A stretch of DNA of 64,000 bases. Origin: Myxococcales bacterium 68-20 (lineage in GTDB: Bacteria; Myxococcota_A; Polyangia; Polyangiales; Polyangiaceae). This document shows positions 1-64,000 of the stretch, piece by piece. The stretch covers positions 437,915 through 501,914 of the forward strand of contig MKVQ01000040.1 in NCBI GenBank assembly GCA_001899635.1, read 5' to 3'. A program made the translations under genes and the position numbers. Below the pieces are notes generated by a model that saw only the letters and a list, made by a program, of their open reading frames with translations, searched no databases and was not told the origin of the DNA. How positions within the stretch are numbered: position 1 is the first letter of the stretch; the number at the start of each line of letters is the position of its first letter.

Positions 1-2
1 AC

Positions 3-349
3 GTCGTCCGTGCGGACGATCTGCTCGGCTCCACCGCGCGGCAGATCCTGCTCATGCGCCTGCTCGGGTATGCGTCGGTGCCGGCGTACGCGCATGTCCC
101 GCTCGTCGTGGCGCCGGGCGGCGAGCGCCTCGCCAAGCGAACACGTGGCGCGACGGTTCGGGAGCTCGCTGCTGCCGGCATCGCGCCGGAGACGATCATC
201 GGAGTGCTGGCGCGTGGGCTCGGCCTGGTGTCGGCCGTCGGCCCTAGTCCGCTCACGCCGAGAGAGGTCGCCGCCGCGCTTCGTCCGCCGAGCGAGTGGC
301 GCAGATCACCGTGGCCGATGCCGATCGAGTGGTCGCGCGCCGAGCCCGA

Positions 350-371
<22 letters not shown>
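3..371 (+). CDS. gluQ: Glutamyl-Q tRNA(Asp) synthetase, 3' end only
   Basis: The reading frame is open from the left window edge to a TAG at 369-371 and gives the last 122 residues. It begins VVRADDLLGSTARQ and continues with LMRLLGY and a KMSKS-equivalent RLAKRTRG. This is the C-terminal catalytic part of the short GluRS paralog that attaches glutamate to queuosine in tRNA(Asp). The family lacks the anticodon-binding domain of true GluRS, and this protein ends shortly after the KMSKS-like motif, which favours GluQ over GltX. The ATG at 54 is internal, because homology extends upstream of it. The 3' end overlaps the convergent kinase gene by about 22 bp. The N-terminal HIGH motif and zinc site lie outside the window. 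Confidence 0.82.
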
Positions 372-1564
<1,193 letters not shown>

Positions 1565-1627
1565 GACCGCATCCTATCGCGATGCGGCGCCTCCAGGGCG
1601 CGCCGTCTTGTTCTTTGTGGCCGGCGC

Positions 1628-2539
1628 CTACTTCGTGGCGCAGGCGGCGCGGATCTTCGGGGAGACGGACCGAGCGTCGAGCCGGATCTCGCCGTCGCTG
1701 CTGGCCTTCCATGCGGAGCACGCTCCGGCGGCAAGCCCGGGGGCATCGAGGGCGACATACGCTTCGAGGAGCGCGCGATGGATCGAGGCGAGCTGCGGGC
1801 GAGTCAGCTCACCCGACCCGAGGAGGCGGTTGCCCTTCGCGACCGCGTCGACGTAACGGCCTGCGCGGACGTCGGCCAAGAGGGGCGGGATGTCGGCCTC
1901 CGCATGGCGCTGCGCTTCGTAGGCCTGCCCGCCGCCCTCGGTGCGCGTGCGCTCGGCGGCCGCGCGCGCCGCCTTCTTCCCTTCCTCGGTGAGTGAGAGA
2001 TCGACGAGCGGCACGAGGATCACGTCGCCGCGGAGGAGCTTCTGCTTCCCGTCGCGTCCGTTGTAGACGTCGAGCTCCCACGACTTGTTGACGTCGCCGA
2101 GGTAGCGCTGTGCCAGCGCGGGCATGGTCTCGTGCTCTGCGGCGATGTGGGCGACGACGGCCGGGATCGCGATCTCCTGGTTCGGCACCGGCGGGACCCA
2201 TGCCACGGCGCCGTTCGCTCGCGCGAGCGTGTCGGCGCGGCGGGGGTCTCCGAGGAAGATGCGCGCGAGCACGAACCACGTCTCGCCCTCCTTCACGCGG
2301 TGATGTGCGGGCGCGGGGATCTCGAGCGGCTGGCCTGCGACGATCGCGCTTCCTCCGTGCGCGTCGAGCGCGTTGGCGCCGGCGATCGCGGACTCGAAGC
2401 GAGGTGAGCCGTAGAAGCGGATCGCGATCTGAGCGAGCGTCTCGCCCTGCGAGACGACATGGCCGAACGCGGAGGCATCCGACGGAGCGAACAGCAGCGC
2501 CGCTGCGAGGCCACCGAGGACGAGGGCTCGTAGCTTCAT
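1628..2539 (-). CDS. Secreted LysM-repeat protein
   Basis: This 303-residue protein has a signal peptide (cleavage near ASA-F, residue 24). Three LysM-like segments follow, at about 26-73 (HVVSQGETLAQIA), 79-127 (HRVKEGETWFVLA) and 131-177. The third is more diverged. A basic, helical C-terminal region without membrane segments completes it. LysM domains bind N-acetylglucosamine polymers such as peptidoglycan, so a periplasmic wall-associated role is likely. The start ATG (2539-2537) overlaps the TGA of the upstream kinase (2538-2536) in an ATGA junction, so the two are probably translationally coupled. Open frame extends far upstream of this ATG, but that part is a shadow of the kinase. Confidence 0.85.
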   Translation of the reverse strand: MKLRALVLGGLAAALLFAPSDASAFGHVVSQGETLAQIAIRFYGSPRFESAIAGANALDAHGGSAIVAGQPLEIPAPAHHRVKEGETWFVLARIFLGDPRRADTLARANGAVAWVPPVPNQEIAIPAVVAHIAAEHETMPALAQRYLGDVNKSWELDVYNGRDGKQKLLRGDVILVPLVDLSLTEEGKKAARAAAERTRTEGGGQAYEAQRHAEADIPPLLADVRAGRYVDAVAKGNRLLGSGELTRPQLASIHRALLEAYVALDAPGLAAGACSAWKASSDGEIRLDARSVSPKIRAACATK

Positions 2540-4062
2540 CGTGCATCCTTTCCAGCGTCCTCGGAGGACAAGCTCATGATCACGTCGAGAGTGACGATCT
2601 CGCCGGTGACGATGTCGACCTCGCGCTCGACTGCGGATGGAGCGTCCGGATGGGTGAGCGTGACGAAGTGCTTGCCGGGGACGAGCGGGATCGCGCGTGC
2701 GAATGGCGTCGTCTCGACCAGTTGACCGTCGACGCGGACGTATGCCCACGGCGTTGCCACGACGCGAAGGCCGCCTGCGCGCTCCGGTGCGAGCTCGAGC
2801 GTGCGCGATCCCGCGGAGCGAGCCTCGCGCGCCTCGCGCGCCTTGGCGCTCCCGCCTTCGTTCGCGACGACGCCGATCGCGAAGACCGACGTCACGAGAG
2901 CGAAGCCGAAGAGGGCGCGCCCGAGGCCGATCGGGCGACGCGCCGTGATGCGCGGGCTGCTCGCCGGACGGCCCCCGAGCGGGCGCCCGATCGGCCGGCT
3001 CGGTTCGAGCGCTTGCGATGCGGGGTCTCGTCCGCCGTCCTTCGCTTCGTCTTTCGGGCCGAAGCCACAGTCGATGAGCGCTTGTCGGACCAGCGCCGCC
3101 GGATCTTCGCGCGTCTCGGCCCGGAGCGCTGATTCGAGACGCTCCTTCACGGCCCCCGCGGACGGGTAGCGGTCGTTGGGCGACTTCTCGAGGAGGCGCA
3201 TCACGATCCGCTCGACGGCGCGCGGACAGTGAGGGGCGCGCTCGCGGAGCGGCGCCGGCGCGTCGCGACGGATCCGCTGCGCCGCGCTTCGTTTCGCGGC
3301 GTCGTCTCCCGGCGTCTCGAAGGGACGCGAGCCGCTCAGCAGCTGATAGAGGACGACGCCGAGCGAGAAGAGATCGCTTCGTCCGTCGACGAAGTCGCCG
3401 AGGATCTGCTCCGGTGACATGTACGCCGGTGTTCCGAAGGCGTCCTTCAGCTGCTCCGGCGCGATCCGTCCCGATGCGGTGATCCCCTCCGTCCCGAGCG
3501 TGTCGCTCATGCTCGACGTGCGCGGACGCTGCGCGATGCCGAAGTCGATCACCTTCACGTGCCCCGTCCGCGAGAGCAGTACGTTGCTCGGCTTCACGTC
3601 GCGATGAACGACGCCGCGCTCGTGGATGTGCTCGAGCGCGGCGCAGACTCCGCACGCGACCGCGAGCGCCGCCGGGACGCCCAGCGTCGCCTTCTTCGGG
3701 CTCTTGTCCTGTGGCCGCGCACGTGTGCGCGCGCGCCGCGACGAGGGGTCGTCCTTCGTGGCAGCGAGCACGTCCTCGAGCGACGGTCCGTCGACCCACT
3801 CGAGCACGACGTACGGGCGTCCGGAGTCCGTGCGGCTCGCCTCGAGGAGCAGCACGATGTTCGGGTGAGCGAGATCGGCGAGGATCTTCGCCTCGCGATC
3901 GAGCTGCTCTCCGAACGAAGACGTCGGTGCGATCTGCGTCTTCAGTGTCTTGAGGGCGACGACGCGTCCGAGCGGCTCCTGGACGGCCTTGAAGATCGTC
4001 GAGAGCGCGCCCGATCCGATGGTCCCTTCGACCCGGTAGCCGCCGAAGCGGGTCTCGTTCAT
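2536..4062 (-). CDS. Serine/threonine protein kinase with C-terminal PEGA domain
   Basis: The protein has 508 residues from the ATG at 4062; a GAGG lies 10 nt upstream, and the first kinase residues (YRVEGTIGSG) follow at once, so earlier in-frame starts are rejected. Kinase motifs are the glycine loop (about 14-21), VALKTL (K38), HRDVKPSNV (153-161), DFGIAQ (173-178), GTPAYMSPEQ (210-219) and GRSDLFSLG. A basic insertion of about 25 residues (104-128) precedes helix E. One membrane segment lies at about 381-401. Outside the membrane is a PEGA-type beta domain (about 431-497) containing YVRVDGQLVETTPF. PEGA domains are surface-exposed, presumed wall-binding modules. Coupling to the LysM gene suggests a kinase and wall-binding partner pair. 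Confidence 0.9.
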   Translation of the reverse strand: MNETRFGGYRVEGTIGSGALSTIFKAVQEPLGRVVALKTLKTQIAPTSSFGEQLDREAKILADLAHPNIVLLLEASRTDSGRPYVVLEWVDGPSLEDVLAATKDDPSSRRARTRARPQDKSPKKATLGVPAALAVACGVCAALEHIHERGVVHRDVKPSNVLLSRTGHVKVIDFGIAQRPRTSSMSDTLGTEGITASGRIAPEQLKDAFGTPAYMSPEQILGDFVDGRSDLFSLGVVLYQLLSGSRPFETPGDDAAKRSAAQRIRRDAPAPLRERAPHCPRAVERIVMRLLEKSPNDRYPSAGAVKERLESALRAETREDPAALVRQALIDCGFGPKDEAKDGGRDPASQALEPSRPIGRPLGGRPASSPRITARRPIGLGRALFGFALVTSVFAIGVVANEGGSAKAREAREARSAGSRTLELAPERAGGLRVVATPWAYVRVDGQLVETTPFARAIPLVPGKHFVTLTHPDAPSAVEREVDIVTGEIVTLDVIMSLSSEDAGKDAR

Positions 4063-4090
4063 GGCCGGATGACCTCGGGGAGGACGTGGC

Positions 4091-4108
4091 GTGTGATGCT
4101 CATCACAC
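4091..4108. promoter_or_regulatory. 18-bp palindrome upstream of the PEGA kinase
   Basis: The sequence gtgtgatgctcatcacac is an inverted repeat of two 8-bp halves around a 2-bp centre. It starts 29 bp upstream of the kinase ATG. The short spacer suits a dimeric DNA-binding protein better than an RNA hairpin, so an operator is possible. No regulator is identified. Confidence 0.35.
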
Positions 4109-4139
4109 GCGACCTGGTGCCGCTCGCCGGAAGTCTGGC

Positions 4140-4187
4140 GGGATTCTCTCATCGCCCCCACGAGGGTGAGGGCGATGAGAGAATCCC
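4140..4187. other. Perfect 17-bp inverted repeat between gpmI and the kinase gene
   Basis: The arm at 4140-4156 (gggattctctcatcgcc) is exactly complementary to 4171-4187, with a 14-nt loop. It lies between the end of gpmI and the start of the kinase gene, both on the minus strand. No U-tract follows on either strand. It could be a factor-dependent terminator, an mRNA 5' stabiliser for the kinase transcript, or a repeat element. Confidence 0.45.
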
Positions 4188-4235
4188 TGTCGTTCCGAAC
4201 GTCTGGCTCGCGGCATGATGTACTCATTTCCCGTG

Positions 4236-4264
4236 CCTTCACCCGAACGGAGTTCGGGTGAAGG
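4236..4264 (-). terminator. Hairpin directly after gpmI
   Basis: A 13-bp perfect stem (4236-4248 with 4252-4264) with a 3-nt loop begins 3 nt past the gpmI stop codon. Its position is typical of a terminator or 3'-end stabiliser, but no T-run follows on the minus strand, so intrinsic termination is not certain. Confidence 0.5.
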
Positions 4265-4267
4265 ACA

Positions 4268-5806
4268 CTAGTTGGCGAAGAGCGAGACCCCGGTCATGGC
4301 GGACGGAATCGGGATCCCCATCAGCTCGAGCATCGTCGGCGCGACGTCGCAGATTCGGCCTTGGGGCCGGAGCTTGGCTTCCCGGTTCGCATCGTCGACG
4401 TAGAGAAGCGGCACCGGGAAGAGCGTGTGGGCCGTGTGCGGCTGGCCCGTCGCCGGATCGATCATGAGCTCGCAGTTGCCGTGATCGGCGGTGATGAAGA
4501 GGGCACCGTGCTTCGCACGCACGGCGTCGGCGATGCGGCCGATCCCGGCGTCCACGGCCTCGACGGCGGTGACCGCCGCGTCGAGCACGCCGGTGTGGCC
4601 CACCATGTCCGGGTTCGCGAAGTTGACGACGATGAAGTCGAACCTGTCCGACTCGATCGCGCGCACGACCGCGTCGGCGACGCCAGCCGCGGCCATCTCG
4701 GGCTTCTGATCGTACGTCGCCACGTCCTTCGGCGACGGGATCATCTGGCGCTCTTCGCCCTCGAATGCCTCCTCGCGCCCGCCGTTGAAGAAGTACGTCA
4801 CGTGAGCGTACTTCTCGGTCTCGGCGCAGCGGAACTGGGTGAGACCGGCGCGGGCGATGATCTCGGGGAAGATGTCCGGATACGTCTCCTTCGGGAAGGC
4901 GATCGGGAGCCCGAGCTTCGCGTCGTAGGTCGTCATGCAGGCGTAGCTGCTGAACGGCGCCTTCGCGTCGCGGGGGAACTCGGTGAAGCCTGCCGTCGCC
5001 AGCGCGCGCGTGAGCTCACGGGCGCGGTCGGGGCGGAAGTTGAAATGGAGCGCGGCGTCCTTCACCTGGTCGACACCGGCGTAGTCGCCGACCACGAACG
5101 GCTCGACGAACTCGTCGCTCTTGCCCGCTGCGATGCTCTCCTGCACCGCGGCGATCGGATCGGCATGCCTCGGCGCGTCGGCGGGCACGATCGCGCGGTA
5201 CGCCTTCTCGACGCGCTCCCAGCGGTTGTCGCGGTCCATCGCCCAGTAACGACCGCTCACGGTGCCGATGACGCCCTTGCCGGCGAGCTTCTCCTGGAGC
5301 TGAACGAGGTAGCCCGGGGCGGTGCCGGGCATCACGTCGCGTCCGTCGAGGAAGGCATGGACGACGACGGGGACTCCAGACGCGTGCGCGGCGTCGATGA
5401 GCGCGAAGAGCTGGTTGATGTGGCTGTGCACTCCGCCGTCGGAGAGGAGGCCGAGGAGGTGGAGCCTTCCGCCGGCGCTCTTCGCGTGCGCGAGCACGTC
5501 CCCGATCACCGCGTTCTTGACGAGGGAGCCGTCGATGACGGCGTTGTCGATCCGCATGATGTCCATCAGTGCGATGCGACCGGCGCCGAAGTTGAGGTGG
5601 CCGACCTCGCTGTTGCCCATCTGGCCGGGGGGCAGCCCGACGTCGGGGCCGCTCGTCCCGATCAGGCCGTGCGGGTAGCGCGCATAGAGAGCGTCGAGCG
5701 CCGGCGTCTTCGCGAGGCGAACGGCGTTCGCGTCGGCCTCGGGCCGCTCGCCGAGGCCGTCGAGGATCATGAGGATGACGGGGCGGGGACGTGCTTGAGC
5801 TGCCAT
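4268..5806 (-). CDS. gpmI: 2,3-bisphosphoglycerate-independent phosphoglycerate mutase
   Basis: The 512-residue protein interconverts 3- and 2-phosphoglycerate in glycolysis and gluconeogenesis in the cytoplasm, and needs two metal ions, usually Mn. Length and motifs match the family throughout: metal site ILDGLGER near residue 14, phosphoserine nucleophile in GNSEVGH (S66), then SDGGVHSH, HAFLDGRD, GRYWAMDRDNRW, FFNGG, NFANPDMVGHTG and TADHGNCE. The start MAAQARPRPVILMILDGLG matches the usual short leader. It is a stand-alone gene followed by a strong hairpin. Nothing is odd about it. Confidence 0.96.
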   Translation of the reverse strand: MAAQARPRPVILMILDGLGERPEADANAVRLAKTPALDALYARYPHGLIGTSGPDVGLPPGQMGNSEVGHLNFGAGRIALMDIMRIDNAVIDGSLVKNAVIGDVLAHAKSAGGRLHLLGLLSDGGVHSHINQLFALIDAAHASGVPVVVHAFLDGRDVMPGTAPGYLVQLQEKLAGKGVIGTVSGRYWAMDRDNRWERVEKAYRAIVPADAPRHADPIAAVQESIAAGKSDEFVEPFVVGDYAGVDQVKDAALHFNFRPDRARELTRALATAGFTEFPRDAKAPFSSYACMTTYDAKLGLPIAFPKETYPDIFPEIIARAGLTQFRCAETEKYAHVTYFFNGGREEAFEGEERQMIPSPKDVATYDQKPEMAAAGVADAVVRAIESDRFDFIVVNFANPDMVGHTGVLDAAVTAVEAVDAGIGRIADAVRAKHGALFITADHGNCELMIDPATGQPHTAHTLFPVPLLYVDDANREAKLRPQGRICDVAPTMLELMGIPIPSAMTGVSLFAN

Positions 5807-5887
5807 CGAGGCCGACCATAGCGCATCGCCGTGACCGCGCGGAGCCCAGCGGCACGAACGTCTGGCAGAGCGCGCTCACGCTGCGGC

Positions 5888-5914
5888 GTTGACGTCCGTC
5901 TTGACGTAGACGTC
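5888..5914. repeat. Isolated fragment resembling the hexamer-repeat arms at 8.2 and 8.7 kb
   Basis: The run gttgac-gtccgt-cttgac-gtagac-gtc has the same 6-nt period and the same unit variants (GTTGAC, GTAGAC) as the arms around the four-helix-bundle gene. It stands alone here, with no second arm and no gene. It may be a relic of another copy, or chance. Confidence 0.35.
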
Positions 5915-6154
5915 TTTCGCAACGCGTCGTCGTGCGAATCACTCTGTCGTGACCGTGCCGCTTCCGTACGCCGCGTGCCGGGCCCCCGGTATCGATCGCT
6001 TCGCGTCCACGTATGGTCGCGCTTTGCAGCAGCGCTCACGCGTGTGCACGTGAGCGGCTCATCCTCCACCGCATGCCGTGTCCAGAGGACGAGGAGCTCG
6101 CGACCACCGCATGGTGCGTCGCCGCGTACCGAAGTGGTTCGGGCGCCGGGACAC

Positions 6155-6182
6155 TTCGCAGGCGTCGGTCGACGCCTGCGAA
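6155..6182. other. 12-bp perfect stem-loop
   Basis: The arm ttcgcaggcgtc (6155-6166) pairs exactly with 6171-6182 around the loop ggtc. There is no T-run after it on either strand and no gene ends next to it, so its role is unknown. Confidence 0.4.
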
Positions 6183-6396
6183 GCAATCGCTAGCGAGCGA
6201 GGTCGATACGCACACTCGCGCCCAGTCTGTTCTTACCTAGAACTCCCCGCTGCGCGACGCTTGCTGCCTCGTCGGCAGAGGCATTCGGTGCCCTGCGCGC
6301 CCCAGGGGCCGCTCGACCAGTGCCTCGGTGAGCGTCTTCAGCCGTTCAGTCCGTCAGTTTGGCGCCCCTGCCAACGGATGGTCGAGGGGCCCCATC

Positions 6397-6422
6397 GTTC
6401 TCCTCTTTCGGTCAGAGAGAAC
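6397..6422 (-). terminator. Imperfect hairpin downstream of the small secreted protein gene
   Basis: The segment gttctcctct pairs with agagagaac with one bulge around a 7-nt loop, about 30 nt past the stop codon at 6450 on the minus strand. No clear U-tract follows. It is a weak terminator candidate. Confidence 0.25.
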
Positions 6423-6449
6423 GGCCGGCTGCATTCACATAGGGCCTAT

Positions 6450-6986
6450 TCAATTCACGACCGACTGACTTTTGGAGAAAGCGAGTGTCCAAAAGTAGCC
6501 ATACTGATCGGCTCCGGCCAGTACGGTGCCTACGCACTTTGCGTCAACTAGGAAGGTTCCGCCGTTGCCACTGAGTCGGACAGGGTAGAGATCGTCCACC
6601 GGGATCGCTTGAACGGTAAACAGCTGTGACGGCTGCGCCCACCAGCCCGAATCCGGGCCGTAGTCGTAGTCGAGATAGAAGTTGGGCGCTGTTACCGAGT
6701 TGCTCTTCAAAATTGAGCCGCCATACGTCGCATTATAGCTGTGCATCATCCAGCTTTTGGCGAAGAACGACCAGGGGCTGTACAGTCCGGCCGTTCCACC
6801 GCCGCCCCACATGCCGTTGAGCGACATCTTGATGCTTCTGGTGGCGCCCGCCGGCGTTGTGTTGAGATAGTTGTATGCGTCTTGCACGCAAGGTCGCGTC
6901 GCGGCTTTGCTGGGTAATGTGCTGAGCAACAGTGCGGCAACGGTCGCGGCACCACAAATCCGTGCAACCCAAGAACGAATGCGCAT
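6450..6986 (-). CDS. Small secreted protein of unknown function
   Basis: The start MRIRSWVARICGAATVAALLL is chosen because it gives a classic signal peptide (cleavage near SKA-A, about residue 29) and has an AGAGG ribosome site 7 nt upstream. The 178-residue precursor yields a mature protein of about 150 residues rich in aromatic residues and glycine, with segments WGGGGTAGLYSPW, YLDYDYGPDSGWW and GYFWTLAF. Two mature cysteines (in RPCVQDAY and AKCVG) could form a disulfide. I do not recognise the family. The gene is noticeably less GC-rich than its neighbours and has its own promoter-like sequence, which suggests acquired DNA. It is probably exported across the inner membrane. Confidence 0.7.
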   Translation of the reverse strand: MRIRSWVARICGAATVAALLLSTLPSKAATRPCVQDAYNYLNTTPAGATRSIKMSLNGMWGGGGTAGLYSPWSFFAKSWMMHSYNATYGGSILKSNSVTAPNFYLDYDYGPDSGWWAQPSQLFTVQAIPVDDLYPVRLSGNGGTFLVDAKCVGTVLAGADQYGYFWTLAFSKSQSVVN

Positions 6987-7054
6987 CGGGGCCTCTTCTG
7001 GTGATCGGCACTGCAGCAACCTCGAAGTCCGGTTCGAGGTTCAAATGCGAGCTG

Positions 7055-7083
7055 AGCGTATGGTGCACGATTGGGCTCGTCAA
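7055..7083 (-). promoter_or_regulatory. Sigma-70-like promoter candidate for the small secreted protein gene
   Basis: On the minus strand a TTGACG (7083-7078) is followed after exactly 17 bp by TACGCT (7060-7055). The -35 matches five of six consensus bases and the -10 three of six. Transcription would start near 7047, leaving a leader of about 60 nt before the ATG at 6986. The surroundings are AT-rich for this genome. Confidence 0.4.
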
Positions 7084-7450
7084 TTGATTTTGACATTTAG
7101 ATCGAATGTGTCGATTTGGATGATTTTGGTAAATGGGGCTACGTTACTGGTTGGCTCGGGCTACGTTCGGCGCCGTCGGGCGCGCCACGGCTGATGCTCG
7201 AAGAGGAGCTCAACTTGAGTCGTGGGCTGCGGTGGTCCGCGCGGACGGGCTTGCGCGACCCTATTCGCCTCAGCGGGAGGCCCGTCGAGACCCTGCTCGG
7301 GGTGGCGCGATCCAGGCACACTCGTCAACGCCGGACGTCAATGACCGCGCGGGAGGGGACGGGCCTGAGGGGGGGGCTCGGGACGAAGCGCCCGAGCGTC
7401 CGCGTTGAAAGCTGCGGCGCAGCCCTCGAGCGGACCGTTGAGGTTGATCG
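7084..7450. other. Stretch without a recognisable gene
   Basis: AT-rich at the left (7084-7140), then GC-rich. The open frames on both strands overlap each other and have no family signature. Nothing else is seen. Confidence 0.5.
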
Positions 7451-8134
7451 TCAGGCCCTCGGGCCAGGCCCGTTTCGGTCGAGGTGGCGTGCGAGCGCGG
7501 CCACCTCTCGCTCTTCGTCCTGTTCGAGCAGCTCGTCTTCGTGCTGGGGCTCCGGTTCGCTCGCCTCCACGTCGACACGCATGCGTGCGGCGCTCCTGCT
7601 CGCCGTCTCGACGATGCTGCGCGCGAGCGCGTGCGGATCGGCGGCGCCGAGCACGACGGTCTTCTCCTTCACGCCGTCACGGTAGACGATCTCGACGACG
7701 CTCCCGCTGCTCGGCACGTAGGCCCAGCTCCCATCGGCGCCGCGCCGGATGCCCCAGCCGCCGTACTTCGTCCAGTCATAGTCGACGACCCTGCACGAGA
7801 TCACGCTCTCGAGCGGGATGGTCGGACCCCAGAGGCCGTACTTCACGTGGATCGCGCGCTCGGTGACGACGAAGCGCAATACGCCGAACAGGATCGCGAG
7901 CAGGAAGAAGATGACGGCGAGCAGACCCATTCCGATGGTCCAGAACGGGACGATCGAACGCGGCATCGGCCGTGTCGAAGCGTCGTTGAAGAGCGGCACC
8001 GAGATCGCCTGAAAGAGGATGAAGAGCCCGGGGACGGCCAAAAGCAGCGCCATCTTCCGCGACACGCGCTTGTCGCGATGAAGGACCCTCGTCCCGTCGT
8101 GCATGTACTTCGCCTCGAATGCGTCGTTCTTCAT
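7451..8134 (-). CDS. Membrane protein with bacterial PH-like domain
   Basis: The 227-residue protein has a short N-terminal cytoplasmic segment, two membrane segments (about 27-47 and 63-86), then a beta-rich domain running from FVVTERAIHVKYG to about 175 that resembles the bacterial PH fold (bPH). It contains LWGPTIPLESVISC and GWGIRRGADGSWAY, which recur in such proteins. The C-terminal 40 residues are highly acidic (EPEPQHEDELLEQDEER). The ATG at 8134 is preferred; a GGAGG lies 12 nt upstream. Two further in-frame ATGs at 8170 and 8176 are possible, and earlier starts would read through the hexamer repeats. The function is unknown. Bacterial PH-like membrane proteins are often linked to envelope stress. 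Confidence 0.75.
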   Translation of the reverse strand: MKNDAFEAKYMHDGTRVLHRDKRVSRKMALLLAVPGLFILFQAISVPLFNDASTRPMPRSIVPFWTIGMGLLAVIFFLLAILFGVLRFVVTERAIHVKYGLWGPTIPLESVISCRVVDYDWTKYGGWGIRRGADGSWAYVPSSGSVVEIVYRDGVKEKTVVLGAADPHALARSIVETASRSAARMRVDVEASEPEPQHEDELLEQDEEREVAALARHLDRNGPGPRA

Positions 8135-8210
8135 TCCCAGGGCGATCCTCCGGTCGTCAGGTCGCTTCATCCTCATCAATAGATCCACGGCTGCCGTTGC
8201 AAAGGGGAAC

Positions 8211-8301
8211 GTAGACGTAGACGTTGACGTCGTGGTCGTGGTCGTGGTCGTGGACCTTGACGTGGACCTGAACGTGGACGTGGACCACCACTCGTTGACG
8301 A
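8211..8301. repeat. Left arm of inverted hexamer-repeat pair around the four-helix-bundle gene
   Basis: The arm is built from 6-nt units such as GTAGAC, GTTGAC, GTCGTG and GACGTG. A 23-nt core (8247-8269) is exactly complementary to part of the right arm, and further blocks match outward and inward, with one gap of about 18 nt where GTCGTG units are repeated here only. The inner end, cgttgacga (8293-8301), touches the stop codon of the gene and matches the inner end of the right arm. Confidence 0.75.
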
Positions 8302-8637
8302 CTAGATCATCTTGCTCAGCATCCCGACGACGCCTTCGAGGAGCCGAATTCCCGTTTCGTAGCGTTCCTCCGCTACGAGCTTCCTGAGCTTCATCACGTC
8401 GAGCGAAGCGGCGCATTCCATGGCTTCGCCCCGGGCGATCTTGTAGTGCTTCGCGCTGTCGGCTCCCGACCACCGACCGGCTCCTTCCGCAATGTTTCGC
8501 ACGACGGATTCCGCCGCTCGGACGAGCTGGTCCGCTCGCTCGGCGTGGCCTTTCGGAAGATCGCCGGTGATGTCACCGACGAGGGCGAGAAACTCGATGG
8601 CACGGCGGTACACATCGAGTCGCTGGAAACTGAGCAT
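8302..8637 (-). CDS. Four-helix-bundle protein (23S rRNA intervening-sequence/S23 family)
   Basis: The 111-residue, all-helical protein starts MLSFQRLDVYRRAIEF and contains SVVRNIAEGAGRWS and KIARGEAMECAASLDV, the signature segments of the family encoded in 23S rRNA intervening sequences and related to the Avd accessory protein of diversity-generating retroelements. The ATG at 8637 is chosen because GAAGGGG lies just upstream and homology starts there. An ATG at 8676 and a TTG at 8685 are possible, the latter inside the right arm. No reverse transcriptase or rRNA gene is nearby. The gene sits exactly between inverted arms of about 80 bp. The biochemical role of free-standing members is not known; RNA or nucleic-acid binding is assumed. 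Confidence 0.88.
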   Translation of the reverse strand: MLSFQRLDVYRRAIEFLALVGDITGDLPKGHAERADQLVRAAESVVRNIAEGAGRWSGADSAKHYKIARGEAMECAASLDVMKLRKLVAEERYETGIRLLEGVVGMLSKMI

Positions 8638-8678
8638 GCCGCCCCTTCGGCCAGCGTCTCCGATGGTTGCGGGCATAC

Positions 8679-8757
8679 TCGTCAACGCTGATCGTCCACG
8701 TCCACGTCGTCGTCCACGTCAAGGTCCACGACCACGTCAACGTCAACGTCAACGAAC
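8679..8757. repeat. Right arm of inverted hexamer-repeat pair
   Basis: Hexamer units GTCCAC, GTCGTC, GTCAAG and three GTCAAC copies make up this arm. Its reverse complement aligns with the left arm (8211-8301) over nearly its full length apart from one gap. Transcribed through, the two arms could form a long imperfect duplex enclosing the four-helix-bundle gene, as in 23S rRNA intervening sequences. Confidence 0.75.
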
Positions 8758-8834
8758 GACTCGGCCTATCCGATGAACCCGACCGGCGCGGCTGTGGCTT
8801 GAGCCGCGGGCGTCGATCGCTTAACAGATCGCTC

Positions 8835-9605
8835 GTGCCCTGGATTCGTGCCGTCCTTCGAGGTCAGAAGGTCCTTGCTCGTGTGAAGTCCGACGGCTCC
8901 TTCGACGCTCCGGGTGGGCGTGTCGAGATCCGCTACAAGCCGACCGATCCGCGTGCGTACCGCGCCGGCGAGCGGAACCTCGAGCGTATTCCCGGCGAGG
9001 AGCTCCTTCCGGACGACGCGGTCGTCGCCGGCGAGGAGGTCGCGAAGCCCGCGACCAACTCGACCAACTCGACCAACTCGACCAAGGCGAAGGAAGAGCG
9101 CTCGGCGGCGCGCAAAGCCGAGGCTGCCGCCAAGGCGCTCGCGCCGGGCGCCGTGCCGAAGGACGCGTGGACGGTCTACGCCGACGGCGCGTGCTCCGGG
9201 AATCCTGGCCCTGCGGGCCTCGGGATCGTCCTCGTCGCGCCCGACGGCAAGACGCGGGTCGAAGGCTACGAGTACCTCGGCAGTGCGACGAACAACGTCG
9301 CCGAGCTCACGGCGATCTTGCGCGCGGCCGAGATCGTCCCGCCGGGCGCGGCGTTCGTGCTCCACACCGACAGCCAGTATTCGATCGGTGTGCTCACGAA
9401 GGGCTGGAAGGCGAAGGCCAACCAGGAGCTGATCGCGAGCGTGAAGAGCGCGCTGGCGAGCCGCCACAACTACCGGCTCGTCTATGTGCCCGGCCATGCC
9501 GGGGTGGAGCTCAACGAGCGCGCCGACGAGCTCGCGCGCGAGGCCGTCTCGCGGCGCGCGTCCCGCCTCCCAGCCGCCCCACCCGTTCCGCAATCGGCGG
9601 GCTGA
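8835..9605 (+). CDS. rnhA: Ribonuclease HI with extra N-terminal domain
   Basis: The enzyme cleaves the RNA strand of RNA-DNA hybrids. From the GTG at 8835 the protein has 256 residues: an N-terminal domain of about 65 residues (MPWIRAVLRGQKVLARV...), an Ala/Lys-rich linker with an Asn-Ser-Thr repeat (75-83), then the RNase H fold (about 112-245). The catalytic carboxylates are D117 (YADGACSGNPGP), E157 (NNVAELTAI), D179 (TDSQYS) and D231 (NERADELA), with HAG in the His loop. Upstream in-frame starts fall in the repeat arm and are rejected. The linker is encoded by three 9-bp repeats (near 9057-9085) and may vary in length between strains. Confidence 0.88.
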   Translation: MPWIRAVLRGQKVLARVKSDGSFDAPGGRVEIRYKPTDPRAYRAGERNLERIPGEELLPDDAVVAGEEVAKPATNSTNSTNSTKAKEERSAARKAEAAAKALAPGAVPKDAWTVYADGACSGNPGPAGLGIVLVAPDGKTRVEGYEYLGSATNNVAELTAILRAAEIVPPGAAFVLHTDSQYSIGVLTKGWKAKANQELIASVKSALASRHNYRLVYVPGHAGVELNERADELAREAVSRRASRLPAAPPVPQSAG

Positions 9606-9682
9606 TCGGCTCGCCTTCCCGGGGAAGCACGGCCGCCTGCCTGGAAAAACGGGCCTGATCGTGGGTATGCTGGCGCCCCCAG

Positions 9683-10309
9683 ATGGCCGCACGCGTGCAC
9701 CCTTCCTCCGTTGTTTCCGACAAGGCCGAGCTTGGTGATGGAACCCAGGTTTGGCTCTTTTGCCAAATCCGGGAAAACGTCCGCATCGGCAAGGGATGCA
9801 TCCTCGGTAAGGGCATCTACGTCGACGCCGACGTCACCATCGGCGACAACGTCAAGATCCAGAACAACGCCTCCATCTACACGGGGGTGACGATCGAGGA
9901 CGGCGTCTTCGTCGGCCCGCACGTCTGCTTCACCAACGACAAGGTCCCGCGGGCAGTGAACCCGGACATGTCGCTGAAGAGCGCCGACGACTGGCACGTG
10001 ACGCGCACCCTCGTGAAGGCCGGCGCTGCGCTCGGCGCGAACTCGACGATCGTGTGCGGCGTCACGATCGGCCGGTGGGCGATGGTTGCATCGGGCTCCG
10101 TCGTCACGAAGGACGTCCCCGATCACGCGCTCGTCATGGGCAACCCTGCGCGCATCCACGCATGGGTGTGCGCCTGCGGAAAGCGCGTCCACATCGACGA
10201 GCACGAGAAGCGCGGCGCGTGTACCTGCGGCCGCACGCTCGTCATGGAGCCGGCGGCGGACGGGGAGCGGTCCGGCGACGGGAATCGCGGCGTCGTTCGC
10301 GTCGCCTGA
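9683..10309 (+). CDS. Left-handed beta-helix acyltransferase (WbpD/WlbB-like N-acetyltransferase)
   Basis: The 208-residue protein consists of hexapeptide repeats (about 5-145; for example VRIGKGCILGKGIY and VTIGDNVKIQ), a loop FTNDKVPRAV typical of the nucleotide-sugar N-acetyltransferases WbpD/WlbB, and the family's terminal GNPARI motif (153-158). It would acetylate an amino sugar on UDP for surface polysaccharide synthesis, in the cytoplasm. The C-terminal tail has two Cys-x-Cys pairs (C163/C165, C180/C182), which may bind zinc. It is the first gene of a same-strand run with the SDR and the membrane proteins downstream. Exact sugar specificity cannot be read from the sequence. Confidence 0.82.
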   Translation: MAARVHPSSVVSDKAELGDGTQVWLFCQIRENVRIGKGCILGKGIYVDADVTIGDNVKIQNNASIYTGVTIEDGVFVGPHVCFTNDKVPRAVNPDMSLKSADDWHVTRTLVKAGAALGANSTIVCGVTIGRWAMVASGSVVTKDVPDHALVMGNPARIHAWVCACGKRVHIDEHEKRGACTCGRTLVMEPAADGERSGDGNRGVVRVA

Positions 10310-10321
10310 AAGGGGTCGAGC

Positions 10322-11164
10322 ATGGCGAGCATCTTCCGCAAGGGCCTCTTCGAGGGGCACGTCGCCGTCGTCACCGGCGGTGGAAGCGGCATTGGCCTCG
10401 CCACTGCGCGCTCGCTCGGCGAGCTCGGCGCGAAGGTCGCGATCTGCGGGCGCAACCCCGAGAAGCTCGCGGCGGCGGAGGCGACGCTCCGCGAGAGCGT
10501 TCCCGGCATCGAGCTCTTCTCGGCCTCGTGCGATATCCGCGAGGTCGAACAGGTCAACGCGTTCGTCGACGCCGTCGGCGAGAAGCTCGGACGCGCGACG
10601 ATTCTCGTGAACAACGCCGGCGGCCAGTTCCCCACGACCGCGGAGACGCTCTCTCCCCGCGGGTGGGAGGCCGTCGTGCGCAACAACCTCAACGGGACCT
10701 TCTTCGTCACGCAGGCAGTGGGGACGAAGCACATGATCCCGTCACGCCGCGGGCGCGTCGTGAACGTCATCGCGAACATCGCGCGTGGCTTTCCGGGCAT
10801 GGTCCACACGGGCGCCGCGCGCGCGGGGGTCGAGAACATGACTCGCACGCTCGCGGTCGAGTGGGCGCAGCACAACATCCAGCTCAACGCCGTCGCGCCG
10901 GGCGTCATCCGCACGACCGGCACCGATCAGTATCCGCCCGAGCTCGTGGAGATGAGCCGCCAGAAGACGCCGATGAAGCGTCTCGGCACCGCGGGCGAGG
11001 TCGCCGAGCTCATCGTCTATCTCGCGTCCGATGCCGCGTTCTTCGTCACCGGCGAGTGCTGGTACATCGACGGCGGCGCGCATCTTTGGGGCGACAACTG
11101 GATCATCCCCGACGTCGATCCGCCTCCGCCGCCGGCGATCGTCGCGGAGCTGGGAAGTAGATAG
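10322..11164 (+). CDS. SDR oxidoreductase lacking the YxxxK motif (enoyl/dienoyl-CoA reductase-like)
   Basis: This 280-residue Rossmann protein has the cofactor motif TGGGSGIG (18-25), an NAD(P)-type RNP after strand 2 (CGRNPEK), NNAG (97-100) and a C-terminal YIDGG. Where classical SDRs carry Tyr-x-x-x-Lys it has HTGAARAG, with H162 and A166 at the Tyr and Lys positions. That replacement is known from the peroxisomal trans-2-enoyl-CoA reductase and 2,4-dienoyl-CoA reductase branch, so an acyl-CoA substrate is more likely than a sugar. A proline-rich C-terminal tail follows. An AAAGGGG ribosome site precedes the ATG, and the gene lies 12 bp after the acetyltransferase, so they are probably co-transcribed. 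Confidence 0.85.
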   Translation: MASIFRKGLFEGHVAVVTGGGSGIGLATARSLGELGAKVAICGRNPEKLAAAEATLRESVPGIELFSASCDIREVEQVNAFVDAVGEKLGRATILVNNAGGQFPTTAETLSPRGWEAVVRNNLNGTFFVTQAVGTKHMIPSRRGRVVNVIANIARGFPGMVHTGAARAGVENMTRTLAVEWAQHNIQLNAVAPGVIRTTGTDQYPPELVEMSRQKTPMKRLGTAGEVAELIVYLASDAAFFVTGECWYIDGGAHLWGDNWIIPDVDPPPPPAIVAELGSR

Positions 11165-11173
11165 GGCGAGGAC

Positions 11174-13501
11174 GTGAGGTCCGAGGCGGAGAGCGACGAG
11201 CGGCAGCTCGCGGAGGATCCGATTGCCGGTCCGGCCGGTGACGCCTCAGGCGAACCTGTCCCGATCGCACCTCCGGCGGCGACGCCCGAGCCGCTCGGAC
11301 AGCCGTCCGAGGAGCCGTTCGCGTCCGGTCGCTCGGTCTCGCCGTTCCAAGCGGACGTGCCGGCAAGCCCGCTCGCTCCGCCGCTCGAGCCTGCTCGAGT
11401 CGCGAGCGAGGGCGTGCTCCCCCCCTTCGGGGACCACGAAGCGCGCCCGTGCGAACCTGCACGGGAGCCTCAGGTGCCCGAGCCGAAGCCGACGTTCATC
11501 ATCACGTTCCGGCAGTGGATCCACGACTACTTCCTCGGCGACAGCCCGTCGTTCGGCCTCGCGCTCGTGCCGTTCTGCTTCCTCTCGATGCTCCTCTTCA
11601 CGAGGCATCCGCGCACGAACTTCATCTTCGACGAGCAGGAGGCGCTCCTCGCGAACCCATTCGTGCGGAGCATCGCGGAGGCGGAGCCGAAGTTCCGCTG
11701 GCTCGACGCGTTCCATCGTGACTTCTGGGGGCTCGGTCCCGAGCGCAGCATCGGCTCGTATCGTCCGATTCCGAACCTCGTCTGGCGCGCGCTCTGGGGG
11801 CTCGGGGCGCGCGATCAAACGCCCTTCCTCCATCACTGGATCAACGTCCTTCTCCACGGCGCGAACGGCGCGCTCGTGTGCGTGCTCGCCTACGCGCTGA
11901 CGAAGCGGCGCGGCGTGTCGTGGCTCGCCGGAGCTGCCTTCACGGCGTCTGCGGTGCTCACGGAGGCGGTCAGCGGTGTCGTCGGGATCGCCGACGTCCT
12001 CGGCGCGACGGGGACGCTCCTCGCGCTCCTCGCGCTCACGCGAAAGCTCCCGTGGATGGGGCTCGGCGTCTTCCTGGGCACGCTCTTCGGCCTCTACTCG
12101 AAGGAGAGCGCGCTCTGCTGCGTCCCGCTCCTTCCGCTCGGCGCGCTCCTGCTCGCGCCGACGACGCATCCGGACAAACCGCGCCGCTGGCTCCGTGCGG
12201 TCGTCGCGTTCGTCGCCGCCGCGGGTGCATTCGTCCTCTACGTCGAGGCGCGGCGGAGGATGTTCCCTGCGCCGATCCCGAGCGAGCTCTCCGTCGAGGC
12301 GAACGCGCACAAGGGCCTCGGCGGCCGCGCCTTCGCTGCGATCCTCCGCTGGTACGCGCAGCCGACGTTGCCCAAGGATCCGCTGAACAACCCGCTCGTG
12401 AACGTCGACGGGCTCCATCGCGTCGGCGGCGCTCTGCGCGTGTGGTGGCGCGGGCTCGTGCAGGTCGTCTGTCCGCACACGCTCTCGGGTGACTATTCGG
12501 CGCCGCAGGAGCCGGCGCCCGCGACGCTGTTCTCTCCCGAGATCATCCTCGGCGCTCTCGCGATGGTGCTCCCGTTCCCGCTTGCGGCGTGGCTCGGGAT
12601 CCGCTCCTGGCTTCGTCTCCGGAAGCAGAGACGTGAAGACGCGCTCGTGCAGCGGGGCGGCGGCGCCGCTCCGGCTCAGGCAGGGCATCCCGAGCTCGGC
12701 TCGGCGAGCAAAAAAAACGACGTGGCCGCGATCCCGAAGTCGAACGGCCTTCCCGATCCGTCGCTCGTCGTCGCGTTCGGTGGGCTCTGGGTCGTGCTCT
12801 CGTTCTTCCCGGTGTCGAACGTGCCGGTGCTCCTGCCGACGGTCCGCGCCGAGCGCTTTTGGTACTTCCCGGTCATCGGCACGAGTCTCCTCCTCGCGGT
12901 GCTCTTCGGCTGGGTCGTCGATCGCGTGCGTGCGCGGGGCACCCGTGTCGCGCAGCGCGCGCTCGTCATCGGCACGGTCGCGTTCTTCCTGTTCCAGGCC
13001 TTCGCCGCCCGCAGTCACGCGAACGACTACACGGACGACCTCTCGTTCTGGGACGCGACCCGCAAGGCGGTACCGCGGAGCGCGAAGGCGCATCTGAACT
13101 ATTCCGTCATGAAGGGCGCGCGCGGCGACCTCGAGTCGCGCCTCGCGGCGAACGGAGTCGCGCTCGAGCTCGCGCCTCAGTGGCCGATGGCGAGCGTCTA
13201 CTACGGCGACACGCTCTGCCGTCTCCACCGCGCACCCGAGGCGTGGCCGCACTACGTGCACGGCTTCGGGCTCGCGCCGAACGACGTGAACCTCATCGCG
13301 CTCGGGGTCCAGTGCCTCTGGGACGAGAAGCTCCTCGCCGAAGGCTCGAGCGTGCGGACCGAGCTCGACGCCCTCAAGGACAAGCACCCGGGCTCCTGGC
13401 TCGAGTACATCGTGAAGGATGTGATCGAGCACGGTGAGGAGCACAACGGGGTCGACCCGAAGTATCGTCCTCGTGGGTACAACGAAGGCCCGAAGGACTG
13501 A
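11174..13501 (+). CDS. Large multi-spanning membrane protein with TPR-like C-terminus (TMTC/GT-C-like)
   Basis: The 775-residue protein begins with about 110 hydrophilic Pro/Glu-rich residues, then has about ten membrane segments from residue 118, and ends with a soluble helical region (about 620-775) that looks like tetratricopeptide repeats. The first loop carries FIFDEQEALLANPFV followed by SYRPIPNLVW, the arrangement seen in TMTC-type O-mannosyltransferases of the GT-C fold, where an acidic residue in the first loop is catalytic. I infer a lipid-phosphate-sugar-dependent glycosyltransferase in the inner membrane, with acceptor unknown. The GTG start lies 9 bp after the SDR stop. A short KKNDVA segment interrupts the region near 12705. 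Confidence 0.72.
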   Translation: MRSEAESDERQLAEDPIAGPAGDASGEPVPIAPPAATPEPLGQPSEEPFASGRSVSPFQADVPASPLAPPLEPARVASEGVLPPFGDHEARPCEPAREPQVPEPKPTFIITFRQWIHDYFLGDSPSFGLALVPFCFLSMLLFTRHPRTNFIFDEQEALLANPFVRSIAEAEPKFRWLDAFHRDFWGLGPERSIGSYRPIPNLVWRALWGLGARDQTPFLHHWINVLLHGANGALVCVLAYALTKRRGVSWLAGAAFTASAVLTEAVSGVVGIADVLGATGTLLALLALTRKLPWMGLGVFLGTLFGLYSKESALCCVPLLPLGALLLAPTTHPDKPRRWLRAVVAFVAAAGAFVLYVEARRRMFPAPIPSELSVEANAHKGLGGRAFAAILRWYAQPTLPKDPLNNPLVNVDGLHRVGGALRVWWRGLVQVVCPHTLSGDYSAPQEPAPATLFSPEIILGALAMVLPFPLAAWLGIRSWLRLRKQRREDALVQRGGGAAPAQAGHPELGSASKKNDVAAIPKSNGLPDPSLVVAFGGLWVVLSFFPVSNVPVLLPTVRAERFWYFPVIGTSLLLAVLFGWVVDRVRARGTRVAQRALVIGTVAFFLFQAFAARSHANDYTDDLSFWDATRKAVPRSAKAHLNYSVMKGARGDLESRLAANGVALELAPQWPMASVYYGDTLCRLHRAPEAWPHYVHGFGLAPNDVNLIALGVQCLWDEKLLAEGSSVRTELDALKDKHPGSWLEYIVKDVIEHGEEHNGVDPKYRPRGYNEGPKD

Positions 13502-13525
13502 CGCGGGATAGCGCGAAGAGCTGCC

Positions 13526-13930
13526 ATGGCGATGGACCTGCGAACGAGCCTCCCTGCCGCTGCCATCGTCATCGGCTGCACGCTCGTCGTCACGGTCCGC
13601 GTCGCGCTCGCGCCGGCGCCGGTGCCGCGCAGGCACGCGACGCCCGAGGAGCGCGCCGAGATCGCCGAAGCGATCGCCGTGGCCGAGCGCACGTGGGCGG
13701 ACGAGACCGTGCAGAACTTCCCAGCGGACCGGTGGTCGCAGCGCGACGACTTCCACGGCCGCGAGTACCGCAAGGCGCAGGAGATCGCGGACGAGAAGGG
13801 GATCCGCATCGAGGATGTGCTCCGCGCCGTCGATGACGACATCCACCGGAAGCAGGCGAAGACCGGAAGCGAACCGGACGAGCGGAACGCCTACGCTGTC
13901 CCGTGCAAGCCGCGCCCCTTCTACGACTGA
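13526..13930 (+). CDS. Small membrane-anchored protein of unknown function
   Basis: The 134-residue protein has one N-terminal hydrophobic segment (about 10-30), which could be a signal anchor, followed by a charged helical region (ATPEERAEIAEAIAVAERTW) and a C-terminal PCKPRPFYD. It fits neatly between two same-strand genes with gaps of 24 and 6 bp, and codon use matches the neighbours, so I take it as real. Translation may begin at the ATG at 13526 or at 13532. No family is recognised. Confidence 0.6.
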   Translation: MAMDLRTSLPAAAIVIGCTLVVTVRVALAPAPVPRRHATPEERAEIAEAIAVAERTWADETVQNFPADRWSQRDDFHGREYRKAQEIADEKGIRIEDVLRAVDDDIHRKQAKTGSEPDERNAYAVPCKPRPFYD

Positions 13931-13936
13931 GCGAGC

Positions 13937-16231
13937 ATGGGGCGCCTCGCTGAACGTACGGCTGTCCGACTCGCTCTCTTCGCGCTCATCGCGACGGCGC
14001 TGGTCTGGACGCTGCTGCCCACCGCGGCGTGGTTCAACGAGTTCCGCGACGCACAGGTGCTCACGCTCCACGAGCGCGCGGCCGTCGACTCCGTGCTTCG
14101 CTTCGGTCAGCTGCCCCTCTGGGACCCTTGGTACTGCGGTGGCATCCATGGGCTCGGAGAGCCGCAGAGCCGGTTCGCCTCGCCGGCGTTCCTCCTGAGC
14201 CTCCTCTTCGGCGTCGAGCGCGCCGAGCTGCTCGTCGTCTTCGGCTTCACCGTGCTCGGGATGGAGGGGACGTACCGCTGGCTGCGGCTCCGCGTGAGCG
14301 ATGCGAGCGCAGCGCTCCGCATCGCGCCGATCTTCGCGCTCTCGGGGCACTTTGCGGCCGCCTACTACCGCGGGTGGACCAACTTCTTCGGCTTCGAGCT
14401 CGTGCCGTTCGTGTTGCTCGGCATCACGCTCGCTGCGCGCGGACGCGCGGCGGGGATCGCGGTGAGCGCGATCGCGTTCGCCATGATGATCGGCTTCGGT
14501 GGGACCTTCGCCGCGCCGCTCGTTGCGGTCGCGGCGGTCGTCGAGGCCGCGCGCGCCATCAGCGAGCAGCCGCCGGGACGGCGTCTGCGAGCGATCGTGA
14601 TTCTGAGCGCGCTCGCGAGCTTCATGCTCGCCGTCGCCGCCGTTCGCCTTCTGCCTCTCGCCGAGACGCTCGCGGCCCAGCCGCGCATCATGGCCGGGAC
14701 GCCCGGGCATACGCCGAAGAAGCTGCTCTGGTTCCTCGTGAAATCCCTCGAGGTGAAGGATTGGAACGTCGAGGACGCGGGCAGCTTCTACGTCGGCGCT
14801 GCGTTCGTCGCGCTGGTCGCGCTCGGCGGATCGGAGCGGAGGTCGATTCGGCCGCTCGTCGTGGTCGTCATCTTCCTCTGGCTCGCGGCCGGATACGCGC
14901 GCAAGCCCGCGCTCTTCGCGCTGCTCCGCGAGCTTCCGGTGCTATCGGCGCTGCGCTACCCCGAGCGTTTCCTCTGGCTCGCGATCCTCTATGCGAGTGA
15001 GCCGGCGGCGAACGCACTTGCGAGGCTGCCGCGTCTCGGCGACGGCAAGCACTGGCGCTTCGGAGCGAACGCCGTTCTCACGCTCACCGTCGTCGCGACG
15101 GTGGGCCTGCAGATCAAGACCTTCGCCGACGTCGGGAAGGGGCGCGAGCTCGGTGTCGTCGCCGTCGATCGGATGAAGGAGTTCCGTCAGTCCCGCGGCA
15201 ATCGCTGGCTCGCGGCCCACTACGACCGCATCGGCGCAGGGTCGCTCTCGTGCTGGGAGACGCATCCGGTCACGATGTCGCCGAAGCTCCGCGGCGATCT
15301 CGCTGCCGAGGAGTACGTCGCCGATCCCGAGCTCGGCAAGGCGGAGCGCGTGTCCTGGTCGCCGAACGAGATCGTCGTCCACGCGACGATGGCGAGCGCG
15401 GGCCGGCTCATGATCAACCAGAACTGGCATCCCGGCTGGCGCTCGTCGGTTGGTCAGGTCGTCTCGGACGACGGCCTCCTCGCGGTCGACCTCCCGGGGG
15501 GCGAGCGCGACGTGAAGCTCTCGTTTCGGCCGAGGTCGGCGCTCGCCGGCGGTGCCGTAACGGTCGTCGCGCTCGGCTCGCTCGTGCTCCTCGTGCTCGG
15601 TGCCCGCCGCGGGCGTGTTCCGTTCCGTCGCGGCGCCGTCGTGAGGACCACGGCCCTCGTGCTCGCGCCATGGGCGGTGCTCGGCGTCTTCGTCGCGACG
15701 TGGAGCGAGCCGCGCTATCCCCCGGCGCCGATGAAGAACGCGAACGGTGCGCCGGCGCTCGTCGACGGCCCGGCTCCCGACGCGACGAAGCTCGGGGCGC
15801 AGTTCGAGCTGCCGCTCGTCGTGGACGCGGCGCGCGTCGCGGGGCCCGATCCTCTCGCCAATCTCGACATCGACCTCTACTTCCGTCGGACCGGACCGCT
15901 CCCGCGCACCACGGGTGTCTTCGTGCACATCGAGCGCCGCGCGGGACAGGAGCCGGTCGAGGAGACGAACGGCAAGGAGAAGACCGAGGATCGCTTCGAC
16001 GGCGACCATCAGATCGTCGGCGGTAGCTTCTACCTCTCCGACGCGCCGCTCGGCCAGGTCGTGCAGGATGCGTTCGGCGTGCATGTCGGCAAGGCCACAC
16101 CTGGGCGTTACGACGTGTGGCTCGGGTTTGGCCATGTCTCTGGCCGTCGAGGCCGCGCGAAGGTCACGGAGCCGGGGAAGGCGGCCGTCGACGACAACCG
16201 GATTCGCATCGGCTCCTTCGTCGTGCGATGA
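13937..16231 (+). CDS. Large polytopic membrane protein, GT-C/YfhO-like
   Basis: The 764-residue protein has about twelve membrane segments. The first extracytoplasmic loop contains LRFGQLPLWDPWYCGGIHGL, and the last 170 residues form a soluble beta-rich domain after a final hydrophobic segment (about 575-590). The W(D/N)P(W/Y)xCGG loop and the closing INQNWHPGWRSS...DLPGG segment recur in the 580-residue protein at 19543, so the two are homologous. Both resemble YfhO-type GT-C membrane proteins, which glycosylate surface polymers. The extra C-terminal domain is absent from the paralog. It starts 6 bp after the preceding small gene, in a run of same-strand genes from 9683. Confidence 0.72.
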   Translation: MGRLAERTAVRLALFALIATALVWTLLPTAAWFNEFRDAQVLTLHERAAVDSVLRFGQLPLWDPWYCGGIHGLGEPQSRFASPAFLLSLLFGVERAELLVVFGFTVLGMEGTYRWLRLRVSDASAALRIAPIFALSGHFAAAYYRGWTNFFGFELVPFVLLGITLAARGRAAGIAVSAIAFAMMIGFGGTFAAPLVAVAAVVEAARAISEQPPGRRLRAIVILSALASFMLAVAAVRLLPLAETLAAQPRIMAGTPGHTPKKLLWFLVKSLEVKDWNVEDAGSFYVGAAFVALVALGGSERRSIRPLVVVVIFLWLAAGYARKPALFALLRELPVLSALRYPERFLWLAILYASEPAANALARLPRLGDGKHWRFGANAVLTLTVVATVGLQIKTFADVGKGRELGVVAVDRMKEFRQSRGNRWLAAHYDRIGAGSLSCWETHPVTMSPKLRGDLAAEEYVADPELGKAERVSWSPNEIVVHATMASAGRLMINQNWHPGWRSSVGQVVSDDGLLAVDLPGGERDVKLSFRPRSALAGGAVTVVALGSLVLLVLGARRGRVPFRRGAVVRTTALVLAPWAVLGVFVATWSEPRYPPAPMKNANGAPALVDGPAPDATKLGAQFELPLVVDAARVAGPDPLANLDIDLYFRRTGPLPRTTGVFVHIERRAGQEPVEETNGKEKTEDRFDGDHQIVGGSFYLSDAPLGQVVQDAFGVHVGKATPGRYDVWLGFGHVSGRRGRAKVTEPGKAAVDDNRIRIGSFVVR

Positions 16232-16250
16232 CGGGTACAAGGAGCGATTC

Positions 16251-17315
16251 ATGCGTGTGGTGATCATCGGAGCGGGGGTCATGGGAACTGCGACTGCGCT
16301 CGAGCTGGCTCGTCGCGGCGTTCGCGACATCGTCGTCCTCGAGCGCGCGGTCCCCGGCGCGGAAGCGTCGAGCGCCGCCGCAGGCATGCTCGCAGCGCAG
16401 ATGGAGTCCAAGAACGAGGCCGAGCGTGCGACGTTCGTCACCGCGCGCGACGGCTACGCAGCGTGGGCGGAGGAGCTGCGCGCCTCGAGCGGAGTCGACG
16501 TCGGATACCGGCGATGTGGTGCTCTCGAGCTCGCCATGAACGACGAGTCGCTGGAGGCACTGAGGACGCGCGTGGCTTCGGACAGGGCAGCGGGGCTCCG
16601 CGCCGAGCTCGTCGACCTCGGCCAAGCTCGCGAGATCGAGCCCGAGCTCACCGCCAAGGTCGCCGGCGCCGCCTGGTTCGCCGATGAAGCCCAGGTCGAC
16701 CCGCCGCAGCTCCTGCGCGCGCTCCTGGCCGCGGTCGTGCGCGCGGGCGTCGTTCTGCGGAGCGGCGTGACGGTGTCGTCGATCGTCGAGGAGGCGGGGC
16801 GTTGCGTGGGGGTCGAGGTGACCGGCGTGCCTGACGGGCGCGAAGCGATCCGAGCCGACGCCGTCATCCTCGCAGCTGGCAGCTGGTCGTCTCTCGTCCC
16901 CGGCGTCCCGAGCACGCTCCCGCTCGTGCGCCCCGTGCGCGGTCAGCTCCTCCTGCTCGAAGAGCGACCGCCGCGCGTCTCCAGGATCCTGGCATCGCAC
17001 GGCACCTACGTCGTCCCGCGTGGTGACGGGCGCGTCATCTGCGGCTCGACGATGGAAGACGTCGGGCACCGCCGCGAGGTCACGGCCGCGGGGGTGCAGA
17101 AGATCCTCGCCGGATCGATCGACGTCGCGCCTTGTCTCGGGATGGCGGAGCTTTCGCGTGTATGGTGCAACTTCAGGCCTCACGCCGAGGGCGGGCCCCA
17201 GATCGGGCCGTCGCCGCTCGCCGGCCTCTTCCTCGCGACGGGACATCACCGCAACGGGATCCTCCTCGCAAAGGCCACCGCGGACCTCGTGGCAGACGCC
17301 GTCGTCGATCGATGA
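16251..17315 (+). CDS. thiO: FAD-dependent amino-acid oxidase, glycine oxidase (ThiO)-like
   Basis: The 354-residue flavoprotein has the dinucleotide-binding motif GAGVMG (7-12), an acidic residue ending strand 2 (VVLERA), the DAO-family PVRGQLLLL segment and a C-terminal ATGHHRNGILLAKATA, which is characteristic of glycine oxidase. ThiO oxidises glycine to the imine used for the thiazole of thiamine. No other thiamine gene is visible, so another N-substituted amino acid could be the substrate. An AAGGAG site sits 6 nt before the ATG, which decides the start; the frame open upstream of it is a shadow of the membrane protein. The gene is 19 bp downstream of that protein's stop. Confidence 0.83.
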   Translation: MRVVIIGAGVMGTATALELARRGVRDIVVLERAVPGAEASSAAAGMLAAQMESKNEAERATFVTARDGYAAWAEELRASSGVDVGYRRCGALELAMNDESLEALRTRVASDRAAGLRAELVDLGQAREIEPELTAKVAGAAWFADEAQVDPPQLLRALLAAVVRAGVVLRSGVTVSSIVEEAGRCVGVEVTGVPDGREAIRADAVILAAGSWSSLVPGVPSTLPLVRPVRGQLLLLEERPPRVSRILASHGTYVVPRGDGRVICGSTMEDVGHRREVTAAGVQKILAGSIDVAPCLGMAELSRVWCNFRPHAEGGPQIGPSPLAGLFLATGHHRNGILLAKATADLVADAVVDR

Positions 17316-17595
17316 CCGGTCGAGTTGGGTCGCCTCACCTCACGTCGAGTCGAGAGGTCAGCAGCGATGGACAGAGCCCGACAGTGCCCGAACGGAGAGA
17401 CCCCGAACGGGCATGCGAGCGACCTTCCGCCCTGCCGGAAGCACGGCCTCACGCTGACGACGCAGCGAATCGACCCTTCCCAGGAGCAAGCGGCGCGCGC
17501 GCACGGTATGCTCGTGGCCGCCGGAGAAGCCTGGCAGGCTCGCAGGCCCTGACCGTCGTCCGTCGCATGCCCCCGACCCACCACCGGACCTCAGC

Positions 17596-18372
17596 GTGAC
17601 GCGATCTCCGAGCACCTTCGCGCTCGTCGTGCCCTGCTTCAACGAGGCAGCGAGGCTGCCGGTGGATCGGTTCGTGGCCTTCGCCGGAGCGAACGACATC
17701 CGCTTCGTCTTCTGCAACGACGGCTCGACGGACGCGACGGATGCCGTCCTCGACGAGCTCGTCGCGCGCGCCGGCGGTCGGGCCGAGAAGGTCACGCTGG
17801 AGAAGAACCGTGGGAAGGCCGAGGCGGTCAGGCGCGGTCTGCTCCATGCGCTCGAGACGGGCGCCGACGTCGTGGGCTATCTCGATGCCGACCTCGCGAC
17901 GCCGCTCGAGGAGCTGCCGTCGATGCTCGCTCATTTCGACGAGCCCGACGTGCTCGCGGTGACCGGTGCGCGGATCCAGCTCCAGGGCATGCGGATCGAG
18001 CGGCGTCCGCTGCGCCACTACGCGGGGCGAATCTTCGCGACCGCGGCCGCGTTCGCCCTCGGGACCTCCTATTACGACACGCAGTGCGGCGCGAAGCTCT
18101 TCCGGCGTGGTCCCGTCCTCGATGCTGCGCTCGCCGAGTCGTTCCACTCTGCGTGGATCTTCGATGTCGAGCTCCTCGGCCGCCTCATGATCGGCGCCGC
18201 GCGGAGCGCGAGCGGTCCGCGGACGATCCGCGAGCACCCGCTCACGTGCTGGCGCGACGTCGGAGGATCGAAGGTGCGTCCGTCGACGTTCGTACGTGCG
18301 CCGCTCGAGCTCCTGCGCGTCTCGGCCGAGCTCCGACGTTGGCAGGCACGGCGGTCGCGCCAGGGGTCGTGA
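17596..18372 (+). CDS. Family 2 glycosyltransferase (dolichyl-phosphate-glucose-synthase-like)
   Basis: The 258-residue GT-A enzyme opens with ALVVPCFNEAARL, has NDGSTDATDA, the KNRGKAEAVRRG segment, the metal-binding DADLATP (97-103), TQCGAKLFRR and WRDVGGSKVRP. This set is that of the ALG5/DPM1-like branch, which moves a sugar from a nucleotide donor to a polyprenyl phosphate on the cytoplasmic side. No membrane segments follow. It could supply the lipid-linked sugar used by the GT-C-like proteins around it. The start is GTG at 17596. It is convergent with the next methyltransferase, with a tight hairpin between. Confidence 0.87.
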   Translation: MTRSPSTFALVVPCFNEAARLPVDRFVAFAGANDIRFVFCNDGSTDATDAVLDELVARAGGRAEKVTLEKNRGKAEAVRRGLLHALETGADVVGYLDADLATPLEELPSMLAHFDEPDVLAVTGARIQLQGMRIERRPLRHYAGRIFATAAAFALGTSYYDTQCGAKLFRRGPVLDAALAESFHSAWIFDVELLGRLMIGAARSASGPRTIREHPLTCWRDVGGSKVRPSTFVRAPLELLRVSAELRRWQARRSRQGS

Positions 18373-18398
18373 AGCGCGTGAAGCGCACGTGCCCCGAA

Positions 18399-18416
18399 GA
18401 CCGGCGTGCGCCGGTC
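18399..18416. terminator. Hairpin between convergent glycosyltransferase and methyltransferase genes
   Basis: The sequence gaccggcgtgcgccggtc forms an 8-bp perfect stem with a 2-nt centre in the 42-bp gap of a convergent pair and includes part of the methyltransferase stop codon. It could serve as a bidirectional terminator, but no T-run flanks it. Confidence 0.4.
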
Positions 18417-19194
18417 ACCGCTTCTGCGCGAGCGCCCAGTAGCTGAGCCCGGGCAGATTCATGCCGGCGCGCGCCGCTGCGCGTGAGACGGCGTTGTCCG
18501 CGCGAAGCGCTGCGTCGACGACCGACGTCACCGCGCGCCCTGCGCTCCACGTCGCCGCCGCGCTCTCAGCGAGCGGGGAGGTGCCCCGTCCGAGCGCCCG
18601 CTCCGCGCGCTCCCGCAGGGTCGTGACGAGGCGTGGCGCGAGGAGGCTGTGAAAGAGACCGCCGCGCTCGATGATCCGGAGGCCGGCCGCCTCGAGGACC
18701 CGATCGCACTGAGCAGGAGCGTAGCGACGATGATGGAGGAGGAGCTCGTCGTGGCGGCTGAAGAGCGCTTGCCACGCAGGGACGCTGACGAGGACGAGCC
18801 CGCTCTCGGGCTCCACGCACGTGTCGACGATCTCCGAGACGAACCCGACGTCGTCCAGGACGTGCTCGATGACGTCGAGCATGAGGATCACGTCGAAGTG
18901 GCGAGAGGGCATCGTGCGCGTGAACGAGAACGACGTCCTCCCGGGGCCGGACATGCATCGCTCCTGCAGGCGGGCCATCGTGGCGTCGTCGTAGCTCGCG
19001 TCCCAGCACGTGATCGACGCCGGATCGATCGCCGTCTGGAGGCCTTCGCTGAAGAAGGCGTCGCCGGCTCCGCAGTCGAGGACGTCGGGGCGGCGTCCTC
19101 GTCCGAGCGCGTTGACGAGAACGGACGTGAAGAACGCGGCGCGGCTCTTCTCCCAGGGGTGACGAGGCCCGTCAGTCGATTCGATGAGGTCCAA
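18415..19194 (-). CDS. SAM-dependent methyltransferase
   Basis: The class I methyltransferase has motif I VLDCGAGDAFFSE (38-50), an acidic end of strand 2 (TCWDASYD), and a motif IV-like FDVILMLDVIEHV. The start is uncertain. I use the TTG at 19194, giving MDLIESTDGPRHPWEKSRAAFF and 259 residues, because that is where family-like sequence begins and because a further in-frame extension to 19287 would read through a strong nested palindrome at 19237-19274. No clear ribosome site is visible. Its place among glycosyltransferase genes suggests methylation of a surface glycan or lipid, but the substrate is not known. Confidence 0.78.
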   Translation of the reverse strand: MDLIESTDGPRHPWEKSRAAFFTSVLVNALGRGRRPDVLDCGAGDAFFSEGLQTAIDPASITCWDASYDDATMARLQERCMSGPGRTSFSFTRTMPSRHFDVILMLDVIEHVLDDVGFVSEIVDTCVEPESGLVLVSVPAWQALFSRHDELLLHHRRYAPAQCDRVLEAAGLRIIERGGLFHSLLAPRLVTTLRERAERALGRGTSPLAESAAATWSAGRAVTSVVDAALRADNAVSRAAARAGMNLPGLSYWALAQKR

Positions 19195-19236
19195 GGCGGC
19201 GCATTCTAGTGTAGTGAATCCACCACCGCGAGCCCG

Positions 19237-19274
19237 CCATTCGGCTCGCCCGATCGGGCGAGCTAGCCGAATGG
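19237..19274. promoter_or_regulatory. Nested palindrome upstream of the methyltransferase gene
   Basis: An outer 10-bp stem (19237-19246 with 19265-19274) encloses a perfect 14-bp palindrome, cgcccgatcgggcg (19247-19260). A second 9-bp hairpin (19332-19340 with 19345-19353) lies 58 bp to the right. Both sit in the gap between divergent genes, so operator or transcript-leader roles are possible. Confidence 0.35.
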
Positions 19275-19542
19275 CTCTGACTCGCATCGGGGAAGTCTGA
19301 TTCTACACCGGCAGTTCTTGTTGGTCGTTCCGTGAGTCCGGAGACGGACTCACTACACCAATGCCCGGCCGATGCGAGAGGACGTCGAGCTCAGAAGATG
19401 CCGTATGGCCGGAGTACGCTCGCGCCAGCTCGTGAGCGTACCGTCCGGCTAGAGCCCCCGAGCTACGCGGATGGCCCGTCCGTACGCCGGGCCCCGCGTT
19501 CGAGCGCGCCTCTCCGCGCAGACTGGAGTACCGTGCTCCGCC

Positions 19543-21285
19543 GTGGTGAACGGTTCGAGAGAGCGTCCGCTGAAGCCCGCGTGGCTCCGTGTCCTCGGGG
19601 TCGCGGGCCTCGGCCTCCTCCTCGCCCTCTGGGTCTGGGGCGTCATCATCGCCCGGTATCCGGCGTCCGGTGGCGGGGACGGGCCGTTCTTCTTCCGCCT
19701 GGTCGAGGCCGCCAAGATCAGCGTTAGCCGCTGGCGCGAGCTGCCCCTGTGGAACCCCTACGAGTGTGGGGGCGTACCGCTCTGGGACAATCCGCAGTCG
19801 ATCATCTCCGCTCCGCTCGTCCTCCTGCTCCAGCCGTTCGACACCGCGACCACGATCGGCGTGTGGGTGATGCTCCACGTCACGGCGGGCTTCGTCGGGA
19901 CCTGGCTGTTCTCTCGGGGAGAGCTCGGGGTCTCGCGCCTCGCTGCGTTCGTCGCCTCGTGTCTCTTCGCGTTCAGCGTCTCGCACTCGAATCACCTCTC
20001 CGGTGGGCACACCGCGTTCGCCGCCTTCGAGCTCACGCCCCTCGCGCTCTTCTTCTGGCGGCGAGCCGAGACGGATCGACGGATGGCGATCGGCCTCGGC
20101 CTCCTCGTCGCGAACATGCTCTACGGAGGCGGCGTGTATGCGCTCGCCAACGTCGGGCTCATGCTCGCGATCGAGACGGTGACCCGACTCCGCTCGCCGG
20201 CGCGCGCGCTCCGGATCGTCCGGGCGGGCGCGATCGTCGGGGTGGTGGCCGTGACGGTGGGGGCCGCGCGCCTCCTGCCGGTGATCGATCAGCTCAGGCA
20301 CCACAAGCGCCGGCTCGGAAGCGAGGTCGATTTCATCGACTGGCAGCTCCTCAAGGACATGTTCCTCGCCCGCTCGCATGCGCTGCACTTCGGTCACGAG
20401 TACGTGTGGGGCGAGTACATCTCGTACACGGGACCGATCGTCCTCGTGCTGGCTGCGCTCGGGCTCTTTTTCTCGCTTCGCGACAAGAAGTGGACGCTCG
20501 TGGTCGGCGCAGCGCTGCTGCTGCTCATGCTCGGCCACTTCGCGTCGTGGGCGCCGTGGACGTTCTTCAAGACGCACGTTCCGCCGTTCATCTCGATGCG
20601 GGGCCCGGCGCGTTTCCGGCTCCTCCTCATCCTCTTCATCGCGGGGTGGGTCGCGATCGCGGTCGACCACCTCCCGCGCATGCTCGAGCGGTTCGCGGGC
20701 GGGGTGCCCGCCTTCCGAACGGCGCGCGTGGTCGTCGCGGGGATCGCGCTCTTCGCCGCCGGGGACGTCGCCGGCCATGCGGTCGACGTCATCACGTCGC
20801 AATGGAACGGCCCGCCCCCATCGAAGCCGACGCCCTCGACGCGCCTTCATCTCGGCGGCCAGGGCCTCGCCCAGTTCATCGACCAGCCGCGCCAGAACCG
20901 CGGGCGCCTCGAGTGCTGGGAAGAGTGGGTGCCGCACTCGGCCACTGCCCTGTGGACCGGGGATCTTCCCCAGGCGAAGGCGATGACGCCCGCGGCCACG
21001 GTGTACTCCGTGCACCGTACACAGAACTCCTTCCTCGTCGACGTCGAAGCGCAGGCGGAAGCGCCGCTGCTCTTCAACACCTCCTGGGCGCGCGGCTGGC
21101 GAACCAGCATCGGTGCCGCGCGCGAGCAGGGCGGGCAGCTCGTGGTCGACCTGCCTCCCGGTCATCACCGCGTGCGGGTCTGGTACTGGCCCGTCGGGCT
21201 CACGCTCGGCTTCGTCCTCACGGGCCTCGGCCTCGTCGGCTCCGTGTTCGGCCTCGTGTACAGGCCTCGTTCACGGACCGCCTGA
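19543..21285 (+). CDS. Polytopic membrane protein, GT-C/YfhO-like
   Basis: From the GTG at 19543 the protein has 580 residues and about eleven membrane segments. The first loop holds GGDGPFFFRLVE and LPLWNPYECGGVPLWDNPQ, and near the C-terminus NTSWARGWRTS is followed by VVDLPPGHHRVRVWYWP. Both segments match the protein at 13937, so these are paralogs; this one lacks the long C-terminal domain. An inner-membrane glycosyltransferase of the GT-C fold is inferred. Upstream in-frame ATG (19471) and GTG (19546) starts are also possible; the first 24 residues from 19471 are basic and not membrane-like. The gene is divergent from the methyltransferase at 18415 and convergent with that at 21312. Confidence 0.72.
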   Translation: MVNGSRERPLKPAWLRVLGVAGLGLLLALWVWGVIIARYPASGGGDGPFFFRLVEAAKISVSRWRELPLWNPYECGGVPLWDNPQSIISAPLVLLLQPFDTATTIGVWVMLHVTAGFVGTWLFSRGELGVSRLAAFVASCLFAFSVSHSNHLSGGHTAFAAFELTPLALFFWRRAETDRRMAIGLGLLVANMLYGGGVYALANVGLMLAIETVTRLRSPARALRIVRAGAIVGVVAVTVGAARLLPVIDQLRHHKRRLGSEVDFIDWQLLKDMFLARSHALHFGHEYVWGEYISYTGPIVLVLAALGLFFSLRDKKWTLVVGAALLLLMLGHFASWAPWTFFKTHVPPFISMRGPARFRLLLILFIAGWVAIAVDHLPRMLERFAGGVPAFRTARVVVAGIALFAAGDVAGHAVDVITSQWNGPPPSKPTPSTRLHLGGQGLAQFIDQPRQNRGRLECWEEWVPHSATALWTGDLPQAKAMTPAATVYSVHRTQNSFLVDVEAQAEAPLLFNTSWARGWRTSIGAAREQGGQLVVDLPPGHHRVRVWYWPVGLTLGFVLTGLGLVGSVFGLVYRPRSRTA

Positions 21286-21311
21286 CAGGGCCGCTAGTCC
21301 TGAATTCGGCG

Positions 21312-21986
21312 TCAGCGACGAACGCCAATCAGCATCTGCTGGGCGCCGAGGGCGACGCGGCGGAGGCGAGGCTCGAGGCGTCGAAGGAAAGCGAGCTGCT
21401 TCGGGAAGAAGACGATGTACTCGAGCCGTACGTCGTCGAAGCCCGCGCGCCGTAGGAGGCGTCGCGCTTGCCAGGGCCAGAGGAGGATGGCGTCGTCGTC
21501 GAACGGGCATGCGGCGACTGCACGGCGCGTGACCGGGTTGAGCGGATTGTGCTCGAACACCACGATCCGGCCGCCCGGGCGGAGGGCGCCTCGCACGGTC
21601 GCGAGGACCCCCTCACGCTCGCGCACCGGGACGTGATGGAGGACGCCGGAGAGCACGGCCGTGGCGAAATGAGAGCTCGGCAGTGTCTCGATCTCGGTAT
21701 GGAGCCGAGCCGACGGAGCACGCTCGCGCGCCTCGGCAAGGCTCACCGAGGATGGGTCGTAGCCGTGGACCTCTTCGATCTCGCGGGCGAAGCGCTCGGT
21801 GAGGTTGCCTGTACCGCAGCCGTAGTCGAGGAGCGGACCGCGCAGGAGTCCCTTACGGCGGAGGCAGTCGACCTTGTAGTCGTGGAAGTAGGCGGGGTCC
21901 TCTCCGCTCGCCGCAACGCTCGAGCGGTGAAGGTCCTCGTACGAATCCGCGTAGCTGTCGAACTTCTGTTCGGCCTGTTCTTGCAC
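21312..21986 (-). CDS. SAM-dependent methyltransferase
   Basis: The 224-residue class I enzyme has motif I LLDYGCGTGN (52-61), GYDPS at the end of strand 2, and motif IV as VLSGVLHHVP. LRPGGRIVVFEHNPLNP then matches the ubiE/methyltransferase-11 type. The start codon is GTG (21986), 46 bp from the divergent ATG of the membrane protein at 22033, so the two promoters must overlap. A small-molecule or lipid substrate is likely, but which one cannot be said. Confidence 0.82.
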   Translation of the reverse strand: MQEQAEQKFDSYADSYEDLHRSSVAASGEDPAYFHDYKVDCLRRKGLLRGPLLDYGCGTGNLTERFAREIEEVHGYDPSSVSLAEARERAPSARLHTEIETLPSSHFATAVLSGVLHHVPVREREGVLATVRGALRPGGRIVVFEHNPLNPVTRRAVAACPFDDDAILLWPWQARRLLRRAGFDDVRLEYIVFFPKQLAFLRRLEPRLRRVALGAQQMLIGVRR

Positions 21987-22032
21987 GGGGGACGTTCCTC
22001 GAACGGGTTTCCATACTAGACTGCGCCGCTCG

Positions 22033-24027
22033 ATGCGACGCGAGCTTCGATGGAAGAGAAGGGGCCTTCACCGGCTGTTCTTCTTCTTCGTTCTCCTGCC
22101 GATGCTCTGCGTGTTCCCGTACCTCAAGGTCGTGAACAACCCGAACGAGTTCGTTCGCGTCTACACCGTGATGTCGCTCGTCGAGAGCGGCTCGTTCCGC
22201 ATCGACGAGCAGGTCCAGACCTTCGGCTGGGTCAACGACATGGCCCGCGTGAAGGGCAAGGACGACGGCGTCGACCACTACTACATGGTGAAGGCGCCGG
22301 GCATCGTCTACGCGGGCATCCCCGGCTACTTCATCTTCTCCAAGGTCGTCGCGCCGCTGATCGGTAAGAAGTACCCCGGTGTGCACGGCGGACACGTCAC
22401 CGCGGCGAGCAAGCCTCCCGGCGTGGAGGCTCATCCGTCGACGCAAGACGAGAAGATGGCGTGGCTCCGGATGAGCACCTGGGCGATCCGCATCTTCGGT
22501 TCGCAGATCCCGTGCTTCCTCTTCTTGCTCTGGCTGGAGAGGTACCTTCGGACCTTCTCGCCCGACCCGGGGATCCGCTACGTCGCCGTCGCCGCGGCCG
22601 GGCTCGGCACGAACTTCCTCGCGTACACGCACATGTTCGCGAGCCACTCGCAGTATGCAGCGATCGCGTTCCTCGCCTTCGCGCTGATCGAGACGGAGCG
22701 CCGGCGTTCGCGAGGTGACGTCAAGGCGATGCGACCGTCACGGGCGTTCCTCGCAGGCTTCTGCACGAGCGCCTGCGTGACGCTCGAGTACCAGTCGCTC
22801 TTCATGACGCTGGTGATGTCGCTCTTCGCGACCCTGACGTTCTTCCGCCCGCTCCAGGCGCTCTACTGGGTCCTCGGGGCGGTGCCGGGCCTCGGCGCGA
22901 TCCGCCAGCGGATCCCGTACGGCACGAGCGTGACGCCGACGCGCGTCCTCGCCTTCGCGCTCGGCGGGCTGCTGAACATCCCGCACATGATGTACTTCCA
23001 CTGGACGGCGTACGGCGATCCCTTCACGCCCGGCCACCAGAAGCTCGAGACCGCGCACTTCGCCGCCGAGCACAAGATGGGCCTCTGGGGCATCCTCTGG
23101 CCGTCGTGGGATCGGATCAAGGCGCTCGCGCTCGACCCGGGGTTCGGGTTCTTCGGGATGAGCCCGTTCATGTGGATCGGCTTGCTCGGCGCGCCGATCG
23201 TCCTCCTCTGGCCGAAGGGGGCTGCGAGCGAGCGCACGCACATGCGGGTCATCACGATCGTGTGGCTCGTGTGCATGGCCGTCGTGATCGGTGTGAACGC
23301 AGGCTTCGTCGAGTGGCGCGCGGGCTGGACCGTCGGGCCGCGCTATCTCGTCGTGTGCGCGCCGTTCTTCGCGTTCGGCGGCGCCGTCGCGCTCGAGCGC
23401 ATCGCGCAGGGAAGCCGCCTTCGCCGTACGCTCGCGCGCGGCATCGGCGGGGGGCTCGCGCTCGCGGGCGTCGTGACGATCGGGACCGTGGGCATCACCT
23501 TCGACACGTTGCCGGAGACGATCGCCCGGCCCTTCGCCCAGTTCACGCTCCCGCTGGCGCGTGTGGGCCTCGTCCCGCACCACATCGGGCAGTGGTTCGG
23601 CTGGGAGTCGACGACGCTCTGGTACATCGTCTGCGCGGCGCTCTTGCTCGCGCCCATCCTCGCGGGGCTCGCCTGGCACCCCGGCGAGCGACGCGGCGAG
23701 ACCGCGACCCGAGCGCTCACGTTCGTCGTCGCGTTCGCCGTCGGGATGGTGCCTGCCTTCACGCCGCCCGAGGACTCGAGCGAGCTCTTCGCGCTCCACC
23801 CGTCGACCGTCGCTATGGTGGCCGGGTGGGAGCCGCAGGGACGCGATCGCATCAGCCTCCTCCGCGAGGAGGCCGAGCGCTACGGCGCGCGCGGCAAGGG
23901 ACCGTGCCTCTGGTACCGCATCGCCGACCTCGAGCGCGTGCTCGGTCAGGCGTCGCAGGCGGCCCGCGACGACGCACGCGCCAAGAACGCGATCCCGAAG
24001 GAGCGCTGCCCGAAGCTCCATTTCTGA
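22033..24027 (+). CDS. Polytopic membrane protein, probable GT-C-type glycosyltransferase
   Basis: The 664-residue protein has about twelve membrane segments with basic inner loops. The first is preceded by MRRELRWKRRGLHRL. The large first loop contains SFRIDEQVQTFGWVNDMARV and HYYMVKAPG, and a later loop has TFDTLPETIARPF. A soluble C-terminus (about 600-664) ends the protein. An acidic pair in the first loop and an overall GT-C-like topology suggest a lipid-linked sugar transferase, but I do not recognise a named family. It shares a 46-bp divergent promoter region with the methyltransferase at 21312. Confidence 0.7.
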   Translation: MRRELRWKRRGLHRLFFFFVLLPMLCVFPYLKVVNNPNEFVRVYTVMSLVESGSFRIDEQVQTFGWVNDMARVKGKDDGVDHYYMVKAPGIVYAGIPGYFIFSKVVAPLIGKKYPGVHGGHVTAASKPPGVEAHPSTQDEKMAWLRMSTWAIRIFGSQIPCFLFLLWLERYLRTFSPDPGIRYVAVAAAGLGTNFLAYTHMFASHSQYAAIAFLAFALIETERRRSRGDVKAMRPSRAFLAGFCTSACVTLEYQSLFMTLVMSLFATLTFFRPLQALYWVLGAVPGLGAIRQRIPYGTSVTPTRVLAFALGGLLNIPHMMYFHWTAYGDPFTPGHQKLETAHFAAEHKMGLWGILWPSWDRIKALALDPGFGFFGMSPFMWIGLLGAPIVLLWPKGAASERTHMRVITIVWLVCMAVVIGVNAGFVEWRAGWTVGPRYLVVCAPFFAFGGAVALERIAQGSRLRRTLARGIGGGLALAGVVTIGTVGITFDTLPETIARPFAQFTLPLARVGLVPHHIGQWFGWESTTLWYIVCAALLLAPILAGLAWHPGERRGETATRALTFVVAFAVGMVPAFTPPEDSSELFALHPSTVAMVAGWEPQGRDRISLLREEAERYGARGKGPCLWYRIADLERVLGQASQAARDDARAKNAIPKERCPKLHF

Positions 24028-24195
24028 GCGCTTGTCGTGCGGAATGCACGAATTTGACTCCTGCTAAAATCACGGCTACGCCCGCGCTTAATCGTGCGAG
24101 TTCACCGGGCCGTCACACACCGAATCGGGCCGCTCGCTTCGCGCGAGCCGGTCGACGGGCCGGCGCCGGCCGCACCACCGAAAGAGTGATCCGCC

Positions 24196-26583
24196 GTGGC
24201 GCCGCCGCTCGCGATGAACGCCGCACCCCCGTACGCCTACGTCGTCGACTATCGGCCGCTGGACGCCTGCGCGCCGCCGGCCTGTCGACTCAAGACCCGT
24301 CACGTCTCCGGGTTCGCTGATCAGATCCAACCCGACGGTGATCCGGGCGCGTACGTCAGCGCGGGCCACGGCATCAACACGGAGCTCTACTACCGTCGGG
24401 GAGTCGTCCTTCGTCCCGGCGAGGTCTTCGAGTTCACGCTCCCCCCGAGCGCGGCTGCGAGCGAGCTCGACGCCTATCTCTCCGCGACTGCGAGCGGGGG
24501 CTCCTACCGCGCGAACGTGACCTTCTCGGTGGTGCAGCCGGTGGGGGGGCCGACGGACCTCGAGAGCCATCCATTCGACGGGAAGGTCGAAGCTTTCAAG
24601 GTGCCCACGCCTGCCACCGAAGGGCAGAGCGGGCGCTTCCTCCGTCACATCCGCGTGCCCGTCCCTTCGCGGGCGGGACGCCTCGTGCGTGTCACGATCG
24701 CGAACGTCGGTACCGAGAAGATGAGTCTCGGCTCACCGCTCGTCATGCGGAAAGTCGATGGAAGAGGGCCGCGCCAGGCCATCTTCGCCTTCTTCGACGC
24801 GGTCCCGTTTCACCTGATGGAGGCGGTTCTTCACGGAGACACGGGCGAGGCGAAGACCGCGTGGGTTCGAACCGCCATCGCCAAGAGCGGCGTCTACTTC
24901 CCCGATGCCGTCTCACCGGGCCAGGCGACGGTGAACTTCTTCGGTCGCTTCCTCTCGGGCAAGCTCTGGGCGGGGCGTGGCTGGCCGGCGCTGGCCGGCA
25001 CGGGGGCGGTCGACGATTCGCTTCCCGAGGAGACCAGTGGTCCCATCGCCCGCCTCGCCGAGGAAGGCTTCGTGACCGAGCTGGTCGGCGACAACTTCAT
25101 GCTCGCGCCGAACCTGGTGCACACCGGGCTCGACGGCGCCTACCAGACCGAGAGCGACACACACGCATCGGCGATGGCGCGCTACATCGTCGGGTGGGCC
25201 GAGGAGCATCCACGTGATGACTCCCTGTTCATTCTCTGGAACGCGCAGACGCACATCCGCAAGCCCCCTCCGGGAACGAGCGGCGACTACCCGCCGGGTC
25301 GATCGTCGCCGCCGGCTCCGCTGCCGCCGGGGCTGCGCGCTGAGGAGGTGAACCTCACTCCGAATACCGGCGTGTGGCGGAACCTCACGGACGGGATCGA
25401 CCATCTGCAGACCGAGCTCGAGGCGCTTCGACGAGGCGCGCCCGACGCGAACCGAATCGTCTGGATCGGTGCCGACCATTCGCGCGGCGTCACGCAGAAG
25501 ATGAGGAAGCGACCGTTCCGGGCGCTTTGGGGCATCGGGACCGACCTGAGCCACGGCAGCGCGAACAGCGTCGAGGAGATGCGCACGCCGTACGCGCTCA
25601 TCTTCGAGGAACCGTCGCGTCCGAACATCGAGTCGTCGGTGGTCCCTGGCATCACGTCGACGCTCGGCGCGTGGCGCGCCGTCGAGAGCCGCTTCGGCGT
25701 GGACCTCGGTCTCACGCCGTCGTCGATGTTCGATCATCCGCTCTTCACCGGCGCTCGTGTGGCGAACCCCTGGAACGATCGCGTGTTCGCCGCCGCGGGC
25801 CTCGTTGGCTCGATGCGCGTCGTCTCCGGCGATCTCGCGTACGGCCTCTTCTCGCCCGTGCCCACCGTCGCCCCGATCTGGACGCTGCCGGCTGGCCAGC
25901 AGCGAGTGATGATGGGAGCGCCCACGCGCAACGGTCCGCTCGTCGCCGAGGAGCTCTACGACGGCAGAGCCGATCCGTACGAGCTGAAGAGCATCGCGAA
26001 CGAGCGCTTCGAGGATGTGACCCGGCTGCGACGCGAGCTCGTCGACCTCGTCGCGGCGCATTACGATCCGCCCGCCCATCCCCGCAACGTCTACACGTTG
26101 CTCCTCCCCGAGCGCATCCAGCTCCGCATCACGTCGCTCGGGAAGCTGCGCGTGCTCGTCGACGGGAACGTCGTGCCGTCCATCGATCCTCGTTCCGTCG
26201 TGGTGACGGCCTCGAGGCTCGAGATCGTGGAGTCGGAAGACCCGCTTGGTGTGGTGGAGATCGCCGCGCTCGATCGCAAGGCGCCCGTCGTCCTCCGATG
26301 CGCTGCGAATGGTCTCACGCTCGACGCCCTCTCGGATGAACGGCCGCGTCTGAACCTCGCGCTCGCACGCACGAACTGTCCGCTGCCGGCGACGGGCCGC
26401 GAGGTCGCTCGTTCCGGAGAGATCCTCTTCACCGTGCGTCCTGCGCAGCGCCACGAGATGGGAGCGGTGAGGTCGCTTCCCGTGGCCGGCGGAGCAGTGC
26501 AAGGCGGCGTGGACGGCGATGACTTCCTCGCAGGTATGAAGCGCTGGGGATACGTGCGCGACATCGACAAGGGCAAACAATGA
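24196..26583 (+). CDS. Sulfatase/alkaline phosphatase-superfamily-like protein
   Basis: The 795-residue protein begins with a beta-rich region (about 1-185), then a section with AIFAFFDAVPFHLMEA, a central EEMRTPYALIFEEP and IVWIGADHSRGV, which correspond loosely to the metal-binding blocks of the sulfatase fold, and a C-terminal beta region (about 620-770). The canonical CxPxR is absent, so true sulfatase activity is doubtful. No signal peptide is visible, and an in-frame TGA lies 9 nt upstream of the GTG start, so the 5' end may be lost or the protein cytoplasmic. Its TGA overlaps the ATG of the next, clearer family member in an ATGA junction, which implies the two act together. Confidence 0.65.
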   Translation: MAPPLAMNAAPPYAYVVDYRPLDACAPPACRLKTRHVSGFADQIQPDGDPGAYVSAGHGINTELYYRRGVVLRPGEVFEFTLPPSAAASELDAYLSATASGGSYRANVTFSVVQPVGGPTDLESHPFDGKVEAFKVPTPATEGQSGRFLRHIRVPVPSRAGRLVRVTIANVGTEKMSLGSPLVMRKVDGRGPRQAIFAFFDAVPFHLMEAVLHGDTGEAKTAWVRTAIAKSGVYFPDAVSPGQATVNFFGRFLSGKLWAGRGWPALAGTGAVDDSLPEETSGPIARLAEEGFVTELVGDNFMLAPNLVHTGLDGAYQTESDTHASAMARYIVGWAEEHPRDDSLFILWNAQTHIRKPPPGTSGDYPPGRSSPPAPLPPGLRAEEVNLTPNTGVWRNLTDGIDHLQTELEALRRGAPDANRIVWIGADHSRGVTQKMRKRPFRALWGIGTDLSHGSANSVEEMRTPYALIFEEPSRPNIESSVVPGITSTLGAWRAVESRFGVDLGLTPSSMFDHPLFTGARVANPWNDRVFAAAGLVGSMRVVSGDLAYGLFSPVPTVAPIWTLPAGQQRVMMGAPTRNGPLVAEELYDGRADPYELKSIANERFEDVTRLRRELVDLVAAHYDPPAHPRNVYTLLLPERIQLRITSLGKLRVLVDGNVVPSIDPRSVVVTASRLEIVESEDPLGVVEIAALDRKAPVVLRCAANGLTLDALSDERPRLNLALARTNCPLPATGREVARSGEILFTVRPAQRHEMGAVRSLPVAGGAVQGGVDGDDFLAGMKRWGYVRDIDKGKQ

Positions 26584-28778
26584 CGAGGGCTGCCAAACGT
26601 CGCAGTCTCAGCCTCCGAGAGCTGGGCGACCTGGCGCAACGCGCGTGGGTAGCTACCGGCGCCGCCTTCGTCCTTCCGAGCGCCGCGCTCCTCTTGCTCG
26701 GCAAGGAGTCGTGGGCCGGCGCATCCGACGACCGGGTCAGCGCGGTCATGTCGACTACCTACTCGGGCTACCTGCGCGAGGTCGGCGGTCTCACCGTCCT
26801 CGTCGGGTTGACGGAGTGGGGCCTCCTCTCGTTCGCCACGTTGGGGGTGCTCTTGCTCGCGCATCAGCCGATGCGAAAGCGAATCGAGAGCCCGCGGGGA
26901 CGCGACGCGGCGACGGTGTTCATCGCGCTGCTCGTCGTCGCCGTGTACGTGGGCTTCGGCGTCCAGCGGCATCCCGGTCTCTTTCTCGAGCCGCTCGCGT
27001 CGAGCGCCGCGCTTCAGGTGTGGGTCGAGGCATGCGCGTACCTCGCTCCCGTCGCCGCCTTGGTCGTCGCCGCGGGCTACGCGGTGGCGATGGTTCGCGG
27101 CGAGCTGTTCGCGCAGGTCGCCCTCATCGCGGTGGCGTGCGTGGCCGGCGGCGGGCTCGGCACCGCGGTGAAGCGGTCGGCCAAGTTCGCCCCCACGCCC
27201 TTCCGCGCACCCGCTCCGAGCGCGGGCGCGAAGGTCTCGACGGTGCCCCCGAAAGCGGCGACCCCGACGCGCTCGCCGAACGTGCTCTGGATCGCGGTCG
27301 ACTCGCTTCGACCCGATCGGATCGATCCGAAGCACACGCCGCGCATCTCCGCGTTGCTCGGCGAGTCCGTGTACTTCGAGAACGCCATCGTCCCGGTGCC
27401 GCGTACGGGCCCGTCGTGGGCAGCGGCGCTCACGTCGCTCGCGCCGATGACGAACGGCATCGAGACGATGTTCCCGAGCCGATCGGCCTCGGACCTCTCC
27501 AAGCTCGCCTTGCCCGCGCATCTCGTGTCGAAAGGGTATCGAACCCTCGTCACCTCCGAGTACGCGGGGGAGTTCTTCGGACGCGTCGACTTCGGCTTTC
27601 AGCTGGGGAGCATCCCGCGTGCGGAGCTGATGGAGATCTCGGGGCAGATCCTGCTCGCCCGCGCGCCGCTCGTGCTCTCGCATTTCGGCCTCCTCTACAC
27701 GTCCACGCCCTGGGTGCGCTCGCTCCTGCCGGCGAAGCTCGTCGAGCTCACGCGCGGGATGCCGAACTTCTCGCACCCGGCCGTGCTCGCCGACGACGTG
27801 CTCGCCCACCTGGAAGCTCCCGCGGCCCAGGAGCAGCCGTTCTTCGCGCTCGCGTTCTACTCCCAGCCGCACTTCCCGTACACGTCGAGCCCGGAGTTCG
27901 GGAAGAAGTACCACGTGTCGGGATCGAGCTCGTCCATCCGCTACGGGCGCGATGTCGCCAACGACACGCCGATCACGACCGACGCCGATCGGCAGCAGCT
28001 CGACGGCCTCTATCGCGCGAGCCTTGCCGAGAGCGACGCGGCGATCGGTGAGCTCCTCGACTCGCTCGCAAAGCGTGGTGTTCTCGACGACACCATCGTC
28101 GTCCTCTCGGCCGATCACGGCGAGGGCCTCTACGACTGCGCCGAGTGCGTCGGTCATGGCGACAACCTGCGCAGCATGACGACGCTTCGCGTTCCGCTTG
28201 CGTTCCGGCTCCCCAATGGGCGATTCCCCGACGCCGCGCCGCAAGTCCTCTCGCAGTACGTGTCGACGCTGGATGTGTATCCCACGCTCCTCTCGCTGCT
28301 CGGCTGGTCGCCGATCGCCGTGCATGAAGGCGTCGCGCTCCTCACCAGGAAGGGAAGGCCGGCCACCATCCCCGAGCGCACGCTGTTCGTGGAGACCGGC
28401 GAATGGCTCTGGACGACGGCTGCGGTCCCGAAGGATCGCCTCGTTTATCCGCCCATCACCGAGATCGCACGACTCGAGGATGACCGCATCGCGATCGACC
28501 CCAAGTACGAGCCGGTGATTCGCGCTGCGAAGCATCGCGCGGCGATCCGTGCGCCCTACAAGCTCGTCTACGAGCCCACCGCAGACGGCGCGCGCTACCG
28601 GCTCTTCGACTTCGAGAAGGACCCGACCGACGAGCACGACCTCTCGGCATCGATGCCCGAGATCGCTGCCCGCATGAAGGACGAGCTCCGCAAGGACGTC
28701 CTCCGACACGCCTTCGTCATCCCGGCCGGCGAGCACTTCCTCACCCGTCCGCCGATGCCCTCGGACAGCCACTGGTGA
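26580..28778 (+). CDS. Membrane-anchored sulfatase/phosphoglycerol-transferase-like enzyme
   Basis: The 732-residue protein has five or so membrane segments (about 22-195), an Ala/Pro linker, then the catalytic domain from VLWIAVDSLRPDRID (D241 at the first metal site). The nucleophile position is VPRTGPSW with T276, not the Cys of sulfatases, as in LtaS-like phosphoglycerol/phosphoethanolamine transferases. The second metal block is VLSADHGEGLYD, and FYSQPHFPYTSS provides a further His. I infer transfer of a phospho-group to a surface glycan or lipid on the periplasmic face. It is translationally coupled to the preceding gene by a 4-nt overlap. Confidence 0.8.
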   Translation: MTRAAKRRSLSLRELGDLAQRAWVATGAAFVLPSAALLLLGKESWAGASDDRVSAVMSTTYSGYLREVGGLTVLVGLTEWGLLSFATLGVLLLAHQPMRKRIESPRGRDAATVFIALLVVAVYVGFGVQRHPGLFLEPLASSAALQVWVEACAYLAPVAALVVAAGYAVAMVRGELFAQVALIAVACVAGGGLGTAVKRSAKFAPTPFRAPAPSAGAKVSTVPPKAATPTRSPNVLWIAVDSLRPDRIDPKHTPRISALLGESVYFENAIVPVPRTGPSWAAALTSLAPMTNGIETMFPSRSASDLSKLALPAHLVSKGYRTLVTSEYAGEFFGRVDFGFQLGSIPRAELMEISGQILLARAPLVLSHFGLLYTSTPWVRSLLPAKLVELTRGMPNFSHPAVLADDVLAHLEAPAAQEQPFFALAFYSQPHFPYTSSPEFGKKYHVSGSSSSIRYGRDVANDTPITTDADRQQLDGLYRASLAESDAAIGELLDSLAKRGVLDDTIVVLSADHGEGLYDCAECVGHGDNLRSMTTLRVPLAFRLPNGRFPDAAPQVLSQYVSTLDVYPTLLSLLGWSPIAVHEGVALLTRKGRPATIPERTLFVETGEWLWTTAAVPKDRLVYPPITEIARLEDDRIAIDPKYEPVIRAAKHRAAIRAPYKLVYEPTADGARYRLFDFEKDPTDEHDLSASMPEIAARMKDELRKDVLRHAFVIPAGEHFLTRPPMPSDSHW

Positions 28779-28810
28779 CGACGCGCCCGGCGGAAGCCAG
28801 CATCAGGACA

Positions 28811-28855
28811 CCCGCGTCGTCGGCCTAAGCCGAAGTCCGGCGTCGGACGCGCGGG
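28811..28855. terminator. Compound hairpin between convergent genes
   Basis: In the 105-bp gap between convergent genes, an imperfect outer stem (cccgcg at 28811 with cgcggg at 28850) encloses two small hairpins, tcggc-ctaa-gccga and gtccg-gcgt-cggac. It is a plausible bidirectional terminator without T-runs. Confidence 0.35.
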
Positions 28856-28883
28856 CCTTCGGAGTCGGTGCCCTTTCTCTGCC

Positions 28884-31265
28884 TCAAGGCTTGATGTGCG
28901 CGGCGAGCGTGTCGCGTCGCTTGTACGTCGACAGGTACGCGATCGTGTCCGGGATGTCGTCGGCGGTCGGGATGTTCCCCTTCGGCGTCGCGTATTCGAG
29001 CAGGAGGTTCATGTCGGTGGAGACGAGCGCGTCGTCCGTCTTGCCGAGGCGCTTTTGGGTATCGAAAAGGAAGGCGTCGATCCCCTTTTCGTCGATGAGG
29101 ATGCCCTTCACGTAGTCGACGAGGTGCTCGCCGCCGAGCGTCGCCTCCACGTAGCCGATCTTCTCGAGGTCGAAGAGCTTGTCTCGGCTCACCTGCAGGG
29201 GACTCATGCTCGCGAGCATGTGGCCTTGGTGCCCGCTCACCGCGACGATGACGTGAGGGAAGACCTTGCGCATCGTCGCGATCACGGTGGCGACGTTCTC
29301 GCGATTCGTGTGGTGGAGCTGGAACCACTGCTGGAGCACGCCGCCCTGCTCGAGGTGTCGGGAGGCGAGCTCGTAGAACTCGTGGTTGTAGAGGTTGGCG
29401 GCACCGGCGAACCAGATGCTGGAGATCTCGATGCTGATGACGTCGTACGTCTCGTGGCCCGTGAGGAGGATGTTCCTGCCATCCTCGACGAGCAGACGGA
29501 CGCGCGGGTCGCGCATGACGTCGTGGTTGACGCCCTTGAATTGATCCAGCGCCGTCTCGATGATCGCGGGCGATAGCTCGATCACATCGATGCGTTTGAA
29601 GTCGTAGGCAGCGACTGTGCCCGCGCTCACGCCGGTGCCGAGTCCGATCACCATGGCGCGATCGCGTTTCTTCGCGAAGAGCACGGGCAGATGGGCGAGC
29701 CCGCGGTTGTCGCGCAGCTCGAGGCTGTCGTTGCCCTGGAACTTTCCGTTGGTGAGGAGCGTCCGGTTGCCCGCCGCGTCGCGCACGATCGTCGTCACTC
29801 CGCCGTGGACGTCCTCCTTGATCATCTCGACCACGCCGTTCGGAACGACCCCCTCGTCAAAGTAGACGTTCGCGCCGCTCGTCAGGCGAGCGAGGTCCCA
29901 TTTCGGAAGCAGGATCGCGACGACGACGCCGGAGGCGACGAGACCGAGAGCGCGGAGTCGGAGGCGGGGTAGGACGTGCCGCGCGGAGAACGCGGCGAAG
30001 CCGAGGTACGCGAGCGCGACGAGCACGAGGCTGCGTTGCGAGCCGAGGCGCGCGAGCACGACGAAGCCGAAGAGGATCGAGCCGACGACCGATCCCATGG
30101 TGTTCGCGACCGTGAGGCGGCCGACGTCGGCCCCCACCGTCGACGTTCGTGCGGCGCGGAGCACGAGCGGGAACGTCGTGCCCATCAGCATCACGGGGAC
30201 GGCGAGAGCGACGAACGCGGCGAGTCCGCGCGCCATCTCGCGCCCGCCCCACGATCGGACGATCGGGCCGAGCGCGATGAAGATCTCCGGCAACCGATCC
30301 CAGACGACGAGCGAGAAGAGGAGGGCGATCCCAGCAGCCGCGAAGCCGAACGACGCTGCGCCCGCGCCGAAGCGCCTCGATAGTCGCGTCGCGATCGGCG
30401 TGCCGAGGCTCAGGCACACGAGGAAGATGAAGAGCATCAGCCCGAACGCGTAGACGCTCGTGCCGATGACGAGCGCCAGGAGGTGCACCATGATCACCTC
30501 GCAGCCGAAGACGAGGAGGCCGGAGGCGGCGCTCAGGATCGTGGCGTCTCGAATCGGAAGCGTAGAGCCGGCGATGTCCGTGGCGGCGGGCTCCGCCGCG
30601 CCCTCTTTCCGCTCCTCGGCGAGCCGCGGGATCCGCGCGTTCCACCCGAGGACGATGGCGACGACGCCGATCGCGGCGCTGACCGCAGCCGATCCGCGAA
30701 GCGTCCAGGGCAGTCCCGCTGCCGGGAGGATCACGTACGCCGAGAGGAGCGAGCCGATCGCGCCGCCGGCCGTGTTCAGCGCATAGAGACGCGCGAGGAG
30801 GCGTTTGCCTGCCGAGGGTTCGTCCGCCTGGACGAAGCGGGCGAGGAGCGGGAGCGTCGCGCCCATGCCAGCGGCGGGGATGAGGACGACGATGACGGCC
30901 ATCGAACCTCGCAGGAGCGTCAGCGTGACGAGCGAGTCCGGCGCCTTCGCCGCCGCCGAGACGTACACCCCGGTCAGCTTCGCGAAGATGAGAGGCGTGA
31001 ACGCGCAGAACGCCCCGATGAGGACCTCCGCGACGCCGTAGGCGAAGAGCGGGCGCTCGATCTTGTGATCGATGCGACTCGCGATGTGCGCGCCGAGCGC
31101 GAGGCCGGCCATGAACGCGACGAGGACTGCGCTCGAAGCGTATGCGGTCGCTCCGAACACGTATGCGAGGTACTTGTTGAACGCGACTTCGTAGATGAGG
31201 CCGAGCGCGCCCGACATTCCGTACATCGCCGCGATTACGGGAAGGCGCCGACGCAGATCGGACAT
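28884..31265 (-). CDS. Membrane protein fused to spermidine-synthase-like domain
   Basis: The 793-residue fusion has an N-terminal transporter-like half with about twelve or more membrane segments in two repeats (each with MGATLPL- or MGTTFPL-like motifs followed by NTxG), then a C-terminal domain (about 465-785) with the polyamine-synthase Rossmann core: LGTGVSAGTVA, DVIELSPAII and YDVISIEISSIW. The family is widespread and often called spermidine synthase, but the aspartates used for the aminopropyl reaction are not clearly kept and the natural substrate is unknown. It is convergent with the sulfatase-like gene at 26580 and lies downstream of the membrane protein at 31344, on the same strand. 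Confidence 0.82.
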   Translation of the reverse strand: MSDLRRRLPVIAAMYGMSGALGLIYEVAFNKYLAYVFGATAYASSAVLVAFMAGLALGAHIASRIDHKIERPLFAYGVAEVLIGAFCAFTPLIFAKLTGVYVSAAAKAPDSLVTLTLLRGSMAVIVVLIPAAGMGATLPLLARFVQADEPSAGKRLLARLYALNTAGGAIGSLLSAYVILPAAGLPWTLRGSAAVSAAIGVVAIVLGWNARIPRLAEERKEGAAEPAATDIAGSTLPIRDATILSAASGLLVFGCEVIMVHLLALVIGTSVYAFGLMLFIFLVCLSLGTPIATRLSRRFGAGAASFGFAAAGIALLFSLVVWDRLPEIFIALGPIVRSWGGREMARGLAAFVALAVPVMLMGTTFPLVLRAARTSTVGADVGRLTVANTMGSVVGSILFGFVVLARLGSQRSLVLVALAYLGFAAFSARHVLPRLRLRALGLVASGVVVAILLPKWDLARLTSGANVYFDEGVVPNGVVEMIKEDVHGGVTTIVRDAAGNRTLLTNGKFQGNDSLELRDNRGLAHLPVLFAKKRDRAMVIGLGTGVSAGTVAAYDFKRIDVIELSPAIIETALDQFKGVNHDVMRDPRVRLLVEDGRNILLTGHETYDVISIEISSIWFAGAANLYNHEFYELASRHLEQGGVLQQWFQLHHTNRENVATVIATMRKVFPHVIVAVSGHQGHMLASMSPLQVSRDKLFDLEKIGYVEATLGGEHLVDYVKGILIDEKGIDAFLFDTQKRLGKTDDALVSTDMNLLLEYATPKGNIPTADDIPDTIAYLSTYKRRDTLAAHIKP

Positions 31266-31343
31266 GGCGGCGGAGTATACTCAGGAGGCTGGAGCGGGAC
31301 AGCTTCGCGCGTTTCGTGATGCCGGACCGCGGTCAGAGGCGTC

Positions 31344-32939
31344 TCAGCCCCCGGAGGGCTTGCGGCGCCACAGCTCCCAGTCGCCGGAGATGCCGATCCG
31401 GTCGGCATCCCGGCTTGCCTCCTCGATCATCGTGCCGGTCGCCCGCCACTTGTAGAGGAGCACGTATTCGAAGTTCCGCCAGATCGCGCCGCCGGCGTAC
31501 CAGTTGGAGTGTCTGACGAGGATCGTGATCGGCGCCGGTAGAGCCCCCTTGTAGCGTAGGGGTGACACTCGATACGCCGGCTTCGTCGTGTCGTAGACGG
31601 GCGTGTCGAGGCGACAGAGCGCCGCGAACGTCTCATGCGCTTGGTGTAGCCCGAGTCCGGTCATGTTCTCGGACTCCATCTCGGACGTCACGTACGCGAT
31701 CTCCGCCGGTCCGGGCGGGCAGTCTTTGGCGAGCGCGAGGAGTCCCGCCATCTCCTTCTGGAAGGCTTGAAGCTTCGTGTCGATTTGGTTCAAGCGCAGC
31801 GCCGCGAACACCGCGAACGCCGTCACGACGACGGCATGGCGTGCTCGCACGCCCGCCACGGCGCTTGCCGGGTAGACGACGAGGGGAAGAGTCCAGAGAG
31901 CGATGTCGATCTGGCGCGGCGCGAGCGACTGCAGATTCACGTGCCACGGCAGGATCAGGAAGGACGCGAGCGTCAGGCCGAGGGCGATCTCCGGCGACGG
32001 AAAGTCCTTGATGCGCCGCGCGAGCAACAAGGCGAGGAGAATGACGAGGAAGAACCCGCCGAGGTATGCGTACTCCTCCTCGCCTCGGGTCTGGGCGAGG
32101 ATATGCGGGAGGATCGCCTCGAGCTTCGCCTTGTACGTGCTCTTCTCGGGTACGAAGGGCGTCGAGTCGCCCCCGCGCACCCGAAGCGACCAGGTGATGG
32201 CCAGGATCATCGACGGAAGGACGACGAGGAGCGCGCGAATGCCCGTCCCCAGCGCCTCTCGGACGGCGAGCTCCGGCGCGCGTGGGAGCTCCGGAAGGAG
32301 ACGCCGCCCGATCGTCACGACCGTCATGATCGCGGCGATGAACATCAGCCATCCATAGACGTGCGCGTGCGCAAGGAAGGTCGCCGCGAAGATCACCATC
32401 GCGAGCGCCAACGTCCGTCGTTCGGCGCGTTCGTTCGAGTCCCGTGCCAGCACGCGGTGCATCACCGCGAGCCCGAGCACGTAGAGCGGCCCGGCGCTCA
32501 CGAACGGCATGTACCCGAACCCCAAGAACGACTTGATGTACGAGCAGGGGAACGCGAGGAGCGCTCCCCACGGAGACCTTCGAAGCAGGCGCAGCGCGCC
32601 CAGGCAGGCGAGGGGAAATCCGACGAAGTAGTAGAGCGTGATCCCGAGAGAGATGGCTCGGAGCGGGGACGTGACGAGCTCGAACGGGGCGACGAGCAGG
32701 TAGAAGAGCGTGTTCGCGTCGAGCGGGGCCACGCGGTGGTAGAGCGAGCTCGGGAAGGCCTGCGTCGTCCATCCCTGCGCCGCGATTGCAGCGCTCATCG
32801 TGTGATAGTGGAAGTCCTGCCCGGGCAAGAACGGGTTCCTCGCGCCCATACGGACCGTCGCGAGGAGGAGCGCCACGAAGACGACGGTGAAGAGCCAGCT
32901 TCGTCGATTGTTTCCGGGCAGTCCGAGTATTCGTTTCAC
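31344..32939 (-). CDS. Polytopic membrane protein, paralog of the 34415 protein
   Basis: From the GTG at 32939 (MKRILGLPGNNRRSW) the protein has 531 residues and about ten membrane segments. Key segments are FLPGQDFHYHT in the first loop, LLRRSPWGALLAFPCSYIKS, FLAHAHVYGWLMF and a C-terminal ISGDWELWRRK. The same blocks occur in order in the protein at 34415 on the other strand, so the two are paralogs that now flank the deacetylase gene. A TTG at 33014 would add 25 residues without homology support. The topology suggests a GT-C-like or polysaccharide-modifying inner-membrane protein; the family is not recognised. Confidence 0.7.
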   Translation of the reverse strand: MKRILGLPGNNRRSWLFTVVFVALLLATVRMGARNPFLPGQDFHYHTMSAAIAAQGWTTQAFPSSLYHRVAPLDANTLFYLLVAPFELVTSPLRAISLGITLYYFVGFPLACLGALRLLRRSPWGALLAFPCSYIKSFLGFGYMPFVSAGPLYVLGLAVMHRVLARDSNERAERRTLALAMVIFAATFLAHAHVYGWLMFIAAIMTVVTIGRRLLPELPRAPELAVREALGTGIRALLVVLPSMILAITWSLRVRGGDSTPFVPEKSTYKAKLEAILPHILAQTRGEEEYAYLGGFFLVILLALLLARRIKDFPSPEIALGLTLASFLILPWHVNLQSLAPRQIDIALWTLPLVVYPASAVAGVRARHAVVVTAFAVFAALRLNQIDTKLQAFQKEMAGLLALAKDCPPGPAEIAYVTSEMESENMTGLGLHQAHETFAALCRLDTPVYDTTKPAYRVSPLRYKGALPAPITILVRHSNWYAGGAIWRNFEYVLLYKWRATGTMIEEASRDADRIGISGDWELWRRKPSGG

Positions 32940-33152
32940 GGGTGAGCCGTCTACGAGGGCAGGGGCCTCGCGAGGCGCGGAGACGCTATCACTTCGGCCT
33001 TGGCCGTGCCTCAAGAGGCGCAGGGGGGACCGTGGCTCTGCCCTTTCAGGTCAGACACTGCCGTGAAGCCGAACGTGGTCCGGTGCGCGCCGTCGCCAAG
33101 GCGCCGTCACGTTTGCCGGCAGAGCGGCGAACGCGCGTGACCGTCGTGGGGT

Positions 33153-33926
33153 TCACGGATCGGCAGCGCGAAAGATGATGTGGTCCCAGAGCTTCGCGCG
33201 CATCGCCTCGTAAGCGTCCCTCCCCGACAGGCCGAGCAACCACTCACGGAGCCGCTCCGCCGGGCGCATGTCCGTTTCTCCCCACCAGATCGGGTGGATG
33301 AGAATCTGAAGCACCTTGCCACGGGGCATTCCGAGGCTCTCGATCGGATCACCTTCGCGCCAGCGCGCGCGAGAGTCGGAGAGGTACCACTGGAACAGCT
33401 CCTTCGCGTACCCGCTCACGCGGCCTGCAACGCGCAGGGGGCCGCGGATCAGCTCCTCGATGGGAAGATGAAAGGACAGCGAGCGGACATCACGCCCGAT
33501 GATCGACGCGAGCTCCTTGCAGGCGCTGTCGATGTCCTTCTCACGCGTGACGCCGTCGACGGTCTTCGTCTTCCGAGCGACCACGTCGTAGTGGAGGCCG
33601 ACCTCGTGGCCGATGGCGATGATCTCCGCGATTGCCGCCGCCGAGCGCTCGGAGCGGACGTCGTAGAACGGGGAGTCGAGCATCACGTGATACGTCGACC
33701 GAACGCCCCATTCCTGCTCCTTCCGCGCGAGCTCGACTGCACGCTCGAGGCTGACGTCGATGTCGTGCCGCACGAACGCGCGCGGGCGATCGTGTGCTGA
33801 ATCTTCCTCCGACGCGTCGCCGAGCAGGGCGAGATCGAAGTCGCGCTTCAGCCGAGCATAGAGCCGCTCGAGGTACGCGTGGCTGAAGTCCTTGTCCCAG
33901 GAGCCAGGTTCGTTGGCGAGGTTCAT
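33153..33926 (-). CDS. Polysaccharide-deacetylase-like protein
   Basis: The 257-residue protein carries FVRHDIDVSLERA (H54, D55, D57) near the start of the fold, GHEVGLHYD (H107, H112) and SFHLP, which together provide the Asp-His-His metal triad seen in NodB-like deacetylases of the WbpS/PelA-related type. No signal peptide is present, so it would act in the cytoplasm, probably on a sugar intermediate. A GAGAGAAAG ribosome site precedes the ATG at 33926. That ATG overlaps, as ATGA, the end of a 58-codon acetyltransferase fragment, implying the deacetylase was once translated after a full acetyltransferase. Confidence 0.72.
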   Translation of the reverse strand: MNLANEPGSWDKDFSHAYLERLYARLKRDFDLALLGDASEEDSAHDRPRAFVRHDIDVSLERAVELARKEQEWGVRSTYHVMLDSPFYDVRSERSAAAIAEIIAIGHEVGLHYDVVARKTKTVDGVTREKDIDSACKELASIIGRDVRSLSFHLPIEELIRGPLRVAGRVSGYAKELFQWYLSDSRARWREGDPIESLGMPRGKVLQILIHPIWWGETDMRPAERLREWLLGLSGRDAYEAMRAKLWDHIIFRAADP

Positions 33927-34099
33927 TTCGTCTTTCTCTCGATCTCGCGACCCGGATTGCCGACGACGGTCGTGCCGGGCAACATCTCGCGGAGGATGAC
34001 TGCGCGGATGCCGATCTTCACGCTCGCGTGGATCTGCGGCGCGCCCTTCGCAGGCGCCAGGGCAGATGCGAGTGTGGGACGTTCGAGCCGCATCGACAT
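33923..34099 (-). pseudogene. C-terminal remnant of a hexapeptide acetyltransferase
   Basis: The 58-codon frame on the minus strand (ATG at 34099, stop TGA 33925-33923) ends with SVKIGIRAVILREMLPG and TTVVGNPGREIERK. This is the last turn and tail of WbbJ/serine-acetyltransferase-like left-handed beta-helix enzymes, which end in GNPAR. The preceding coils of a complete enzyme (over 150 residues) are missing and I find no continuation in other frames up to 34300. It is either a truncated gene or a tiny protein kept for translational coupling to the deacetylase that begins in its stop codon. Confidence 0.55.
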
Positions 34100-34414
34100 G
34101 GGCGACCACGATACCCACGAGCCCGCGACTCCGCCACCGGTCAGGCTTCGGTCGACGTGCCCGCGTCTCCGTCCTCTCCTCTCGCCTCTAATCTCGCGTT
34201 GGGCGATGCGGGGCTCGCCGTCGGGCGATGCGGGGCGCGCCTCTTCAGCGACGACGTCGCCGAGCGCGACCGATCAGCCCGTCAGGGATGAGCCAATCGA
34301 ATCATCGAACGGTCGGGATGGCCTTACCGCGACCGGGGATGGCGGCTGTCCGCGCGCACTTTCAGCGACGCCGCGCGTCGATCCGCGCCTCTCGTGATAT
34401 TGCGAGGGGGACCA
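34100..34414. other. Stretch without a gene between divergent transcription units
   Basis: No convincing frame. It has a direct repeat, gggcgatgcggggc, at 34201-34214 and 34223-34236. The promoters for the deacetylase side (minus) and the 34415 gene (plus) must lie here, but I cannot place them. Confidence 0.45.
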
Positions 34415-36058
34415 ATGCAGCTCTTCGTGTCTCGACTGGAGGGCCTTGCCCAGCGAGTGTCCGGGCTCCTGCGACGTCTCGATCCGGCACCGCGCCCGAC
34501 GCCGTTGTCGACGCCGTTTCTCGTGTGCTTCGCCGTTGGCGTCGCGACCACGATCTGGCTCCTCGCGACGAACAAGTACCTGCCCGGTCAGGACTACTCG
34601 TACCACGCGCATTGCTCGCGGGTGTGGCTCGACGCCGGCCACCCGGACACGCCGTACGCACTCTACGAGCCGACGAGCGCGTTCGAGGCCAACACGCTCA
34701 TGTACAGCCTGGCGGGCCTCCTGAGCCACCTGGGGAGCTCCTACGGGGCGTTCCGCTTCGTGCAGGCCTACTACTTCCTGGGTGTGCCGATCGCGTGTCT
34801 CTATGCGCTCCGCTCCCTCGAACGCTCGCCGTGGGGGAGCTTGCTCGCCTTCCCCCTCTGCTACACCGAGGTCTTCGCGGCGGGCTACGCGAACATGTCG
34901 TTCGCGGCGCCCACGTTCATCCTCGCGCTCGTCACGTATCGCCGCTTCATCCAGGAGATCAGCTGGCGGCGCGGCGTCGTCGTCGCGGTCCTCTTCGCCG
35001 CCGCGTTCCTCTCGCACGCGCACGTCTACCTGTGGCTCGGCGGGCTCGTCGTTCTCTATACCCTCGCTATCTTCGTGGAGCGGCTCGTCGGCTCCTCGAC
35101 GCCGCGTGCCTCCCTGCGCAGCATGCTCGTCTTCGTCGGTGGAGCGCTGGCGGTCGCTGCGCCGAGCCTGGCGCTCTTCGGGCGCTGGTATGCGCGCGGC
35201 TACGGCAAAGGCAACTCCGTCGGGGCGTTGGGCAACAACATGCCCTTCGAGAAGACCCTGGTCTGGGAGCCGCTTCCGCAGAAGTACATGGCCGGCGCGC
35301 TCCAGGCGTTCAGCGCGACGACGAACAAACTCGAGGTGGTGTTCATCCTCACCCTCGGGCTCCTCGTGATGTTCTCGATGGCGCTGGCGAGGGCCTCCCG
35401 CGACCGCTCGACCCCGCTCCCCGAGCTCGCCATCGTGATCACGGTCGCGTCCTTCTACATCCTGCCAGACGGCGTCGCCCTTCAGATGGTGGCGGTACGG
35501 CAGTGGTACTTCGTCTTCTGGCTCGTGCCTCTCGTGGTCGTCCCCATCCCACTACGTTTCGGCTCCCTGAAGTCGGTCGCCGTGGTCGCCGGCCTGCTCG
35601 TATGGACGGTGTCGCGGATGTCCGTCATCTCCGGGCACCTGCAGCGATTCAAGAACGAAGAGATGGCTGGCTTCGATGCGGTCGTAGAGGCTGCGCCGCG
35701 CGCCCCGGGGCTCACCGTGGCGTATGCGGCGGTCAACGCGCGCTCGAAGTACTTCCTGACGAGTCCGATGTACCACTCGTACGGATTCCTGTCGGCGCAG
35801 CGTGGCTTCGACGGGCCGCTCGAGTACTCCGACGCTCGCTCCGTCGCGCCCGTCCGTTACAAGAAGGGACCGCCGCTACCGGTCAAGCACCTCTACAACA
35901 ATCCGCAGTGGGTGCTGGACCCGGTCATCTGGCGGTACGATCTGGTCCTCGTCTACCGCTGGAAGCCGACGACGGACCAGGAGAAGGCCGCGATGGAGCA
36001 CGGCACGCTCGTGGCCTCGAGCGGGGACTGGCAGCTCTGGCAGCGCCGCGCGCCCTGA
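34415..36058 (+). CDS. Polytopic membrane protein, paralog of the 31344 protein
   Basis: The ATG at 34415 has GAGGGGG just upstream and gives 547 residues with about eleven membrane segments. Blocks shared with the 31344 protein are YLPGQDYSYHA, LERSPWGSLLAFPLCYTE, FLSHAHVYLWLGG and SSGDWQLWQRR, in the same order. The GQDxxYH loop after the first membrane segment is the most likely active region. An inner-membrane glycan or lipid-modifying role is inferred from context with deacetylase, acetyltransferase and galE genes. It ends in a convergent arrangement with the family 2 glycosyltransferase, with a GC-rich hairpin between. Confidence 0.7.
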   Translation: MQLFVSRLEGLAQRVSGLLRRLDPAPRPTPLSTPFLVCFAVGVATTIWLLATNKYLPGQDYSYHAHCSRVWLDAGHPDTPYALYEPTSAFEANTLMYSLAGLLSHLGSSYGAFRFVQAYYFLGVPIACLYALRSLERSPWGSLLAFPLCYTEVFAAGYANMSFAAPTFILALVTYRRFIQEISWRRGVVVAVLFAAAFLSHAHVYLWLGGLVVLYTLAIFVERLVGSSTPRASLRSMLVFVGGALAVAAPSLALFGRWYARGYGKGNSVGALGNNMPFEKTLVWEPLPQKYMAGALQAFSATTNKLEVVFILTLGLLVMFSMALARASRDRSTPLPELAIVITVASFYILPDGVALQMVAVRQWYFVFWLVPLVVVPIPLRFGSLKSVAVVAGLLVWTVSRMSVISGHLQRFKNEEMAGFDAVVEAAPRAPGLTVAYAAVNARSKYFLTSPMYHSYGFLSAQRGFDGPLEYSDARSVAPVRYKKGPPLPVKHLYNNPQWVLDPVIWRYDLVLVYRWKPTTDQEKAAMEHGTLVASSGDWQLWQRRAP

Positions 36059-36128
36059 TCCTCGCGCACGCCGGCGCCGAAGCACGGCGCCAACTCAACG
36101 CGCGCCGAAGGCGCACCACTGCGGGTGG

Positions 36129-36146
36129 TTGGGGCGCGAGCCCCAA
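36129..36146. terminator. Hairpin between convergent genes
   Basis: The sequence ttggggc-gcga-gccccaa has a 7-bp stem and a tetraloop, placed 3 bp from the stop of the glycosyltransferase at 36149 and about 70 bp after the membrane protein. It is a bidirectional terminator candidate without a T-run. Confidence 0.4.
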
Positions 36147-36148
36147 GT

Positions 36149-37528
36149 TCAACCGTCGCCGCTCTTCGCGTCCGTCGCTTCGTTCGCGCTGACTTCGGGA
36201 GACGCTGCAGCCGTGTCGGTCGCGCCGGTCGCCGCCGTCGTCTGGTCGTCGGAGACGGAAGCAGGTTTCACGGGCGGAACGCTCGGCGTCGCTGCGCGCG
36301 GCGGCGGCGGGGTGCTCGTGCTCCTCGGCGGAGGAATGCTCGGTGAAGGGCGGGGTGGCGGCACGCTCGGCGTGGCCGGCTTCGGCGCCACCGCAGGCGG
36401 TCGACCTGTCCTCACCGGCGGCGGGGGCTTCGAGAGCGAGGCCTCTGCAGCTGCACCGGCCGCGGCGATCGCGGGAGGCGGTGGCGGGACGTCGAGCGGT
36501 CCGCCCGGCGTGGCCAGCGGAGCTCGCGGCGGCGGCGGTGGCGTCAGCACCTCGAGGTCCGACGTGACGAGCTTCTCGACCTTCTGGCGCTTCGGGCGTC
36601 CGAAGTTGATCCGCTCCGAGATGATGTAGAGCGGCCGGCGCTTCACCTGCTCGTAGATGCGTCCGACGTATTCGCCGAGCACACCGAGCATGAAGAACTG
36701 CACGCTGAAGAGGAACGACACGAGCATGACGGTCGTCGTCCAGCCCGGCACGGTCCTTCCTGCGAACCAGCTGATCACCGAGGCGATCGCGTAGAGCACG
36801 CTGGCCGCGCCGACGAAAGCGCCGACGTACGTCGCGAAGCGGAGCGGCTGGATGCTGAACGACGCGATGCCGTCGATCGCGAACGCGATCATCTTCTTCA
36901 GCGGGTATTTGGTCTCGCCCGCGGCGCGCGCGGCGCGATCGTACTCGACCGCGGTCTGCTTGAAGCCGACCCAGGCGACGAGGCCGCGCACGAACCGGTG
37001 CGACTCGCGGAGCCCGCGCATCGTCGTCACGACGCGGCGGCTCATCAGGCGGAAGTCGCCGGTGTCGAGGGGGACCTCGATCGGAATCAGCGCTGCGAAG
37101 ATGCGGTAGAAGATCTTCGCCGTGACCAGCTTGAACGCCGACTCGCCCGCGCGCGATCGCCGGCGCCCGTAGACGACGTCGTAGCCCTCGCGCCACTTCG
37201 CGACCATCTCGAGGATGACCTCGGGCGGGTCCTGGAGATCGGCGTCCATCACGACGACGGCGCGGCCGCGCGACTTCTCCATCCCGGCGGTGATCGCGCG
37301 CTGGTGCCCGAAGTTCCGGGAGAAGCCGATGACGCGGTACCGGGGCTCGTGCGAGGCCATGCGCCGGAGGAGGTCGATCGACTTGTCCTTCGAGCCGTCG
37401 TTGACGAAGACGACCTCGGTGTCGATCGCGAGCGTCTTCAGCAGCTCCTTGAGACGCACGTCGAGCTGAGGAAGGACCTCCTCCTCGTTGTAGATCGGGA
37501 TGACGAGCGAGAGCTCGGGACGCGCCAC
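36149..37528 (-). CDS. Family 2 glycosyltransferase (GtrB/polyprenyl-phosphate type) with proline-rich tail
   Basis: The 459-residue protein has a GT-A domain (LSLVIPIYNEEEVLPQL, VNDGSKDKS, SRNFGHQRA and the metal motif DADLQDPP at 95-102), two membrane segments (about 230-260 and 270-300) and the SERINFGRPKRQ region typical of GtrB/DPMS-like enzymes, which load a sugar onto polyprenyl phosphate. Normal members end near residue 330. This one continues with about 125 residues almost entirely of Pro, Ala, Ser and Thr, including PPPPPRAPL-type runs. The tail is intact in frame and probably disordered. It lies 10 bp downstream of galE and is likely co-transcribed with it. Confidence 0.9.
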   Translation of the reverse strand: MARPELSLVIPIYNEEEVLPQLDVRLKELLKTLAIDTEVVFVNDGSKDKSIDLLRRMASHEPRYRVIGFSRNFGHQRAITAGMEKSRGRAVVVMDADLQDPPEVILEMVAKWREGYDVVYGRRRSRAGESAFKLVTAKIFYRIFAALIPIEVPLDTGDFRLMSRRVVTTMRGLRESHRFVRGLVAWVGFKQTAVEYDRAARAAGETKYPLKKMIAFAIDGIASFSIQPLRFATYVGAFVGAASVLYAIASVISWFAGRTVPGWTTTVMLVSFLFSVQFFMLGVLGEYVGRIYEQVKRRPLYIISERINFGRPKRQKVEKLVTSDLEVLTPPPPPRAPLATPGGPLDVPPPPPAIAAAGAAAEASLSKPPPPVRTGRPPAVAPKPATPSVPPPRPSPSIPPPRSTSTPPPPRAATPSVPPVKPASVSDDQTTAATGATDTAAASPEVSANEATDAKSGDG

Positions 37529-37538
37529 GGCGTCAGTT

Positions 37539-38522
37539 CTACCCCTGTTTCGCCCGAACCTTCCAGGCCCATGCGTCGCGGACGACGGTGTCGAGCTCGG
37601 TTCGCCTGGCCCTCCAGCCGAGGACCTTCTCGGCGCGCTCGACCTTTGCGACGAGCTCAGCGGGGTCCCCGGCGCGCGGGGGCGCTTCGAGGACGGGGAC
37701 GTCGCGGCCGGTGACGCGCTTCACCGCATCGATGACCTCGCGCACGGATCGGCCCCTGCCGGTCCCGAGGTTGAACGCGGCCGAGGCTCCGCCGGTCACG
37801 AGGTGCCGGAGCGCCGCGAGGTGCGCCTCGCAGAGATCGCTCACGTGGACGTAGTCCCGCACGCACGTACCGTCGGGCGTGGGCCACGACGTTCCGTAGA
37901 TCGAGAGTGACGGCCGCGTTCCGGCCGCGACGTCGAGCACGATCGGGATGAGGTGCGTCTCGGGCTCATGGCGTTCGCCGAGGCCCGCCTCCGCGTTCGC
38001 GCCGGCGGCGTTGAAGTAGCGAAGCGCGCTCCAGCGAAGGCCGTAGGCACGTCCGTACGACTCGAGCGCGCGCTCGACCGCGAGCTTGCTCTCGCCGTAC
38101 GGGCTCTCCGGACGCTTGGGGTGGTCCTCGTCGATCGGTACCTCGTCCGGCGTCCCGTAGACGGCCGCGGTCGAGGAGAACACGAAGGCCGGCGGCGTCG
38201 GGCTGGCCAGCACGGCCTCGAGCAGCGCGAGCGACCGCACCAGGTTGCCCTGCCAGTAGAGCCGAGGCGCGCTCACCGACTCCTCGACGCGGATCTTCGC
38301 GGCGAAGTGGCAGATGGCGTCGATCCGCTCGTCCCGGAGGAGCGCCGCGACGTCGGCCGTCGCGCCCACGTCGCCCTCGACGAAGCGCGCCTTCGGGGAG
38401 ACCGCGTCGCGATGTCCGGTCGACAGGTCGTCGAGCACGACGACGTCGTGGGACGCAGCGAGCAGTGTCTCGACCATGTGCGAGCCGACGTAGCCCGCGC
38501 CCCCGGTGACGAGGACCCTCAT
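37539..38522 (-). CDS. galE: UDP-glucose 4-epimerase
   Basis: The 327-residue extended SDR has the NAD motif GGAGYVG (7-13), DDLSTGH, FSSTAAVYG with the catalytic Ser/Thr, YGESK (Y142, K146), LRYFNAAGA and the C-terminal CVRDYVHVSDL characteristic of GalE. It interconverts UDP-glucose and UDP-galactose (possibly their N-acetyl forms) in the cytoplasm, supplying sugar donors for the glycosyltransferases of this region. Its ATG overlaps the TGA of the upstream methyltransferase (38519-38522), and the GtrB-like gene follows 10 bp downstream, making a three-gene operon. Confidence 0.93.
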   Translation of the reverse strand: MRVLVTGGAGYVGSHMVETLLAASHDVVVLDDLSTGHRDAVSPKARFVEGDVGATADVAALLRDERIDAICHFAAKIRVEESVSAPRLYWQGNLVRSLALLEAVLASPTPPAFVFSSTAAVYGTPDEVPIDEDHPKRPESPYGESKLAVERALESYGRAYGLRWSALRYFNAAGANAEAGLGERHEPETHLIPIVLDVAAGTRPSLSIYGTSWPTPDGTCVRDYVHVSDLCEAHLAALRHLVTGGASAAFNLGTGRGRSVREVIDAVKRVTGRDVPVLEAPPRAGDPAELVAKVERAEKVLGWRARRTELDTVVRDAWAWKVRAKQG

Positions 38523-39166
38523 TGGCGGCCACCGTGCCCGTCGACGGAGGCGTTCGGGACGGACAGCGCCATGAGATGGTAGCGGACGCGATCGCTCGTG
38601 GGGCTCGACCCGATCGTCATGCCCTGCTCGACCGTGAGCCCAGCCCGTCGCGCGAGCGATGCGTAGGCGTCGGGGTCGCGGCAGAAGCGGCCGCGGTCCA
38701 TCATCGCCATGACGTTATTGAAGAGCTTGCCGGGCAAGAAGACGATGTCGCTCGTGACGATGCGCACCAGCCGCGGGGAGCTCGCGGCGAGCCGGAGCAC
38801 TCCGTCGGCCTCGGCATTGGTGAGGTGATGGAGGACGCCCGAGAGGATGACGCCGGTGGGGGAGAGGTCGGCGACGTCCTCCGCGCGGAGGGTCCGCTGC
38901 TCGAACCGCACGTTCGGCAGATGCCCCCAGCGGTTCTTGGCGGCCTCGATGGCGACCTGGTCGGTATCGACCCCCAGGTAGCTCTCGAAGCGGTCGAGGT
39001 AGCGGAGGGCGTCGCCCGTCCCGCAGCCGACGTCGAGCACGGACGCGCGCGCCTCGACCGGCAGAAGATCGTAGAGCGGCCGCATGTCGATGCCTCCGAC
39101 GACGCGCGGACGGACCTGGTCGTAGACGAACGGATGACCGAGAATTCTGCGATAGAGAGCGAGCAT
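38519..39166 (-). CDS. SAM-dependent methyltransferase
   Basis: From the ATG at 39166 the protein has 215 residues: motif I VLDVGCGTGDA (43-53), LGVDTD, then motif IV as GVILSGVLHHL and the segment IVTSDIVFLPGK. It is a class I methyltransferase of the type found in polysaccharide and lipid gene clusters. An in-frame GTG at 39187 could add seven residues; neither start has a clear ribosome site. It is the first gene of an operon with galE and the GtrB-like transferase, and lies divergent from the tRNA gene 78 bp away. Confidence 0.8.
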   Translation of the reverse strand: MLALYRRILGHPFVYDQVRPRVVGGIDMRPLYDLLPVEARASVLDVGCGTGDALRYLDRFESYLGVDTDQVAIEAAKNRWGHLPNVRFEQRTLRAEDVADLSPTGVILSGVLHHLTNAEADGVLRLAASSPRLVRIVTSDIVFLPGKLFNNVMAMMDRGRFCRDPDAYASLARRAGLTVEQGMTIGSSPTSDRVRYHLMALSVPNASVDGHGGRQ

Positions 39167-39243
39167 GAACACTTTCGACACTACCACCTGAAGAAGGGTG
39201 CTTGACAGGCAAGGCGCCGCAGCCTAAACACGCGCTCCTCGAC

Positions 39244-39316
39244 GGGCCAATAGCTCAATTGGTAGAGCAGTGGACTCTTAATCCATTGGTTTCGGGTTCA
39301 AGTCCCGGTTGGCCCA
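39244..39316 (+). tRNA. tRNA-Lys (anticodon CTT)
   Basis: The 73-nt cloverleaf is complete. The acceptor GGGCCAA pairs with TTGGCCC and has A as discriminator. The D-stem is GCTC/GAGC, the anticodon stem GTGGA/TCCAT, the loop CTCTTAA with anticodon CTT at 34-36, and the T-stem TCGGG/CCCGG around TTCAAGT. CCA is not encoded. The 3' side borders decayed integrase and other mobile DNA, so this tRNA probably served as an integration site. I see no second copy of its 3' end in the window. Confidence 0.93.
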
Positions 39317-39416
39317 CTATCACTTCGCTAGGTTGCGCTTCGCTGGCCCGATCCTCTGGGTCAAATAGCGCTGCCGTAAGCATTGGGAGCGGCGCTCCGA
39401 TGCCGTCACGGATGGC

Positions 39417-39850
39417 CTACGCCGTCCGGACATAGATCTGCGTCGTCTGGAAGTTGGTGTGGCCGGCGCGCTGCATGATCTTCAGCGCCTCATCCCCGCG
39501 GACGGCCATCCACGTTAGGCCCGTTGCGCCGAGATCGTGTCACGAGAGCTGCTTGGTCGTCTTCGTCGACGTGTGGAGCTCGGCGCGGCCACGCCGGCCT
39601 TCGCGAGCCAGCGACGCAGCCCCACGGCCATCTCGGGTTCGCTCAGTAGGTCGAGGATCGGGCCCTTGCCACCCGCGCGATTGAATAGATCGCGAAGGAG
39701 GGGGAGAAGCTCCGGTTCGATGCTGAACCGTCCAGCGCGGCGCGTCTTCGTCGGCATGATCTTGCGCGCTCGCCGGTCCCAGGCCCGGTGGATGTGGATG
39801 GTCGCGTGTTCGAGATCTCCATCGCCAGGCAAGATGTTGTGAGTGCGGTG
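39417..39850 (-). pseudogene. Decayed tyrosine recombinase (phage-type integrase) C-terminal part
   Basis: Reading on the minus strand, one frame gives IHIHRAWDRRARKIMPTKTRR and GRFSIEPELLPLLRDL, the middle of a phage-type integrase. A second frame gives HDLGATGLTWMAVRGDEALK and then MQRAGHTNFQTTQIYVRTA before a stop at 39417-39419. A frameshift separates them and a TGA precedes HDL. The catalytic HDLR arginine has become glycine (HDLG), so the enzyme would be dead even if the frame were restored. Its end faces the tRNA-Lys gene 100 bp away, as expected for an element integrated there. The N-terminal part is lost, and the ORF6N remnant abuts instead. Confidence 0.7.
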
Positions 39851-39854
39851 AGGC

Positions 39855-40165
39855 CGCTGTGACGCTGAACTTCGCGTCGTACTTCTTCTCCAGCGTGGCG
39901 AGGCGCCTTGCGAGATCGGCGTTCGTCGCAAGTATGTAGCTGGCGCAGCCGAACGAAGGCGCGAACGATCTCGATACTCACCTGGATGGCGCGAGGGATG
40001 CGAAGGACTGCCGACAGCATCGCGCCCCGTGTTCCGTGAAGGCGTAAGGGCGGTCGCCGCGGCCCCCGCCCTGTCTTTGAGGTGCCAATTGGGTCCTCAA
40101 AGCGGCGTCCTCCTCTGCCGAGAGCTGGAACATGAGATCGGAGGGAAGTCCCGACGACACGGACG
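39855..40165 (-). pseudogene. Decayed ORF6N-domain protein
   Basis: Three minus-strand frames together spell an ORF6N (phage/mobile-element DNA-binding) protein: LPSDLMFQLSAEEDAALRTQ and DRPYAFTEHGA in the first, VSIEIVRAFVRLRQL in the second, and LATNADLARRLATLEKKYDA in the third. At least two frameshifts (near 40020 and 39945) break it, and its C-terminal end runs into the integrase remnant near 39850. Upstream of about 40165 the similarity ends. Confidence 0.65.
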
Positions 40166-40295
40166 AGATCGACCGTCGCGCGGCGGCGGCGCTGTACGGC
40201 GAGGATTCCGGCGCGCCCCTGGGATGAGCTTCGGGAACGCTCAGGAACGGCTGGGCTCCAAGCCGGTCAGCCCGAAGTGAGCTAAGCTTCCTGGC

Positions 40296-40493
40296 ATGGC
40301 ATCCGGTCCCCGCTCCTCCCCGTCGTCCACGTCGGGCGGTGCGCTCATGCAGCCGCACCCCGACGACGTGGCGGATCTTCGAGCGGCGGCCGATGCGGCC
40401 GATCGTGGCGAGTTGCTTACGCCAGAGCAGTCCGAAGCGTACTTGCGGTGGCTGGAATCCGGCGAAGGCCCGTGTCCCGTCAACTTGGGCTGA
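40296..40493 (+). CDS. Small acidic hypothetical protein in the tRNA-Lys island
   Basis: The frame gives 65 residues from the ATG at 40296 or 48 from the ATG at 40347. The C-terminal part, DLRAAADAADRGELLTPEQS followed by EAYLRWLESGEGPCPV, is an acidic amphipathic helix pair with normal codon use. A second small frame starts 28 bp further on the same strand. The size, order and mobile context resemble a regulator or antitoxin preceding its partner, but I do not recognise the family. Confidence 0.45.
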   Translation: MASGPRSSPSSTSGGALMQPHPDDVADLRAAADAADRGELLTPEQSEAYLRWLESGEGPCPVNLG

Positions 40494-40521
40494 CGGACCG
40501 CTACCTCCGAGCGACAGGCGC

Positions 40522-40845
40522 TTGAGGCTCGAACCTGGAAGCGTCCGTGGCGCCGCGCTCGCGCGCACCATCCGCGCACTCCTCAGCGCCGACGAGCTCC
40601 CGTCCCCCGTCGACACGCGGGCCGTCATCCCGCCGACGTCGGAGGCGTTCGTCCGCCGCGTTGCGAACCACAACGTGTGGATCTGGTATCGCGCGACGGA
40701 CGTCGAGCTCGTCCTCCTCAGCGCCACGAGCGAGCCACCGAACCCGATCGACTCAGAGCCTGTGCGACGTCGGCTCGAAGGCCGCCCACGCTTGGAACGA
40801 AGCCCTGTCCTGATGCTCACCACGCTTCCGTGGACACCCGATTAG
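40522..40845 (+). CDS. Small hypothetical protein following the acidic protein
   Basis: From the TTG at 40522 the frame gives 107 residues with ARTIRALLSADELPSPVDTR, VIPPTSEAFVRRV and VANHNVWIWYRATDVELVLL then SATSEPPNP. The pattern of a helix followed by a strand-rich NHNVWIWY block looks like a compact alpha/beta protein, not random frame. The start is unsure; the frame is open further upstream over the preceding gene. It may pair with the 40296 gene. Toxin function is speculation. Confidence 0.4.
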   Translation: MRLEPGSVRGAALARTIRALLSADELPSPVDTRAVIPPTSEAFVRRVANHNVWIWYRATDVELVLLSATSEPPNPIDSEPVRRRLEGRPRLERSPVLMLTTLPWTPD

Positions 40846-40870
40846 CGCGAGCGTGCGCGAGGAGTGTTCG

Positions 40871-40985
40871 ATGGCGAAGCGACAGACACGACGGGCCCGG
40901 CGCTCGTTCAGCCCGGAGCTCAGGCCGAAGCCGTTCGGCTTTGCAGGGGCGGCGACCGCACAACGGCGCTTTCGCCAAGGAGAAC
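40871..40985 (+). mobile_element. IS3-family transposase OrfA remnant
   Basis: The start codon at 40871 opens MAKRQTRRARRSFSPEL, then a +1 shift near 40920 continues AQAEAVRLCRGGDRTTA. Together they match the N-terminus of IS3-type OrfA (…RRSFSPEFKAEAVRL…), the helix-turn-helix part of the transposase. The similarity stops after about 115 bp, and no OrfB or terminal repeats are visible. Another fragment (DQALRRLTKRFGGGDLLLAL, ending at 41232) follows that I cannot assign. This is a dead element fragment. Confidence 0.5.
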
Positions 40986-41266
40986 GGGTAGCGGCACGCG
41001 CCATGGCAGCCCGCGCGCCCATCGAGCGCTCCGCACTCCGTCAAGGAGGTGCGGACGCAGGTGTCGCTCATCGCCGGTCGAGTCGAAACGCTCGCCGGAC
41101 GCCTTCGCGACGAGCTCGTCGCGAAGGCGCCGCTGCCAGACGTCTCGCGCTTGGAGCCGCGACCAGGCGCTCCGCCGATTGACGAAGAGGTTCGGCGGCG
41201 GAGACCTGCTGCTCGCGCTTCGCAAGGAATGATCCTCGCCCGGAGCGTGCCCTCGACCGCCTCGCG

Positions 41267-43096
41267 TCAACGCGGGGGAGCGACCGGAGCCGTCACCGGG
41301 TTGAGCGGCCGGCTACCCGAGCCAGCGGCGTAGCCGTAGCTCACGTATGGGCCGACACCCCAGACGGTCACGGAGAAGGGGCCTTCGCTCTTGGCCTCTT
41401 GCCTGCCGTAGTCGCAGGTCCCCTTCGGGAACGTCAGCGGCCTTCCGGAGCTCGCGAGGCGGACCCACGCGAGCTCGTATTCACCGCTGTTGCCGACGGG
41501 TTGGAAGCCCTCGATCGGGCCAGCGCACTCGAGCTCGACGGGCAAGAACCCGCGCGCCGTCTTGCGGCGGACGATCGTGAGGCCCGTCTCGGGATACGTG
41601 TGGTCGGTGAAGAATACGTAGCGGTCGAGGAACTGATCGGCCGGCACGATGTTGACGTAGTCGGGATCGCCCTGCGCGCGATTCACATGGGGCGAATAGG
41701 AACTGGCGCTCGTCATGAAGACGCTTGCGTAGAAAGGATGTTCGGCGTCCTGGCTCGAGACGGTCACGATCTCGTCGGTGCGGAACGTGCTGACCTCGCC
41801 GGCTTCGAGCGTCTCCGGAGCGCCGGCGGGCCGCGCTGGATCGTACGTGAGCTTCGTTCCGTTGACCGCGCCCACGAGGCGCCAGATGACCCGCTCGCGA
41901 CGGTCGGTGTCGGCCACCGAGTGGGTCCGTGTCGGGTACGGCGCAAGGACGTACTGGCTGCCCCACTGCGAGAGCGCAGCGATCTGCTGCTGGAGGTAGT
42001 CGCAAGTGGCGCCCACGGTCGGGACGGGCGTGCACTCGGAGCCTCCGAAGACACCGACGCGCTTCGAGGCCTCGATCGCGGTGCCCGTGAGATCCGCCAG
42101 CTGCGCGAACTGGAGGACCTGCCCCTTCGACAACATGTAGCTTTGCGGCTCACCTGCCGCCGCGCCCCGAACGCCGATGCCATCCACGACGTCCACCTTC
42201 GGCAGGATCCGCACCTCGGTATCGTCCTCGGCCGCGACGATCTGCAGCGACGTCGGCACGAGGGACTCGGGCCTGGAGCCGTTCCAGTCCATCCGAGGAG
42301 CTGACGCCGATACTGCGACGTAGTTCGTATCCCAGGCGGATACCGGAAGAAGGAGGGTCGCGGTCGAAAGATGAGAGCTTGCGCCGCCGTATGGGTAGAT
42401 CGAATAGGCGCTGATCGGCGCATCCGTCTTCAGCTGGAACGCGCGCTCGATCGCCGTTCCGTGCACCATCGGATCCTCGAGAATGGCCGGCTCGACCGGG
42501 CACGGGGCGTGGTCCGGTTCGGTCAACTTGTTCGGCGTGCCATGAGAGAGGAAGATGATCGCGACGCCGCCCGGGGGTACTCCCTCGGTGAGCCGCGTGT
42601 AGAGGACCTCGTCGCCGACCTTCTGCGCCGAGTACATCGCGCGCGAGATGTCGAAAGGAGCACCGCCGTGCTCGGCCGTCACGTGGACCGTCGTTTCCCA
42701 CGTGTTCGCGATGAACGCGGCGAAGCACGACGGCGTCAGGCGCAACGCATCTTCCGGCGGCACCGTGTAGAACGAGCAGCCGACCGAGCCTTTCGAGAGC
42801 TCTGCGCTGAGGCACGCATCGACGCAGCGTCCGTCACCACATCCGAGCCCTGCGCCGCACGTCTCGACGACCGTCTCTTCGGGGTCGCCGTCGCACACGC
42901 GAAGCACGCTCTTCAGGTCCCTCGAGCAGCGAAGCTTGCACGGCGATTCGGGCGGTGCGGCGTCGACGTCGGAGCCGAACTCGCTCTTCGGCCCCTCGGA
43001 GAAACCACGACTAGAGGCACTGCATGCCCCCACGACGACGCACGAGACCGCGCCCGCGAGGGCGAGCAGCTTCGAGACGGTGCGTGCACTGACCAT
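41267..43096 (-). CDS. IgGFc-binding-type surface lipoprotein (cluster A)
   Basis: The 609-residue precursor has a lipoprotein signal peptide (VVVGAC, lipidated C25), a Ser/Asp-rich spacer, a Cys-rich stretch (about 50-105 with CKLRCSRDLKSVLRVC and CGAGLGCGDGRC), then a large beta domain with FAAFIANTWETTVHVTAEHG, ISAYSIYPYGG, VFGGSECTPVP and a final VWGVGPYVSYGYAAG. These are the hallmarks of the IgGFc-binding N-terminal domain family known from bacterial and animal surface proteins. GGAG lies 8 nt before the ATG at 43096. It is the last gene of cluster A, 56 bp after the RCC1 gene. Whether cluster B has a counterpart lies beyond the window. Confidence 0.82.
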   Translation of the reverse strand: MVSARTVSKLLALAGAVSCVVVGACSASSRGFSEGPKSEFGSDVDAAPPESPCKLRCSRDLKSVLRVCDGDPEETVVETCGAGLGCGDGRCVDACLSAELSKGSVGCSFYTVPPEDALRLTPSCFAAFIANTWETTVHVTAEHGGAPFDISRAMYSAQKVGDEVLYTRLTEGVPPGGVAIIFLSHGTPNKLTEPDHAPCPVEPAILEDPMVHGTAIERAFQLKTDAPISAYSIYPYGGASSHLSTATLLLPVSAWDTNYVAVSASAPRMDWNGSRPESLVPTSLQIVAAEDDTEVRILPKVDVVDGIGVRGAAAGEPQSYMLSKGQVLQFAQLADLTGTAIEASKRVGVFGGSECTPVPTVGATCDYLQQQIAALSQWGSQYVLAPYPTRTHSVADTDRRERVIWRLVGAVNGTKLTYDPARPAGAPETLEAGEVSTFRTDEIVTVSSQDAEHPFYASVFMTSASSYSPHVNRAQGDPDYVNIVPADQFLDRYVFFTDHTYPETGLTIVRRKTARGFLPVELECAGPIEGFQPVGNSGEYELAWVRLASSGRPLTFPKGTCDYGRQEAKSEGPFSVTVWGVGPYVSYGYAAGSGSRPLNPVTAPVAPPR

Positions 43097-43152
43097 CACT
43101 TGGACTCCACGATGTAAAAGGGCTGCGCGACGGGGCCGGCCCCGTCGATCGA

Positions 43153-44517
43153 TCAACGAAACGTCACCGTCAGCGGCATCGGATGGGGATCCGCATCGAG
43201 CTTGCCCTGCCCGAGCTGTCCGTGCTCGTTGCTCCCCCAGCACTTCACGGTCCCGTTGTGGAGCAGGGCGCAGGTCGATGCATCGCTCGTCATGACCTGC
43301 ACGGCGTAATCGGTGAAGTGCGCCGCTTGGCGCAACGCGAAGATGCGCTCGCCATCGGCATCTGGATCGATAGCGAGCTGTCCCCATTTCGCTTCGCCGC
43401 TGCACTGGACCGTGCCGTCCGTCAGGCGAACGCAGGTCGTGCGGCGCGACACCGAGATCTGCTGCGCGTACGCGGCGGTCTGCATCACGGCGTGCATAGG
43501 AAGGACGGCGTCGCTCCCGAGGCCCGTGCCGAGAGCGCCGTAGAGGCCCGCGCCCCAGCAATGGACGCGGCCCTTCGCGATCGCGCACGTGTGCGAATCG
43601 CCGACGGACACATCGCTCACGCCGTCGAGCGACGGGATCACCGCCGGGACCGGATCGGGATCGAGCGATCCGTAACGGCCCGCGAGCTTACCCCATGAGA
43701 GGAGCTCACCCGCAGGGGTGATCGCATACGTCGAGTACGGCGACGAACTGGAGCGAACGACGGTGAAACCAGAGAGATCGGCGAGGCCGGGCCCAAGCAC
43801 CGCCTCGCTCGTCGGCCGAGCGAGCTGGCTGTTCAGGTTCGAACCCCAGCAAGAGAGGCCCCCGGAGACGAGGACGGCGCAGGCGCTTCGCTGGCCCACG
43901 TCGACCCGCACGGCCGATGCACCGCCGAGCGCGACCGGTATCGCGTAGGCGTGCACGTCGCGATCCGACTGCGGGCCGCCGTCGGCCTCGAGCCCGAGCT
44001 GTCCGTAGGCGTTCGCACCCCAGCAGCGCACGGAGCGGTCTTTGCGGGCGGCGCACGTCGTGTTCCCGGCGGCGCTGATCTGAACGACGTCCGTCAAATC
44101 CGTCACGACCGCAGGTTTCGTGGGGTCGCTCACTTCGTCGGGATTCGAATTGTCCGGAGATGCACCCGTCCCCAGGACGCCGAAGTCGTTCGCGCCCCAA
44201 CACTGCACACGCCCGTCGGACATTCGCGCGCAGAAGTGGTTGAAGCCGGCCGCCAGCTCGAGAACGCACGGCTCACCCGCACACTCCACCGGCACGTTCG
44301 AGGGATCGAACGGGGGGGCCCCGTCGCTCGCATCGGGGGTCTCCGCCTCGGCAGCGTCCGGCAGGTTGGCAGGGGCATCGACGGTACCCGAGTCTCCCTC
44401 CGTGGAAGCTCCGTGCGTGACGTCCTCGCCGCAGGCGCAGAAAGCGACCATGGCCAGGCAGGAGAACCCCGCCGATGCGAGAAGCAGGCGCGAATCGGCT
44501 GCGCGATGGTGTCTCAT
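43153..44517 (-). CDS. RCC1-repeat lipoprotein (cluster A)
   Basis: The 454-residue protein has a signal peptide ending FCACGED (lipidated Cys near residue 29), an acidic Ala/Pro/Asp spacer to about 70, then RCC1-like repeats, each with a variant of HxCAxxxxGxVxCWGxNxxGQLG: FCARMSDGRVQCWGANDFG, CAARKDRSVRCWGANAYGQL, CAVLVSGGLSCWGSNLNSQL, CAIAKGRVHCWGAGLYG and CALLHNGTVKCWGSNEHGQL. Such repeats fold as a seven-bladed propeller, and the paired cysteines in each blade probably form disulfides outside the cell. The ATG overlaps the stop of the upstream propeller gene (ATGA). The counterpart in cluster B starts at 63331. Confidence 0.87.
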   Translation of the reverse strand: MRHHRAADSRLLLASAGFSCLAMVAFCACGEDVTHGASTEGDSGTVDAPANLPDAAEAETPDASDGAPPFDPSNVPVECAGEPCVLELAAGFNHFCARMSDGRVQCWGANDFGVLGTGASPDNSNPDEVSDPTKPAVVTDLTDVVQISAAGNTTCAARKDRSVRCWGANAYGQLGLEADGGPQSDRDVHAYAIPVALGGASAVRVDVGQRSACAVLVSGGLSCWGSNLNSQLARPTSEAVLGPGLADLSGFTVVRSSSSPYSTYAITPAGELLSWGKLAGRYGSLDPDPVPAVIPSLDGVSDVSVGDSHTCAIAKGRVHCWGAGLYGALGTGLGSDAVLPMHAVMQTAAYAQQISVSRRTTCVRLTDGTVQCSGEAKWGQLAIDPDADGERIFALRQAAHFTDYAVQVMTSDASTCALLHNGTVKCWGSNEHGQLGQGKLDADPHPMPLTVTFR

Positions 44518-45758
44518 GGCTTCACTTCCGTCGACTTCCGAAGCACCGTCTTGTCACCCACGATCCAGATGTCCTTCGACCCGCCCCAGATGCCGTACAA
44601 GTCCTCGACGAACGGCATCTTGTCGATCGTCACCCGTGCAAGCGACCACTTCGCTCCGTCGAAATGGCGGACCCGTCCGGTCTCGCCCACGAACCAGATG
44701 TCATTCCTCGAGGTGCCGTAGATACCGCGCACGGCGAAGGCCCAGCTCTCTCCCCAGAGATCGTCGCTGCCCCAGACGACGGCCCCGGCGTCACCGTCCG
44801 GCGGATGGGTCGCGCCGGACCAGACGACCCCGAGGTACATGAAACCGAACCACGAGATGTTGCCGGCGATGAAGGTGTCCGGAACGTGGATCCCCCCGAC
44901 GACCTCGCTGAGCCCCAAGCCCATGTCCGGGACCTCGGCTTTGACCTCGACCTCTTCGAACGTCGTTCCACCCGCGCCATCCCCGCCGCCGTGGAAAACG
45001 CGCGCGACCATCCCGGACTGCGTGCTCGACGCCAGCCACATGTCATCGCGGCTCGAGCCCCAGACCGCGGTGAACCCGCCGCCCTCCGCCTCGATCGGAT
45101 CGTGCTCGAACTCGGGCTCGGCAGCGCCCTTCGGGCCCTTGTAGCGGAGCACGACGCCCTCTTCCCGCTCCCAATCGGAGACGCCTCCCACGAACCAGAC
45201 GTCGTTCGGACCGAACCCGTGAATCGACCTGATCGGTACGGTGGGCACGTACGCGGCAGCGGTGAAGGTCACCGCGGCCGACGTCGCGCCCTGTCCGTGG
45301 AAGATCCCCGACTCGCCAGCGATCCAGATGTCGGTGGGCCCGCTGCCCCAGATCGCGTAGAGCGGGCTCGACACCTTCTGGTGCACGACGAAGGTGGTTC
45401 CGTCCCAGCGCAAGATGTTGCCCTCGGCGCCGACGGCCCACACAGTGCCGACGTCGTCGCCCCAGACGGCCCGGAGCGAATCCGGCGTAGGCACAGGCAG
45501 ATGACAGAAGCCGTCCGGACTGCACGGCACCGACCCGTCTGCATCGGCCATCGCGTCGAGCGCCCCGTCGAGTCCGCCGTCGGCGGTCTCCGAGCTCGCG
45601 CCACCTTCAGTGAGCGTGCTTCCGCCATCGAGCTCGGGCGGCACCCCGTCCAGCGAGGGCTCGCTTCCGGCGCACGCGTTCATCGAGATGAGCGCTCCAG
45701 CGCTCGACGCCACGACGATGATCGAGGCGAGTGATCGGCTCAGGTGGCTGTGTCTCAT
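44514..45758 (-). CDS. Seven-repeat propeller lipoprotein 2 (cluster A)
   Basis: The 414-residue lipoprotein (signal ending SMNAC, C29) has a Gly/Ala/Asp-rich spacer and a CSPDGFCHLP motif, then seven blocks of the type AVWGDDVGTVWAVG, AIWGSGPTDIWIAG, SIHGFGPNDVWFVG, AVWGSSRDDMWLAS, a degenerate fifth, GIYGTSRNDIWFVG and GIWGGSKDIWIVG, spaced about 40-60 residues apart. Seven blocks imply a seven-bladed propeller. The protein matches the 62043 gene of cluster B along its length, including the FCH motif and order of blocks. Start and stop codons overlap both neighbours by 4 nt, so translation is coupled. The ligand is unknown. Confidence 0.82.
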   Translation of the reverse strand: MRHSHLSRSLASIIVVASSAGALISMNACAGSEPSLDGVPPELDGGSTLTEGGASSETADGGLDGALDAMADADGSVPCSPDGFCHLPVPTPDSLRAVWGDDVGTVWAVGAEGNILRWDGTTFVVHQKVSSPLYAIWGSGPTDIWIAGESGIFHGQGATSAAVTFTAAAYVPTVPIRSIHGFGPNDVWFVGGVSDWEREEGVVLRYKGPKGAAEPEFEHDPIEAEGGGFTAVWGSSRDDMWLASSTQSGMVARVFHGGGDGAGGTTFEEVEVKAEVPDMGLGLSEVVGGIHVPDTFIAGNISWFGFMYLGVVWSGATHPPDGDAGAVVWGSDDLWGESWAFAVRGIYGTSRNDIWFVGETGRVRHFDGAKWSLARVTIDKMPFVEDLYGIWGGSKDIWIVGDKTVLRKSTEVKP

Positions 45759-46942
45759 GGCCCTTCGACTCTCGCGTTGCGGTGCAGAACGATGTTGTCG
45801 CCGACGATCCAGACGTCTCGAGCGGAGCTTCCCCAGACCCCGCGAAGGTTTGGCACCGCGACGCCGTCGAGGAATTCGGCCTCGACGTGTTCGAACTTCG
45901 TGCCGTCGTAGTGGAGGATTGTTCCCTCGTCGCCGACGACCCAGACGTCGTTCGGGCCCGTGCCCCATACGGCGCGCAGATGCTGCTTCGTAGGTGCGTC
46001 GACGATCGCCCAACGCTTCGGGGTCGCGTTCGTCCAGTGACGAACGGTGCCTCGATCGCCCACCGCCCAGACATCGTCCGAGCTCGAGCCCCAGATCGCG
46101 TGGAGGTCGTCCCACGCCTGCGTGTCGTACTCGGTCCACTCGACCGCCCCCGCCCGAGGAACGCCGCGAAGCGCGCGACCGTAGCGAGGGGTGAACCGCC
46201 CGTACGTCGACATCCCGCCAACCGCCCAGAGCTCGTCGGCACCGCTGGACCACAGGCCCCGCACGAAGAAGTCCTTCCCCGTCATCGACGGCGTCCAGGA
46301 CGTTGCTCCGGCGTTCCAGCGCCAGAAGTTCGCGGTAGGCGCGTCCGCCTCCGTCGCGCGCTCCGGGAGGAGATAGTACGGACCTCCCCCGACCCAGATC
46401 CCGCCTTCCGGCGGAAGCCAGGCCGCGAGCAAGAGCTCCCGCTGCGATCCGTTGCGGGGCTCCACGGGCTCGAACGGCTTCCAGGTCGAATCGCCCGCGA
46501 AGCCCATCGAGTGGAGAACGACCTCCCGCGAGCTCAGGGCCCATACCTCTCCGGACGGGCGACCCGCGATCTTGAAGATCGTCTGCGTCGTGTCGGACGG
46601 CGTCTGGACCCAAGACGTTCCGTCGAAGTGGAGGAGCGCACCGTGCGTTCCTCCGACCCAGACGTCGTTCTCACGCGAACCCCACACGCTCGTGAACGAC
46701 GGCCGCTTGTTGGGTATCGCGACCGGACAGAACCCGAACCCCCGGGACGCGCAGTCGGAGAGAGCGGGCTCACAGCCTTCCGTCCCCGCTTCGCACCCGG
46801 CATCTGCCGGGACTTCGGGGATCGGCGAAGGGTCGGGCGAAACGTCCACGGGCCCACCACTTCCCGCGTCCTCGGCGCAGCTCGGGAGGATCCACGCGAG
46901 CCCCAGAGCGACGGGCATGAAACGCATCAGCGAGATCCTCAT
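45755..46942 (-). CDS. Seven-repeat propeller lipoprotein 1 (cluster A)
   Basis: The 395-residue protein begins MRISLMRFMPVALGLAWILP followed by SCAED (lipidated Cys near residue 22). After a Pro/Asp spacer with several cysteines (CEAGTEGCEPALSDC) come seven WG-type blocks, among them SVWGSRENDVWVGG, GLWSSGADELWAVG, AIWGSSSDDVWAVG, AVWGTGPNDVWVVG and GVWGSSARDVWIVG. It corresponds to the 60787 gene of cluster B, sharing FCPVAIP/WCVVPTP before the first blade and the LLHFDGTSWVQTPS blade face. ATGA overlaps join it to the Cys-rich gene upstream and to propeller 2 downstream. The repeats resemble extracellular propellers, but no characterised member is known to me. Confidence 0.82.
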   Translation of the reverse strand: MRISLMRFMPVALGLAWILPSCAEDAGSGGPVDVSPDPSPIPEVPADAGCEAGTEGCEPALSDCASRGFGFCPVAIPNKRPSFTSVWGSRENDVWVGGTHGALLHFDGTSWVQTPSDTTQTIFKIAGRPSGEVWALSSREVVLHSMGFAGDSTWKPFEPVEPRNGSQRELLLAAWLPPEGGIWVGGGPYYLLPERATEADAPTANFWRWNAGATSWTPSMTGKDFFVRGLWSSGADELWAVGGMSTYGRFTPRYGRALRGVPRAGAVEWTEYDTQAWDDLHAIWGSSSDDVWAVGDRGTVRHWTNATPKRWAIVDAPTKQHLRAVWGTGPNDVWVVGDEGTILHYDGTKFEHVEAEFLDGVAVPNLRGVWGSSARDVWIVGDNIVLHRNARVEGP

Positions 46943-48216
46943 TGCGTCACGGGCTCCACGTCCTCGCACTTCGTCATCAAACAGCGCCCCTCGATGCAGG
47001 GCTGGCCGAGCGCGGAGTTGCACTGGTTCCCGCAGGCACCGCAGTTCGCGCCGTCGACCATGATGTTCGTCTCGCAGCCGTCGACAGGATTCCCGTTGCA
47101 GTCGCCCCACCCCGGCGCGCACTCGGTATCGCAGAGCCCGTTCTTGCACATCGCGACTTGATTGGCTCCCGTCGCGAACGGACAACCGTTGTTGCAGACC
47201 CCGCAGTGGGAAGGGTCGCTCGAGAGGTCGACGCACGCATTGATCTTGTCGGTAATCTGACAGCGCACCTCGTTCGCGCGGCAGCCGCAGACGATGTCCT
47301 CTTGACCGCCGCGCATGACGCGCATGCAATCGACGCCGGGAGCGCACGAGACGTCGCAGAACCCGCAGTGCTCCGGATCGAGCAACCCGTTGCCGATGTC
47401 AGCCGCGACGTTGACCTCGCAGCCGTCGGTGTCGGGCTCGTTGAGATCGCCGTTGCAGTCGGCCCAGTCTTTCTGGCATACGCGCCGGTTGCATTCGCCT
47501 TTGACACACGCGTACATCGCGTTGGGAGGCGGAGGGTCATTCGGCGGAACGCACATGTTGTTGCACGCACCGCAGTTGTAGTTGTCCGACTGGGTGTCTC
47601 TGCAGTAACCGTCGCCGCAGTCGGTCAGGCCCTTCGGACATCCGCACGCCGACTGCTCCAAGCCGACGATGACGCAGTTGACGCCCTCGGGACAGACGAT
47701 GCCACACCCCCCGCAGTTCTCGCGGTTGAAGTTGACCATGGTTTCGCAGCCATCGTCTGGAATGCCGTTGCAGTCACGCGTACCCGGCACGCACTCGGGT
47801 TCGCAGTGGCCCTGGAAGCACGCTCCAACGACTCCGAAGTAGTCGTTGTCCTCGCGTTGGCACTTGTTCCCGCACGCACCGCAATTGTCATTGTCGGTGA
47901 GGAGGTTGTGCTGGCACTTGAACGAAGCGGGCGCCGTCGGATCCGTCGAGCCGCACGTCGCGTAGGGCGCCGGGCATTCGGTCGCCATACACATCAACGG
48001 TTCGGGTCCGAGCGCGTCGGCGCCGGCGTCCGGGGCCGGGCCGAGGACGGGCGGCGGGGCAGCATCAGTGTCTGGTGTCGCGAGGACGATGCGCTCGTCG
48101 AGCTCCGAACACGCTGGCGTGAACCCCGCCGCACACGACGCCGCGAGGACGAGCGCCGCCAGGCCGCCCCGATATCCGGCTCTGTGACCGGTGGGAGTCC
48201 AAATGTTGTTTTTCAT
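46939..48216 (-). CDS. Cys-rich six-module surface protein (cluster A)
   Basis: The 425-residue protein has a basic N-terminus, a hydrophobic segment (about 16-30) and AACSELD- or PACSEL-type cysteines suited to lipidation, then six modules containing NCGxCxxxC, several introduced by DCNGxxxDGCE (for example DCNGIPDDGCETMVNFN). About 45 cysteines in all point to a disulfide-braced, rod-like extracellular domain. The last module ends CIEGRCLMTKCED. The cluster B protein at 59588 has the same six modules in the same order. It begins 33 bp after the regulator gene and overlaps propeller 1 by 4 nt. The start region (atgaaaaacaacatttgg) lacks a clear ribosome site. Confidence 0.82.
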   Translation of the reverse strand: MKNNIWTPTGHRAGYRGGLAALVLAASCAAGFTPACSELDERIVLATPDTDAAPPPVLGPAPDAGADALGPEPLMCMATECPAPYATCGSTDPTAPASFKCQHNLLTDNDNCGACGNKCQREDNDYFGVVGACFQGHCEPECVPGTRDCNGIPDDGCETMVNFNRENCGGCGIVCPEGVNCVIVGLEQSACGCPKGLTDCGDGYCRDTQSDNYNCGACNNMCVPPNDPPPPNAMYACVKGECNRRVCQKDWADCNGDLNEPDTDGCEVNVAADIGNGLLDPEHCGFCDVSCAPGVDCMRVMRGGQEDIVCGCRANEVRCQITDKINACVDLSSDPSHCGVCNNGCPFATGANQVAMCKNGLCDTECAPGWGDCNGNPVDGCETNIMVDGANCGACGNQCNSALGQPCIEGRCLMTKCEDVEPVTQ

Positions 48217-48249
48217 ATCGAATTTCGGTATCGCGGATTGACGTTCTCG

Positions 48250-48966
48250 TTACTGCGAATCGGCGAGCACGGAGTGCACGCGGTCGACGTACGGGCTCGT
48301 CGGGTACTGAGAGAGGAACCGGCGCCCCGCGGCACGCGCGGCGTCGCGCTTGCCGGACGTCGCGAGCGCTTCGATGCGCATCACGTCGACCTCCGGCCTG
48401 AACGCTCCTGGGCGGTGCCGCGCGTAGTAGTCGTCGATCGAGCGGAGGCACGCGTCGGTTTCGCCGCGTGAGAGCTGGGTGCGGATGCGTTCGACGAGAG
48501 CGAGGTCGTCGAGAAACGCTGCGCTCGAGAGGGCAGGCGAGGCACTGCGGGCCGACGGCTGCATGGGCGCCGACGGCTTCGCCGATGCGACGGGCGCAAA
48601 GGGCAGGTCCTCGACCTTCACCGAAGCGGCGAGAGCCTCGGCGACCGGCGCGTTGTCCGCAGGAGCCACCGATGGCGCTTCGATAGGCGTCGTCACCGCG
48701 GCGACGTCTGAAGGCGCACTCGCGTCACGCCGCCATCCGTAGCCCGCGACCGAGAGCGCGAGTCCGGCAACCCCAAGGCCGACCCACACACGCGATAGGC
48801 GGACAGGTCGCAGTACGTCCGCAACCCGAGACGTCGGCCGAAGCTCCTTCGCCACGGCCGCGAGCGTCTTCTCTACGGCACTCCGCTTCGGCTCAGCACG
48901 CTTCAGCGCCGCGAAGAGCCGAGCGTACTCCGGAGCGACGTCCTCGAGACGCTCACCGGGGTTCAT
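48250..48966 (-). CDS. Single-span membrane regulator, probable anti-sigma-like protein (cluster A)
   Basis: The 238-residue protein has a short N-terminal cytoplasmic helix region (LEDVAPEYARLFAALKRAEP), one membrane segment (about 58-78, VWVGLGVAGLALSVAGYGW), an Ala/Pro/Ser spacer and a C-terminal helical domain (about 150-235) with DACLRSIDDYYARHRPGAF and RIEALATSGKRDAARAAGRR that looks TPR-like. Position directly after an ECF sigma gene with an ATGA overlap is where anti-sigma factors sit. No zinc-binding HxxxCxxC motif is present, so if it holds the sigma factor it does so in another way. The cluster B counterpart at 58784 has the same layout. Confidence 0.75.
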   Translation of the reverse strand: MNPGERLEDVAPEYARLFAALKRAEPKRSAVEKTLAAVAKELRPTSRVADVLRPVRLSRVWVGLGVAGLALSVAGYGWRRDASAPSDVAAVTTPIEAPSVAPADNAPVAEALAASVKVEDLPFAPVASAKPSAPMQPSARSASPALSSAAFLDDLALVERIRTQLSRGETDACLRSIDDYYARHRPGAFRPEVDVMRIEALATSGKRDAARAAGRRFLSQYPTSPYVDRVHSVLADSQ

Positions 48967-49559
48967 CGCCCAGCCCGCCGGATGTTCCGATGACGCGCAA
49001 AGCGTGTCTGGAACACTTCGCGCGCCAGCCGCAGCCGCGAGGCCACGGTATTCATCGGGAGCTCGGTGAGCTCCGCGATCTGCTGCAATGTCATTCCTTC
49101 GACCTCGAACATCACGAACACCTGCCTTTGCCCCTCATCCAGCTCGTCGATGAGACGAAGCGCGAGCTCACGAGCTTGCTTGTCGTCGAGCTCCTCTTCT
49201 GGGTTGGGAGCCGTATCGACCTTCGCTTCCACGACTGAATCGTCGTCGGGCGACGCGGCACGACCGAACTTCCGGCGCGTGGACTGCGCGACCTTGAACG
49301 CCGTCCCGAAGAGGAACGAACGCTCGCGGCCGGGCCGTATCTCGTCGAATCGGCGCGCCGCGACGATGAAGACCTCCTGGGCCGCGTCGTCGACCCAGTG
49401 CTCCGGCACCCCGAGATGGCGAAGAAAACGCCAGACGTCGGCGAAATGGTCTTCGACGAGCTTGCGCACCTGCCCGTGGTCCACCTGTCGGGTCATGACG
49501 CGCATGTCCTCACTGGACATGCCCTCCGCACGCGAGGTGACTTGTGAGACCGCCGACAT
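48963..49559 (-). CDS. ECF-type RNA polymerase sigma factor (cluster A)
   Basis: The 198-residue protein has region 2 (about 38-95: VWRFLRHLGVPEHWVDDAAQ followed by EVFIVAARRF) and region 4 (about 135-190: RQVFVMFEVEGMTLQQIAEL then LPMNTVASRLRLAREVF). A short acidic linker (DDDSVVEAKVDTAPNPEEE) separates them, and region 3 is missing, as in ECF sigma factors. It should direct polymerase to its own operon and perhaps cluster B. Starts further in (MSSEDM, MRVMTR) are possible. It overlaps the regulator gene by 4 nt. Confidence 0.9.
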   Translation of the reverse strand: MSAVSQVTSRAEGMSSEDMRVMTRQVDHGQVRKLVEDHFADVWRFLRHLGVPEHWVDDAAQEVFIVAARRFDEIRPGRERSFLFGTAFKVAQSTRRKFGRAASPDDDSVVEAKVDTAPNPEEELDDKQARELALRLIDELDEGQRQVFVMFEVEGMTLQQIAELTELPMNTVASRLRLAREVFQTRFARHRNIRRAGR

Positions 49560-49596
49560 TTCTCACGGATGGATGCGGCGGCATCGCGCGATTGTT

Positions 49597-49644
49597 AAAA
49601 AAAGATCGTCGTCCCCGCCCACCGGAGCGGGCTCATTTGCCCGC
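49597..49644 (-). terminator. Hairpin and T-tract between outer-membrane-type gene and sigma gene
   Basis: On the minus strand, after the stop at 49696, a 6-bp hairpin gcgggc-aaatga-gcccgc (49644-49627) and GC-rich sequence are followed by seven T (49603-49597). The spacing between stem and T-run is long, so termination may be partial. The same AT-rich patch may belong to the sigma operon promoter. Confidence 0.35.
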
Positions 49645-49695
49645 GTCGATCCGCTGATGGGAGCGATATTCCGGTCTACGAACGCGACGAGGGTG

Positions 49696-50904
49696 TCAGA
49701 ATCGCCAGCCGAAAGCGCCCCCGAGCGTTCCTCCTACCGGAGGAGCGCGCGAGATGAGCTCTCCCGTGCCGAGCTCGAACCAATTACGGCTGAGCGGAGC
49801 GACGAGAGCGATCCCGGTCCCCGCGTAGAAGGCCGGTGAAATCGTCCAGGTGACCCGAACCGAGACGCCGAGGTCGAGCCAGAAGCTCGATGTCCGCCTG
49901 GCATCGGCGCTCCCCCGGGCTTCTGCCGTGAGGACACCGACATCGCTTTCGAGGCACGGCGTGATGTCGAGCTTGTCGTTCACGCCCAAACGGACGGGGC
50001 AGAGCCTCACGACGCCGGCCGTCCAGAGGAACGATGTGGCGACGGTCGAACGCTCGAGCTTCCGACTGATGCTCTGTCGGATCCCGAGCGCGAGTGTTGG
50101 GCGCAGCCATCGAGGCAAACGAAGAGGCGCGCTCGAGTCTGCTGGAGCGAGCGGATCGACTTCGATCGACGCGAGCGCACCGGGCAGAAGTCCGTCGACC
50201 ACCGCCGACGTGACCTCGAGGCGACCTTCGATCGCGAAGCGCGCCGCCGACGTGCGCGGACCGACGGGGCGTCTCGACGATGGCGACGGCTCGCGAGGCG
50301 GCGCTGAGGACGAGGGGGCCGGGAGGGATGGCCGCTGCTCGACGGGCGTCGCCTCTGTCACCTCTGCCGAGAGCTCCTCTTCTGCGAGCTCGTCCGTGAG
50401 CTCGCGCTCAGCGGTGCGTCCGGGGCCCGCCAGGATCGCGGCCGGATCGATCGCTACCGCCACGGCAACGGCCATTCCTCGGGCGACCGTAGCGCAATCG
50501 GGAGCGACGATCGTGCGCGGTGCGCGTGGTGCGGACTGCTCCCGAGACGCGATTTCGAGCGTACCGACAGTGTCCGCCTTGGTCACCGCGAAGGTAACGC
50601 GCAAGCGTCGCGTGTCCTCTTCCGGCGCCGCAAGCCCCCACCGCGATGTGTAGGCCCGTACCTGCTCGACGAACGCATCGAAACTCGGGCAGGTCGGATC
50701 GGCCGAGTAGTCGAAGTGGATCCGCTCGCGCGGCTCCGCCGAGGCTGATGCCGGTGCGAGTAGACCGGCCAGCACGACGACGACCCCAAACCATCGCCAG
50801 CGCGTGGAGAAGAGCGATCTGCGCGGCAAGAATTGGGGATGACGTCGGCGGCCCACGATGTCGCATCGCAGAGGAGGAAGCCGGGAAGAAGATGGGCCAT
50901 TCAT
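49696..50904 (-). CDS. Exported outer-membrane-type protein heading cluster A
   Basis: From the ATG at 50904 the 402-residue protein has a long basic N-terminus, a signal hydrophobic core (about 39-52) and a cleavage site near ASASA-EP. The N-terminal mature domain contains RLRVTFAVTKADTVGTLEI and APDCATVARGMAVAVAVAID. A Pro/Ser/Glu linker (about 165-215) follows, and the last 180 residues alternate hydrophobic and polar residues as in an outer-membrane beta barrel, ending in aromatic GAFGWRF. Cluster B has a matching protein at 57096 (IDADDCEKGVETLAIILAIM, final GLAVHFF). The terminal Phe favours barrel insertion. The start may lie further in, since the pre-signal stretch is long. Confidence 0.7.
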   Translation of the reverse strand: MNGPSSSRLPPLRCDIVGRRRHPQFLPRRSLFSTRWRWFGVVVVLAGLLAPASASAEPRERIHFDYSADPTCPSFDAFVEQVRAYTSRWGLAAPEEDTRRLRVTFAVTKADTVGTLEIASREQSAPRAPRTIVAPDCATVARGMAVAVAVAIDPAAILAGPGRTAERELTDELAEEELSAEVTEATPVEQRPSLPAPSSSAPPREPSPSSRRPVGPRTSAARFAIEGRLEVTSAVVDGLLPGALASIEVDPLAPADSSAPLRLPRWLRPTLALGIRQSISRKLERSTVATSFLWTAGVVRLCPVRLGVNDKLDITPCLESDVGVLTAEARGSADARRTSSFWLDLGVSVRVTWTISPAFYAGTGIALVAPLSRNWFELGTGELISRAPPVGGTLGGAFGWRF

Positions 50905-51788
50905 GGTACCATGGCGCTGGTCGCCGTTGGCTCGTCCTGGATGGCAGCGGCTCCGCAACCTCGGGAAGGTCCGACGGCAGCTGGCCCTTGTCGGGGAGAC
51001 CGCCTTCGGCGAGTGAAGCCAGAAGTGGCGCCCCGAGGGCGCAGGTGCTCCGCCCGTCGTGAGTGGCGTCGGCGAGGCCCCTCGTCGAGTACTGCTTCAC
51101 ACCTTCGTGGACGGCCGGCCTCGAGTCCGTCGTGTCGTCGACTGGATTGTGGAGGCGGTGCGGCCGCCCGCAGGTGTCCGGCTCGTCGGCGACGGCGCCG
51201 CGGAGTACACGCGCGGCGCGTCCCGCCGGTAGAAAGGTCGGAATTGACGATGAAGTCGCGTCTCGATGTTGCACAACCTGAGTCAATACCGGCTGCGATT
51301 CCTGAAGGACGTGCCGAAGGTCGGACGGCATCGGTGACCTCGCGCACATCTACAATTCGCAGGAGAAGACGAACCTCGTCGTCACGTATCTCATGGAGTA
51401 ACGATGGGGCTCGGCCGCCGCTGCCCGCCGTGAGCTCATCCATCGACGGGCCGGACGGGAACGCCGACCGGTTCGCGGCTCATCCGTAGGCGATCGCTCG
51501 GCGCGAGCGTGTCGATGCTCCGGCGTCGCCGCCTCCTCGACGCAACGGCGCGCGTGCCCGCGAGGGGCGAGCGTCGATGCGGAGCGGCTCTCGTCCGTTT
51601 CAACCGAGCACGGCCATGGCTCCGACGCGGAGGCCTCGCTGCCGCACCCGCACGACCGGCGAAGAAATCGGAAGACAAGGCGTCGGCCGGTGTCGATCCT
51701 TGGCCGCCGCGGTTGTCGTGTGAACGACGGGTCGAGCCGGCGTGGGGCCGCTCGATCCGATCCACCAAGGAACGAGGAGACCATCGCC
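50905..51788. other. Stretch without a confident gene; possible gene remnants
   Basis: No complete gene is convincing. Two short plus-strand frames look partly protein-like: 51060-51237, ending LHTFVDGRPRVRRVVDWIVE, reminiscent of a LysR C-terminal helix, and 51330-51401, encoding IGDLAHIYNSQEKTNLVV then TYLME and a stop, preceded by a frame-broken LHNLSQYRLRFLKDVPK. These may be relics. The upstream region of the outer-membrane-type gene at 50904 also falls here. Confidence 0.4.
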
Positions 51789-52229
51789 ATGGCACGAACG
51801 AGCACGTACCTGAACTTCATGGGTCGGACCGAGGAAGCATTCGAGTTCTACGCTTCCGTGTTCGGGACGAAGCCCGCCGCGCCGATCGCGCGCATGGGCG
51901 ACGTGCCGCCCGGGCCGGGAATGCCGGAGCTGACCGAGAAGGAGAAGCGGTACGTCATGCACGTCGCGCTGCCGATCCTCGGCGGGCACGTCCTGATGGG
52001 CACGGACGCCCTCGAGTCGATGGGCCACAGCCTCACGTTCGGCAACAACATCAGCCTGAATCTCGAGCCCGATACGAGAAAGGAGACCGAGCAGCTCTTC
52101 GCTCGTCTCTCGGAGGGCGGGAAGGTCGAGATGCCCCTTCAGGACATGTTCTGGGGCGACTACTTCGGCCACCTCACCGACAAGTTCGGCGTGAAGTGGA
52201 TGTTCAACTGCACCGAGAAGAAGAAGTAG
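51789..52229 (+). CDS. VOC-superfamily protein, PhnB-like
   Basis: The 146-residue protein starts MARTSTYLNFMGRTEEAFEF and contains FYASVFGTKP, GMPELTEKEKRYVMHVALPI, LMGTDALESMG and the closing MFWGDYFGHLTDKFGVKWMF, all typical of PhnB-like members of the vicinal-oxygen-chelate (glyoxalase/bleomycin resistance) superfamily. The biochemical role of this subgroup is mostly unknown. GAGGAG about 10 nt before the ATG supports the start; the open frame upstream is not homologous. It is monocistronic, with an intrinsic terminator downstream. Confidence 0.88.
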   Translation: MARTSTYLNFMGRTEEAFEFYASVFGTKPAAPIARMGDVPPGPGMPELTEKEKRYVMHVALPILGGHVLMGTDALESMGHSLTFGNNISLNLEPDTRKETEQLFARLSEGGKVEMPLQDMFWGDYFGHLTDKFGVKWMFNCTEKKK

Positions 52230-52386
52230 CGCTGCGCTGTCCGTTTCGATCCGGGACGTCCATGACGGCGTCCCGGCGAGCTCCCGACCGGACGATTTCC
52301 TGATCAAGATCGCGCGAGCCCTACATATGACGAGGGGCTCGTTCGGCCCGACCTTGATCCGTGTGACCTTGCGGGTCATGCTCCTT

Positions 52387-52416
52387 CCCGGACGTCGGAC
52401 CGTCCGGGGGCTTTTT
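52387..52416 (+). terminator. Intrinsic terminator downstream of the VOC gene
   Basis: The stem cccggac (52387-52393) pairs with gtccggg (52402-52408) around an 8-nt loop and is followed by ggcttttt. The T-run at 52412-52416 makes it the best intrinsic terminator in the window. It ends about 14 nt before the beta-helix gene, which therefore needs the short stretch after it for its ribosome site (gagaggggg). Confidence 0.6.
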
Positions 52417-52429
52417 CGAGAGGGGGTTC

Positions 52430-53926
52430 ATGATGCAGCTCGCTTTGCGTCTTCCGTTGTTGTCGTTGGCTGTTGTGCTCGTCGCAGCGATGGGCGCTTG
52501 TTCCGATGACGAGAGCGAGGCCACGAACACCCAGAACGACGCCGGCACGGACACGGGCACGGACACCGACCCCGGGTCGGACGCCGGCACGCGGCCGGAC
52601 GGAGACGCCGCGTCCACGGCATGCACCAACACCCTCGAATTCGCGCCTGGCGAGGAGCAGAAGCTCCAGGACGCCGTCAACTCGCTCACCGGCTGCGCCA
52701 ACATCGTGCTCGCTGCCGGCACCTTCAATTTCACCAATGCGCTCACGATCCGTCAGGCCGGAGTGACGTTGAGCGGCGCCGGCAAAGGCGCGAAGGGCGA
52801 AGCCACGGGCGGCGCCGCGAGCACGGTCCTCGTCTTCACCACCGCGGCGAAGAACACCAACGGCGTCGACGCGGTCGGCGACAAGTTCGTCATTCGCGAC
52901 CTGGCGATCTGGAATGCCAAGAAGGACGGGCTTCGCGTCGAGAGCTCGAAGAACGTCAAGATTCAGCGCATTCGCACCGAGTGGGCGAACGAGAACGACG
53001 TCACGAACGGCGCGTACGGCATCTACCCGGTGAAGTCCGAGGACGTTCTCATCGAAGAGAGTGAGGCGTACAACGCGGCCGACGCAGGCATCTACGTCGG
53101 ACAGACGCAGCGCGCGATCGTGCGCAAGAACATCGCCAAGCAGAACGTCGCGGGCATCGAGATCGAGAACACCAAGTTCGCGGACGTCTACGAGAACGTT
53201 GCCGAGGACAACACCTGCGGTCTCGTCGTCTTCGACCTCCCGGGCAATCCCATCGCCGGAACGGACATCCGCGTCCACGCCAACTCGGTGAAGAAGAACA
53301 ATCGCGCGAACTTCGCCTCGAACAGCGGATCGAGCAGCACGGTCTCCCAGGTCCCCGCCGGTACCGGAACGTTCATCCTCGCCTCGCGACGCGTGGAGCT
53401 GTTCGGCAACACCTGGGCGGAGAACAACAGTGGCGATGTCGCGGTGCTGAGCGGGTTCGCGATCGAGCCCGACCCCACGAAGTGGGCGGCCGGCGGCGGC
53501 AACTTCGGCAGCAAGGACATCCACATCCACGACAACACGTTCGGAGCCGACAGCGGCACGAACGTCGACAACGGCTCGCTCGATCCCACGGCGCGCCCGC
53601 TCGGCGCCCTGCTTGCCGGGCTCTATGCCTACGGCAACGGCGCTGCGGGGATCACCCGAGTGGAGCCCGTCATCTGGGACGGACTCGATCCGGACCCGAC
53701 CAACACGACCCCGGCCAACGACATCAATCTCTGCGTGAAGACCAACACGTATCCGGCCGGTACCGCCTACGCCGTCGCGGACCTGAACTTCTCCGTCTCG
53801 AAGACGCTCGCGGAACAGGACGACATCGCGGGGGCGTGGGGGGCAACCACGCGCGCCGCTCCCGAGGCAACGCCCTACGTGTGCAACGGCTTTACGCCGG
53901 CCCTCACGCCGGTCGTTCTGCCCTGA
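52430..53926 (+). CDS. Parallel beta-helix repeat lipoprotein (TIGR03805-type)
   Basis: The 498-residue precursor has a lipoprotein signal (VAAMGAC, C24), a Thr/Asp/Gly-rich spacer (about 27-62), then a right-handed parallel beta-helix (about 75-400) with successive turns such as GVDAVGDKFVIRDLAI, GLRVESSKNVKIQRIRTEW, GIYPVKSEDVLIEESEA, GIYVGQTQRAIVRKNIA and GIEIENTKFADVYENVA. AGAGGGGG sits before the ATG. In other genomes this beta-helix family is found next to an SO2930-type diheme protein, exactly as here with 11 bp between. The pair is presumed to act together outside the inner membrane; the substrate is unknown. The helix resembles polysaccharide-acting proteins. Confidence 0.85.
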   Translation: MMQLALRLPLLSLAVVLVAAMGACSDDESEATNTQNDAGTDTGTDTDPGSDAGTRPDGDAASTACTNTLEFAPGEEQKLQDAVNSLTGCANIVLAAGTFNFTNALTIRQAGVTLSGAGKGAKGEATGGAASTVLVFTTAAKNTNGVDAVGDKFVIRDLAIWNAKKDGLRVESSKNVKIQRIRTEWANENDVTNGAYGIYPVKSEDVLIEESEAYNAADAGIYVGQTQRAIVRKNIAKQNVAGIEIENTKFADVYENVAEDNTCGLVVFDLPGNPIAGTDIRVHANSVKKNNRANFASNSGSSSTVSQVPAGTGTFILASRRVELFGNTWAENNSGDVAVLSGFAIEPDPTKWAAGGGNFGSKDIHIHDNTFGADSGTNVDNGSLDPTARPLGALLAGLYAYGNGAAGITRVEPVIWDGLDPDPTNTTPANDINLCVKTNTYPAGTAYAVADLNFSVSKTLAEQDDIAGAWGATTRAAPEATPYVCNGFTPALTPVVLP

Positions 53927-53937
53927 AGCGGGCGCTG

Positions 53938-55131
53938 GTGGGCTCCCTTTCCAGCCGGCCCCGCCGGGCACTCGCTGCTCTCGCCGCGGCGGTCCTTCCC
54001 GGACTGCTGCTCGATTGCAGCTCGGCCTCCGAGAGCGCCGCCCCTGCGGACGGCGGCGACGCCGGAGACGAGCTCGCTCCGGTGATCGCCGATTCCGGTA
54101 CGGAGATGGAGGCCGACGTCGTGACGGGGCCGCGGGAGATCCCGACGAGCCTCTCCGGCTTCGGCCTCTTCACCGGAGGGCCCGACGCAAAGGGCCGGCT
54201 CACGCCCGTCGCCGGGACCATTCCCTACGAGCTCACCTCGGTCCTGTTCTCCGACTACGCGCTCAAGGCGCGAACGTTGACGATCCCGCCGGGATCGAAG
54301 GCGACGTATCGACCGGAGGGAGTGCTCGACTTTCCGGTCGGGACGATCCTCTCGAAGACGTTTGCGTTCCCCGCCGACTCGCGACAGCCCGAGGTCGGCG
54401 TGCGCTTGATCGAGACGCGGATCCTCGTTCACCAGCCGTCGGGCTGGGAGGCCTATCCCTATCTCTGGAACGACGAGCAGACGGAGGCCACCCTCGTGCC
54501 GGGAGGTCGCGTGTTGCCCGTGTCGTTCGTCGATCCGAAGGGCGACGCGCGGAGCTTCGACTACCTCGTTCCGAGTCGCAATCAGTGCCAGCAGTGTCAC
54601 CATCTCGTCGACGAGAACGGCGCGCAGTTGCTAGGCCCGATCGGGCCGAAGGCGCGCTACCTCAATCGCAACAACGTCATCGCCGGCACCGATCAGAACC
54701 AGCTGACGTACCTGGCGAACGCCGGTCTGCTCGACGGCCTGCCGGGGAGTCCACCGCGCGCACCGGATGCCTTCGATCCGGCGTCGGGCGACCTCGAGTC
54801 ACGCGCGCGGGCGTACCTCGACATCAACTGCGCGCACTGCCACAACACACATGGCACGGCCGGGATCACGAGCCGTCTCTTCCTCCAGCACGACACGACG
54901 GACCGGTTCTCGCTCGGCGTCTGCAAGCGGCCGGGCTCGGCCGGAGGCAGCCTCGGAGGCGAGTTCGACATCCTTCCCGGCGATCATGCGCGTTCGATCT
55001 TGTGGCATCGCATCGACACGACGGAGTCGGGCAAGATGATGCCGCAGATCGGCCGAGCCCTTGCCCACGTCGAAGGCTCCCAGCTCATCGCCGACTGGAT
55101 CGACGCGATGCCGGCCGAGACCTGCCAGTAG
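53938..55131 (+). CDS. SO2930-family diheme cytochrome-type lipoprotein
   Basis: From the GTG at 53938 the protein has 397 residues. It has a lipoprotein-like signal (LLLDC, C27), an acidic spacer, a beta-rich N-terminal domain (SLSGFGLFTGGPD, PYELTSVLFSDYALKARTL) and two heme c sites, CQQCH (217-221) and CAHCH (298-302), followed by a C-terminal helical part with MMPQIGR supplying a possible Met ligand. It matches the conserved SO2930/HNE_0200 group of diheme proteins. It should be an electron-transfer or peroxidase-like periplasmic protein. Its gene follows the beta-helix gene by 11 bp, so they form an operon. The start is not marked by a strong ribosome site. Confidence 0.83.
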   Translation: MGSLSSRPRRALAALAAAVLPGLLLDCSSASESAAPADGGDAGDELAPVIADSGTEMEADVVTGPREIPTSLSGFGLFTGGPDAKGRLTPVAGTIPYELTSVLFSDYALKARTLTIPPGSKATYRPEGVLDFPVGTILSKTFAFPADSRQPEVGVRLIETRILVHQPSGWEAYPYLWNDEQTEATLVPGGRVLPVSFVDPKGDARSFDYLVPSRNQCQQCHHLVDENGAQLLGPIGPKARYLNRNNVIAGTDQNQLTYLANAGLLDGLPGSPPRAPDAFDPASGDLESRARAYLDINCAHCHNTHGTAGITSRLFLQHDTTDRFSLGVCKRPGSAGGSLGGEFDILPGDHARSILWHRIDTTESGKMMPQIGRALAHVEGSQLIADWIDAMPAETCQ

Positions 55132-55134
55132 CGC

Positions 55135-55929
55135 TCACGGCTTGGCGGTCGGCTTCGCCAGGAGTGCGACCACGGCTTCGGCCGTCGCCGTCGCCGACGC
55201 AGGGTTCTGACCGGTGACGAGTCGCTCGCTCACGCTGACCTGCTTCTGCCAGAGCGGAGCCTCGTGCAAGCGTGCGCCTCGCTCCGCGAGACGATCGGCG
55301 AGCAGGAACGGAACGACCGTTTCGAGCTTCACCGCACGCTCTTCGTCGTTGGTGAAGGCCGAGACGTCCTTTCCCGCCACCAGGTAGCGGCCGTCGGTGA
55401 GCTTCACGTCGACGAGCGCGGCGGGGCCATGGCACACGGCTGCGACCACCCCGCCGCGTTCGTAGATGCGCGTCGCCACCGATGCGAAGCCGGGATCGGA
55501 CGGGAGATCCCACATCGCTCCGTGGCCGCCGGCGAAGAAGATCGCGTCGTATCGTGACGGATCGACCTCGGCCGACGGCAGGCTCGTGTGGAGCTTCGCC
55601 ATCGTCTTCTCGTCGTCGAGGAAGGCTGCGTTGATCGAATCGTTGCGGTCCACGCCGTCGAGCGGGACCTTGCCGCCCCGGACGCTGGCGAATTCGACTT
55701 CGAAGCCAGCCGTTCGAAAGACCTCGAGGGGATGGGAGACCTCGGCGAGGTACGCGCCGGTCGCCTCGCCCGTGTTGCCTTTCTTGTCGTGACTGGTCAT
55801 GGCCAGGAGAACGCGCTTCGTCATGGGATGAGCCCTTCCGTGTGAGGTTGCGGATGCGCTTTCGGATGGCTGGCTCGCGCCGCACGCTGCGGCAAGGAGA
55901 GCCAGGGCGATGAAGGAACGGCGTTGCAT
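55135..55929 (-). CDS. PfpI/DJ-1-family lipoprotein (Hsp31-like)
   Basis: The 264-residue protein starts MQRRSFIALALLAAACGASQ, a lipoprotein signal with C16, followed by a short Ser/Ala spacer and the type 1 glutamine-amidotransferase-like fold: KRVLLAMTSHDKKG, FFAGGHGAMWDLP (GGHG at 134-137) and the nucleophile elbow AAVCHGPAAL (C166, H167). Such proteins act as glyoxalases or chaperones; an exported lipidated form is unusual. It is convergent with the heme protein gene (3 bp apart) and divergent from the LysR gene, with 76 bp between starts. An internal ATG (MTKRVLL) at residue 36 would give a cytoplasmic form. Confidence 0.85.
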   Translation of the reverse strand: MQRRSFIALALLAAACGASQPSESASATSHGRAHPMTKRVLLAMTSHDKKGNTGEATGAYLAEVSHPLEVFRTAGFEVEFASVRGGKVPLDGVDRNDSINAAFLDDEKTMAKLHTSLPSAEVDPSRYDAIFFAGGHGAMWDLPSDPGFASVATRIYERGGVVAAVCHGPAALVDVKLTDGRYLVAGKDVSAFTNDEERAVKLETVVPFLLADRLAERGARLHEAPLWQKQVSVSERLVTGQNPASATATAEAVVALLAKPTAKP

Positions 55930-56005
55930 CACCCGATCGATAGCGCGCGGTCGGAGCTCCCGGCAGCGGTCACGGTGCTTCGTCACTTGTACTATCGTGG
56001 TTCAA

Positions 56006-56920
56006 ATGGCGCGCACCTCGCTGACCAGTACGTTGCCCAACGTCGAGGCCTTCTGTCGAACGTACGAGACCGGCAGCTTCACCCGCGCAGCGCGCGCTCT
56101 CTCGGTGACGCCGCAAGCCGTGAGCCGCAGCGTCGCTCGGCTCGAGGGGACTCTCGGGATCACGTTCTTTCGCCGGACGACGCGAAGCTGCTCGCCGACG
56201 GATGCTGCGCATCGGTATTACGCCGTGTGCACGCAGGCGCTCGGTCTGCTCTCGAACGCCGAGCGCGACATCGCGTCGGGCAAGAAGGCGCCGCAGGGCC
56301 ACGTGCGCATCAGCGTGCCGACGACGTTCGGTCATCACCGCCTGCTGCCTTGGCTCGGCGGCTTTCGCGAGCGCTATCCGGAGATCCGCGTCGACGTGAA
56401 CGTCTCGAACCAGAACGTGGACTTCGTGCGCGAAGGCTTCGACATGGCCGTCCGTATGGGCACGTTGAACGATGCCTCGCTCGCAGTGCGGAAGCTCGGG
56501 AGCTTCCGGTTCGGGGTGTTCGCGAGCCCATCCTATCTCGCGCGTCACGGGGCGCCGAAGGTGCCGAAGGACCTCGAGCGTCACACGTGCATCACCTTCC
56601 TCATGCCGCGAACCGGCCGCGCCCTCCCATGGTCATTCAACCCTGCGCCGCGTAGCTTCGTTCCGGTCGAATCCTATCGCTGCTCCGATGACGTCCTCGG
56701 TGTCGTGACCCTGGCGCGAGCCGGAGTGGGCCTCACGCAGATCTACGACTTCCTCGTCGAGAAGGATGTGGCGAGCGGTGCCCTCGTCGAGGTCCTGGCT
56801 CCCTTTCGTGGCGGTAGTCGACCGTTCTCGCTCGTCTACCCGCGCGGCGTCGTCATGTCGCGAGCCGCCCGCGCGCTCGCTGACTTCGTCGTGGAGCGCG
56901 CGCGCTCGTCTCCGCCCTGA
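56006..56920 (+). CDS. LysR-family transcriptional regulator
   Basis: From the ATG at 56006 the 304-residue protein has a winged helix-turn-helix (about 8-66, with FTRAARALSVTPQAVSRSVA and RLEGTLGITFFRRTTR) and an effector domain (about 95-295) including HVRISVPTTFGHHRLLPWL and VRMGTLNDASLAVRKLG. The domain order and length are normal. It is divergent from the PfpI-like lipoprotein gene, the usual arrangement for a LysR regulator and its target. A TACTAT -10-like hexamer lies 10 bp before its ATG, so its transcript may have almost no leader. The effector is unknown. Confidence 0.9.
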   Translation: MARTSLTSTLPNVEAFCRTYETGSFTRAARALSVTPQAVSRSVARLEGTLGITFFRRTTRSCSPTDAAHRYYAVCTQALGLLSNAERDIASGKKAPQGHVRISVPTTFGHHRLLPWLGGFRERYPEIRVDVNVSNQNVDFVREGFDMAVRMGTLNDASLAVRKLGSFRFGVFASPSYLARHGAPKVPKDLERHTCITFLMPRTGRALPWSFNPAPRSFVPVESYRCSDDVLGVVTLARAGVGLTQIYDFLVEKDVASGALVEVLAPFRGGSRPFSLVYPRGVVMSRAARALADFVVERARSSPP

Positions 56921-57095
56921 TCCGAGCTGCCTCGCGGATGGAGCTCGAGCGTTCGCGACGGGGGCGTGTCTCGGGACGCCGCTCGAACGCGACCGCAATC
57001 CGTGTCGACCTTCGAGGCGGACGGGACAGCTGGGATCGAGAACGCGTTAGACTGACGCTCGTGGTTTGCCGGGTGGAGGTCTGAAGCCGAACGGC

Positions 57096-58184
57096 ATGGC
57101 GCGGTCGAGGGTGCTTCTGGTCTGCATGGCTGTGCTGGCGAGCGTCGCGCGAGCGGCGAACGCCGAGCCGACGCCTGCGCACGCGCCCGAGAGCACCTCG
57201 CTCGAGCACGTCGCTCGCTTCGCGCTCGTCCTGAACGAGCCGCGGGCTGCGCTCGAGGAATGTGGCGGCAAGGCCGCCGTGCAGACGTCGGTGGAGCGAC
57301 GGCTCGAACGCGAGGTCTTCACCGACGAGGCCGCGGCTGATGCGTCCCTCGTCATCTCGGTCGACCGCGTTTCGGAGGCCTTGTGGCAGGCGCACATCAG
57401 CGAGCGCGATCGGACGGGGACCGAGGTCGGTCATCGCGAGGTCGCGATCGACGCCGACGATTGCGAGAAGGGGGTCGAGACGCTCGCGATCATCCTCGCG
57501 ATCATGGTGGGACCGCCGCGAATGGTCGTCAGACCGGCGCCGGTCGTGCCCGTGCCCGTGCCCGAGACCGAGCCTCCGCCCCCGCGAAAGGTGGCCCCCG
57601 AGCCCGCAGCCGCTGCAAAGAAGCCGGCCTTACCACCGGAGTCGAGGTGGAGCTTCGCCCCGGCCGCCGCGATGATCGCTGGATCCGGGGTGTTGCCCGG
57701 GGTCTCGTGGGGAATCGAAGGTGGGGTCGCGGTCTACCCGCCCTTGGATCGAATCTCGTTCATCGCGCGAGCTCAGCTCTGGCCGCCGCGTTCGACGGGG
57801 ACCAGACCGGAGGTCGATCTCGAGCGATTCTCGGCCGGCCTCCTCGCCTGCCGTCGCATGGCACGGGTGGATACCGCGTCTTTCACGCTGTGCACGGGGC
57901 TGGACGGGGGCTGGCTCAGCGCCTCGGCGCCGTCGATCGGCCGTTCGTCGAAAGGCGTTTCCCGGATCCTCTTCGACGTCCCATTCGAAGCTCGGGGCGC
58001 GGTCGACCTTGGATCATTCCACCGCGGCATTCGGCTCGAGGTCATCGTTGCGGCCCAGTTTGCGGTCCTTCTCCAGCGAGATCGTTTCACCTTCGAGAAC
58101 CGGATGGGCAGGGAGGTCCCCCTTTATCGGCCCGCCCCGGTAGCGCTCACGGGGACTTTTGGGCTCGCCGTGCATTTCTTCTAA
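57096..58184 (+). CDS. Exported outer-membrane-type protein heading cluster B
   Basis: The 362-residue precursor has a clear signal peptide (MARSRVLLVCMAVLASVARA, cleavage near ANA-EP). The N-terminal mature domain includes ASLVISVDRVSEALWQAHIS and IDADDCEKGVETLAIILAIM. A proline-rich linker with PVPVPVPETEPPPPRK precedes a C-terminal beta domain of about 170 residues ending ALTGTFGLAVHFF, whose terminal Phe suits an outer-membrane barrel. Layout and key blocks match the 49696 protein of cluster A, though sequence identity looks low. It lies 33 bp upstream of the sigma gene on the same strand. I know no characterised homolog. Confidence 0.7.
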   Translation: MARSRVLLVCMAVLASVARAANAEPTPAHAPESTSLEHVARFALVLNEPRAALEECGGKAAVQTSVERRLEREVFTDEAAADASLVISVDRVSEALWQAHISERDRTGTEVGHREVAIDADDCEKGVETLAIILAIMVGPPRMVVRPAPVVPVPVPETEPPPPRKVAPEPAAAAKKPALPPESRWSFAPAAAMIAGSGVLPGVSWGIEGGVAVYPPLDRISFIARAQLWPPRSTGTRPEVDLERFSAGLLACRRMARVDTASFTLCTGLDGGWLSASAPSIGRSSKGVSRILFDVPFEARGAVDLGSFHRGIRLEVIVAAQFAVLLQRDRFTFENRMGREVPLYRPAPVALTGTFGLAVHFF

Positions 58185-58217
58185 TAATTCGTCCGGAGCG
58201 CTGCCTTTTACAAAGGT

Positions 58218-58787
58218 GTGGCGGCGTTCGGCTCATCGGCGGTAGCACCTTCTCTGCCCATGCCGGCGGACGCGGTACCGGTTCGCTCGAGCGCGGAACT
58301 TTTCCGCGAGCACGGAGCATTCGTATGGCGCCTTCTCCGGCGCCTCGGCGTTCCGTACGCCGACCTCGATGACCTCACGCAGGAGGTCTTCCTCTCGGTT
58401 CACCGCGCTCTCGCCAGCTACGAGGAGCGCAATCAGCTCAAGGCGTGGCTTTACCGCATCGCCGTACGCGAAGCGGTACGCCATCGGCGCACTCGTCCTC
58501 CCCCGAGCAGCATGGACATCGAAGACCTGGACGAAGCGTCGCCGGACTGTCCCGAGGCGACCGCGCAAGCGAACGAGGCGCGCGAACGCTTCAATCGCCT
58601 GCTCGAGACGCTCGACGAGCCACGCCGAACGGTGTTCGTCCTCTACGAGATCGAGGAGCTTACGATGGCCGAAGTCGCTGCAGCCGTCGGCTGTCCGCTC
58701 CAGACCGCTTACTCCCGCCACAACTCGGCGAAGAAGATGATCCTGGCGGCTGCACGCCGTCTCGAGGCGAAGGAGACGTCGCGGTGA
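58218..58787 (+). CDS. ECF-type RNA polymerase sigma factor (cluster B)
   Basis: The 189-residue protein has region 2 (about 30-90: FVWRLLRRLGVPYADLDDLT then QEVFLSVHRAL) and region 4 (about 125-185: LDEPRRTVFVLYEIEELTMA then VGCPLQTAYSRHNSAKKMIL). It is the counterpart of the cluster A sigma factor but diverged, notably in the recognition helix, so promoter choice may differ. I use the GTG at 58218, just after AAAGG; an ATG at 58260 is possible. Its TGA overlaps the GTG of the next gene. Confidence 0.9.
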   Translation: MAAFGSSAVAPSLPMPADAVPVRSSAELFREHGAFVWRLLRRLGVPYADLDDLTQEVFLSVHRALASYEERNQLKAWLYRIAVREAVRHRRTRPPPSSMDIEDLDEASPDCPEATAQANEARERFNRLLETLDEPRRTVFVLYEIEELTMAEVAAAVGCPLQTAYSRHNSAKKMILAAARRLEAKETSR

Positions 58788-59533
58788 GCGCCTTCCGTGA
58801 TCCGCCGCGCATCCTCGAGTCCTCCGAGGATGTTCCGTCCCTCGTCCGCATGGGGCTCGAAGCCGAACGCATCGACGCGGGGCCCGAGCCGAGTCACATC
58901 GCGCGCCTCGCAGAGAGGGGCCCATCCGCCGAGGGCACGACGGGAGCGGCGAAGCCCGCCTCCTGGTTCGCGAGGTCGCGGCTTGCCATGCTCGCTGGAG
59001 CGGGGCTCCTCGGCGTTGCCGCCTTCTCGGCGACGGTTCGCGAGGAGAGCGTACCTCCTGCGGTCACCGGTACGAGCCTGCCATCGGCGACGACCGAGGA
59101 GGCTACGCCCGCCCCGGCGAATCTGCCGGTCGAACCGCCGGTCCTCAGTCCCCACGAGCTGCCCACCGCGGCGGCGACCGTCGCAGTGCACGCTCCACCA
59201 GTGGTGCCGAGCGCGCGCGCCGCGGGATCGAACGCGCGCGCCGCGGGATCGAACGCGGTCGCCTCCGAGGGCGCGGAGATCGATCTGCTCGCTCGGGCCC
59301 AACAGGCGCTTCGAACGCGTCCCGCGGAGACGCTCGCGCTCTGCCAGAAGCACAAGGCGGAGTTCGCGAACGGCCGCTTCACGCAGGAACGTGAGGCGCT
59401 CGCGATCGAAGCGCTCTTCTACCTCGACCGACGTGGCGAAGCGGAGCGCCGCTGGAATGACTTCCAGCAGCGCTATCCCGCCTCGAACCACCGGATCCAC
59501 CTCGCCGAATTGTTCTCCTCGCCGTCGCGCTAG
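58784..59533 (+). CDS. Single-span membrane regulator, probable anti-sigma-like protein (cluster B)
   Basis: From the GTG at 58784, which overlaps the sigma stop as GTGA, the protein has 249 residues: a cytoplasmic N-terminus, a membrane segment (about 66-82, RLAMLAGAGLLGVAAFSATV), a Pro/Ala/Thr spacer and a C-terminal helical domain (about 165-245: LLARAQQALRTRPAETLAL, EALFYLDRRGEAERRWNDF) like that of the 48250 protein. No zinc anti-sigma motif is present. Its spacer holds a tandem 21-nt duplication (near 59213-59254) encoding AAGSNAR twice. It should connect an extracytoplasmic signal to the sigma factor. Confidence 0.75.
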   Translation: MSAFRDPPRILESSEDVPSLVRMGLEAERIDAGPEPSHIARLAERGPSAEGTTGAAKPASWFARSRLAMLAGAGLLGVAAFSATVREESVPPAVTGTSLPSATTEEATPAPANLPVEPPVLSPHELPTAAATVAVHAPPVVPSARAAGSNARAAGSNAVASEGAEIDLLARAQQALRTRPAETLALCQKHKAEFANGRFTQEREALAIEALFYLDRRGEAERRWNDFQQRYPASNHRIHLAELFSSPSR

Positions 59534-59587
59534 CGGCGGCCTCGACGATCACTCTCGCCCGGGCGCTGGACGCTCTGGGAGGCAGCT

Positions 59588-60790
59588 TTGTCCTCGACCA
59601 CACGACGACTCGCACTACTCGGTCTCGGCGGATTCGCGCTCGTCGCGATCGCCTGCCAGGACAACGTTTCGCTCGGCCGAGAGGATGGCGATGCGGGCAC
59701 CACCGCACCGCCGAGCTTCACGCCCGATCCGCCGGACGGTGGTGACGCCGAGGCGGAGGCCCCGCCCGAGAAGATCCTCGCGTGCATGGGCACGGAGTGC
59801 ACGTGGCCCTACGCGACGTGCTCGGACAAGCCGTTCCCCAAATGCGGGACGAACCTCATGAACGACTCCGCGAACTGCGGGGCGTGCGGCAACCGCTGCG
59901 GAGGCTTCGAGTCGGTCAACATGGACTCGCGCTGTGTCGACGGCGCATGTGTGCTCGGCTGCATGATCAAGGATAGCCCCTTCGGCAAGCGGGTCTTTCG
60001 CGACTGCAACGGCCTACTCGACGACGGCTGCGAGACGAACGTCCAGGCCGATCCCGAGAACTGCGGGACCTGCGGACACGCCTGTGCGCCGGGGGTTCGG
60101 TGCATCAACGGGAAGTGCGGCTGCTCGAACGGTTTGACCGATTGCGGGGGCCGATGCACCGACACTCGAACGGACTCTCTCAACTGCGGCGCGTGCGGGA
60201 ACATGTGTGAGTTTCCCGAAGACGCCTGCTCGCCGCTCCCGTCGAACTCGACCTACGGCTGCGCGAGGAGCGAGTGCGGGCAGCTCCAATGCACCGGCGG
60301 ATTCGCGGACTGCAACAACGACCTCAAGAGTGGATGCAACTCGGACGGGTGTGAGACCAACGTCACCACCGATCCGAACAACTGCGGCGGGTGCGGGGTC
60401 AAGTGCGCTCCGGGCCAGGTGTGCCGCGACGAGGGAAGCGGTCCTCAGTGCCTCGACCCGTGTGAGAAGGCCGGCCGCGCGACGTGCCCGCAGGGTTGCA
60501 CGGATCTCTTGAGCGATCCCTTCAACTGCGGCGCGTGCATGAACTTCTGCCCGCAGCCGCGCGCCAATCAGGTGGGGTCCTGCAGGAAGGGCCTCTGCGC
60601 TTACGAATGTCTCCCCGGCTTTGCCGACTGCAACGGGGACCCAACGGACGGCTGCGAGATCGACCTGCGGACGCATCCCGCCAACTGCGGCGCCTGCGGG
60701 AACCAGTGCAACTTCGGTGAGGGGCAACCCTGCATCGAGGGCAAGTGCCTGATGGTCGAGTGTGATGGCGGGGTGGAGGTGCCGAATTGA
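59588..60790 (+). CDS. Cys-rich six-module lipoprotein (cluster B)
   Basis: Translation most likely starts at the TTG at 59588, since GGGAGG lies 5 nt upstream and the result is a proper lipoprotein signal (GFALVAIACQD). The 400-residue protein then has an Asp/Pro/Glu spacer and six modules with NCGxC(G)xxC: NCGACGNRC, NCGTCGHAC, NCGACGNMC, NCGGCGVKC, NCGACMNFC and NCGACGNQC, often after DCNGxxxDGCE. It matches the 46939 protein module by module, including the last CIEGKCLMVEC. A stiff, disulfide-rich surface stalk is the likely structure. The end overlaps the next gene as TTGA. Confidence 0.84.
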   Translation: MSSTTRRLALLGLGGFALVAIACQDNVSLGREDGDAGTTAPPSFTPDPPDGGDAEAEAPPEKILACMGTECTWPYATCSDKPFPKCGTNLMNDSANCGACGNRCGGFESVNMDSRCVDGACVLGCMIKDSPFGKRVFRDCNGLLDDGCETNVQADPENCGTCGHACAPGVRCINGKCGCSNGLTDCGGRCTDTRTDSLNCGACGNMCEFPEDACSPLPSNSTYGCARSECGQLQCTGGFADCNNDLKSGCNSDGCETNVTTDPNNCGGCGVKCAPGQVCRDEGSGPQCLDPCEKAGRATCPQGCTDLLSDPFNCGACMNFCPQPRANQVGSCRKGLCAYECLPGFADCNGDPTDGCEIDLRTHPANCGACGNQCNFGEGQPCIEGKCLMVECDGGVEVPN

Positions 60791-62046
60791 GCCCGGCGAT
60801 GAAGATCGAAGAGCCGAAGCGTTGGTGGACGAGGGCTGCGCTCGTCGTCGCGTCGGGGATGGCCCTCGTCGGCTCGTTCGCGAGCTGCGCCGAGACGACG
60901 GAGGCAATGTCGGCGGACGACCCCCGCGAGAGCGTGCCCGACGCGTCGAGCACCGACGCCGTCGCGGCAGACGCCGATGCCGGCGCGGCGGTCGACTGCA
61001 AGGAAGAGGATCCTGATTGCACGACCGAAGTCGTCTCTTGTGACGACGTCGCGTGGTGCGTTGTTCCGACGCCGCTCGACATCCTCCACACGTTCACGGC
61101 GATCTGGGGCAGCGGGCCGAACGATGTCTGGGCCGTCGGCTCGGGCGGATCGATCCTGCACTACGACGGCAAGTCGTGGGTGAAGACCCCGTCGGGCGTC
61201 GTCAACACGCTGTACGCGATCTGGGGCAGCGGCCCCGACGACATCTGGACCGTGAGCGACACGACCACGGTGCTCCATGGAACCGGTTTCAAGAACGGTA
61301 CGGCCACCTGGTCCCGCTCGGAGACGGGCTTCGCCCCGTGGAGCACGGCGCCGCTGCGAGCCGTCTGGGGCAGCTCGCCGGACGACGTCCGCATCGGCGG
61401 ACGCATGTTCGATCTCGAGAACCCGGACTGGGAGAACGACATCTGGGCCGGTCATCAGCTCCTGAAGACCCCGGCCGGCGAGGACGGCGTCGTCTGGAAA
61501 CGAGTCCCGGGGATGTCGACGATCCTCAGCATCTGGGGCAGCTCCGCTACGGACCTTTGGATGGCGGCCGATAACAGCCTCTCTGCCTCTCACGAGCGCG
61601 GCCTGCTCCTGCATGGAACGCCCCGCGAGGGGGGCGAAGGCGAAGATCCGTTCGTCTGGACGTCGGTCGACAGCCAGTCCGCGCTCACGTTGAACGCGGT
61701 GTGGGGGAGCGGTCCGGCCGACATCTGGGCCGTCGGCGTGCTCGGCTCGATTCGTCACTGGACGCCCGGGAAGGTCCGCTTCGACAAGATCGCGTCGCCG
61801 ACGAAGGAGACGCTCCACGCCATCTGGGGCAGCGGCCCGAACGACATCTGGGTGGTCGGCGATTCCGGGACGGTCCTCCACTACGACGGCACGTCGTTCG
61901 AGCCGTCCACGGTGCAGCTCCCGCTCGGGAGAAAGCCAAACCTCTACGGCGTCTGGGGAAGCAGCGCCAACGACGTGTGGATCGTCGGTGACGGAGTCGC
62001 TCTCCACTACACCGGTCCGAAGCCCGCCAAGGGAGATACCAAGTGA
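60787..62046 (+). CDS. Seven-repeat propeller lipoprotein 1 (cluster B)
   Basis: The TTG at 60787 overlaps the previous stop; an ATG at 60799 is the alternative. The 419-residue protein has a lipoprotein signal (LVGSFASCAET), an acidic spacer with three cysteines, then seven clear blocks: AIWGSGPNDVWAVG, AIWGSGPDDIWTVS, AVWGSSPDDVRIGG, SIWGSSATDLWMAA, AVWGSGPADIWAVG, AIWGSGPNDIWVVG and GVWGSSANDVWIVG. Between blocks, ILHYDGKSWVKTPSG-type strands recur. This is the most regular of the four propeller proteins in the window. It corresponds to 45755 in cluster A. A seven-bladed propeller displayed on the cell surface is inferred; its ligand is unknown. Confidence 0.84.
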   Translation: MSPAMKIEEPKRWWTRAALVVASGMALVGSFASCAETTEAMSADDPRESVPDASSTDAVAADADAGAAVDCKEEDPDCTTEVVSCDDVAWCVVPTPLDILHTFTAIWGSGPNDVWAVGSGGSILHYDGKSWVKTPSGVVNTLYAIWGSGPDDIWTVSDTTTVLHGTGFKNGTATWSRSETGFAPWSTAPLRAVWGSSPDDVRIGGRMFDLENPDWENDIWAGHQLLKTPAGEDGVVWKRVPGMSTILSIWGSSATDLWMAADNSLSASHERGLLLHGTPREGGEGEDPFVWTSVDSQSALTLNAVWGSGPADIWAVGVLGSIRHWTPGKVRFDKIASPTKETLHAIWGSGPNDIWVVGDSGTVLHYDGTSFEPSTVQLPLGRKPNLYGVWGSSANDVWIVGDGVALHYTGPKPAKGDTK

Positions 62047-63320
62047 ACCGTCTTTCGACGCGCAGCGCGGGGGCGGCAATGCTCGCTCTCTTCGCGGTCG
62101 GAATCGTCCTCGTCGCGTGTGCGGACTCCGACGAGGTCGATTCTCTCGGTGGTCCGAGCGAGACGGACAGCGGCGGCGTCACGACGTTGCCGGAAGCCTC
62201 TGCGCCGGCAGATGCGGGCGCCGAAGACGCGGACGCGGATGCCTCCGTTCCGAAGGACGCCGAGACCGATGCCCCCGCGCGCATCTGCTCCGACGAGAAC
62301 TTCTGTCACAGCGCCCTTCCCGGCAACCACGCGCTTCGGGGCGTGTGGGGCGACGGACAGGGCATCGTCTGGGCCGTCAGCTCGGGCGGCAGCGTGCTCC
62401 GCTGGGACGGCAACGCTTGGACCGAGCACGTGAAGGGGCTTGGTGCCCTCTCCACCATCTGGGGGAGCGGACCGACCGACCTCTGGCTCGTCGCCTCGAA
62501 CGGCACCGTGTACCACGGCACCGGAGCAAGCTCGGCAGAGGTCGCCTTCGCTCCTGTCGTCCTGCCCGGCGACGTCCAGATCCCGATCAAGTCGATCGGG
62601 GGGACCGGCCCCAACGACGTCTGGGCCGTCGGCGGATTGAAGGACGAATCGGACTGGCCTTGGCAGTGGAAGGGCCGCGTATTGCACTACGACGGTGACG
62701 CAGCGAGCGGCGGCTCGGGCTGGACGCTCGACGACGAGCTGTCGTCGAGGAGCATTGCGTGCGCCTCCGTCGCCGCGGGCACCAGCAGCGGCGTCTGGAT
62801 CATCGGTCAGGAGTTTCGCCAGGACACGAACGAGCTGCTCCACGGCGTCTTGCTTCGGCGCGCGCCTGGCGCTGCGGATTGGACGAACGTCGACCTGCCG
62901 ATGGAGATGGCGAACAGTTGGAGGTCCTCCCCGGTGGAGCTCAACGTCGTCGCGACGACGGGGACCGGCGTGTGGGTGAAGGGCATCATCGAAACGAACG
63001 GCAGCGGGCAGCAATCGCCACTGTGGCGCGGCACGAGCACGAACGGTGGGGCGACCTTCAGCTGGTCGTATGTCCCGCAGCTGGCTTGGGACCCGGAGGT
63101 CAACGCTGTCTGGGGCACGGCCATGAACGAGGTGTGGGCCGTAGGCAAGCCGGGACGCGTGACGCGATGGACTGGCACGAAGTGGCAGCAGGCCGCCATT
63201 CGCGTGACGAACACGCCGGTCACCACGCCGTTCCACGGGATCTGGGGAACGAGCGACACCGATTTCTGGGTCGTCGGCGACAACGCTGCACTCCACAAGA
63301 CGACGGGCACGAAGCCCTGA
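62043..63320 (+). CDS. Seven-repeat propeller lipoprotein 2 (cluster B)
   Basis: The GTG at 62043 overlaps the previous TGA as GTGA. The 425-residue lipoprotein (signal ending IVLVACADS) has an acidic Ala/Asp spacer, a CSDENFCHSALPG motif and seven blocks, among them GVWGDGQGIVWAVS, TIWGSGPTDLWLVA, SIGGTGPNDVWAVG, a VWIIG and a VWVKG block that have lost the WG, AVWGTAMNEVWAVG and GIWGTSDTDFWVVG. It aligns with the 44514 protein of cluster A, including the weaker blocks four and five. The RCC1 gene follows after 10 bp. Confidence 0.83.
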   Translation: MNRLSTRSAGAAMLALFAVGIVLVACADSDEVDSLGGPSETDSGGVTTLPEASAPADAGAEDADADASVPKDAETDAPARICSDENFCHSALPGNHALRGVWGDGQGIVWAVSSGGSVLRWDGNAWTEHVKGLGALSTIWGSGPTDLWLVASNGTVYHGTGASSAEVAFAPVVLPGDVQIPIKSIGGTGPNDVWAVGGLKDESDWPWQWKGRVLHYDGDAASGGSGWTLDDELSSRSIACASVAAGTSSGVWIIGQEFRQDTNELLHGVLLRRAPGAADWTNVDLPMEMANSWRSSPVELNVVATTGTGVWVKGIIETNGSGQQSPLWRGTSTNGGATFSWSYVPQLAWDPEVNAVWGTAMNEVWAVGKPGRVTRWTGTKWQQAAIRVTNTPVTTPFHGIWGTSDTDFWVVGDNAALHKTTGTKP

Positions 63321-63330
63321 GGCTGGAATC

Positions 63331-64000
63331 ATGAAGACTCGCATCCGACCTTTGCTGCTCTCGTTCGCCGTCATGACGGGCGGGGCGGCCGCGATCGTCG
63401 CCTGCAGTAGCGAGGGCGAGCGAAACGCCTTCGAAGAGCCCGAGGCCGACTCCGGCAAGCCGAACCTCCCCGAAGCCGCGCCTCCGACTTCGGAGGACGG
63501 TGCTTCGCCCGCCGACGCCGGGGCAGAGGACGCGAAGCCTCCCTTCGATCCGACCGACGAGACCGTGACGTGCGCGGACGACGCCGGATGCGCCGTACAG
63601 CTCGTTGCGGGTGAGAACCACTTCTGCGCGCGAATGAGCGACGGCACGGCGCGGTGCTGGGGAGACAATGCCAAGGGCTCGCTCGGCACGAGGGACGCGG
63701 GGACGGCGCCCGAGGGTACGTGGATCGGGGACGCCGGGGCCGACGGCGGTACCGTCCCGGGTACCGGCTTCGTCGTCAGCAACGTGGTCGGTCTCGAAGG
63801 CGCGACGCAGCTCAGCGCGGGCGGCACCACCACGTGCGCCCTCGTGGCCGATGGCGGCGTGTCCTGCTGGGGAGGCAACGATCGAGGACAGCTCGGTCTC
63901 CAGATCGCGCCGCCGCTCTCGGACTCGCAGGCCCATCCCGACGTGACCGCCACCGCGCTGCCGAGCGCGGCTCGTCGCGTCGACGTCGGAGCCCGAACCG
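63331..64000 (+). CDS. RCC1-repeat lipoprotein (cluster B), 5' part
   Basis: The frame from the ATG at 63331 stays open to the window end (223 codons seen). It encodes a lipoprotein signal (MTGGAAAIVACSS, C25), an acidic Ala/Pro/Asp spacer, CADDAGCAVQLVAGENHFCA and the first RCC1-type repeats: FCARMSDGTARCWGDNAKG and CALVADGGVSCWGGNDRGQL. The match to the 43153 protein of cluster A (ECAGEPCVLELAAGFNHFCA, then the same repeats) is close, which fixes its identity as the next gene of the duplicated operon. The 3' end and any following gene are beyond the window. Confidence 0.82.
   Translation, partial: MKTRIRPLLLSFAVMTGGAAAIVACSSEGERNAFEEPEADSGKPNLPEAAPPTSEDGASPADAGAEDAKPPFDPTDETVTCADDAGCAVQLVAGENHFCARMSDGTARCWGDNAKGSLGTRDAGTAPEGTWIGDAGADGGTVPGTGFVVSNVVGLEGATQLSAGGTTTCALVADGGVSCWGGNDRGQLGLQIAPPLSDSQAHPDVTATALPSAARRVDVGART

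Follow-up and report, generated by a model that had tools for sequence, protein, structure and literature searches.

In the window, by which we mean the whole stretch of 64 kb that was analysed, a short gene of the PF05635 family (23S IVP/S23) lies on the minus strand between two arms of tandem 6-nt units. The gene and its arms form an element of about 540 bp, which is placed between two protein-coding neighbours. The following features were assigned:

7454-8176, minus strand: left neighbour, host gene for a hypothetical protein without a Pfam match
8205-8760, minus strand: the whole element as RNA, a long stem of paired arms with the gene in the loop
8207-8211, no strand: GAACG, candidate left repeat of a duplicated target site; weak, as it resembles an arm unit
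8209-8301, minus strand: downstream (3') arm, for the most part reverse-complementary to the upstream one; ACGTAG/GTGGTC/GTGGAC units when read on the plus strand, with the end CGTTGACGA
8302-8637, minus strand: PF05635 four-helix-bundle gene, ATG at 8637, stop at 8302, 111 amino acids
8676-8754, minus strand: upstream (5') arm, GTTGAC/GTGGAC/GTGGTC units, G-richer in the sense of the gene (30 G, 16 C)
8754-8758, no strand: GAACG, candidate right copy of the duplication; weak
8667-9605, plus strand: right neighbour, host open reading frame with an RNase H domain (residues 167-294; PF00075, 91.2 bits)

An earlier, sequence-only reading of this DNA had placed an S23/IVP-type gene between two arms of 6-nt units, and this was borne out. 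The gene matched PF05635 with 72.5 bits in the profile search of the genome and with 73.3 bits as a protein (cut-off 33.8), and TRF found period-6 arrays at 8209-8285 and 8693-8754. The AlphaFold model of the protein is a four-helix bundle (mean pLDDT 96.1), and its nearest solved structures in the fold comparison were XCC0516 (2gsc) and BT_0352 (2rld). A weaker match was obtained to Avd in the reverse transcriptase complex of a diversity-generating retroelement, with TM values of 0.78-0.82 for the 8ub7 chains and E values of 0.013 and above. The RNase H reading frame as listed has only a candidate start and overlaps the arm; within it, a perfect 9-nt tandem repeat (CGACCAACT, 9052-9085) encodes a Thr-Asn-Ser linker.

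The best ungapped inverted arm pair in the window extends over 60 nt (8231-8290 with 8689-8748) with 83% complementarity. The inner ends of the arms (8293-8304 with 8676-8687) are 92% complementary over 12 nt; the left one adjoins the stop codon and the right one is located some 40 nt upstream of the ATG. When gaps were allowed, the alignment of the arms spanned about 83 columns and contained small gaps as well as several mismatched positions. The earlier description of the right arm as the reverse complement of the left apart from one expansion of GTCGTG units is therefore somewhat too tidy, the arms being about 83% complementary. Among 1,266 positions with the same arm spacing in the 64-kb window, the arm pair scored 40, the next independent place 15 and the median place 8; the pairing is beyond chance.

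The RNA of 8205-8760 on the minus strand had a folding energy of -298.3 kcal/mol. In 100 shuffles the mean was -228 (sd 6.57) and none was as low, corresponding to a z of -10.7. This gave the long stem with the gene in its loop, and terminal inverted repeats are present at the element. Rfam at the gathering threshold found one tRNA and no rRNA in the 64-kb window, and no match at the element, in agreement with the proposal that the design of an rRNA intervening sequence (IVS) exists here outside rRNA; the same design recurs across phyla, as described below. The unit of the window is seldom dispersed, since one 19-nt pattern with up to 2 mismatches had 11 matches in the 11.9 Mb of the genome, 6 of them within the element.

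Copies in the same genome and in the order

A profile search of the own genome gave 5 PF05635 matches, the window copy included. The other four have arrays of differing units on one side only and none of them passed the threshold for inverted arms, so that the full design of a gene with both paired arms is found in the window copy alone. Across the order, PF05635 matches occurred in 51 of 96 genomes with up to 31 per genome. For 8 of these genomes 97 matches were listed, and about 10-20 kb were fetched around 82 of them, yielding 69 elements including that of the window. Period-6 arrays covered 12% of the sequence at 0-250 bp and 16% at 250-500 bp from the 82 matches, and 0.2% or less in all bins past 1.5 kb.

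The threshold for arms in the order was the 99th percentile of far controls (122 control pairs). Above it were inverted arms in 28 of the 69 elements and direct arms in 30. The 56 elements with a single gene divided into 22 with mainly inverted arms, 16 with mainly direct arms and 18 with neither, and the convergent gene pairs had direct arms in 11 of 13 cases and inverted arms in 1. A single hairpin spanning the gene in every element was therefore rejected. Of the 22 elements with one gene and inverted arms, 17, including that of the window, had a G-richer upstream arm.

In genome G004 four pairs were inspected base by base, and each gene had its own upstream hairpin that enclosed the ribosome-binding site. 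In 6 of the 7 G004 pairs both arrays could be read and were direct; a contig end cuts the remaining pair. The direction of the arrays tracked the orientation of the element in all 7. A hairpin across the gene does not account for the direct arms of the pairs and of the 16 single-gene elements; in G004, the local hairpin at each gene could replace it.

Some loci of the order showed further repeats. In genus g22 a second dispersed repeat (CTGCGTCGACCGGTAACTCGG.. / ..CCGGTTGACGCAG) adjoins arrays, one of them gene-less (L107 at about 9210-9280, L108 at about 10540-10610, L134 left of the array). Five PF05635 matches stand in tandem on one strand in G057 (L100, 8643-11403) with arrays between them, and neighbouring flanks are strongly similar in direct orientation. 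Four single-gene loci (L069, L070, L081 and the second match of L103) are flanked by long direct repeats with local scores of 148-238 and not by inverted arms.

Recurrence across phyla and on plasmids

A search with the XCC0516 fragment found matches in 23 of 72,556 plasmids, mostly of Nostocales. Twelve of the 23 were fetched, chosen before arms were looked for, and 10 of these 12 loci had inverted arms above threshold and 1 had direct arms. Heptamers such as AGTAGGG/TCCCTAC and TCAGAAG/TTCTGAC were the units in these plasmids. At the Gemmatirosa plasmid locus, 8-nt arms (GAGGGCAG/CTCCTGCC) were recognised by eye, below the score threshold. For genomes, the best 80 of 578 relatives were taken, a choice biased to XCC0516-like proteins, and 79 were scorable (L262 was not). 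With 229 control pairs, inverted arms were above threshold in 49 of the 79 and direct arms in 13. The sequence-only reading had named arms absent around orthologous genes of relatives as evidence against it, and this was seen in part: among these best 80 of 578, the remaining 30 of 79 were below the inverted threshold, as were the four other copies of the own genome and 2 of the 12 plasmid loci.

By their record titles, the 49 armed loci among these best 80 span at least 12 phylum-level groups. These are Pseudomonadota, desulfobacterial groups, Bacteroidota, Planctomycetota, Acidobacteriota and Bacillota, and further Verrucomicrobiota with Kiritimatiellae, Hydrogenedentota, Kapaibacterium, Gemmatimonadota, Cloacimonadota, Uhrbacteria and a single Actinomycetota MAG. 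Many of the surveyed genome loci are MAGs and the loci partly share ancestry, for example in Xanthomonadales, so these counts are not independent events. The window protein is only 23-31% identical to 17 surveyed proteins from across the phyla.

The arm units were 6-8 nt long, differed between loci and matched within a locus. Over 91 loci the right arm fitted its own partner with a mean of 21.0 and the arms of other loci with 9.5, a difference not reached in any of 2,000 permutations, and the own arm was the single best partner in 38 of the 91. The end of the plasmid genes was approximate in the threshold test, which counted 59 of 91 loci as armed; recomputation with the in-frame ends gave 60, and in 58 of these 60 genome and plasmid loci the upstream arm had more G than C. 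The similarity of the arms grew with the identity of the proteins (rho 0.19). In L209 and L210 the XCC0516 relative stands between GGGAATC units, and L211 was below threshold.

In type I-D CRISPR operons of Anabaena sp. 90 and Pseudanabaena galeata, a PF05635 gene is located between cas6 and cas4 (L200 2986-3354 and L207 2989-3348). In Pseudanabaena ABRG5-3 (L300) cas6 and cas4 are adjacent, with no four-helix-bundle gene between them.

Filled and empty sites

The contact between arms, gene and host DNA was read at sites that are filled in one record and empty in another. Site 1 is a VirB10 operon, filled in Trichormus variabilis plasmid C and in Scytonema NIES-4073. The empty junction, AAAAAGTAATTAACAAATAAATATG, was read base by base in Nostoc linckia NIES-25 and Tolypothrix PCC 7712 at about 97.5% identity, and four more records show the same shorter span by listing, not base by base. 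In T. variabilis a 423-bp element is placed between two copies of GTAAT, which makes an exact junction with a 5-bp duplication. The plasmid pC052_E of Nostoc C052 has a decayed copy at this site with a gene remnant of 22.6 bits.

Site 2 is filled in pNsp_a of Nostoc ATCC 53789 by a 413-bp element between copies of TTCTA. The homologous operons L205 and L301 lack the element and read GGTTCTAGGTTATG, and the right flank of the filled site reads TTCTAGTTATG, with one G fewer; L298 has an empty junction similar to that of site 2. The elements of sites 1 and 2 are in different operons and have similar gene starts and an identical arm unit, as is expected if arms and gene travel together. The sites of L201, L202, L204, L205 and L207 gave less exact absences, and the filled and empty comparison showed no exact duplication at these five or at L109.

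In the order of the window, the G004 element L112 comes after a stop codon, where G073, G075, G079 and G089 have few bases (flanks 68-76% identical to G004). The site is near-empty in the nearest relative G013 (85-88%), where a remnant of some 135 bp still has two or three units at either end. On both sides of the G004 copy stands TAGC, a repeat of four bases. A further element, L109, is absent from G013 (88-89% identity), whose near-empty site has a 14-bp spacer. Several insertions abut host stop codons in the sequence. The near-identical copies L206 and L293 differ in their unit counts.

By these comparisons of homologous sites, arms can arrive together with the gene, and arms and gene insert as one unit in some relatives, namely on Nostocales plasmids and in a genus of the window's order. 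An array as a pre-existing target was rejected as a general rule, since the junctions in G073, G075, G079, G089 and the plasmids are free of arrays. A hint toward arrays that come first is given by the solo arrays in G013, G073 and G075, genomes without a PF05635 match. The mobility that the sequence-only reading had considered was thus upheld for the class. For the window site itself no empty counterpart was found: homologues of the left neighbour occurred in 7 of 38 genomes, its own included, and the RNase H gene was beside them in none of the 9 other fetched loci (L188-L196), only in L187, which is the window.

Arms without the gene

Arrays of the CAGYGN pattern, which had 931 matches in G004, also occur without the gene, even in members of the genus that have no PF05635 match. 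A 49.9-kb stretch of Nostoc pNsp_a contains 15 short-unit arrays, and several inverted pairs share the unit of the sole gene-bearing pair; the profile scan of this stretch found one PF05635 gene only. At L292 (pNsp_c of Nostoc ATCC 53789, about 960-1230), an allele of the L201 site, arms of the AGGGAAC type enclose a gene-less loop without a profile match, and Nostoc C052 bears the gene there. Such gene-less arm pairs look like MITE-like derivatives or decayed copies, and the dispersed heptamer arrays known as STRR probably represent the arms of such elements or what is left of them.

Comparison with known systems

A 23S rRNA intervening sequence of Coxiella burnetii is described in the excerpted text of PMC4990558 as a selfish element of 428 nt with a gene in a stem of complementary ends. 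The window element resembles it in the protein family and in its complementary ends, which form a stem whose loop contains the gene, and the size reported there is close to the 423 and 413 bp of the plasmid cases, with about 540 bp in the window. It differs from the 23S insertions in that it lies outside rRNA between protein genes and has arms made of short tandem repeats, and in the target-site duplications that are seen in its relatives.

The arms also resemble dispersed repeats of bacteria. STRR hairpins in cyanobacteria are said in part of PMC2670836 to have an unknown function. Excerpts of PMC4692102 report GGGAATC repeats in Xanthomonas (186 of them in X. campestris) and, in Nostoc, repeats of GGGGA(C/T)T, and state that both are generally not found with mobile elements; in L209 and L210, however, GGGAATC stands on both sides of the XCC0516 relative. 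As far as the available text of PMC2670836, PMC4692102 and PMC4679880 describes these arrays of Nostoc, Xanthomonas and Beggiatoaceae, they share with the window short tandem units and, in part, hairpin-forming inverted pairs between genes. A passage of PMC2700814 describes paired hepta- and octanucleotide repeats of Geobacter metallireducens as binding sites of a global regulator, and these are likewise pairs of tandem arrays on opposite strands in many copies. Unlike the STRR in the excerpts at hand, whose descriptions name no four-helix-bundle gene, the repeats studied here are the arms of an inserted unit that bears a gene. The STRR unit is of about 7 bp, compared with 6 bp in the window and 7 bp in the cyanobacterial copies, and an STRR-like dispersal of one unit over the genome is absent in the window genome for the one pattern searched and present in others such as G004.

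Type III toxin-antitoxin systems combine a repeat RNA with a protein, and the repeat RNA neutralises the toxin. Compared with them, and only as an analogy, the repeats here are on both flanks of the gene.

In the excerpts that a search of the open-licence PMC literature returned, no report joined PF05635 or S23 genes with tandem repeats outside rRNA, which is no proof of novelty. Within that literature, the widespread class to which the window element belongs was not found described.

Interpretation

We consider it likely that the window locus is a free-standing IVS-like mobile element whose own ends are the short-tandem-repeat arms. Its membership in the class rests on its anatomy, that is the gene family, the paired arms, their polarity and the weak GAACG repeat, and the window copy is probably a resident member. 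Movement was observed through the site comparisons in relatives, and we infer it for the window copy. Our confidence was slightly reduced by the recount of the direct arms and by the one-base difference at site 2.

MITEs are small, have inverted ends, make duplications and carry no enzyme. The element resembles them in its size, its inverted ends and the lack of an enzyme, and the duplications are seen in relatives, with GAACG as the weak candidate in the window. In a MITE-like, non-autonomous DNA transposon, the arms would be terminal inverted repeats used in trans by a DDE transposase and the gene would be a passenger. The 5-bp duplications and terminal arms in relatives fit with this, as do the gene-less inverted arm pairs of the same unit near a gene-bearing copy and the decayed (L290) and gene-less (L292) alleles at polymorphic sites. 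However, the ends of the element have no fixed sequence and the arm units change from one locus to the next, also among the copies of a single genome; a transposase that recognises a given sequence should be unable to work on such variable ends. The gene inside is conserved across phyla and the polarity of the arms is kept relative to it, so we regard a passenger gene in an ordinary transposon as rather unlikely. Movement through an RNA that a reverse transcriptase copies is suggested by the likeness to Avd, the accessory protein of diversity-generating retroelements (4dwl, 8ub7), which has a similar fold with a TM of about 0.8; a passage of PMC10053308 calls PF05635 and Avd homologous. Unlike in such retroelements, no reverse transcriptase is near the window element, and the two matches in its genome are on contigs C5 and C30, with the element on C40. 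Against this reading, the presence of PF00078 did not track PF05635 in 96 genomes (34 with both, 17 with PF05635 only, 25 with the reverse transcriptase only, 20 with neither; Fisher p 0.30), and 11 of the 31 genomes with at least 5 copies had no match to the enzyme, many of the assemblies being drafts. Because of these drafts, copying by reverse transcription is retained as an alternative that we hold to be unlikely.

The protein could also bind its own repeat arms in the mRNA and control the host operon, the arms being born by slippage and kept for regulation. Some copies are inside operons, such as those between cas6 and cas4 and those in conjugation operons, the ribosome-binding site of each gene was within a hairpin in the four G004 elements inspected, and regulatory roles have been proposed for similar repeats in the available parts of PMC4679880 and PMC2700814. 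The presence and absence between close relatives together with the target-site duplications, however, means that the unit arrives as a whole. Such a regulatory role and the mobile IVS-like element are compatible with each other, and we hold a regulatory cassette of this kind to be unlikely. Short repeats do expand by slippage, as the unit counts of L206 and L293 illustrate, and the arms are weak, one-sided or direct at many loci. Chance slippage beside an ordinary gene is nevertheless hard to keep for the class in view of the inserted units; matched arms, polarity and co-insertion all speak against it, and we find it very improbable.

For the free-standing mobile element, neither a transposase nor a reverse transcriptase was found inside, and movement therefore needs a partner enzyme. 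The sequence of the units varies freely, but their pairing and polarity are for the most part preserved, which suggests that the hairpin is recognised and not the sequence. The Avd-like protein may bind the arm hairpin as RNA or single-stranded DNA and would then help an enzyme supplied in trans to insert the hairpin element. Gene-less arm pairs with a matching unit would be copies that, like MITEs, have decayed or are non-autonomous.

As a tentative extension, to which we give somewhat less than an even chance, these loci would represent a class of tiny mobile elements across phyla whose ends are set by structure and not by sequence. Any short repeat unit would serve if the arms pair and the 5' arm is rich in G, the Avd-like protein would recognise the hairpin and guide insertion, and the STRR arrays of cyanobacteria, Xanthomonas, Beggiatoa and Geobacter would be arms, gene-less derivatives and scars. 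This would join two puzzles. One is the orphan protein family that was first met in insertions of 23S rRNA, the other the short tandem repeats dispersed in bacterial genomes, for which the papers cited above call the function unknown or only propose one. The co-insertion of arms and gene may account for the origin of the puzzling short-repeat arrays. If the repeats are arms of a PF05635 element, cyanobacteria kept in the laboratory allow tests of their spread, hairpin form and unit turnover, and any genome can be searched for the element with the arms as markers.

A separate observation was made at L302 (22379-22643), where inverted heptamer arms surround a gene for a hypothetical protein of 66 amino acids (WP_147262451.1) that has no match to the PF05635 profile. 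Arms like these may carry other cargo.
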